Source of the DNA: Rhodospirillaceae bacterium
GTDB taxonomy: Bacteria > Pseudomonadota > Alphaproteobacteria > GCA-2731375
DNA length: 33,053 nt
Reading direction: 5' to 3'
Assembly (NCBI GenBank): GCA_018667855.1
Contig: JABIRL010000156.1
Coordinates: 1-33,053 of the forward strand
Shown: piece by piece, positions 1 to 33,053 of the stretch
Layout of the letters: every line of letters begins with the position of its first letter
How positions within the stretch are numbered: the first letter of the stretch is position 1
Program-made: the position numbers and the translations under genes
The notes under the pieces: model-generated
Databases searched by the model: none
What the model was told of the DNA's origin: nothing
The model's input: the letters and a program-made list of their open reading frames with translations, nothing else

Positions 1-474
1 AATTTCGAGGTGGAACTGCCCCGCCCCGCGAACGTCGCACCCGATTGTGGTGAGCGGTGCCGGTTGGAGGCCGTGGGCCGCAACGCACGCACCCTGGCCC
101 GGGACCTGGGCGCCGTCTTGGCCCGTAAGCTGGACGGCGAGACGGCCCGCGCCACGCCCGCGCGAAAGAAGCAAACCGGCGGCGGACACAGGAGCGGCCT
201 TGCCACCGCCTACACCCTGACTTTCGTCGGTTTCGATATGGACGAAATGACCGAGATCGAGGACCGTATCACCGCCTTCGATGGCTACGAACATCTGCGG
301 CCCATCGGCACTTCCCTGAAAACCAATGAATATTGGTACGAAACGTCCAGCGCCTCGGCCCGGCTCAACCGAAATTTGCGGCTGATGGTCAAGGATATGG
401 GTGTAGCCGGCCGGGTCAGCTTCGGCGGCAGTCGCTTCAGGGTGGAAAAGATCAACCGCCGCAAACGGCGCTAG
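1..474 (+). CDS. Hypothetical protein, C-terminal part (5' end outside window)
   Basis: The reading frame is open to the left edge of the window (codons AAT TTC GAG before a GTG at 10), so this is probably the 3' part of a longer gene, although a start at GTG 10 cannot be excluded. The first ~65 residues are Arg/Ala-rich and look like a linker. The last ~85 residues form a compact alternating strand/helix domain starting at TFVGFDMDEM and ending in VEKINRRKRR, with a very basic tail. I do not recognise the family. It lies 84 bases upstream of the exported DUF4384 protein on the same strand, so it may belong to the same exported-protein cluster. No catalytic motif is visible. Confidence 0.6.
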   Translation, partial: NFEVELPRPANVAPDCGERCRLEAVGRNARTLARDLGAVLARKLDGETARATPARKKQTGGGHRSGLATAYTLTFVGFDMDEMTEIEDRITAFDGYEHLRPIGTSLKTNEYWYETSSASARLNRNLRLMVKDMGVAGRVSFGGSRFRVEKINRRKRR

Positions 475-558
475 ATGCCGCCACTTGGCGCGATAGCAAT
501 CGAGATTATTCAACCGCCATGTTAAGGTCGATAAATGAAATCGCCAAGGAAGACAGCC

Positions 559-2118
559 ATGATTGGGAGGATCAGAGCAGCCGCATACTGCCTGGCAATC
601 ATGTTTTCCCTGATCGTCAATATCCTTGGCGCGCCGCCTGCTTTCGCCAAGACTGAAAAAGCAATCGATGCCCGCATCTTCGCTTTCCAGGAAATGGCCC
701 GCGACATTGTTTCCGGGATCGATGGCAGCCGCCGTACTGAAACCGAGGACGGAAAGACGGACAAGGCGCTCAACTATCTGCGCAAGGCCTATGACTATGT
801 CCGGCCCAAACGGCTGCGCATCGCCGTGGCGCCGTTCGAGCAGGACAATATCAAGATCGCCAAGGCGGTGGCCGATGAATTCAACGCGTCTCTGTTCGCC
901 GCGTTGATACGGGTCGGGGGCGGGCGCTATGATCTGATGGCGCGGTCCCATCTGAAGGGCCTGATCGCCGATATGCAGCAGACTGGCGCCTGGGATGCCG
1001 CGGCGGGTAATCCCATCAATGCGCTATTGGCCAATGCCGGCAAGGTGGACGTGCTGATCTGGGGACAGATCCGGGTTGACGGACAATGGGCGGTGCTGAG
1101 TTACAGCGCGGTCACCATGGATGGCCGGGTGGTGGCGCAAACCTTGCCCCAGCGCCTGAAATTAAGCCCCGATGACGCCAAGATCAGCCGGGCCACGATG
1201 CCGCTGGATCGCGCGATCCAGCTGGCGGCACAGCAACTGGCCGATCAGGCGCCCGATCTCAAAACCTTGATAGAGGGCGGTGTCAGATTTGAAGATACCG
1301 GCGCCCAACCCCCCTTTGGCCGTTATGTCCAGGGACGGTTGTCAGCCGCCCTGCGCAATGCCTATGCCAATATCATCACGGGCAGGAACATCAAAATCGG
1401 CAAGTTGCGGGCAAATGCTGCGCTGCGCGGTGGCGACAAGGTGGCGGGTAAGGACCTGAATGACAAAAATCTAGGCGGCGATGATACCGCGCATGTTCTC
1501 AGCGGCACCTATTGGCAACTGCCGGGCGCCATCGAAATTCGTCTCGAGATAAAGGGACCGGGCGGTTCATCCGCCGCCTGGACGGGCTGGATCACGGCCG
1601 GGGATACCGCCGGGCGCAGACTTCGCCCCAAAGGCAATTTTGGGGCTTTGCGGGATAATGACGGGGTCGGGCCGTTCGCGTTCAAATTGACCTCTGATCG
1701 CGGCAAGAACGCGGCCTATAAGATCGGCGACAAAATGCAGTTGCTGATCCGTCTCGATCGCAAGGCCTGGCTGTACTGCTTCTATCGTGATGCGGGCGGC
1801 AACATGATCCAAATCCTGCCCAATCCGCATTTCTGGAAAAATTTCAAACAGCCCAGTTTCGAGGGCGGCGTTCTATACACCGTACCCGATGCCCAGCGCT
1901 TCGGTTTTGAATTCACGGTATCGCCGCCCAGCGGTCAGGAGCTGGTCAAATGCTTCGCCGTCTCCCGCGACGTGACGGCGGAGCTGCCGAAGTTGTTGCA
2001 GGGCAACAGCCTTGCTCCGCTGCCTTCGGGTCTCGACCTGCAACTCTCGGCGACCTTTCAGGAACTGCCCGATACGGCTGTCTCGGAAGCCAGTTTCGTG
2101 GTCACGGTGAGCCAATAA
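559..2118 (+). CDS. Exported CsgG/FlgO-like + DUF4384 domain protein
   Basis: ATG 559 is preferred over ATG 535 because AAGGAAG (546-552) sits at good spacing before it and translation from there gives a clean signal peptide (MIGRIR, hydrophobic stretch, then PPAFA|K). The ~519-residue protein is therefore exported or lipid-anchor-like. Residues ~75-230 contain an alpha/beta domain beginning RPKRLRIAVAPFE and reaching DVLIWGQIRVDG, the pattern of CsgG/FlgO-like domains found in envelope proteins. The C-terminal ~150 residues (KIGDKMQLLIRLDRKAWLYC, GNMIQILPN, FEFTVSPPSGQELVKCFAVS) match DUF4384, a beta-sandwich domain often paired with caspase-like proteins. The stop overlaps the next start (TAATG), so the pair is probably co-translated. 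Function unknown; a periplasmic partner of the caspase-like protein is inferred from context. Confidence 0.82.
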   Translation: MIGRIRAAAYCLAIMFSLIVNILGAPPAFAKTEKAIDARIFAFQEMARDIVSGIDGSRRTETEDGKTDKALNYLRKAYDYVRPKRLRIAVAPFEQDNIKIAKAVADEFNASLFAALIRVGGGRYDLMARSHLKGLIADMQQTGAWDAAAGNPINALLANAGKVDVLIWGQIRVDGQWAVLSYSAVTMDGRVVAQTLPQRLKLSPDDAKISRATMPLDRAIQLAAQQLADQAPDLKTLIEGGVRFEDTGAQPPFGRYVQGRLSAALRNAYANIITGRNIKIGKLRANAALRGGDKVAGKDLNDKNLGGDDTAHVLSGTYWQLPGAIEIRLEIKGPGGSSAAWTGWITAGDTAGRRLRPKGNFGALRDNDGVGPFAFKLTSDRGKNAAYKIGDKMQLLIRLDRKAWLYCFYRDAGGNMIQILPNPHFWKNFKQPSFEGGVLYTVPDAQRFGFEFTVSPPSGQELVKCFAVSRDVTAELPKLLQGNSLAPLPSGLDLQLSATFQELPDTAVSEASFVVTVSQ

Positions 2119-2693
2119 TGAAAACCGCAATTGCCAGGAGCATCGCCGCCGGAATGATCGTCGGGGCGCTCCTGCTGGCCGGTTTACCGGCGGAGGCCGC
2201 CCGGCGGGTCGCCTTGGTGATTGGCAATGATACTTATGCCACCCTGCCCACCTTGAACAACGCGGCCACGGATGCCCGGGGCATCGCCCGGAAGCTGAAG
2301 GGCCTGGGATTTGAGGTGATCCTGAAAATCGATGCCAGCCGCCGCCATATCGGCCGTGCCGTCGTCGAATTCGAGAACAAGCTGGGCAAGGCGGAGGTCG
2401 GTCTGGTGTTTTATGCCGGCCATGGCATCCAGGCTGGCGGCGAAAATTACATCATCCCATCGAATGCGGAGATCGAGGTGGAGGACGACCTGAGTTTCGA
2501 AGGGATCAAGGCATCTACATTTCTGCACGCCATGAAACGGGCCGGCAGTCGCCTGAACATCGTCATCATGGACGCCTGCCGGGACAACCCCCTGCCCAAA
2601 CGCAGCCGTTCGGCCACACGCGGCCTGACAATTACCGCCGTCCCCGCCGGCATCATGGGCACGGCGTTTTCACCGGCGAGCTTTTGGCGGTGA
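2118..2693 (+). CDS. Exported caspase-like (peptidase C14) protein, frameshifted N-terminal part
   Basis: Starts at ATG 2118, overlapping the previous stop as TAATG. Residues 1-28 are a signal peptide (hydrophobic AAGMIVGALLLAGLPAEA, cut before ARR). The caspase p20-like fold follows: RVALVIGNDTY, then the catalytic His in FYAGHG (His102) and Cys in MDACRDNP (Cys154), so both residues of the dyad are present. The frame then runs PAGIMGTAFSPASFWR and stops at 2691-2693. The rest of the family's C-terminal p10-like part (GHGVFTGELL..., GKQDPW) continues in another frame from 2657. About 20 residues normally lying between PAG-I and GHGVF are missing. This is therefore the 5' half of one broken gene, or of a gene now expressed as two pieces. 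Catalytic competence without the missing segment is doubtful. Confidence 0.85.
   Translation: MKTAIARSIAAGMIVGALLLAGLPAEAARRVALVIGNDTYATLPTLNNAATDARGIARKLKGLGFEVILKIDASRRHIGRAVVEFENKLGKAEVGLVFYAGHGIQAGGENYIIPSNAEIEVEDDLSFEGIKASTFLHAMKRAGSRLNIVIMDACRDNPLPKRSRSATRGLTITAVPAGIMGTAFSPASFWR
2657..2666 (+). repeat. 10-bp junction of the caspase frameshift (GGGCACGGCG)
   Basis: GGGCACGGCG can be read as (AT)G-GGC-ACG-GCG (M-G-T-A, upstream frame) or GGG-CAC-GGC-G (G-H-G-V, downstream frame). Family members usually carry a G-T-A motif, about 20 residues, then G-H-G-V at this point. The sequence thus looks like the single copy left after two out-of-frame copies of this decamer recombined and removed the bases between them. 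The single decamer and the frame change are seen directly. The former second copy is inferred from the family pattern. Confidence 0.5.
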
Positions 2694-4300
2694 TGGGAAA
2701 ACCCGGCCTGAAGCTGGAGGATGTCTTCAAGGAAACGGCGCGGCGGGTGGCGGCGATCACCCATGGCAAACAGGACCCGTGGATCAATTCCTCCATCAAG
2801 GGAGATTTCTACTTCAACCAAACCACCACGGCCAAGACCGCCGCCCCGGCCACACCCAGCGCATCTGACCGGCCGGGAGATAATTCAGCCGAGTTGTTGT
2901 TCTGGGAATCCATTAAGGACAGCCGCAACCAAGCGGTCTTTCACGCCTATCTGGCGCAATATCCCACCGGCCCCTTCGCCACCCTTGCCCGCCTGAAACT
3001 GGAGGAATTGAAGCCAAGACAGACAGCCAACCTGCAGCCGCCCACCGTACAAGTGACGGAGACCGATGCCAGATATGTCGCCCTGAAGACCGCCAACGTC
3101 AGGGCCGGCCCCTCAACAACAGCGGCCAAGCAGGGCAAACTGACCAAGGATAGTGGCGTCACGGTGACGGGAGAGGTTGCGGGCGGTAAATGGCTGCGCA
3201 TCGAACGGCCCAACGGCGGGACGGGTTATGTCTTCGCCACCCTGTTGGCGCCCGTCGAAAGCGGCGAGTTGCCGGCCTGGAGAAACGTAAAGGACAGCCA
3301 AACCGCGTCCAATGTCGCGGCTTTCTTGAAAGCCTTTCCTTCCGGCCATTTCGCGGCCCGGGCAAAACGCCTGCATGCGGTCCTGTCCTCCCGCACGGCA
3401 GCGCTCATTCCACCGAAGATCGAGGCGCCGACCGTCGCGAAACCCGCCGTTGGCATCTATCCCGGACGAAAGCCGGCCGAGAACTTTAAGGATTGCGAAT
3501 TTTGCCCCGAGATGGTGGTCATCCCGCCTGGAAGCTTTCGCATGGGTGATTTTCACGGCAACGGTAAGGATCGCGAAAAACCCATACATGAAGTTCATAT
3601 CAATTACAGCTTCGCGGTCGGCAAATATGAAATCACACGTCGGCAATACGCTGAATTTGTTCGTGCCAATGACAAGAGCTTTACCGACGGGTGCGATCAG
3701 CATAAAGACGATAAATATGAAACTTACCTAAGCCGAAACTGGCGGGACCCGGGCTTTAACCAGACCAGCAGTGATCCGGCTGTCTGTATCAGTTGGGTCG
3801 AGGCGAAACAATATGTGGACTGGCTAAATGAAGTTACACCGGGACGATATAGATTGTTGTCGGAAGCGGAATGGGAATATGTCGCACGCGCCGACAGCCG
3901 CTCAGTATTCAGCTTCGGCAATGATGTAGCCGACCTTTGCGATCATGCGAATAGTGCCGACAAAAGGTTGGGCGTCAAATGGCAGAATGACGAATGTGAT
4001 GACGGATATGGCTGGCAAACGGCGCCGGTCGGTCGCTATCACGCAAACAAATTTGGCCTGCACGATTTGTATGGCAATGCCGTGGAATGGGTTGAGGATT
4101 GCCAGCACAAAAATTATCAGGGAGCCCCGACCGACGGCTCAGCTTGGATTTCCGGCGGCGACTGTACAATACGAATGGTGCGCGGCGGAGACGCGGTAGG
4201 TGGAACGAAATCAATGCGCTCGGCTTTCCGAAGTTGGCTGGCCATTGAGATCAACCAACAGTTTAACGGCTTCAGAATTGCTAAAACATTGACGCCGTAG
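2693..4300 (+). CDS. Caspase C-terminal remnant + SH3 + FGE/SUMF1-like domain, downstream half of broken gene
   Basis: ATG 2693 overlaps the upstream stop (TGATG), so re-initiation by translational coupling is possible; TTG 2684 is an alternative. The frame opens with the end of the caspase domain (GKPGLKLEDVFKETARRV, then GKQDPWINSSIKGDFYF). An Ala/Pro linker, a short helical repeat (LLFWESIKDS ... YLAQYPTG), a bacterial SH3 domain (TANVRAGPSTTAAKQG ... GYVFATLL) and a second helical repeat (LPAWRNVKDS ... FLKAFPSGHF) follow. The last ~270 residues are a formylglycine-generating-enzyme/SUMF1-like fold (EMVVIPPGSFRMG, YEITRRQYAEF, RLLSEAEWEYVAR, GNAVEWVEDC, NGFRIAK). Such domains are often non-catalytic or sugar/peptide-binding. 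With the signal peptide of the upstream half the full protein would act outside the cytoplasm. As it stands this half has no signal peptide. The FGE part is lower in GC than its surroundings. Confidence 0.8.
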   Translation: MGKPGLKLEDVFKETARRVAAITHGKQDPWINSSIKGDFYFNQTTTAKTAAPATPSASDRPGDNSAELLFWESIKDSRNQAVFHAYLAQYPTGPFATLARLKLEELKPRQTANLQPPTVQVTETDARYVALKTANVRAGPSTTAAKQGKLTKDSGVTVTGEVAGGKWLRIERPNGGTGYVFATLLAPVESGELPAWRNVKDSQTASNVAAFLKAFPSGHFAARAKRLHAVLSSRTAALIPPKIEAPTVAKPAVGIYPGRKPAENFKDCEFCPEMVVIPPGSFRMGDFHGNGKDREKPIHEVHINYSFAVGKYEITRRQYAEFVRANDKSFTDGCDQHKDDKYETYLSRNWRDPGFNQTSSDPAVCISWVEAKQYVDWLNEVTPGRYRLLSEAEWEYVARADSRSVFSFGNDVADLCDHANSADKRLGVKWQNDECDDGYGWQTAPVGRYHANKFGLHDLYGNAVEWVEDCQHKNYQGAPTDGSAWISGGDCTIRMVRGGDAVGGTKSMRSAFRSWLAIEINQQFNGFRIAKTLTP

Positions 4301-4324
4301 GTCGACGGGATTTTGACTTACCCG

Positions 4325-5341
4325 CTACTCCCGCGCCTTGGCGAAGGAGACCAGTTTGCGCCGGCTCTCATCCCACAGGCGCAGGCGTGCGCAGGCAAAA
4401 CTTTGCCATAGGGTCAGGCGGCGGAACGTCGCCAATTCAGGGTAGTCGCGCAGCACCTGGGGCAAGCGGTAATAGGGTATGCGGCTTTGCAAATGGTGGA
4501 CGTGATGGATGCCGATGTTAGCGGTAAGCCAGCGCAGCGGCTGCGGCAGGGCGTAGTGGGAACTGCCATGAAGCGCGGAGTCCTGTAGATTCCAGTTTTG
4601 ATCCTCGCTCCAATAGGCATCCTCGAATTGATGCTGCACATAGAACAGCCAGACACCGATGGACGAGGCCAGCAATATAATAGGCAGATGCACCAGCAGA
4701 AACGGCTCCGGCCCGATGGCGTAAATCATCAACCCGGCGGCCAGAATGATCATGATGTTGGTACCCATGGCCGAGACCCAATTGCCCCAATCTTCCCGCC
4801 GTATGCCCTGCGGCAGGCGGTTTCGCAGCAGAAACTGAAAAGCCGGGCCAACAACAAATATGACCAGCGGCGTGCGATACAGACGATACGCAAGGCGCCG
4901 GCCGCGGGGCAAGGCCTGGTATTCGCGCACCGTTAAGGTATCGATGTCACCGATTCCCCGTTTGCCCAGATTGCTCGAGGTCGCATGGTGGGTCGAATGA
5001 CTGCGCCGCCAGACAGCGTAGGGTGTTAAAGTCAGAACGCCAATGATCCGACCGACCCAGTCATTGATCACCCGGCGGCGGAAAAACGCGCCGTGGCCGC
5101 AATCATGCTGGATCATGAACAAACGCACCAGCAGCGCGGCCGCCAGCACGCTAATGGCCAGGGTCAGCCAATAGCTGATTGAATAAACCAGCCAAGCCCC
5201 GACCCAGAGGGCGGCAAATATGGCGCCGGTCAAAACCAGTTCACCTAGGCTACGAATTTGATTTGGTTCCCGATAAGGTGCCAAAAGCCGCAACCAGTCA
5301 CGAGATGGGGTCGGACTCAATTCGTACTCGGAATGTTGCAA
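4325..5341 (-). CDS. Membrane fatty acid desaturase (omega-6/delta-12-like)
   Basis: A 338-residue integral membrane desaturase with the three histidine boxes that bind the diiron centre: HDCGH (79-83), HSTHH (115-119) and HHVHH (279-283). Hydrophobic helices flank them (for example 37-75, 155-172 and 195-235). The N-terminus LAPYREPNQIRS and the spacing of the boxes resemble bacterial acyl-lipid desaturases, which introduce a double bond into membrane fatty acyl chains using O2 and electrons from ferredoxin or a reductase. No redox partner is adjacent. The start used is a TTG at 5341, because no ATG or GTG lies just upstream in frame and the protein already has the expected N-terminus. It converges with the caspase/FGE gene (24-base gap), so the two are not co-transcribed. 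Confidence 0.88.
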   Translation of the reverse strand: MQHSEYELSPTPSRDWLRLLAPYREPNQIRSLGELVLTGAIFAALWVGAWLVYSISYWLTLAISVLAAALLVRLFMIQHDCGHGAFFRRRVINDWVGRIIGVLTLTPYAVWRRSHSTHHATSSNLGKRGIGDIDTLTVREYQALPRGRRLAYRLYRTPLVIFVVGPAFQFLLRNRLPQGIRREDWGNWVSAMGTNIMIILAAGLMIYAIGPEPFLLVHLPIILLASSIGVWLFYVQHQFEDAYWSEDQNWNLQDSALHGSSHYALPQPLRWLTANIGIHHVHHLQSRIPYYRLPQVLRDYPELATFRRLTLWQSFACARLRLWDESRRKLVSFAKARE

Positions 5342-5567
5342 TATGTCGTCCGTTCATTCGGCGCCCGCAGTCCAGCTCCGGCGCCACGCCCAAGGTTTCG
5401 TGAAGACACCTCTTATGGGTGCTATCGCGACCGTGTATTCCAGAGCCACGGAAGTTTTCCGGCCAGCCGCGATGCTTTCCTAGGGGTCTTGGAGCGGGAA
5501 AGCAAGGCATTTTCAATCCAGATCATCATCAACCTAAGTTAGGCGAAATTGAACAAGCAAGAGGTAA

Positions 5568-6551
5568 CTAACCGTCACCGATCCAACGTCGTTGCCGAAG
5601 GTAGGCGTCCGGCATTTTGTCCTTACTTTCGGCCTCGACCATTGCCGCCAGGCGGGCCCGTTTGTCGCTGTTATCTTCAGCAATGTCGCCAAGAGCATCT
5701 TCCAGCATCGCGGCATAATCCGCTCCTACGGGGCAGACATCCTGGCAACGGCGGCAACCCGTGATCACGCCCGCGCCGCGCAGGGTGCTTTGCCAGATAT
5801 TGAAGCTTTCTTCCGATCGCACCAGCTTCATCTGGGCATCGCTGTCGGGCGCCGCGAGCACCTTTTGCAGAAAATCCGAAACCTCTTTGAATCCATGGGG
5901 AGAGCGGAAGCGGTCGCAGCCCTGCCAGTCCCGGTCCCAATGGCCCACAACATCGCCCGGACAGGCCTTCAGACATCGGCCGCACTCGGGACCATGGCAA
6001 AGTTGCTCGTTGATACGGCTATCGGGCTCCACGTCTAACGAACAGAGGATGATCGTCACCATCAGTCGCGGGCCATATTCCGGCGTCAACAGCTGGCCGT
6101 TCAGGCCCAAAGTGCCCAGACCGGCCTCCACCGCCGCGTGGTTGGCCGAAAGCAGGGGCGAAAGATGCTGGGCGGGTTCACCGAAATAGAGCCAGGGATC
6201 CACATGGGTGGGCGGGATAATTAAAGCCGGATAGCCTTGTTTTTCGAGCCACAGCACCGTCTCCAGTGCCGCTTCCTCCAACATGGTCAGGGTCAACTCG
6301 TCGTTATAGTATTTGTGCCGCTCATCCCAGCGGGGCAGCCGCGTTGGGCCCGCCAATAGCCGTTTGCCCAGCACGATGGCATGATCACCGTCGTAATCGG
6401 TGACATCCGACGGCCGGCGGGGGGCGTCCGGATCGGGTGGAAATTCGTTCATCACCGCGCCGTCTGCAATGCCAACGATATCGGCGCCAAAAGATCTGGC
6501 CTTGGCCTTGATGTCATCAGCTGTTAGGGGCGCTCGAAAAACCGTATCCAT
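5568..6551 (-). CDS. QueG-like double [4Fe-4S] oxidoreductase, copy 1
   Basis: A 327-residue protein from ATG 6551, chosen because GGGAG lies five bases upstream; a GTG at 6569 is the alternative. It has the layout of the QueG (epoxyqueuosine reductase)/reductive-dehalogenase-like superfamily. An N-terminal domain begins KAKARSFGADIVGIADGAV, the signature EAGLGTLGLNGQLLTPEYGP follows, and two ferredoxin-type clusters come next: C-x4-C-x2-C-x3-CP (LCHGPECGRCLKACPG) plus an isolated Cys (GCDRF) and C-x2-C-x3-CP (CRRCQDVCPVG). In QueG these carry electrons to cobalamin. By eye-alignment the QueG catalytic Asp before the EAGLG motif is not conserved (Leu there), and the protein lacks the QueG C-terminal HEAT region, so true queuosine synthesis is unlikely. 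The start lies one base beyond the stop of copy 2, so the two are translated together. Substrate unknown. Confidence 0.85.
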   Translation of the reverse strand: MDTVFRAPLTADDIKAKARSFGADIVGIADGAVMNEFPPDPDAPRRPSDVTDYDGDHAIVLGKRLLAGPTRLPRWDERHKYYNDELTLTMLEEAALETVLWLEKQGYPALIIPPTHVDPWLYFGEPAQHLSPLLSANHAAVEAGLGTLGLNGQLLTPEYGPRLMVTIILCSLDVEPDSRINEQLCHGPECGRCLKACPGDVVGHWDRDWQGCDRFRSPHGFKEVSDFLQKVLAAPDSDAQMKLVRSEESFNIWQSTLRGAGVITGCRRCQDVCPVGADYAAMLEDALGDIAEDNSDKRARLAAMVEAESKDKMPDAYLRQRRWIGDG

Positions 6552-6552
6552 A

Positions 6553-7608
6553 TCAGCTCCCGTCGCCACGTTCAGCGGCAGTGATCAAACGTTTTTGCCC
6601 ATCCTTGAATTCCTGGCGCACCTTCTTGGCTGCCTGGCCTGTGTAGCCGTTCGGGCCGACCCAGCGGATGTTCCAATCGTTCAGGCCGGGAATGTCATCG
6701 CCATCCTTGCGCGCCTGCTTGAAGCGTTTGCCCAAGGCGACTTTCTCCGGCGTTTGTTCGGGGATGTGCTTCTGGTCATCGGCCAGGAAGGCATGATAGT
6801 CGACGCCAACGGGACAGACCGCCAGGCAACGGGGACAATCGCCAAATGAGCCGACAACGCGCAAAATACCCTGCCAAAAGCCGAACAGATCGCGGGATTT
6901 CAACATCTCCCGCTTTTCCGCTTTGTCCGCCTTGGCGAATTTCTGCATCATCGCCGTCACGGTCATATAGCCGAACTCCTGTGCGAATTGCGCGCAGGCC
7001 GGCTTGTTGATATCGAAATGTCCGACCGCATCGCCCGGACAGGAATACAGGCAGCGCGAACAGCCCTCGCCGACGCAGACCTGTTCCGCCATGGGGCCGT
7101 CCGCTTCCAGTTCCAATTCGGTCAATATGCCCGTCAGGTAAATTCGGGGGCCATACTCCGGTGTCAGGATATTGACCTCCAGCCCGAAATTGCCCAAGCC
7201 CGCCTCGATCCCCAAATGCCGGGTGGAGAGGTAGCCATAGCTGGCCCGTTTCATGTTCCAGTCCGTTTCCTGGGCCGCGGTGACGAAGCTGGGATGGCCT
7301 TGGTCCTCCAGCCAATAGGCGATCCGGCCGGCGATCTTGTCCATGCGGCGCAGCACGATCATGTCCAGATACTGTACCGGCACCATCTGTTTGCAGCGAA
7401 AACCGGCAGCGGGAATATGCTGGGCGACGACCACGACGCTTTTCACCCGCGGCGAAATACGTTCCGGGGTTTGTGGATACCGCGGGTCGGGGGGAAAGGC
7501 GTTCAGAACCTTGGCGGAGGCAATTCCCACCAGATCGGCGCCCAGCTCAACCGCCTTGGCCTTAACCTCGGCGGCGTTCAACGGAGCTGTGTCCTGTCCG
7601 GGCGACAT
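6553..7608 (-). CDS. QueG-like double [4Fe-4S] oxidoreductase, copy 2
   Basis: A 351-residue paralogue of the following gene. ATG 7608 (MSPGQD) is preferred; a longer frame to 7713 would overlap the upstream CmcJ-like gene by 86 bases and adds an Arg-rich stretch with no family match. It shares KAKAVELGADLVGIASAKV, FPPDP, EAGLGNFGLEVNILTPEYGP and both cluster motifs: C-x4-C-x2-C-x3-CP (VCVGEGCSRCLYSCPG), a lone Cys (PACAQF) and C-x2-C-x3-CP (GDCPRCLAVCPVG). By eye the QueG catalytic Asp position is Ser. It lies 19 bases after the CmcJ-like gene, and its stop is followed directly by the start of copy 1, so SDR-CmcJ-QueG2-QueG1 looks like one transcript. It probably reduces an organic substrate, possibly with a corrinoid. 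That is inference. Confidence 0.85.
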   Translation of the reverse strand: MSPGQDTAPLNAAEVKAKAVELGADLVGIASAKVLNAFPPDPRYPQTPERISPRVKSVVVVAQHIPAAGFRCKQMVPVQYLDMIVLRRMDKIAGRIAYWLEDQGHPSFVTAAQETDWNMKRASYGYLSTRHLGIEAGLGNFGLEVNILTPEYGPRIYLTGILTELELEADGPMAEQVCVGEGCSRCLYSCPGDAVGHFDINKPACAQFAQEFGYMTVTAMMQKFAKADKAEKREMLKSRDLFGFWQGILRVVGSFGDCPRCLAVCPVGVDYHAFLADDQKHIPEQTPEKVALGKRFKQARKDGDDIPGLNDWNIRWVGPNGYTGQAAKKVRQEFKDGQKRLITAAERGDGS

Positions 7609-7627
7609 TGCAGCGGGCGAAGCGGGC

Positions 7628-8470
7628 TTAGGCCTCGAAGACCAGGTAGCAGCGCGCCTCGATACTTTCCCGTGGCGGCGCGCTGTCATCCTGGTCCGGC
7701 AATACGAAGGCACCGTGGGGCGTATATTGCGCCGTGCCGTCGTCCAGGCTGTCCCAGCCCTTGATCAGCAAGACTTCATCACGGTCCATTTCCGGGGCCC
7801 AATACCAGCGTTGTCCATCACCGTGGGCCAGCTGGAATATCTCACCGACCCGGTCCGGGAACCGCTGATCCGTCGCGACCAGTTCCTCTCGTGCGACACT
7901 TGCCGCATCGGCCAGCGCCAATGGCGCCCGGTGCACCGGTCCCGAAATAGGCCGCCAGACGTTGATTTGCGAAATACGGCCGCCGGAACCAAGAATTCGC
8001 TCCACCTCATCCGCTCCCAGCGCATCCTTGGCCCGCTGCGGTCCCGATTTAGGGGTGTAGTCCACATGAACCCGCGCCGCCGGACCGCGCAGGCCGTCCG
8101 GATTGGCAGCACCTTCGGAGCTATCGGAGCGGCGGGTATAGTCAAACACCACCGCATGATCGGCACCCGTGGCGGATTTCAAAAGTTCAATCAATTCAGT
8201 TTCATATGGTCCCGCCACGGCGTCATCATCGTAGAGATCTTCGACCGTCGTCGGAAAGGTCAGCAGCTCAAAGCCCTGTCGATCGACGGACAATTCGCCG
8301 GCCATGGGGCGCATGTCATGGATCGTGACGGGTAGGTTCTCGGACTTGAAAAATGTCTTCGCCTGGCCGCCGGTCAGGGCCGAGCTTTCAAAATATGGTT
8401 TCGTGTCCTGGGGCACGATAAATGTCAGCTCGGCTCGGATGGTATCAGCGGTCATACCAGGGGCATTCAT
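7628..8470 (-). CDS. CmcJ/NvfI-family Fe(II)/2-oxoglutarate oxygenase-like protein
   Basis: A 280-residue protein with the signature of the CmcJ/NvfI/GA4-desaturase family. The conserved blocks are AARVHVDYTPKSGPQR (an H-x-D iron motif), INVWRPISGPVHRAPLAL, QRWYWAPEMDRDEVLLIKGW, YTPHGAFVLP (candidate distal His) and ESIEARCYLVFEA. Characterised relatives hydroxylate or rearrange small natural products: CmcJ works in cephamycin 7-alpha-methoxylation and NvfI is a fungal endoperoxidase. The full set of iron-ligand candidates is visible, so it is probably active. ATG 8470 is used; the best purine-rich stretch (AGGAT) lies rather far upstream. It sits between an SDR (66 bases upstream) and two QueG-like Fe-S proteins. 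The substrate is unknown. Confidence 0.82.
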   Translation of the reverse strand: MNAPGMTADTIRAELTFIVPQDTKPYFESSALTGGQAKTFFKSENLPVTIHDMRPMAGELSVDRQGFELLTFPTTVEDLYDDDAVAGPYETELIELLKSATGADHAVVFDYTRRSDSSEGAANPDGLRGPAARVHVDYTPKSGPQRAKDALGADEVERILGSGGRISQINVWRPISGPVHRAPLALADAASVAREELVATDQRFPDRVGEIFQLAHGDGQRWYWAPEMDRDEVLLIKGWDSLDDGTAQYTPHGAFVLPDQDDSAPPRESIEARCYLVFEA

Positions 8471-8536
8471 GTCATCTAATCCTAATTGCTAGGTAAACAA
8501 AATAGAGCCGATTGCCACAATTACCAAGGCTTGGGA

Positions 8537-9289
8537 TTAGCCTTCCATCATCCCGGCAACGGTGTAGCCGCCGTCGGCGAAGTACGTATGGCCGGTAACG
8601 AAGCTGCTTTCCTCTGCTGCCAGAAAGGCCGCCACCGCCGCCACTTCCTGCGGGTCGCCGAACCGCGCCATGGGCATGCGCGCCATGACGCTGGGCGGCG
8701 GCACCTCGCCCTGATCATCACGGGTCTTGGTAGGGCCCGGACCCACGGCGTTGACGCGGATGTTGTGTTCAGCCAGTTCGATGGCCATGCTTTGGGTCAA
8801 ATTCATCAATCCCGCCTTGGACGCGCCATAAGCGGCCCGGCCCCGTCCCCCGAACAGCCCAGAGTTGGAGGCGACGAAGACGATGCGGCCACCGCCGCCC
8901 TGGGATACCATCTGACGGGCTGATTCCTGGCCGCACATGAAGGCGCCGGACAGGTTCAGACCAATTACCTTGTTCCAGAAATCATCGGTCATTTCCAGGA
9001 ACGGCATGCGGTCCATGATGCCGGCGTTGCTGACCGTGACATCCAGGCGCCCATGGCGGGCAACCGCCTCCGCTACCATGGCCGCGATAGAAGATCGCTG
9101 GGTCACATCCACATGACAGACAGAAGCGCTCGCGCCGATTTCCCGTGCGGTTTCCGCCGCACCCTCGCCATTTATGTCAGCCACCAGCACACGGGCGCCT
9201 TCGCTGGCCAGCCGCACGGCGATGGCCCGGCCGATGCCGGCGGCGGCGCCGGTTACCAGGGCCGATTGCCCTTCAAGACGTTTTGACAT
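8537..9289 (-). CDS. Short-chain dehydrogenase/reductase (SDR)
   Basis: A 250-residue classical SDR from ATG 9289, selected because GGAGGG lies just upstream; an in-frame start at 9310 would include that Shine-Dalgarno in the coding region. Motifs: TGAAAGIG cofactor loop (residues 13-20), DVT, SNAG in place of NNAG, catalytic Ser in FVASNSGLFGG, YGASK (Tyr/Lys), and the C-terminal ADGGYTV. The Asp in VLVADIN after strand 2 suggests NAD(H) rather than NADP(H). It oxidises an alcohol or reduces a ketone on an unknown substrate. It is the first gene of the minus-strand set leading into the CmcJ/QueG-like genes and is divergent from the DUF6524 gene across 67 bases, which must hold both promoters. 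Confidence 0.88.
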   Translation of the reverse strand: MSKRLEGQSALVTGAAAGIGRAIAVRLASEGARVLVADINGEGAAETAREIGASASVCHVDVTQRSSIAAMVAEAVARHGRLDVTVSNAGIMDRMPFLEMTDDFWNKVIGLNLSGAFMCGQESARQMVSQGGGGRIVFVASNSGLFGGRGRAAYGASKAGLMNLTQSMAIELAEHNIRVNAVGPGPTKTRDDQGEVPPPSVMARMPMARFGDPQEVAAVAAFLAAEESSFVTGHTYFADGGYTVAGMMEG

Positions 9290-9356
9290 GGTATTTCCCT
9301 CCATCCCCATCAGGGGGTAAAATCATTAGCAACGCAAAATTCATAAAGGTCCCATC

Positions 9357-9776
9357 ATGGCTCAGGCCGCTTTCACTCCCGCGTCATTCCTGCTTCGTTG
9401 GCTCACCGCCTTGATCCTGGTTTTTGCCACATTCAACCCCACGCAATATTCCTTTTTTCGTTGGGTGGAACCCATGAACGGAGAAAATCTGCCCCTGAAA
9501 GCCTTGGCGGGAATTTTGCTGTTGATCCTCTACGTCATCTTTCTGCGCGCCACCTGGCGGTCCATTGGTCCCATCGGCGTTGCCTTGGCCGCGGCCCTGT
9601 TGGGCGCATTGATCTGGGTCGGAATTGACTTTGGTCTGTTTAATCTAAGCCAGCCGACCGTCATGACCTGGGTTTTGCTGTTCGCTTGCGCCACAATACT
9701 GGCGATAGGCATATCATGGTCCCACATCCGCCGCCGCATCTCCGGCCAGGCGGATATGGACGACGTTGATGAATGA
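9357..9776 (+). CDS. DUF6524-family small membrane protein
   Basis: A 139-residue protein with four hydrophobic helices (about 12-30, 45-62, 70-92 and 100-120) and a charged C-terminus (SHIRRRISGQADMDDVDE), presumably an inner membrane protein. The N-terminus (SFLLRWLTALILVFATFNPT, then YSFFRW) is characteristic of a family I know as DUF6524, common in Alphaproteobacteria and without known function. AAAGG lies seven bases before the ATG. It converges with the PEPM-family gene (19-base gap) and is divergent from the SDR gene. Confidence 0.78.
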   Translation: MAQAAFTPASFLLRWLTALILVFATFNPTQYSFFRWVEPMNGENLPLKALAGILLLILYVIFLRATWRSIGPIGVALAAALLGALIWVGIDFGLFNLSQPTVMTWVLLFACATILAIGISWSHIRRRISGQADMDDVDE

Positions 9777-9795
9777 TTGATTGACGAATGACCGA

Positions 9796-10656
9796 TCAGA
9801 GCCACTCCTTGCCCTGGCGGACGTAATCTTCACCATTGGTGACAGTACGCATCAGATCCGAAGACGCGATACCGGTCACATCTTCCGGTTCCACGCCGTC
9901 GCGCAGGGCCTGCATGGTATCGTGAATGGCCTGCACCGAGGCGGTGAAGGTATGGTGGCCCCGCAACAGAAACCGCACTCCCTGGCTGGCCAGCCAAGGT
10001 GGATCACGCATGTCCTTGGCCCCACCGCCCAGTAATATCGGCACCGATATCTCGGCCGCGATGGTCTCGAGCGCCTCACGCGTGGGCACGCCAACCAGAA
10101 AAATGGCATCGACGCCCACGCCCTCATAGGCCTTTGACCGGGCAATGGCATCGTCAATAGATGTCAGATGGGCGGCACTCGTGCGCCCGGCAATCACCAT
10201 ATCTGGGTCGGAACGCCCCTCGACAGCGGCCTTCATCTTGCCGACACCCTCTTCGATGGACAACAGGGACGGCTTCCCCTCGCTGCCGAAAGGCTGCGGC
10301 AGATCCGTATCCTCTATCGCCAGCCCCGCCAGGCCGGCGAACTCCAACTCCTCGACCGTGCGCTTGACGTTCAGGGCGTTGCCATAACCGTGGTCCGCAT
10401 CGGCGAACAGCGGCAGCTCCGAAGCCCGGCCCATGCGGTGCGCCTGTTGGGCGAACTCCGTCTGGGTCAGCAAGATCAGGTCGGGTGCGGCCAGCACGGC
10501 AAGAGCAGCCAGCGAGCCCGCGTACATACCCATCTCGTAACCGATATTCTCCGCGATCCGGGCCGAGATCGGATCGTAGACCGAGGCCGGATAGACGCAA
10601 TCTTCCGCCTCAAGAATTTCGCGGAATTTCCGGCGTCGGTTGCTCCAACGTGACAT
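9796..10656 (-). CDS. Isocitrate lyase/PEP mutase family enzyme, oxaloacetate-decarboxylase-like
   Basis: A 286-residue (beta/alpha)8 enzyme of the ICL/PEPM superfamily. It has PLFADADHGYGN (metal-binding Asp86/Asp88 region), the IEDTDLP loop (Glu115/Asp116) and RTSAAH. The closest remembered relative is Pseudomonas aeruginosa PA4872, an oxaloacetate decarboxylase: SVYDPISARIAE, GSLAALAVLAAPD, ADADHGYGNALNV and the GHHTF motif all match, and His234 lines up with the PA4872 active-site His235. It is therefore more likely a 2-keto acid decarboxylase or C-C lyase than a PEP mutase. The Cys-containing loop of isocitrate lyase is absent. GGGAG lies nine bases before ATG 10656. It is the last gene of the minus-strand run OYE-SDR-M24-PEPM and may supply the final C-C cleavage. 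That role is inferred. Confidence 0.85.
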   Translation of the reverse strand: MSRWSNRRRKFREILEAEDCVYPASVYDPISARIAENIGYEMGMYAGSLAALAVLAAPDLILLTQTEFAQQAHRMGRASELPLFADADHGYGNALNVKRTVEELEFAGLAGLAIEDTDLPQPFGSEGKPSLLSIEEGVGKMKAAVEGRSDPDMVIAGRTSAAHLTSIDDAIARSKAYEGVGVDAIFLVGVPTREALETIAAEISVPILLGGGAKDMRDPPWLASQGVRFLLRGHHTFTASVQAIHDTMQALRDGVEPEDVTGIASSDLMRTVTNGEDYVRQGKEWL

Positions 10657-10712
10657 GCGGCTCTACTCCCTGATTATCATCTGGCCGGAACTTATAAACA
10701 CTGCCGGGCGCC

Positions 10713-11948
10713 TCAAGCAATAAAGGCTTCAAAATCCAGGGACTTTGAATTGGAGGTCAGGCGGTGGACGCCATCATCGGTCACCACCACCGTGTCCTCG
10801 CACAGAAAACCCATCACGCCCTGGATGTAGTAGCCGACTTCGATGGAAAAGGTCATGCCCGCCTCCAGCCCGCCGTCCACCGCCGGCATCAGAAAGGCCG
10901 AAGCTTCCGGATCGGCCAAGGTGATGACCGGCGGGTCATAGACGGAAATACCGATACCGTGGCCGCAATGGAACCGCTCGAAATTCTCCAGCCCCAGGGC
11001 CTGACCCGGCGCCATCGCAGCATTGTAGACATCACGCACATCGGCACCGGGGCGCATCACGTCAACCGCATCATTGATACCCTGGGCCATGGCCTCCCAA
11101 ATCCGGCTCTGCTCGCCGGTGGGGGTGCCCAGGACCACGGCGCGGGCGTTGTCGGCATGGTAATAGCCATAGGTGCAGCCAATGTCGTAGCGGATCAGAT
11201 CGCCGGCTTCGATCACCTTGTCGGACGGCAGGGCATGGGGCTGCGCCGTGCGGCTACCGCTGCCCAGAATGCAAAAGGTCGAACGCCCGCCCTGTGCGGT
11301 GACGGCGCTGTGATAGATATCGATCACCTGGCGTTCCGTCATGCCCGGCTCCAGCCGGCGAAAGGCCGCCATGATCGCAGTCTCGGTAATGGCCGAGGCG
11401 CGCATCAGCCGCTGGATTTCCTCCCCGGTCTTGACCATGCGCACTTCCCACCAGATGGCATTGGCATAGACGATATCCATGTTCGGCAGGCGCTGTTGCA
11501 GTTCCCACCAGAACAGGGGCGAAATACCGCTTTCGTCTACGCCAACACGGCCGCCTTCCAGGCCCCGCGCCTCGATCGCGGCAACCAGGCCGTCCAGGGC
11601 CCGGCCCACATGATGTGCCCGCTCTGACAATGCCTTGGCGGCGCGCCCGGTCTCGTCCATGGCGTCGGTTTGGGCGGGACCACGGGGAAACGGGCTGAAT
11701 AGATAAATATCATCGACCCAGACATCGCCGTCCACGATGGCGTCCAGCTCCAGGCTCGGCGCGATCAGGGAGGCGGCCGGGTCGTGGCCGGGCGAAAACA
11801 GGGAATAGAGCTGAAAGCCTTTGTTCAGCCAGTGCGTTACGCATTCATAGTCCGTGGCGTAAAGCACATTATCCGGCGAGGCGGCAACCAGGGCATCAAG
11901 CCCGTGGCGCTGCATCACCTGTTCGGCTCGCTCACGATTAAACAGCAT
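10713..11948 (-). CDS. M24-family metallohydrolase (creatinase / Xaa-Pro peptidase-like)
   Basis: A 411-residue protein with a creatinase-type N-terminal domain (~1-160) and a C-terminal pita-bread fold. The five metal ligands of dimetal M24 peptidases can be placed: Asp255 (RYDIG), Asp266 (HADNARAVVLG), His330 (FHCGHGIGI), Glu370 (SIEVGYY) and Glu384 (CEDTVVV). All being present argues for a dinuclear metal peptidase/amidase rather than creatinase, which is metal-free. GGAG is seven bases before ATG 11948. The gene is 12 bases downstream of the SDR and 56 bases upstream of the PEPM-family gene. The substrate may be a dipeptide-like or N-acylated intermediate of the same pathway, which the sequence alone cannot settle. 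Confidence 0.87.
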   Translation of the reverse strand: MLFNRERAEQVMQRHGLDALVAASPDNVLYATDYECVTHWLNKGFQLYSLFSPGHDPAASLIAPSLELDAIVDGDVWVDDIYLFSPFPRGPAQTDAMDETGRAAKALSERAHHVGRALDGLVAAIEARGLEGGRVGVDESGISPLFWWELQQRLPNMDIVYANAIWWEVRMVKTGEEIQRLMRASAITETAIMAAFRRLEPGMTERQVIDIYHSAVTAQGGRSTFCILGSGSRTAQPHALPSDKVIEAGDLIRYDIGCTYGYYHADNARAVVLGTPTGEQSRIWEAMAQGINDAVDVMRPGADVRDVYNAAMAPGQALGLENFERFHCGHGIGISVYDPPVITLADPEASAFLMPAVDGGLEAGMTFSIEVGYYIQGVMGFLCEDTVVVTDDGVHRLTSNSKSLDFEAFIA

Positions 11949-11960
11949 GTCGGTTCTCCA

Positions 11961-12725
11961 TCAATAGGCGGAAATGCCGCCCTCGGCCGGGATCACGGCG
12001 CCATTGACCATGCGGGATTCATCCGAAGCCAGGAACAGCGCGATATTGGCGATGTCTTCCGGTTCGCCCACGCCGAACGGATAACTTTCGAAGGTGCCGA
12101 CCGTACCTTTACGCTCCTCGGAAGGCTTACGCGCCACGTAACGTGATTTGACGCGGTCGGTCTTGACCAGGCCGGGACAGATTACATTGGCACGGACGCC
12201 CTCGTCGGAGTAGGAGCCGGCCAGGCTGCGGGTAAAGGAAATCAAGCCGCCCTTGGCAGCGGAATAGACGTGCGCCGGGTGGTTGCCGCGCAGAGCCACG
12301 ACGGACGAGACATTAATCACCGTGCCGCCGCCGCTTTCAATGATCTTCGGTATGCCGTGACGGCTGCAGAGGAATGGTCCCTTCAGGTCCAGGGGTATGG
12401 TCCGCTCCCACACCGCCATATCCACGTCCGTGACCTTGCGGTCTTCCAACACCGAGCCGCCGGCGCAATTGAAAAGAATGTGCAAACCACCGAATTGTTC
12501 CACTGCCTGGTTCATCAGGGACTGGACACTGTCCTCGTCCGTGACGTCCGTCGGCACAAAGATGGCGTTATTGCCGGCTTCCAAGGCGGACGCCGCGCCC
12601 AGTTCGGGATCGATTTCCGCCACCACCACCTGGGCGCCCTCGCGGGTAAAAATCCGCGCCGCCGCGCGCGCGATGCCCGAACCGGCGCCCGTGATTACCG
12701 CGACTTTTCCATCCAGTCTGCCCAT
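11961..12725 (-). CDS. Short-chain dehydrogenase/reductase (SDR)
   Basis: A 254-residue classical SDR: TGAGSGIA cofactor loop near the N-terminus (an Ala in place of the last Gly), FNCAGG in place of NNAG, catalytic Ser in INVSSVVA, YSAAKGG (Tyr/Lys), PGLVKTDRV, and a C-terminal PAEGGISAY. ATG 12725 is chosen because GAGAGGAAAC lies just before it. The frame continues upstream to 12848, but that extension is read through the palindromic element and is not credible. The Glu in VVVAEIDPE at the end of strand 2 suggests NAD(H). It is followed after 12 bases by the M24 hydrolase. The substrate is unknown. Confidence 0.87.
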   Translation of the reverse strand: MGRLDGKVAVITGAGSGIARAAARIFTREGAQVVVAEIDPELGAASALEAGNNAIFVPTDVTDEDSVQSLMNQAVEQFGGLHILFNCAGGSVLEDRKVTDVDMAVWERTIPLDLKGPFLCSRHGIPKIIESGGGTVINVSSVVALRGNHPAHVYSAAKGGLISFTRSLAGSYSDEGVRANVICPGLVKTDRVKSRYVARKPSEERKGTVGTFESYPFGVGEPEDIANIALFLASDESRMVNGAVIPAEGGISAY

Positions 12726-12760
12726 ATCCGTTTCCTCTCCAATATTTTGTTGCCTTAGCC

Positions 12761-12862
12761 TAGAGCAATTCCGATCAAATGTGAATCGCGCGGCGATTCT
12801 AAGTGATTGGAAAAATTGCTCTATTCTTAAAGGTCGGAGCATTTCCAATTCGGAAATGCTCT
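12761..12862. repeat. Composite palindromic intergenic element (AGAGCA...TGCTCT type)
   Basis: Two inverted repeats lie back to back. In the first, 12761-12770 (TAGAGCAATT) pairs with 12814-12823 (AATTGCTCTA), with a second internal stem GAATCGC (12783-12789) / GCGATTC (12793-12799) and CCGATCA (12771-12777) nearly matching TGATTGG (12804-12810). In the second, GAGCATTTCC (12837-12846) pairs with GGAAATGCTC (12852-12861) over a five-base loop. Elements ending in CTAGAGCA...TGCTCTAG are a familiar class of dispersed intergenic palindromes in Alphaproteobacteria. It lies directly after the stop of the flavoprotein gene and before the SDR start, so in RNA it could end or stabilise the upstream message. 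Confidence 0.75.
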
Positions 12863-12869
12863 AGGCACG

Positions 12870-14846
12870 CTAAAGGGCGGCACCGACAATATGTCCACCG
12901 TGGATCGCCGCCATCAGGTTCCGGGGCGAGAGGCAGTCGCCAATGCTATGCACCGGAATGGCGCCAAACGCATCGGCTAAGGCGTCATTGGCCAGACGCG
13001 GCGTCGCAAAGACCACTTCGTCAATGGCATTCAGGGTTTTGTTTTCATCGGTGAAGACATTGCGGCAGATGACATCGCCACCACGGTAGTCGATCAGGTC
13101 GTGGGACGGCAGGATCTCCACACCGGCGCCGTGCAGGCGGCGATGGACGCCGATGGCGCTGCAATAATTGACATTCTGGGCGATGCCGGGGCGGGGCGTG
13201 ATCAGGATCAACCGCTCGAACCGGTCCGCCAGCATGTCCGCCAGACCATAGGTGGTAGGGCCATGATCCTGGTCGAACAACACTGCCGTGCCGCCTATCG
13301 CTCCCCTTTTTTTTCCCTTTTTCATGGCCTGGTCCCGGATAAACGCCAGACCATCCGTAACCCCATCGGCATCCGCCGCCAGGTTCATGGGCCGGCGCAA
13401 GCCCGCGCCCGTGGCCAGAACGATGACATCGGGTATAAGCCGCAACACATCTTCCGCCCCTGCCTCTCGGCCCAGCATCAAACTTACGCCATGCCGGTCC
13501 GCCATGCGTTTCTGATAGGCAATAATCTTGGCGATTTCGGATCTTGCCGGCAGTTGACAATCCAGCGCCAGCTTGCCGCCCATGTCCGCCGATGCGCCGA
13601 ACAATGTCACACGGTGGCCCCGCGCGGCGGCGACCCATGCGGCTTCCAGCCCGGCCGGTCCCGCCCCGACAACGGCGATGGTCTTGGGCGCGTCAGCAGG
13701 GGGCAAACTTGCATCCGCTTCGCCGACCAGGCCCAGATAGGGATTGTGATGCTCGGCCAGGGGTTTGCCGGCATGTATTTCGCCCCAGGCCCAGTTGTCA
13801 AAAACAGTCGGCCGGATGTCTTCTGCCCGTCCCGCCTCGGCCTTGCGGGCCCAGGCGGCGTCGGCAATATGGGCCCGGGTCATGCCGACCAGATCACCAT
13901 ACCCCTCGGCCACGATTGTCTCCGCCAGATCCGGCTCACCAATACGGCCCAGGGCCATCACGGGAATGCCGCCCGCCGCCGCGCGCATGCGCTTGGGAAT
14001 GTCCTTGAAATGGCCGGGTCGAAAGTGCAGATCGGGCACGTGGGTTTCCAACGACAGGGTGAAATTGCCCTGGCCATAGGCGAAATAGTCGAAATTTTTA
14101 GTGTCGGCGAGGCGTTCCGTCAGCCGGGCCGCTTCGTCCACATCGATGCCGCCTGGCACGCCCTCGTCGCCCGGCATTTTCAGGCCGATGATGAAATCCG
14201 CGCCGCAGGTCCGGCGAATTCCACTGGCAATATCGCGCGCGAACCGCGTCCGCCCCTCGATCCCGCCACCGCCCCCGTCACCGTAGTCATCATCCCTGGT
14301 GTTGGACCAAGGCGATAGGAACTGTCCGATCAGATAGCCGTGCGCGCCGTGTAGTTCGATGCCGGCAAAGCCGCAGCGGTGCAAACGTTCCGCCACGGCG
14401 ACATAGGCGGCGGCGACACGGGCGACCTGATCGGCGGACATGACGTGCGGCACGGTCCAGCTCAAGGCATCGGGTTGTTCAGACACTCCCATGGGGGATT
14501 TTGTCGGATGCCACAGTTGCTGGCGGCCGGGATGCCACAGTTGTCCCACCAATAGAGCGCCCGCATCATGTACCGCCGCGGCGACCTGACGAAAGCCGCC
14601 GTCATTTCTGTCGTCGAAACCGGTGACCACCGCGCCGTGGGCAATCGCCTCCGGGTCCACGGCGATGATTTCCGATACGATCAGGCCGGCACCGCCCTTG
14701 GCCCGCTCGATCAGATAATTTTGCCATCGATCCGTGATCCGGTTGCCTTGACCGAAGTTCGTCAGGGTGGCGGGCACGGCGACCCGGTTGCGAGACTGAC
14801 GCGTGCCGATCTTCAAGGGTGAGAACAGGTTTGGGTAGGCGGCCAT
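12870..14846 (-). CDS. NADH:flavin oxidoreductase, DCR/trimethylamine-dehydrogenase type, lacking Fe-S cysteines
   Basis: A 658-residue protein with the fused layout of FadH and trimethylamine dehydrogenase. Residues ~5-335 form an Old Yellow Enzyme FMN barrel (LFSPLKIG, QLWHPGRQ, ELHGAHGYLIGQFLSPWSN at 164-182, MALGRIGE). Residues ~385-658 form an FAD/NAD(P) module (VVGAGPAG, 393-399). Between them, where relatives carry four cysteines binding one [4Fe-4S] cluster, this protein reads RPTVFDNWAWGE ... LAEHHNP (residues ~345-369) with no cysteine at all. Electron transfer between the flavins must therefore be different. There is also a Gly-rich insertion (GDGGGGGIE) in the R-x-D-x-YGG motif. 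ATG 14846 has AAGGA upstream. It is divergent from the amidohydrolase across 95 bases. Related enzymes demethylate methylamines or reduce enoyl thioesters; the substrate here is unknown. Confidence 0.87.
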   Translation of the reverse strand: MAAYPNLFSPLKIGTRQSRNRVAVPATLTNFGQGNRITDRWQNYLIERAKGGAGLIVSEIIAVDPEAIAHGAVVTGFDDRNDGGFRQVAAAVHDAGALLVGQLWHPGRQQLWHPTKSPMGVSEQPDALSWTVPHVMSADQVARVAAAYVAVAERLHRCGFAGIELHGAHGYLIGQFLSPWSNTRDDDYGDGGGGGIEGRTRFARDIASGIRRTCGADFIIGLKMPGDEGVPGGIDVDEAARLTERLADTKNFDYFAYGQGNFTLSLETHVPDLHFRPGHFKDIPKRMRAAAGGIPVMALGRIGEPDLAETIVAEGYGDLVGMTRAHIADAAWARKAEAGRAEDIRPTVFDNWAWGEIHAGKPLAEHHNPYLGLVGEADASLPPADAPKTIAVVGAGPAGLEAAWVAAARGHRVTLFGASADMGGKLALDCQLPARSEIAKIIAYQKRMADRHGVSLMLGREAGAEDVLRLIPDVIVLATGAGLRRPMNLAADADGVTDGLAFIRDQAMKKGKKRGAIGGTAVLFDQDHGPTTYGLADMLADRFERLILITPRPGIAQNVNYCSAIGVHRRLHGAGVEILPSHDLIDYRGGDVICRNVFTDENKTLNAIDEVVFATPRLANDALADAFGAIPVHSIGDCLSPRNLMAAIHGGHIVGAAL

Positions 14847-14941
14847 GAATGGGGCTTCCTTCTTGAAACTTTTTGAAACCAGGCGGTTGGGTTAAGCTGT
14901 CGCCAAGATTCGGCACCTGCATCCACCACTTGGAGACCACA

Positions 14942-16177
14942 ATGGCGTTTGATCTGATCCTGCGCAATGCCCGTATCGCCGGTACCGCGCCCGATACACC
15001 GTTGCTGGATGTAGCCATCCAGGGCGAGACCATCGTGGCGGTCGAACCTGACTTCCCAGGGGAGGGCAAGGAATGGGGCGTGGGCGGCCGCCTGCTCTCG
15101 TCCGGTCTGATCGAGACGCATATCCATCTGGACAAATCCCGCATCATGGACCGCTGCAGCGCCGCGCCTGACCGGGGCACGGACCACATGGCCCGCGTTG
15201 CCGCCGTGAAACCTAGCTTCACCCAGGAAGACGTCTATACCCGCGCCCAGGCCACGGTGGAACGATGCGTAGCCAACGGCGCCACCCATATGCGCACCCA
15301 TGCGGAGCTGGACCCCAATGTGGGCCTGCGCGGTTTCGAAGCTCTGAAGCAACTGGCCGAGGACTACAGCTGGGCCATTGATATCGAAATCTGTGTTTTT
15401 GCCCAGGAAGGCTGGACCAATATACCCGAAACCGATGCCAACATCGTCGCCGCGTTGAAGAACGGCGCGACGGTGGTCGGCGGCGCACCGGGCTATGATC
15501 CCGACCACGGCGGCCAGATCCGCCGCATCTTCGAACTGGCGCGGGAATTCGACGTGGATGTGGATATCCATCTCGATGTGGGACCGACCATCGATGATAT
15601 GGATATCCATCTGGTTTGTGAGCTGACGGAACAGTTCGGCTGGGGCGGCCGGGTCGCCGTGGGGCACGGCACCAAGTATTCCTGCCTGCCGCCCGCGCAG
15701 TTGCAGGACCTGGGCAAGCGTCTGGCAGATACCGGCGTGGCCGTCACGGTGCTGCCGGCCACGGATCTGTTCGTCATGGGCCGGCATCAGGATCACAACG
15801 TCATGCGCGGCGTGGCGGACGCCAATGCCCTGCTGGCCTGCGGCGTCAATTGTTCCCTATCCACCAACAACGTGCTGAACCCGTTCACGCCGTTTGGCGA
15901 TTGTTCCCTGATACGCATTGCCAATCTGTACGCCAATGTGGCCCAGCGCGGCGGACAGGAAGAACTGGCGGATTGCTTCGAGATGCTGACCAACCGTTCC
16001 GCGCAGTTGTTGCGCCAGGATGATTACGGCCTCGCCGCGGGCAAGCCGGCGGATCTGGTGATCTGGGATGCCCATAGCCGGTCGGAGGCCGTTGCCACCA
16101 TCGCCCGGCCCATGTATGGCTTCAAACGGGGTCGGCATACCTTCACCCAGGTCATGCCGGAGTTGCACAGACCGTAA
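14942..16177 (+). CDS. Amidohydrolase, cytosine-deaminase-like (CodA/AtzC subfamily)
   Basis: A 411-residue amidohydrolase from ATG 14942, with GGAG six bases upstream. It has the HxH metal motif (THIHLDK, His60/His62), a third His (VDIHLD, His210) and a fourth (GHGTK, His242), at positions almost identical to E. coli CodA (His61, 63, 214, 246). However, CodA's metal-ligand/catalytic Asp313 is Asn309 here (LSTNNVLNPF) and the catalytic Glu217 aligns with Val213 (HLDV). It is therefore unlikely to be a cytosine deaminase and may act on another cyclic amide or amine, or by altered chemistry. It is the first gene of a two-gene plus-strand unit with the sulfotransferase (15-base gap). The divergent flavoprotein gene suggests a shared pathway. 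Confidence 0.85.
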   Translation: MAFDLILRNARIAGTAPDTPLLDVAIQGETIVAVEPDFPGEGKEWGVGGRLLSSGLIETHIHLDKSRIMDRCSAAPDRGTDHMARVAAVKPSFTQEDVYTRAQATVERCVANGATHMRTHAELDPNVGLRGFEALKQLAEDYSWAIDIEICVFAQEGWTNIPETDANIVAALKNGATVVGGAPGYDPDHGGQIRRIFELAREFDVDVDIHLDVGPTIDDMDIHLVCELTEQFGWGGRVAVGHGTKYSCLPPAQLQDLGKRLADTGVAVTVLPATDLFVMGRHQDHNVMRGVADANALLACGVNCSLSTNNVLNPFTPFGDCSLIRIANLYANVAQRGGQEELADCFEMLTNRSAQLLRQDDYGLAAGKPADLVIWDAHSRSEAVATIARPMYGFKRGRHTFTQVMPELHRP

Positions 16178-16192
16178 AGGGAGCCGTTTTTC

Positions 16193-16879
16193 ATGACGCT
16201 AAAAGTTATTGGCGCCGGTTTCGGGCGCACGGGGACATTGTCCATGAAAGGCGCATTGGAGCTGCTGGGACTGGGGCCCTGCTATCACATGCTGGAAGTC
16301 ATACAGCGTCCCGAGAATGCGGATGCCTGGTATAATGCGGCTCAGGGCCGTGCGGCCCAAGACGGTGCGGCCCAGGGCGACGCGACCCAGGGCGTCGCAA
16401 CGGATTGGGAGGATATCCTGCGGGGTTATCATTCCACCGTCGACTGGCCGGCCTGTTATTTCTGGGAGCCGCTGGCGGCCCGCTACCCGGATGCCAAGGT
16501 GATCCTGACCGTGCGCGACGAGGAAGCCTGGTGGCAGAGCATGTCAAAAACCATCCTGCGTAGTTTCCAGGAAAGCGACGATGTGGTCGACCCGTCCCGC
16601 CTGCGCATGCGGCGGATGACCCGTGACCTGATCGTCGAAAAAGTCTTCGGCGGCATCCTGGACGACCGGGACCATGTCCTCGGCGCTTATCGCCGCAATA
16701 TCGAGCAGGTGACCGCCAGCCTACCGCCCGAACGCCTGCTTGTGTTCGACGTGGCCCAAGGATGGGAACCATTGTGTGCATTCCTTGAGCTGCCGGTCCC
16801 TGACGAGCCGTTCCCCCTGACCAATACCACCGAGCAATTTCAGCAACGCGCGGCTGAACGGAAGGCTGCGGCGGATTAG
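16193..16879 (+). CDS. Sulfotransferase-family protein with in-frame minisatellite insert
   Basis: A 228-residue P-loop protein of the bacterial sulfotransferase family (Sulfotransfer_4 type). GAGFGRTGTLSMKGALE (about 7-23) is the 5'-phosphosulfate loop that binds PAPS. VDWPACYFWEPLAARYP and ILTVRDEEAWWQS (3'-phosphate Arg region) follow. Family members transfer sulfate from PAPS to alcohols or amines, but many of this subfamily are uncharacterised. Residues 49-68 are four near-copies of a pentapeptide (AAQGR, AAQDG, AAQGD, ATQGV) encoded by 15-bp tandem repeats. These are inserted just before ATDWEDILRGYHSTVDWP, where relatives have a short loop. The C-terminal AAERKAAAD is a typical tail. 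It lies 15 bases after the amidohydrolase and is probably co-transcribed. Confidence 0.8.
   Translation: MTLKVIGAGFGRTGTLSMKGALELLGLGPCYHMLEVIQRPENADAWYNAAQGRAAQDGAAQGDATQGVATDWEDILRGYHSTVDWPACYFWEPLAARYPDAKVILTVRDEEAWWQSMSKTILRSFQESDDVVDPSRLRMRRMTRDLIVEKVFGGILDDRDHVLGAYRRNIEQVTASLPPERLLVFDVAQGWEPLCAFLELPVPDEPFPLTNTTEQFQQRAAERKAAAD
16337..16396 (+). repeat. 15-bp in-frame tandem repeat (4 units)
   Basis: Four consecutive 15-base units begin at 16337, 16352, 16367 and 16382 (GCGGCTCAGGGCCGT, GCGGCCCAAGACGGT, GCGGCCCAGGGCGAC, GCGACCCAGGGCGTC). Each encodes a pentapeptide of the form A-A/T-Q-x-x. A partial fifth unit (GCAACGGAT) leads back into conserved sequence. Because the unit is a multiple of three, gain or loss of copies keeps the frame. 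Confidence 0.85.
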
Positions 16880-16907
16880 TCTGTTTCGCTCACGCTTGTG
16901 CGCCAAA

Positions 16908-16958
16908 GCGCGCCGCTCCGCGAGGGCGGCGCATCAGCGCCGGGCCGCGGTCACGGCC
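16908..16958. other. Two hairpins between convergent genes (possible terminator)
   Basis: The gap between the sulfotransferase and the enoyl-CoA hydratase-like gene contains GCGCCGC (16910-16916) / GCGGCGC (16926-16932) and GGCCG (16943-16947) / CGGCC (16954-16958). Plus-strand T-rich sequence follows (TGAATTTTGAATTTA). There is no clean U-tract, so intrinsic termination is only a possibility. Confidence 0.4.
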
Positions 16959-16981
16959 TGAATTTTGAATTTATCTTCGGA

Positions 16982-17776
16982 TTAACTTTCTAATGTCGGC
17001 AGGCGGTAGCGGTCATCCGGGTCGTCCCAGCCTTTGAAGTTGGGCGTGCGTTTTTCGGCGAATGCGGCGCGGGATTCCATCAGGTCGGACTTGGCGCCGT
17101 GGTCATGCAGGGCCTTGGCAAGCTCGCCAAGGTCCGGCGCGATGGCGGGACGCATCTGGCGCATCATATGCACCGTGTTCACCCGCGAGGCCGGCGGCAG
17201 GGTCAACAGATGCTCGGCCATCTCCATGGCCGTGGGCAGCAGGGCATCCGCCTCGACGACCCGGTTAAGGAAACCGATCTCGTAAAACCTTTGCGCCGTG
17301 AAACGAAAGCCCATGGCCATTTCCATAGCAATGGGATAGGGCAGATTGGCGATATGGCCGTGATTGTAGCCCCCCAGCAGCCACCGTTTCGCTTCCGAGA
17401 CTTCGAACACCGCTTCATGCACGGCAACGCGCAGGTCGGTCTGCTCCACCAGCATGAAGCCGCCGCCCATGGCGAAGCCGTTGATGGCGGCGATGACCGG
17501 CTTTTCCAACGTGCCGTTCATGAACGGGTTTCCCAGTGTCAGCGGCCGACCGCCCGGCTTTTTATGTTCCAACGTCTCTTTCATGTCCTCGCCGGCGCAA
17601 AAACCCCGCCCCGTGCCGGTGAAAATCGCGACCTCCAGGTCTTTGTCTTCGCGGAACGCGGTCCAGGTCTCGGCCAGAACCGTCCGCATTTCGGTATTCA
17701 GGGCATTCAGCCGCTCGGGCCTGTTCATTCTGACCACGAAGATTTGTCCGTGACGTTCCGTTTCGACGACAGCCAT
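16982..17776 (-). CDS. Enoyl-CoA hydratase/isomerase-family protein (crotonase fold)
   Basis: A 264-residue crotonase-fold protein from ATG 17776, chosen because GGGAGG sits six bases upstream; the frame runs open to 18079, but that overlaps the divergent LLM gene. Motifs: FVVRMNRPERLNALN, oxyanion-hole segments GFCAGEDM and AINGFAMGGGFMLV. Glu128 (EVSEAKRW) lines up with one catalytic Glu of crotonase. The second Glu, normally in the PGxGGTxRL loop, is not present; the loop reads GGYNHGHIANLPYPIA. It may therefore be an isomerase, hydrolase or C-C lyase on a CoA thioester rather than a typical hydratase. It shares a 113-base divergent promoter region with the LLM oxidoreductase. Confidence 0.85.
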   Translation of the reverse strand: MAVVETERHGQIFVVRMNRPERLNALNTEMRTVLAETWTAFREDKDLEVAIFTGTGRGFCAGEDMKETLEHKKPGGRPLTLGNPFMNGTLEKPVIAAINGFAMGGGFMLVEQTDLRVAVHEAVFEVSEAKRWLLGGYNHGHIANLPYPIAMEMAMGFRFTAQRFYEIGFLNRVVEADALLPTAMEMAEHLLTLPPASRVNTVHMMRQMRPAIAPDLGELAKALHDHGAKSDLMESRAAFAEKRTPNFKGWDDPDDRYRLPTLES

Positions 17777-17889
17777 GTTTCGCCTCCCATAAGTTTCAAA
17801 GTTAAAAACCAGAATAGCGCCTGCGGCACGGTTGCCCAAACTTTCCCGGCCTGCCACCATGGACAAAATCATAACAGAGAGGCAATGCA

Positions 17890-18762
17890 ATGGAATTCGG
17901 TGTTCATTTCGCGTCCACGGTGTATCCGCAGCCGGACCGGGCCGTGCAATTTTGTCAGAAGTCCGAGCAGGTCGGCTTTTCCTTCGCCGTGGCGGTGGAG
18001 CATGTGGTCTGGCCCACGGACTACGCATCCAAATATCCCTATAACGCCACCGGCAAGCTGCCCGGAGATCCATCCACACTGTTGCCGGATCCGCTGGTCT
18101 GGATGACCCATGTCGCGGCCTGTACGGAGCATATGCGGTTCATGACCGGAGTGTTGATCCTGCCGCAACGCAATCCGGTGGTTCTGGCCAAGCAGCTGGC
18201 CACCATGGATTATATGTCGGGCGGCCGCATGGAGCTGGGCATCGGTGTCGGCTGGCTGAAAGAAGAATTCGAAGCCATCGGTATACCGTTCGAGAGGCGT
18301 GGGCGCCGCACGGACGAGACAATCGAGGCCATGCGCGCCCTGTGGGCCGGGGACGATGCCAGCTATGACGGCGAGTTCGTCAATTTCGCTGGAATAAGCT
18401 GTAACCCGAAGCCAGCGCAGGAATCCGTACCCATCATCGTCGGCGGCCATTCCGAGGCGGCGGCCCGGCGGGCGGGACGTCTGGGCAACGGCTTTTTCCC
18501 GGCCACGGGCTGGGATGGGGATTATAAGCCGCTGCTGGCCATCATCCGCGAAGAAGCCGACAAGGCGGGCCGCGACCCGGACGAGATCCAGATCACTACC
18601 GGCATTGACCCCGAAGACCCCTTGAATTCCGCCCTGCGCCTGGCCGAACAGGGCATCGACCGGGTTGTCGTACCCTCGGCACCGTTCCGCAAGGACGTTG
18701 CCGGCAGCCTGGAACGTTTCGCGGCGGAAGTCATCGCCCCCGCGAAGGAGCGCCTCGGCTAA
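17890..18762 (+). CDS. LLM-class flavin-dependent oxidoreductase (F420-type, putative)
   Basis: A 290-residue luciferase-like monooxygenase barrel: MEFGVHFASTVYP, FSFAVAVEHVVWPTDY, MTGVLILPQRNPVVLAKQLATMD, the typical GIGVGWLKEEFEAIG block, RRTDETIEAMRALW, and PIIVGGHSEAAARRAGRLGNG. This form is usually annotated as a probable F420-dependent oxidoreductase, but whether it uses FMN or F420 cannot be told from sequence alone. AGAGAGGCA just before ATG 17890 serves as the ribosome site. It shares a divergent intergenic region with the enoyl-CoA hydratase-like gene. Its stop overlaps the stop of maeB on the other strand by four bases. Confidence 0.85.
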   Translation: MEFGVHFASTVYPQPDRAVQFCQKSEQVGFSFAVAVEHVVWPTDYASKYPYNATGKLPGDPSTLLPDPLVWMTHVAACTEHMRFMTGVLILPQRNPVVLAKQLATMDYMSGGRMELGIGVGWLKEEFEAIGIPFERRGRRTDETIEAMRALWAGDDASYDGEFVNFAGISCNPKPAQESVPIIVGGHSEAAARRAGRLGNGFFPATGWDGDYKPLLAIIREEADKAGRDPDEIQITTGIDPEDPLNSALRLAEQGIDRVVVPSAPFRKDVAGSLERFAAEVIAPAKERLG

Positions 18763-21053
18763 CTCTGCGCGTCGACCACGGCCAGGGCCGAGATATTCAC
18801 GATACCGCGCGAGGTGACGGACGTGGTTAGAATATGGGCCGGCTTGGCGGCGCCCAGCAGTATGGGGCCGATGGAGGTCGCGCCGGTCACGGTCTTGACG
18901 ACGTTGTAGGTGATATTGGCGGCGTCCAGGTTCGGCATGACCAGCAAATTCGCGACGCCGTCAAATCGTGTATTGGGGTAGAGCCGTTTGCGGATGGCTT
19001 CATTCAAAGCCCCGTCCCCATGCATTTCCCCGTCCACCGCCAGATCCGGCGCCTCTCTGTTGATCAGCTCCAGCGCCCGGCGCATCTTCTGGGCGGAGCG
19101 CGAGGTAGAAGAGCCGTAGTTTGAATGGGACAGCAACGCGGCCTTGGGCGTGTTGCCAAAACGGCGCACCTGATCGGCCGCCAGCATGGTCATATTGGCG
19201 ATTTCCTGTGGCGAAGGGTGGGCCGCGACCTGGGTATCGCAAAGAAAGATCATCTGCCCCTGGGGCAGGATCAAGACGTTCAGAGAGGCCAATTTATCCA
19301 CCCCGTCGCCGCGCCCGACTATCTGTTCCAGATGGCGCAAATGGTTGTGATAGCGCCCGACGGTGCCGCAGATCATGGCATCCGCGTCGCCCCCTTCCAG
19401 CATCAGGGCGGCGATGACGGTGTTGTTGCGCCGCGTCATGACCCGCGCCTCGTCCGGCGAGACGCCGTGATCCTGCATACGCTGGTGGTAGATGGACCAG
19501 TATTGATCAAAGTAAGGGTTGTCGTCGGGATCAACCAGATCCAAATCCTCGCCCGGCACCATGCGCAGGCCCAGCTCGGTTATCAATTCGCCGATCTGCC
19601 CGGGCCGGCCGATCAGGATCGGCCGGCAGACCTTGTCATCAATCAGGACCTGGGCCGCGCGCAACACCCGTTTGTCCTCGCCCTCGGCATAGACCACCCG
19701 CTTGGGATTTGCCCGGGCTTTTTCAAATACCGGTTTCATGGCCATGCCGGACTTGTAGACAAAGCGTTCCAGGGTTTCGCGATAGGCATCGAAATCGGCG
19801 ATGGGGCGTTGGGCGACGCCGCTGTCCATGGCCGCCTTGGCCACGGCCGGGGCGATTTCCAATATCAGGCGGGGATCGAACGGCTTCGGGATCAGATACT
19901 CCCGGCCAAAGGCCAGGGTTTCACCTAAATAGGCCTGGGCGACAATCTCGGAAGACTCCGCCATGGCCAGATCGGCGATGGCATAAACGGTGGCCCGCTT
20001 CATTGCCTCGTTTATCTCCGTCGCGCCGCAATCCAGGGCGCCCCGGAACAGGTAGGGAAAGCACAGCACATTGTTGACCTGGTTCGGATAGTCGGAACGG
20101 CCCGTGGCCATGATCACATCGTCCCGGGCGGCGTGGGCGACCTCCGGCAGGATCTCGGGGTTCGGATTGGCCAGGGCCAGGATCATCGGCTTTTCCGCCA
20201 TGGCCTTGACCATATCACCGTCCAGCACATCCGGGCCAGACATGCCAAGGAACACATCCGCACCCCTGATGGCGTCGGCCAGAGTGCGGTCGTCCGTGTC
20301 CTTTTCGTAGACTTTCTTGGAAGCATCGATGGCGCCTTCCCGGCCCTTGTAGACCACGCCCTTGCGATCGGTGATGAAGATATTCTCCACCGGCATCCCA
20401 AGACTGACGAGAAGGTTCAACGAAGCGATTGCCGCCGCCCCCGCGCCGGAGGTCACGACCTTGACCTTGTCCAGTTCCTTGCCCACGAAGCGCAGGCCGT
20501 TGACCAGCGCGGAACAGACGCAAATGGCAGTGCCGTGCTGGTCATCATGGAAGACGGGGATGGCCATACGCTCTTTCAGGCCATTCTCGATCTGAAAACA
20601 TTCGGGCGCCTTGATATCCTCGAGATTGATGCCGCCGAAAGTGGGTTCCAGGGCGCGGACGATCTCGATGAATTTGTCCGGGTCGGTTTCATCAATTTCG
20701 ATATCAAAGACGTCAATTCCGGCGAATTTCTTGAACAGGACGCCCTTACCCTCCATCACCGGTTTGGAGGCAAGGGCGCCTATCGCACCCAGACCCAAAA
20801 CGGCGGTGCCGTTGGTAATCACGCCAACCAGGTTGCCACGCGCGGTAACGTTGGCGGCCTCCGCCGGATCCGCGACAATCAATTCACACGGCGCCGCCAC
20901 GCCCGGCGAATAAGCCAGGGCCAGGTCACGTTGATTCGCCAGTGGTTTGGTCGGCGTGACCTCGATCTTGCCCGGCACCGGCCAGCGATGGAAATGATTG
21001 GCGTCCCGCTTCAGGTCTTCCGCTTTTTGGTTTTGATGCTGATCCTGGGTCAT
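18759..21053 (-). CDS. maeB: NADP-dependent malic enzyme with phosphotransacetylase-like C-terminal domain
   Basis: A 764-residue protein, the usual length for MaeB. Start ATG 21053 is set by GGAGG just upstream; the frame extends to 21095 without merit. The N-terminal malic domain has [16 protein letters not shown] and [25 protein letters not shown] (the metal/malate site follows in [10 protein letters not shown]), then [10 protein letters not shown]. The cofactor-binding domain has [17 protein letters not shown]. From ~430 onward it is a phosphate acetyl/butyryl-transferase-like domain ([40 protein letters not shown]) that in MaeB is generally regulatory, responding to acetyl-CoA, and not catalytic. 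It decarboxylates malate to pyruvate with NADPH formation, linking the surrounding catabolism to central metabolism. It is transcribed alone. Confidence 0.95.
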
Positions 21054-21175
21054 ATCGCCTCCCCCGTCGTCGCCGGGATGGACGTCCCCCGACATCCGAA
21101 CCCCATGTCACCGTCCGTATCCGACCCCATTTGGGCACGCCCCGAGCGCCGAATACAACCGCTTAACTATTCGCC

Positions 21176-22255
21176 TTAATTGTCGAGCCCCATGGCGCCG
21201 TCGTCCCGACGCGGACGCGGCGTCTTATGGCGCCCGGCCAGCACCTCGTCCGCCGCCCAGCCGAGGTTGCCGTGACAGCCGATACCATAACGCACCACGG
21301 CTTCGTCCGAGAACTGTCGGAAGCCGGGGACATTCAGCCAGATCCGGATCAGCAGCCGTTTGCGTTCTTCCAATGGCTCCAGCTCGTGAGCATCGCGGCC
21401 ATGGAGTACGGTATAATTGCTGCAAAACTGTATATCGCCCTGCCCAAATGGGAATGCCAGCTTGGTCTCGGCGGAAATTTCGTCGATCAGGTCAAATGCC
21501 TCCCGGTCCTCGACCGATAAAGGCGCCTTTTCGTTCACATGGGCGGCGATCATCCAGGCCCGGTTGTAGCGGCAGGACAGATCTCCATTCACCCGGCTGA
21601 ACAATGGTACACGATAGCCCGAGGTGGCGCTTTCGCCCGTGCCATGTTCGTCCATGCGGTCCCATTCGTAACCTTCGAACAGGCGGGGCAATAGATCAGG
21701 CCGGCGTTTGAGAATTTCATTATACAACGTTGTGGAGCTGGATAGATGGCTATGAGGATCGTCCGCGGCCTGACGGACACACAGCAGGGTGACGATATCC
21801 ATCAGGTCCACATGCAGGCGCGATGCCTTGGGAAAACCGACCCCGCGCTTGCCCTGGTTCGGCTTCAGGGCGCCATCGGTCACATAGTGTATCAGACCGC
21901 TGTCACTGTTCTGGGTCATGCCCGTGCCGATATGGCGACACAGGCCATAATACATCGTTGCCAGATCCTCGGTGGGGAAGCTATCCACCGGGAACCCCCG
22001 CAGCAAGGCAAAGCCGCGCCCAAGCCGCAGTTCACCGCCGACCCGCCTCAATACATCCGATAGCGTCGGCAGGGGAAAGTCCCCCGGGCCAATCTCCGCC
22101 ATTTGCAGACCGCGGTCTTTCACCCCCGCGAGGGCCCGTTCCAGTTCCGCCACGTGGCGGTCGCCGAGGATATATTCCCACGACCGGTCCGCTTCCATGT
22201 CCGAACCATACCAAGCGCTGGCATCGGTCACGGGGCTCATTCCCAGATTGCTCAT
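21176..22255 (-). CDS. TauD/TfdA-family Fe(II)/2-oxoglutarate dioxygenase
   Basis: A 359-residue dioxygenase. ATG 22255 is preferred over GTG 22261 because AAAGG is eight bases before the ATG and only two before the GTG. The iron triad can be placed as LHVDLMD (His148/Asp150) and YTVLHGRDAHE (His285), with a 2-oxoglutarate-binding Arg nearby (LLIRIWLN). The longer N-terminal part (RGFALLRGFPVDSFPTEDLA) and C-terminal tail distinguish it from classic TauD. It resembles the many uncharacterised TauD/TfdA proteins of soil and marine proteobacteria. It starts 28 bases after the second TauD-type gene, so the two are probably one operon, but they are not close copies. It presumably hydroxylates a small acid, sulfonate or amine; the substrate is unknown. 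Confidence 0.85.
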   Translation of the reverse strand: MSNLGMSPVTDASAWYGSDMEADRSWEYILGDRHVAELERALAGVKDRGLQMAEIGPGDFPLPTLSDVLRRVGGELRLGRGFALLRGFPVDSFPTEDLATMYYGLCRHIGTGMTQNSDSGLIHYVTDGALKPNQGKRGVGFPKASRLHVDLMDIVTLLCVRQAADDPHSHLSSSTTLYNEILKRRPDLLPRLFEGYEWDRMDEHGTGESATSGYRVPLFSRVNGDLSCRYNRAWMIAAHVNEKAPLSVEDREAFDLIDEISAETKLAFPFGQGDIQFCSNYTVLHGRDAHELEPLEERKRLLIRIWLNVPGFRQFSDEAVVRYGIGCHGNLGWAADEVLAGRHKTPRPRRDDGAMGLDN

Positions 22256-22282
22256 ATTCACTACCTTTCCAGATCGGTCGCC

Positions 22283-23131
22283 TTAAATGGGTCTTAGGCC
22301 ACGCAACAAAATACGTTGATGCAAGCGTGTCTGGCCCACCGGGAAATCCATATTAACCGCATGCACCAGGCAGCGGTTATCCCAGATCAACAGATCGCCG
22401 ACACGCCATTCGTGGTCATAGCGGTATTGCGCCTTGGTCATGCAGCCATCAATCCATTGCAGCACATCCTCGCTCTCTTCATGGCTGACATCCATCACCC
22501 GGTCGGTGCGGTTGGGATTAAAATATATGGCTCTTTGCCCCGTGTCCTCGTGCGTACGCACCAAGGGATGCACCACTTCCGGCGTCTCCGCCGCCTCCGC
22601 CTCGGATCGCGCCTTGGGCTGGACCGGCGCCCGCTGCGTGGCATAGCGATGGGCGGCACTCAGGCCGTCGAGGCGCTGTTTTTCAGCCCCGGTCAGATCC
22701 TCGTAGGCCTTGCGAGTATTGCAAAAACTGGTCTGGCCGCCGCTGTCGGGTATCTGGATCGACTGCAGCAAGGTCGCCTTGGCCGGTTCCTCGAAATAAG
22801 AGTCATCCGTATGCCAGCCGGTCAGACGCATCTGACGTAAATCCTCGGGCTTGTCCTCCGGTTTGGTATAGGTGCTGTTGAGCATTGAAACTTCCGGCAC
22901 CTCGTCATGTCGTTGTTGCCGCAGCAATTGCAGTTGCGGATCGCCAAATCGCCGGGCGACCGCTGCAAAATCAGCGGCACTCAACGGCGCGCTGCGAAAA
23001 CACAGCAGATGATGTTCCAGAAATGCCTCTCCGATAGCCTTGTCTTCGTCTTCCGCCATGGGCCGCGACAGATCAAGACCGCTGACCTCCGCGCCCAGGG
23101 CATCGCACAAAGGCGCAATTCGTAACGTCAT
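22283..23131 (-). CDS. TauD/TfdA-family dioxygenase (taurine/2,4-D dioxygenase-like)
   Basis: A 282-residue protein of normal TauD length, from ATG 23131 with GGGAGG eight bases upstream. Iron ligands: WHTDDSY (His107/Asp109) and CLVHAVN (His257); RLHQRILLRG supplies the 2-oxoglutarate Arg. Conserved family segments LGAEVSGLDLSRP, LLCFRSAPL and GDLLIWDNRCLVHA are present. Taurine dioxygenase releases sulfite and TfdA cleaves an ether; there is no sulfonate transporter here to favour taurine. It is first in the two-gene dioxygenase operon and divergent from the class II aldolase gene across 226 bases. Confidence 0.88.
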   Translation of the reverse strand: MTLRIAPLCDALGAEVSGLDLSRPMAEDEDKAIGEAFLEHHLLCFRSAPLSAADFAAVARRFGDPQLQLLRQQRHDEVPEVSMLNSTYTKPEDKPEDLRQMRLTGWHTDDSYFEEPAKATLLQSIQIPDSGGQTSFCNTRKAYEDLTGAEKQRLDGLSAAHRYATQRAPVQPKARSEAEAAETPEVVHPLVRTHEDTGQRAIYFNPNRTDRVMDVSHEESEDVLQWIDGCMTKAQYRYDHEWRVGDLLIWDNRCLVHAVNMDFPVGQTRLHQRILLRGLRPI

Positions 23132-23199
23132 GACGGCGTCCTCCCAGACAGATTTATTCACCAGGCCGATTATACGAGGGGCGTAATGCGGAAGTCACG

Positions 23200-23223
23200 C
23201 TGCGGCAAATCACCCCGCCGCAG
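23200..23223. other. Hairpin in the dioxygenase/aldolase divergent promoter region
   Basis: CTGCGGC (23200-23206) and GCCGCAG (23217-23223) form a seven-bp inverted repeat with a ten-base spacer. No T-tract follows on either strand, so it is more likely a protein-binding or RNA-leader element than a terminator. Its role is unknown. Confidence 0.35.
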
Positions 23224-23265
23224 TCAGTGGTTTGGCCTGATTTCTGATTTGCCAGCCCGTCATGG

Positions 23266-23310
23266 TATAGTTTACTTTGCTTGCTTTCGCGCTCGATGGT
23301 ATGGCCATAC
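23266..23310 (+). promoter_or_regulatory. Candidate -10 box and 12-bp palindromic operator upstream of the class II aldolase
   Basis: TATAGT (23266-23271) resembles a -10 element, although the matching -35 is weak. Downstream, GTATGGCCATAC (23299-23310) is a perfect 12-bp palindrome, 47 bases before the aldolase start and in the position expected for an operator. No regulator gene lies in the window to pair with it. Called from pattern only. Confidence 0.4.
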
Positions 23311-23357
23311 TAGACTATGAACAAGCCAGCGGCACAATCCCGGCACGGAGTGACATT

Positions 23358-24137
23358 ATGAACGTTTCCACATTACCCTCGAAAGACACCCAGGGCGACG
23401 CCGCGCAACGGCAGGCGCGCATTGATCTGGCGGCCGCACACCGCCTGGCGGTGAAGGACGGCCTGCACGAAGGTATCTTCAATCACTTCACCCTGGCCGT
23501 GCCGAACACCAATGACCGCTACTATCAAATCCCCTTCGGGTTGCACTGGTCGGAAGTTACCGCCAGCTCCTTCATGGAAGTCAGCTACGACGGTGATGTC
23601 CTGGCCGGCGAAGGCGAGGTTGAACGCTCCGGCTACTGTATCCATGCGCCCATGCACCGGCTGTCGGAAGCGGCCGCCTGCGTGTTGCACACGCACATGC
23701 CCTTTGCCTCTGCCCTGGCCCGTCTGAAAGATCAGCGCATTTTGCCGATTGGTCAGACCGAACTGGGCGTCGCCATGCAGACCGCATACGACGATGAATA
23801 CACCGGCCCGGCGTTTGACCCGGCGGAAGGCGAACGCCTGCTGGGCGCCATCGGCGACAAATCGATCCTGATGATGGCTAATCATGGCGCCGTCACCATC
23901 GGCCGCAACGTGGCCGAGGCCTACGACCGCATGTACTATCTGGAGCGCGTGGCCCAGGTGCAACTATATGCCATGTGGACCGGCCAGCCCCTGCATGTGT
24001 TGAGCCAGGAGGTGATCGACAAATCAATCGCCGCCTTCAAGAAATCGCCCACCTACTACGGTCGACCCAACGCCGAGCACCACTTTGAAGCGCTCAAACG
24101 CATGCTGGACCGGGAACAGCCCGACTATAAGGACTAG
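23358..24137 (+). CDS. Class II aldolase/adducin-family protein
   Basis: A 259-residue protein from ATG 23358, chosen because GGAG is seven bases upstream; the frame is open to 23277 but that part lies in the promoter region. Zinc-site motifs: HTHMPFA (His111/His113) and MANHGAVTIG (His176), with EGIFNHFTLAVPN near the N-terminus. Relatives include fuculose-phosphate aldolase and methylthioribulose-phosphate dehydratase, but the subgroup lacking a sugar-phosphate-binding signature often has unknown substrates. The gene is followed after 159 bases by the lyase gene, so a small plus-strand catabolic unit is likely. Confidence 0.85.
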   Translation: MNVSTLPSKDTQGDAAQRQARIDLAAAHRLAVKDGLHEGIFNHFTLAVPNTNDRYYQIPFGLHWSEVTASSFMEVSYDGDVLAGEGEVERSGYCIHAPMHRLSEAAACVLHTHMPFASALARLKDQRILPIGQTELGVAMQTAYDDEYTGPAFDPAEGERLLGAIGDKSILMMANHGAVTIGRNVAEAYDRMYYLERVAQVQLYAMWTGQPLHVLSQEVIDKSIAAFKKSPTYYGRPNAEHHFEALKRMLDREQPDYKD

Positions 24138-24296
24138 TGCGGCTGTTCGGCGAAGACTCCATGGCCACGTTTCATCTAATACGGCTTCGCACCGGCGCCG
24201 GCGGCACGCATATACAATTCGAGACCTAACCCGCTTCTTTGCTATCCTCTTGACTAATCAACTTTGACAAAAGTCCAAGGGCGGGGAGACGGCATC

Positions 24297-25655
24297 ATGC
24301 AACAAGGCAATCCAACATCGTTGCGGGTCCCGGACCCGGGCATCGGGGAGTTGTTTGAACAGGATGCGAGGTGGCAGGCCTGGTTGGATGTGGAGGCGGC
24401 GTTGGTGAAGGCGGAGGCCGAGCTGGGCATGATACCGGCGGCGGCGGCCGTGGAGATTGTTCGCAAGTGCGATCTGTCATTGTTCGACCGGGAGCGCCTG
24501 ACAGAAGGATTTCAACGCACCGGGCATAGCCTGGTTCCCTTGATCTGGGAACTGTCCCGCCTTTGCGATGGTGAGGCCGGCAACTATGTCCACTGGGGCG
24601 CCACTACACAGAACATCACCCAAACCGGCGATCTGCTGCAACTGCGCAAGGCACACCGTGTCTTTCTGCGCCAGATCGGTGCCATTCTCACCGCCTTGGC
24701 CGATCTTGCCGATAGATCGAAGGACATGGCACTGCCGGGACGGACCCACGGCCAGCATGCCGTACCGGCAACATATGGCCTAAAGGTCGCTATCTGGATC
24801 GATGAATTCGCCCGCCATGTGGAACGCTTGATGCAGTGCGAACCGCGGGTCTTTCAGGCGCAGCTGGGCGGAGCGGCGGGAACCGCGGCCTCGTTCGGCG
24901 ATCAGGGACTGGAGGTACAGGCACGCATGGCCGCTCACCTGGAGATGCCCGCCATGGCGGTACCGGCGCGCAGCATCATGGATCACCTTGCCGAACACAT
25001 CATGGTCCTGGCGCTACTTGCGGCCAGTTGCGGCAAATTCGCCAATGAAATCTACACCGGTATGAAACAGGAGTTCGCGGAGGTGGAAGAGCCGATTTCC
25101 CCTGGTACGGTCGGCAGCTCGACCATGCCGCAGAAACGAAATCCGCACCTCTCGCAAGACATCATGGCCTACGCGGCGCAAATCCGGACCATGCTGCCCC
25201 TGGCGCTGGAAGCCGTGATGACGGAACATGAAGCAAACCGGCAAACTTCCCTGATGATGCGCCACGCGCAAAACCAGGTCTGCGCGCTGTTGGGGGATAC
25301 CTTGGAGCGCACGCGCATTCTTGCCGAAGGTTTGGTCCTGAAACCGGAACGCATGCGCGCCAATCTTGATCTGACGGAAGGTCTGATCATGGCGGAACCG
25401 GTCATGCTGGCCCTGGGCGAGCATGTGGGCCGCCAGGAAGCCCACGACATTGTCTATGATGCGGCCCAGGCAGCGGCAGGTGGCGATCAAAGCTTCAGCG
25501 ATCTGCTCAGCGCGGATCCACGCTTCAGCCAGCATCTCTCGCCGGGTCAAATCCAGGAAATGCTCGACCCAACGCGATACACCGGCCTGTGCAGCCAACT
25601 CGCCGAGCAACAGGCCAGGCGAGCCCGTGAATTATCAGCAACGCTGAACGACTAA
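24297..25655 (+). CDS. Fumarase/adenylosuccinate lyase superfamily enzyme (PcaB-like)
   Basis: A 452-residue enzyme from ATG 24297 with GGGGAG upstream; a TTG at 24264 is possible but has no ribosome site. It carries the superfamily's three signature regions: HWGATTQN (~99-106), TGRTHGQHA-like GRTHGQHAVPATY (148-160), and SPGTVGSSTMPQKRNP (268-283) with the mobile catalytic Ser loop. The sequence is closest in feel to 3-carboxy-cis,cis-muconate cycloisomerase (PcaB) and related argininosuccinate/adenylosuccinate-lyase-like proteins that eliminate an amine or carboxylate from a succinyl group. No other protocatechuate-pathway gene is nearby, so a pcaB call is not justified. It may act with the adjacent aldolase. 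Confidence 0.87.
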   Translation: MQQGNPTSLRVPDPGIGELFEQDARWQAWLDVEAALVKAEAELGMIPAAAAVEIVRKCDLSLFDRERLTEGFQRTGHSLVPLIWELSRLCDGEAGNYVHWGATTQNITQTGDLLQLRKAHRVFLRQIGAILTALADLADRSKDMALPGRTHGQHAVPATYGLKVAIWIDEFARHVERLMQCEPRVFQAQLGGAAGTAASFGDQGLEVQARMAAHLEMPAMAVPARSIMDHLAEHIMVLALLAASCGKFANEIYTGMKQEFAEVEEPISPGTVGSSTMPQKRNPHLSQDIMAYAAQIRTMLPLALEAVMTEHEANRQTSLMMRHAQNQVCALLGDTLERTRILAEGLVLKPERMRANLDLTEGLIMAEPVMLALGEHVGRQEAHDIVYDAAQAAAGGDQSFSDLLSADPRFSQHLSPGQIQEMLDPTRYTGLCSQLAEQQARRARELSATLND

Positions 25656-25666
25656 GAGTTGGGTGA

Positions 25667-27325
25667 CTAGAGGTCGCCGGTCGTCTCGAGAGACCGCAGG
25701 GCATCTCGAATAGCATCTTCCTTGCCGGATGCGTAAACCGCGATATCAGCATCTGTCCCCATGATGTGATTGGTCAGCCATTGGCGCAGAAATATCCGTA
25801 GCCGCCGGCGGGTTTCCGGTGCTCGCGTATTGCGCCAGGCATCGGCCAGTTTACTTACCCGGTCAGTAAGATCGCGATGAATACCGCGATGGCGCTCTAA
25901 ATCCGGATAGCCACAGACCGCCATGATGGCTTCCTCCCGCCGGAAGTGATCATGGGTGTAGGCGATCAGCTTGCTGATGATCTCATCCATGTCCTCATCG
26001 CCAACAGAGTGTTGTCTGACTTGATTCAGCAGCGAGATTAGAACCTGATGATCCTTATCCAAGACATCGATACCGACGCGCAGGCTTTCGTCCCATATCA
26101 ACGCCTCGTCGTTCGAGACCAGCGGCAGTTCAATCCAGAACGTGCTGCCGATGCCTTCCTCGCTCTCGAACCCGATGCGGCCCGCCAACCGTTCCACAAG
26201 CAGTTTTGAAACGTAGAGGCCGATGCCTGAACCTTCTTTCGCGACCGCGGCGTTGGTATCAAGCCGGTGAAACACCTGAAAGATATCCGCCTGATCATCA
26301 TCGGCGATACCGATGCCTGTATCCGTTACCGTGAGGAAGAAAAAACCATTGTCGGAGTCATGACCCCGCAATGTTGCCGACCCGCCTTCGCAATTGAATT
26401 TGATGGCATTGGAGAGAAGGTTGAGGACAACCTGCTTGAACCGCAGGGCGTCGGTTCGAATCATAATAGCGGGGCGGCGACTGAATTCATCGACCAGTTC
26501 CATGCCACGTTCCAGCGCCAACGGACGGATCAAGGCCATACAGTCGGCGACAACAGTGTTGGCGTTTACATCCGCTAATGTGAAAGGCGTTTGGTCCGCC
26601 TCTATCCGTGCCAGATCAAGGATATCGTTGACCAGTTTGAGGAGGTGATTGCCTCCCGCCAGGATATTCTCAACGTGGTCATTCTGCTTCGGAGAGAGCG
26701 CGTCTTTGAGTTCGATCTGTAATAACTGGGTAAAACCAAGAATGGCATTCAGCGGCGTGCGCAGTTCATGGCTCATGCTGGACAGGAATTCCGATTTTGC
26801 CTGATTGGCGCGATCAGCTTCCTGCCTGACAGCCAGCGACGGTTCTGACTTGCCTGCCGGCCGTTCCAAGTGCCAGACAATAGCGGCTTCCGTACCTTCG
26901 AACTGTACGAACTGGGTGTTCAACAGTACTGGCCATCGTGTGCCGTCAAAGCGTTGACGTTCTACCTCGTAGTTGGCCAAAACCTGGCCAGTCTTCAGCG
27001 CAACTTCAATACGGGCCAGATCTTCGGGGTTTACCCAGGTTTTCGAAGTATCCCGCACCAGTAAGTCTTCAGGTCTCGCCGCACCCAGGGCATCGACCAA
27101 AGCGGAATTCGCGAATAACCACCTTCCCGTCAGGCATTCCAGAACAGCGACACCCATCGGATTGGTTTCCAGGATTTCCTGCACGATCGTGTCCGCTTTT
27201 TCAGGTGATTTATTCGCCCAACCCTGGGCGTGATCAGTGGATTGACGTGAAGGCGCGTCAATTGGCGCTCGAGCGCTCATAAACTGTGGGTTTTCCGAAG
27301 GTTTCATGGAAATCGAATTACTCAT
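25667..27325 (-). CDS. PAS-histidine kinase with C-terminal hemerythrin domain
   Basis: A 552-residue soluble sensor kinase without transmembrane segments. Residues ~45-150 are a PAS domain (NPMGVAVLECLTGRWLFANS). HisKA follows with the phospho-acceptor His186 (SHELRTPLNAILGF), and HATPase with N-box (LNLLSNAIKF, Asn306), G1 (DTGIGI, 335-340) and G2 (GSGIGL, 365-370). Residues ~408-530 are a bacteriohemerythrin: all seven diiron ligands are present at canonical spacing (His426, His460, Glu464, His479, His483, His520, Asp525). Hemerythrins bind O2 and react with NO, so oxygen or NO is the likely signal. There is no receiver domain or adjacent response regulator, so the kinase is an orphan. ATG 27325 has no strong ribosome site; ATG 27307 is possible. 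The ~200-base AT-rich leader upstream probably carries its own promoter. Confidence 0.9.
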   Translation of the reverse strand: MSNSISMKPSENPQFMSARAPIDAPSRQSTDHAQGWANKSPEKADTIVQEILETNPMGVAVLECLTGRWLFANSALVDALGAARPEDLLVRDTSKTWVNPEDLARIEVALKTGQVLANYEVERQRFDGTRWPVLLNTQFVQFEGTEAAIVWHLERPAGKSEPSLAVRQEADRANQAKSEFLSSMSHELRTPLNAILGFTQLLQIELKDALSPKQNDHVENILAGGNHLLKLVNDILDLARIEADQTPFTLADVNANTVVADCMALIRPLALERGMELVDEFSRRPAIMIRTDALRFKQVVLNLLSNAIKFNCEGGSATLRGHDSDNGFFFLTVTDTGIGIADDDQADIFQVFHRLDTNAAVAKEGSGIGLYVSKLLVERLAGRIGFESEEGIGSTFWIELPLVSNDEALIWDESLRVGIDVLDKDHQVLISLLNQVRQHSVGDEDMDEIISKLIAYTHDHFRREEAIMAVCGYPDLERHRGIHRDLTDRVSKLADAWRNTRAPETRRRLRIFLRQWLTNHIMGTDADIAVYASGKEDAIRDALRSLETTGDL

Positions 27326-27527
27326 ACACCAGTACGGGCGATATTAGTCGAGATGGCACTCATAAAGTAATATCACCTATAGCATATAACATACCACCTC
27401 TAAACATCAATAGATGATCAGTCCCGGATACGGGCTTCTACAGCGGCGTTTCAAACACCCAGTGTGGCTAACCCGCCGGAAACAAAACCAACTGAACTAT
27501 CCGTTGCATCCCCGCCACACGTTGGAA

Positions 27528-29582
27528 TTAGGCCGCTTTGACATCAAGGAGGAATTTCTCAACCGTGGCCTTCAGAGTATTGGCCTGTTCAGCCAGGTTC
27601 CCGGATGCCGCCAAGACCTGAGAGGCCGCCGCGCCGGTATCCGATGTGGCCTGGGAGATGGTTGCGATGTTACTGCTCACCTCCTGGGTACCTTGCGCGG
27701 CCTGATCCACATTACGGCTAATCTCCTGCGTCGCAGCCGACTGCTCTTCGACCGCGGCCGCGATCGTGGTGGCTATTCCGTTGACCGTATCGATGGTTTT
27801 GCCGATCCCGGTCAGCGCCTCAAGCGCGCCCGTTGTTTCTGACTGCATGGTAGCGATCTGGGTTCCGATTTCCTCAGTCGCGCTGGCGGTTTGATTGGCC
27901 AGATTTTTGACTTCCGAGGCGACAACAGCAAAACCCTTGCCCGCCTCGCCGGCGCGTGCCGCCTCAATCGTGGCATTCAGGGCCAGCAGATTTGTCTGGG
28001 AAGCAATGTCGTTGATCAGGCCGACAACATCGCCGATCTTTTGCGCCGCCTCGTTCAAACCTTCCATGGCCACATTCGTATTTGCGGCCTCCTCCACGGC
28101 TTCCGATGTAATCCGTTCAGAGTCAGTCACCTGCCGCGTAATCTCGCCAATCGAAGCCGATAATTCTTCCGACGCGGAGGCCACCGTCTGCACATTGACG
28201 CTCGCCTGCTCCGATGCGGCGGCAATCGTGGTGGCCTGCTGTATGGTCTGATCCGCCGTTGCGGACATGGTTTTGGCCGTTGAATCCATCTCGGCGGTAG
28301 CCTCAGACACACCATTCAGCACATCACCCACGGCAATATCGAAATCGGCCGCCAGTTGTTCGACCTTGCGGGCACGCTGTTCGCGCTGAACACTCTCCGC
28401 TTTTTGTTCCGCAACCAGTTCGTCGTTGCGGATCATATTTTCCTTGAAGACCTGTACCGCTTCAGCCATTTGGCCCATCTCGTCACCACGTTCGATACCA
28501 GGGACTTCGATCGAGGTGTCGCCGTGCGAAAGTGTACCCATAGCTTCCGTCAGACCACCGGTCGCGCGCAGAATGTCACGGGACACGGCAACCAAAATGC
28601 CGATACCCACGATGCCGAGAGCCAAACCGGCCACGGCAAAAATTATTACACCCACAAGTGAGGCGCTTTTCAAATCCGCGGCCAGGGTACGCAGGTCGCT
28701 CGCGATATGGTCCTCAACCTGTTTCATCAAATTGATTTTCTTCGTGATCGCGCCGAACCAATAGCCACCTTCAATGCCGCCCATGTCGCCGGTCTGTGGC
28801 GAGGCGATGGCAATTTTGCGCATGCGGTCGACTTCCGCCACGACCGCGCCCGATAACGTACGCTCGTGCTCGCTCCACTGTGAGGGCGTCGCGTATAACT
28901 GAAAGCTTTTGAAATAATTCTTCTGCAGAGCAATCAATTCCACGAAACGGTTATAGACCGCTGGTTTGAATTTTCCGGCGCCAAAGCCGCCGGCGCCCAT
29001 GGCGCGCTCCAAACCAGCGCGTTCCTTGGCTTGCAGATAGGCGACGTAGCCGCTGATCGCCTTGCTGACGCCGTCATCGCTGCTGTTGCGCAGCATCTCC
29101 TCCACCACGCTCAATAGACCGCTAATGGTACCGGTATAATATTTCGCCATGCCCGGAATGGACGTCCGCAGGTCATCAACCTGTCCACGCATCTGCTGCA
29201 ACTGCTCAAGCTGGCTTACGATGGCACTGGCTTTCGCCTCGAACGCTCCGTCGAAATCAGTGAATGCAAAAGATTTGTAGCGCGCCTCGAACGCGGATCG
29301 CTTGCTGTCCGTTTCACTGCGTTGGCCAGGCAAAACCTTGGCGAATTTATTGCCTTTGCTGCCGATGAAGCCGGCGGATTCTCCCCGCTCCTTCTGCAAC
29401 TCATGCACCAGGGCGCTGATCGTCGGGGCAAAATCGGCAAGGACCTGGACCCGCCCCATCTCGTTCATTTTCTGGTATCGCTCAAAAACCAGAAAACTTG
29501 AATAAGCCAATAGGCCGATAACCGGTAACAAAACCGCTATGGTTAATTTTCCGCCAATATTCAGATTGTTCAAGATTTTCAT
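27528..29582 (-). CDS. Methyl-accepting chemotaxis protein with NIT sensor domain
   Basis: A 684-residue chemoreceptor. Transmembrane helix 1 (~12-32) is followed by a large periplasmic NIT domain ([18 protein letters not shown], the hallmark of PF08376, a nitrate/nitrite-responsive helical domain), TM2 (~308-333), HAMP ([20 protein letters not shown] ... EMGQMAEAV) and a long cytoplasmic coiled coil. The signalling tip ([20 protein letters not shown]) is intact. It would relay a ligand signal to CheA/CheW, none of which are in the window. No C-terminal CheR-binding pentapeptide is visible (it ends LLDVKAA). GGAAGGG lies before ATG 29582. It sits upstream of the hemerythrin kinase in the same direction with 202 bases between, suggesting two separately regulated sensors of electron acceptors. 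Confidence 0.92.
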
Positions 29583-29736
29583 GTTTCACCCTTCCGCGAT
29601 TGCAACGCCCCAAACTGACTCTTTCGAGCCTTTTGACCGGCAACGGAAAACGTAGACACATAGGGCTAACAATTGTTTAAGCGTTGCTAATAAGTAGAAT
29701 TATTTTAATCTATAATATCGTTTCGCGTTATTGCGG

Positions 29737-29762
29737 CAAAAACGGCCGATAACGGCCTTTTG
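29737..29762. terminator. Candidate bidirectional terminator
   Basis: GGCCG (29744-29748) and CGGCC (29753-29757) form a short stem over ATAA. It is flanked by AAAAAC on the left and TTTTG on the right of the plus strand, so either strand gives a hairpin followed by a short U-run. It would end the leftward arfB-SDR-DUF952 transcript before the chemoreceptor gene. The stem is only five pairs, hence moderate confidence. Confidence 0.45.
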
Positions 29763-29823
29763 CCTCGCCAATTGAGGTTGGTGAAACATGGGGAGGCCAG
29801 TGTTGGGCCTCAAAAACCCTACG

Positions 29824-29866
29824 GCTGCGTCGATCGGACGCAGCTTGTTGACGCTGAAATAGCGTC
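29824..29866. other. Two adjacent GACGC-based hairpins
   Basis: GCTGCGTC (29824-29831) / GACGCAGC (29837-29844) form a perfect eight-bp stem over GATCG. Six bases on, GACGCT (29850-29855) / AGCGTC (29861-29866) form a six-bp stem over GAAAT. They lie just after the DUF952 stop on the minus strand. The arms share GACGC, so alternative pairing between the two is possible. They could be transcript-end processing structures; function unknown. Confidence 0.45.
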
Positions 29867-29922
29867 CGAGGAAACCTCCTTCGCGCCACGATGGTCTTCA
29901 AACAATCGTCTCGCTGGACTTT

Positions 29923-30291
29923 CTAAAGTTCCGCTTCCAGGGCCGGATGACCGTCCGGGAATTGATGCCGGCCGTCGCCCCCTAGAGGTAACTCAGTGAC
30001 TTCGACCACCGCATCCATGGGCAAGGCGCCATAGAGATGGGGAAACAGCTGTCCGCCGCGGGATGGCTCCCACTTCAAATCCGCCCCCAATTTGTCCACC
30101 GCCACCACCAGCAGCACAAGGCCCGCCTGCCCGGCCCGATGGATCGCCGTACTGGTACGAACTTGCGAGTGGGTGGAGAAATGCATGTAGCCGTCGCGCT
30201 GATCGTCGGCCGAACCGGTGTAACTGCCCCCACCCTGGCTCCCGCGCCAGGCTTCACCGTCGCAAACGTGATAAATCAGTTCTTCGCTCAT
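29923..30291 (-). CDS. DUF952 family protein
   Basis: A 122-residue cytoplasmic protein (ELIYHVCDGEAWR, DGYMHFSTHSQV, LVLLVVAVDKLGADLKWEPS, QLFPHLYGALPMDAVVEV), the full pattern of DUF952, a widespread small fold distantly resembling ADP-ribosyltransferase-like domains. No function is established. ATG 30291 overlaps the stop of the upstream SDR as ATGA, a classic translational-coupling overlap, so it is the third gene of arfB-SDR-DUF952. An upstream in-frame ATG at 30303 would lie inside the SDR and is less likely. Confidence 0.85.
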   Translation of the reverse strand: MSEELIYHVCDGEAWRGSQGGGSYTGSADDQRDGYMHFSTHSQVRTSTAIHRAGQAGLVLLVVAVDKLGADLKWEPSRGGQLFPHLYGALPMDAVVEVTELPLGGDGRHQFPDGHPALEAEL

Positions 30292-31058
30292 GCCGCCATC
30301 CATCCCCCGTCAACCATCAAATTCTCACCGGTAATATAACGTGCCTCGTCGCTGGCCAGAAAGGCCACGGCGCTGGCCACGTCATCGGGACGGCCCAGAC
30401 GCGGCAGGGGTGTCCGCCGTTCGGAATAGTCAATTAACTCGGGGTCATTGGCCCGGCCGGGTTTGCCGGTAACGATCTTGCCCGGCGCCACAGCGTTACA
30501 GATGATCTGATCGGCGCCATAATCAGCCGCGATCTGCCGGGTCATGTAGACCACGGCCGCCTTACCCGTGCCGTAGGCGATATCCCGGGGCGAGGAAATC
30601 ATACCGTGCTGGGAGGAAATGTTGACGATCCGCCCCCGCGCCTCGGCCTGCACATCCTGTGTCAGCATCTGTTGCACGGCCCGCTTACAGCCGAGAAATA
30701 CGCCTTTTGCATTCACGGCGAGGACCTGATCCCATTCCGCCACGGAGGTCTCCAGCAAAGGTTTACCGACCGAGATAGCGGCGTTGTTGATCATGGCGTC
30801 AAGGCGGCCATGTCTGGCTGCCACGGCGCTGATCACCTGGTCCAGATCATCCCATGACGTCACATCGCCCTGCACATATTCCGCCTGTCCGCCCGCCGCC
30901 AGAATTTCCGAGACCGTTGCTTCCCCACCTTCGCGGACATCTTCGGTGCGGTCAAAATTGGTGACCGCCGCACCCTCGGCCGCCAACAGTTTGCAAATGG
31001 CGCGGCCGATCCCGGACGAGCCCCCCGTCACGATAACCGCTCTATTCTTAAATCGCAT
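30288..31058 (-). CDS. Short-chain dehydrogenase/reductase (SDR)
   Basis: A 256-residue classical SDR: TGGSSGIG (11-18), NNAAIS, catalytic Ser in NISSQHG, YGTGK (Tyr/Lys) and MVDGGWMAA at the end. NFDRTED after strand 2 has an acidic residue near the adenine-ribose site, leaning to NAD(H). GGAGAAG lies just before ATG 31058. It starts 12 bases after the arfB gene and overlaps the DUF952 gene by four bases, so it is co-transcribed with both although no functional link to ribosome rescue is known. The substrate is unknown. Confidence 0.88.
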   Translation of the reverse strand: MRFKNRAVIVTGGSSGIGRAICKLLAAEGAAVTNFDRTEDVREGGEATVSEILAAGGQAEYVQGDVTSWDDLDQVISAVAARHGRLDAMINNAAISVGKPLLETSVAEWDQVLAVNAKGVFLGCKRAVQQMLTQDVQAEARGRIVNISSQHGMISSPRDIAYGTGKAAVVYMTRQIAADYGADQIICNAVAPGKIVTGKPGRANDPELIDYSERRTPLPRLGRPDDVASAVAFLASDEARYITGENLMVDGGWMAA

Positions 31059-31070
31059 CGGTCTTCTCCA

Positions 31071-31493
31071 TTAATCCTGGGCGCTGACGGCGCCGCGTGT
31101 CTTTTTCAGGTTTCCGCGCTTGCGCTTGCCGTCCATGCGGCGGCGCTTGGCGCCCAGACTTGGCTTCGTGGGACGGCGGTGTTTCGGCGGCGTAGCGGCG
31201 GCACGCAGCAATTCCAGTAGGCGGTCGAGGGCATCCTGGCGGTTGCGCTCTTGGCTGCGGTGGCGGCTGGCGTTGAGCACGATGACACCGGCTTGCGTCA
31301 TGCGCCGGCCGGCCAGGGGGCGCAGGCGACGCAACAGGGACGGCGACAAGGCGGGGCTGCTGGCGGCATCGAACCGCAGTTGCACGGCCGAGGCGACCTT
31401 GTTCACATTCTGCCCGCCAGGACCCGGCGCACGGATGAAGCGTTCCTCAATCTCGTCTTCACCAAGACTTATGCTGTCGGTAACCTGTATCAT
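31071..31493 (-). CDS. arfB: Alternative ribosome-rescue factor / peptidyl-tRNA hydrolase ArfB (YaeJ)
   Basis: A 140-residue protein with the release-factor GGQ motif (APGPGGQNVNKV, GGQ at ~26-28), which hydrolyses peptidyl-tRNA, and a very basic C-terminal tail (KHRRPTKPSLGAKRRR, then DGKRKRGNLKKTRG). In YaeJ this tail enters the empty mRNA channel of stalled ribosomes. There is no codon-recognition domain, as expected for ArfB. It frees ribosomes stalled on mRNA lacking a stop codon. The ribosome site before ATG 31493 is weak (AGGG very close). It is first in the three-gene minus-strand unit and divergent from the LysE-type exporter across 53 bases. Confidence 0.93.
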   Translation of the reverse strand: MIQVTDSISLGEDEIEERFIRAPGPGGQNVNKVASAVQLRFDAASSPALSPSLLRRLRPLAGRRMTQAGVIVLNASRHRSQERNRQDALDRLLELLRAAATPPKHRRPTKPSLGAKRRRMDGKRKRGNLKKTRGAVSAQD

Positions 31494-31546
31494 TGCCCTA
31501 ATTGAGTTCTACTGTCCGCGATTTCGCGTGAGGAAATACCACAGTC

Positions 31547-32164
31547 ATGACCCTGACCGCCATCCTTGCCTTTGCCATGGCCATGTTTTTGTTTTCGGCC
31601 ACGCCGGGGCCGGGCTTTTTCGCCACCACCGCGCGGGTATTGACGTCGGGTTTTGGCGCCGCGATTGGAATGCTGATCGGCATCCGCATTTCGGATTTGA
31701 TCTTCCTCACCCTCGCTCTTACCGGCATGGCCGCGGCGACGGAGGCCATGGGCGAGATGTTCATCGTCGTCAAGCTGGCATGCGGCACCTATCTGATTTG
31801 GCTGGGATATTGCATGTGGCGCCAACCGCCGCCCAATGCCGAGGATGAACCGAATAAGGCGCGGCACGGCCTGGTTCGCAGTATATTGGATGGCCTGATC
31901 GTCGGACTGAGCAACCCGAAATCCATCCTGTTCTATGCCGCACTGTTACCGAGCTTCTTTGATCTGGCCGCCATCCAGGCCTGGGACATCGCCATACTGA
32001 CGGCCATCGTGCTGATTACACCAAGCGTGGTCGATCTATTTTATCTGATCATGGCCGCGAACGTCCGCCGGTTGTTTCGCAAGCCCCGCGCGGGGCAAAT
32101 CCTGCGCCGGCTGGGCGCGGCGACCCTGACGGGGGTGGGAGTTTCCATCATCATTGATCGCTGA
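31547..32164 (+). CDS. LysE-family amino acid exporter (RhtB-like)
   Basis: A 205-residue inner-membrane protein with about six hydrophobic helices. Family marks: the N-terminal FLFSATPGPGFFATTARVLTSG (PGP motif), GMLIGIRISDLIFLTLAL, KLACGTYLIWLGYCMWRQP, and LVRSILDGLIVGLSNPKSILFYAALLP (GLxNPK motif), all typical of LysE/RhtB translocators that export amino acids by proton antiport. GAGGAAA lies before ATG 31547. It is followed after 57 bases by the NIPSNAP gene. The transported compound cannot be told from sequence. Confidence 0.88.
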   Translation: MTLTAILAFAMAMFLFSATPGPGFFATTARVLTSGFGAAIGMLIGIRISDLIFLTLALTGMAAATEAMGEMFIVVKLACGTYLIWLGYCMWRQPPPNAEDEPNKARHGLVRSILDGLIVGLSNPKSILFYAALLPSFFDLAAIQAWDIAILTAIVLITPSVVDLFYLIMAANVRRLFRKPRAGQILRRLGAATLTGVGVSIIIDR

Positions 32165-32221
32165 GTTGTTTTTCCCCTCCATCATTGGCAAGATCACCTA
32201 CAAATAAGGGAGGAGACCATC

Positions 32222-32857
32222 ATGATCCATGAACTGCGCATCTATACATTGTGGCCCGGCAAGGTTCCGGAATTCCTGAAACTGGCCGAGGAACGCGCCA
32301 TGGTCATCCGGGGCAATGACTATGGCAATTGCGAAGGTTATTGGTTTACCGAATTCGGCAGCCTGAACCAAATCGCCCATCTTTGGTCCTATGAGGATCT
32401 GAACGAACGTGCCGACGCCCGCGCCCGCCTGGGGCAGAACGCAGATTGGAACAGCGAATATGTGGCCCATGTGCGCCCCTTGATGCGGCGTCAGCAGATC
32501 CGCCTGATGCACCCGCGTCTGGATTTGAAGGCGCCCGGCGGCGAAGGGCACATATTCGAATACCGCTACTACCAGACCAGGGTTGGCGAGGCCGCCGCCT
32601 GGATCAAAGCCATTTCCGAGGCCATGCCGGCCCGCGAGCGCCATTCGCCGAATGTCTGTCTGTGGCAGACGGAGGCGGAAAACCCCAATGAGGTTTCCCA
32701 TCTGTGGGCCTATGACGATCTGGCCCACCGCGAACGCGCCCGCGCCGCCGCCACGGCCGATCCCGACTGGCAGGCTTTCCTGAAGACCAGCGGCTCCATG
32801 TTGGAAGAAATGCAGAATATGTTGCTTATTCCGGCTTCCTTTTCACCGCTGAAATAA
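32222..32857 (+). CDS. NIPSNAP family protein
   Basis: A 211-residue protein made of two ferredoxin-like dimeric alpha/beta-barrel repeats. The first repeat (MIHELRIYTLWPGKVPEFLKL ... IAHLWSYEDLNERADARARL) is echoed in the second (HIFEYRYYQTRVGEAAAWIK ... VSHLWAYDDLAHRERARAAA). Bacterial NIPSNAPs are found near catabolic genes, but their reaction is not established. GGAGGAGA precedes ATG 32222 at good spacing. The SMP-30-like gene starts 31 bases after its stop, so the two are probably co-transcribed. Cytoplasmic, no membrane segments. Confidence 0.88.
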   Translation: MIHELRIYTLWPGKVPEFLKLAEERAMVIRGNDYGNCEGYWFTEFGSLNQIAHLWSYEDLNERADARARLGQNADWNSEYVAHVRPLMRRQQIRLMHPRLDLKAPGGEGHIFEYRYYQTRVGEAAAWIKAISEAMPARERHSPNVCLWQTEAENPNEVSHLWAYDDLAHRERARAAATADPDWQAFLKTSGSMLEEMQNMLLIPASFSPLK

Positions 32858-32888
32858 CCGCCAAAATAACCGCTGAAGTGAGTTTGAC

Positions 32889-33053
32889 ATGACCGAATTT
32901 AGAGAAATTACCACCGGCCTGCAGTTTCCCGAGGGGCCCATCGCCATGCCCGACGGCAGCGTAATTTTGGTGGAAATCGAACGGCAAACCCTGACCCGGG
33001 TGCACCCCGACGGCCGCCAGGAAGTCATCGCCAATACCGGCGGCGGCCCCAAC
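32889..33053 (+). CDS. SMP-30/gluconolactonase-family protein, N-terminal part (cut by window end)
   Basis: Only the first 55 residues are visible. EITTGLQFPEGPIAMPDGSVILVEI is the standard opening of the SMP-30/gluconolactonase/luciferin-regenerating six-bladed beta-propeller; the Glu in FPEGP is the first metal ligand. GRQEVIANTGGGPN continues the family pattern (GGGPNG). These enzymes hydrolyse sugar or other lactones. ATG 32889 has GAAGTGAG upstream. The remainder lies outside the window, so completeness cannot be judged. Confidence 0.85.
   Translation, partial: MTEFREITTGLQFPEGPIAMPDGSVILVEIERQTLTRVHPDGRQEVIANTGGGPN

Follow-up and report, generated by a model that had tools for sequence, protein, structure and literature searches.

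Conserved single-origin loss of the [4Fe-4S] cluster site in an alphaproteobacterial clade of two-domain FadH/TMADH-type flavoproteins

Flavoenzymes that combine FMN, a [4Fe-4S] cluster and FAD or ADP (FadH, TMADH, BaiCD and naphthoyl-CoA reductase) have as their defining trait the cluster held between their two halves. In NCR, the cluster sits 6 Å from FMN and 9 Å from FAD, and a C-terminal helix (572–585) together with the linker helix shields the FMN dimethylbenzene ring; in standard OYEs the FMN pyrimidine ring is surrounded by two His and one Arg, of which NCR has lost both His (PMC6502838). In TMADH and histamine dehydrogenase, ADP takes the place of FAD, and electrons leave the cluster for ETF (PMC6502838). 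Modelled cofactor distances in AprB and AprC are similar to those of NCR (PMC13101529), and binding modes among class III OYEs are diverse (PMC13140739). A search of the open literature returned no described Cys-less member of this group. Here we describe a flavoprotein gene in a 33,053-nucleotide stretch of alphaproteobacterial DNA (contig JABIRL010000156.1, hereafter the window) and its orthologues, and confirm that this branch of a known flavoenzyme group has genuinely lost its hallmark Fe-S cluster site, once and in a conserved manner.

Replacement of the cluster ligands in an intact flavoprotein

The gene occupies positions 12870–14846 (−) and is open and intact across 658 codons. Its product fuses an Oxidored_FMN barrel (Pfam; residues 7–342) to a Pyr_redox-type nucleotide module (Pyr_redox_2, residues 389–626), the combination that characterizes the FadH/DCR-TMADH-BaiCD group; the DCR/TMADH-type architecture proposed by the initial annotation is borne out by these domain matches and by the predicted full-length fold. 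A sequence search against solved structures gave NCR, E. coli DCR, histamine dehydrogenase and TMADH as best matches, and in its alignments the cysteine motif is present in NCR, DCR and HADH and absent from the query. The top NCBIfam full-length model was TIGR03997 (mycofactocin FadH/OYE family 2), with 471.6 bits against a cut-off of 793, and the genome carrying the 658-aa protein contains no mycofactocin rSAM (mycofact_rSAM) above cut-off, leaving membership of, or a link to, mycofactocin OYE2 unsupported.

The linker that binds [4Fe-4S] in relatives covers residues 344–369 (13740–13817, −; IRPTVFDNWAWGEIHAGKPLAEHHNP). Aligned with 36 relatives, it reads IRPTVFDNW-AWGEIHAGK-PLAEHHNP opposite IRPCIYCNY-CWGEIHAGR-GMTCVHNP and similar stretches, and the ligand motif C-x2-C-x2-C-x11-C becomes T347-x2-D350-x2-A353-x11-E365. 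Thr347, at the Cys1 position (13806–13808, −), is Thr or Ser across the clade and Cys once, and Asp350, at Cys2 (13797–13799, −), is Asp in 17/17 full-length members. Ala353, at Cys3 (13788–13790, −), is replaced by Cys in five members and Ser in one (Ala in 11), and Glu365, at Cys4 (13752–13754, −), is Glu in 13 and Asp in four. All 17 full-length members therefore retain none or one of the four linker Cys. The single residual Cys, found in six of them, occupies Cys1 in one and Cys3 in five, never both, as expected if Cys2 and Cys4 were lost first and the cluster went with them. Partial motif loss also occurs elsewhere in the family: two other relatives (L063 and L037) have lost only Cys2 (Gly and Ala).

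The initial annotation had read the replacements as Thr, Asp/Asn, Trp and Glu/His. At the third position, however, the residue is Ala353 and the Trp is residue 354, an offset of one that arises because the subfamily spacing is C-x2-C-x2-C rather than the C-x2-C-x3-C of FadH. Its Cys-less description likewise needs amending for the six full-length clade members with one residual Cys. A clade-specific Trp hopping route is ruled out, since W354, beside the Cys3 position, is Trp in 28/28 cluster-bearing subfamily relatives and W352 is variable (W/F/Y/T/V). The six Cys of the window protein (158, 214, 430, 562, 594 and 638) form no C-x2-C or other Cys group, which rules out a cluster bound elsewhere in the protein, one of two objections that the initial annotation had raised against itself.

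The loss is confined to a small part of an otherwise conserved sequence. The 28 cluster-bearing relatives have 94 near-invariant positions in common; 86 of these are kept in the clade, and most of its members depart from them at the other eight (C347, C350, C353, C365, H24 and the conservatively changed positions 54, 85 and 605). All four ligands fall among the eight (hypergeometric P ~2e-5, indicative only, as the rows are related), in agreement with the earlier view that the loss is specific and the surrounding motifs intact. Residue 24 (14775–14777), an invariant His in the 28 cluster-bearing relatives, is Val or Leu in the whole Cys-less clade and lies on an early barrel strand, just ahead of residues that face FMN in relatives.

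An AlphaFold2 model built from a 37-row alignment reached a pLDDT of 93.3 and a pTM of 0.92, with linker blocks at 87–92; this confidence owes partly to the cluster-bearing rows in the alignment, and predicted models show no ligands. The top full-length Foldseek matches were NCR, DCR, HisD, HADH and TMADH, with TM ~0.89 to NCR and DCR, and the whole NCR/DCR/TMADH fold is predicted to be retained and ordered. The dN/dS against congeners is 0.08–0.13 (synonymous sites are nearly saturated), which indicates purifying selection and a maintained protein. Because the loss is clade-wide, dN/dS is ~0.1 and the fold is kept in the AlphaFold model, neither sequencing error nor decay accounts for it.

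Distribution and single origin

The loss of the cluster motif is common to 18 orthologues, each from a different genome, which together represent two alphaproteobacterial families. The gene is present in 13 of the 15 genomes of the order, at 62–83% identity to the window protein and with Cys-poor linkers throughout: nine other species of the genus share this kind of linker (79–83%; the named records of the genus are alphaproteobacterial MAGs, several labelled Rhodospirillaceae), as do three further genera (62–64%). A second family of the class (f80) also has the gene: each of the five genomes of one genus encodes an orthologue at 54–60% identity. Relatives in two further families, at 43–48% identity, have all four Cys intact, and a sample of 398 genomes from the phylum yielded no relative at E <= 1e-110 apart from the window's own. 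The second objection raised at the outset, a sequencing error or frameshift, is ruled out by the same kind of linker in 18 genomes.

The initial annotation had called for a family-wide alignment to see whether the Cys-less form is a conserved clade, and this proved to be so. In a maximum-likelihood tree of 57 rows computed without the linker columns (a rapid reconstruction in which some outgroup branches are long, though sampling of the Cys-poor clade and its neighbours is good), the 17 full-length Cys-poor rows form one clade with SH-aLRT 99, requiring one state change. The tree thus supports a single monophyletic loss, with the cluster ligands disappearing on one occasion, in the common ancestor of this small alphaproteobacterial clade.

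FMN pocket, nucleotide module and candidate working mode

Around FMN, the protein has the standard OYE set of Gln (Q102), His/His (H166 and H169) and Tyr (Y171), the last three within HGAHGYL (residues 166–172; 14331–14351, −). With these residues kept, and the His pair lost in NCR, the FMN resembles that of self-sufficient OYEs. The His/His/Tyr set is also common to the closest cluster-bearing sisters (L051–L054), so it is permissive and not a consequence of cluster loss. L28 lies, by manual alignment, at the position of TMADH Cys30, the 6-S-cysteinyl FMN site.

In the C-terminal module, the first nucleotide motif (residues 388–413; 13608–13685) closes with VTLFGAS throughout the subfamily. 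Gly or Ser here takes the place of the Glu or Asp usual at Rossmann FAD/NAD sites, and the bound nucleotide is therefore uncertain. In the second nucleotide domain GxGxxG is absent and AVLFDQDHGPTTYG stands in its place, a DxDH-type motif found across the subfamily. The ratio of FAD-domain to barrel divergence is 2.42, versus 2.41 and 3.31 in the closest cluster-bearing sisters and 1.0–1.9 in other groups; these matching rate ratios leave unsupported the idea that the module is a vestige under relaxed constraint. The initial annotation had concluded that the electron route between the flavins must differ, a claim supported in part, since it presumes a redox FAD that is present and still exchanging electrons with FMN. 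Because TMADH and HADH bind ADP at this site and the subfamily replaces GxGxxG with a DxDH-type motif, the inter-cofactor route is more likely lost than rerouted.

Electron tunnelling in biology is usually limited to ~14 Å. Given the NCR geometry, the gap between FMN and FAD would probably exceed this limit once the cluster is gone. With modest confidence, we favour a two-domain OYE that works without a cluster: the barrel FMN would turn over by itself, and the C-terminal module would remain as a cap or scaffold. Electron exchange between this FMN and either the C-terminal module or a partner (ETF, for instance) would have ceased with the cluster, and a closed ping-pong cycle would run within the barrel FMN pocket, as in single-domain OYEs. 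A putative hydride donor, either NAD(P)H or the substrate itself, would reduce FMN. The reduced FMN would then act on an activated C=C bond positioned by H166/H169, with Y171 supplying the proton. The C-terminal module would cap the FMN pocket and shape the substrate site, which we propose as the reason why it is as constrained as in cluster-bearing sisters, and D350 and E/D365 would fill and stabilise the former cluster pocket. In favour of this mode we count the CoA-transferase that adjoins the gene in some loci and the use of CoA esters by NCR and DCR, two of the top structural matches; against it, the His/His/Tyr set did not arise with the cluster loss, and sox genes lie beside the gene in L066 and L068.

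The genomic surroundings bear on the substrate. An SDR oxidoreductase directly downstream (11961–12848, −; true start probably inside the ORF) occurs in most loci of the genus, and a cytosine-deaminase-like amidohydrolase divergent from the flavoprotein gene (14873–16177, +) is a neighbour conserved in the genus. In the f80 loci read (L069, L070, L098 and L099), the gene lies behind a family III CoA-transferase and an isochorismatase-fold hydrolase; the CoA-transferase adjoins it in 4/4 of these loci and in L067. In two sister genera (L066 and L068), an amidase comes before the gene and soxD and soxA come after it, and L066 also has an identified soxB (L066:8063–14558, Cys-less gene, then soxB-soxD-soxA; L068:5837–10874, SoxD/SoxA matches in the same order). 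C–N bond hydrolases recur beside the gene in all three groups (genus, f80 and sister genera), which suggests a role in the catabolism of nitrogen-containing or CoA-activated compounds as putative substrates; the sox genes of L066 and L068 are a possible link to N-methyl amine catabolism.

Elsewhere in the window, a PAS-histidine kinase with a C-terminal hemerythrin domain (25667–27325, −) adjoins the gene for a nitrate/nitrite-sensing (NIT) chemoreceptor (27528–29582, −). Two adjacent QueG/reductive-dehalogenase-like [4Fe-4S] proteins lie by a CmcJ/NvfI-type oxidoreductase (5568–7713, −), an arrangement seen in only some congeners. As a replacement relay, these QueG-like double-cluster neighbours are ruled out as an obligate partner, since they occur in only some loci of the genus.

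The sox genes beside the L066 and L068 copies suggest amine chemistry instead of C=C reduction. In an amine oxidase or N-demethylase, the amine would reduce FMN and O2 would reoxidise it directly, the cluster exit to ETF being gone and a dehydrogenase thereby turned into an oxidase. The TMADH-like second domain and the presence of TMADH, HADH and HisD among the closest folds fit this reading, as do the sarcosine oxidase genes directly behind the gene in those two loci. However, the pocket is HGAHGYL with the OYE His pair rather than the Tyr/His arrangement of TMADH, an equivalent of TMADH Cys30 is absent, and no sox genes occur in the loci read in the genus and f80. We regard such an activity as unlikely.

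The acids now occupying the former cluster pocket raise the question of another metal, with D350 and E/D365, perhaps joined by H358 (13773–13775), holding a single structural or redox ion. Acids are fixed at Cys2 (Asp 17/17) and Cys4 (Glu/Asp 17/17), and H358 is fixed in the clade. Thr/Ser at Cys1 and Ala at Cys3 nevertheless make poor ligands, the acids might pair with K361, which is likewise invariant in the Cys-less clade, and H358 is common in cluster-bearing sisters, so a substitute metal site appears quite improbable.

The constraint on the C-terminal module, equal to that in cluster-bearing sisters, could also be read as a sign that the two halves still exchange electrons without the cluster, via domain motion or new residues. 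A candidate is Cys562 (13161–13163, −), invariant in the Cys-less clade and absent in the 28 cluster-bearing relatives. Yet the NCR geometry, 6 Å plus 9 Å with the cluster in between, implies a long gap, the clade has no specific Trp/Tyr relay, and FAD in the second module is only putative, which makes continued exchange very unlikely. C562, H358 and W354 align opposite NCR F573, F379 and F375 (C562/F573 may be off by one). Because F573 and F379 pack on the FMN dimethylbenzene ring in NCR, C562 and H358 might instead form a covalent FMN link (8-alpha-S-cysteinyl or N-histidyl) or a thiol redox relay that replaces the cluster in tuning or draining the flavin, a role that this alignment makes conceivable and that we consider a long shot. 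A non-catalytic remnant, decaying or purely binding, would accord with the lost cofactor site and the drifting residual Cys but is scarcely credible against a dN/dS of 0.08–0.13, the retained FMN pocket residues and 86/94 near-invariant positions, and retention of the gene in 13/15 genomes of the order.

Comparison with known systems

Since the defining cofactor site is missing, the protein does not belong among the iron-sulfur flavoenzymes and is better classed as a cluster-free form of the two-domain OYE architecture; a full-length match to 'FadH/NADH oxidase' does not necessarily indicate an iron-sulfur protein. The naturally clusterless clade provides a ready-made control against cluster-bearing sisters of 43–48% identity, and comparing the two would reveal what the cluster contributes and whether the nucleotide module has any role beyond electron relay.

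With NCR and DCR, the protein shares the full-length fold of FMN barrel, linker and nucleotide module (TM ~0.89) and, as in NCR, a Tyr as predicted proton donor. Unlike it, both bind [4Fe-4S] through four Cys; the OYE His pair of the 658-aa protein is missing from NCR, and the NADPH site of DCR comes with a GxGxxG-type motif in its second nucleotide domain, which has no counterpart here. To TIGR03997 it is related only as a top full-length match far below the family cut-off. TMADH and HADH (2TMD, 3K30 and 6DE6) share its fold, the C-x2-C-x2-C type of linker spacing and a second domain that lacks a dinucleotide motif (in HADH it is of the DxDH type), whereas the 658-aa protein lacks the cluster Cys, and with them the ligands of the [4Fe-4S] relay to ETF, and has L28 in place of TMADH Cys30 and the pocket HGAHGYL. 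The class III single-domain OYEs (YqjM, XenA and TsER) likewise combine an FMN barrel bearing Gln, His/His and Tyr with the absence of an Fe-S cluster, but they have neither the linker nor the C-terminal nucleotide module that the Cys-less clade retains.
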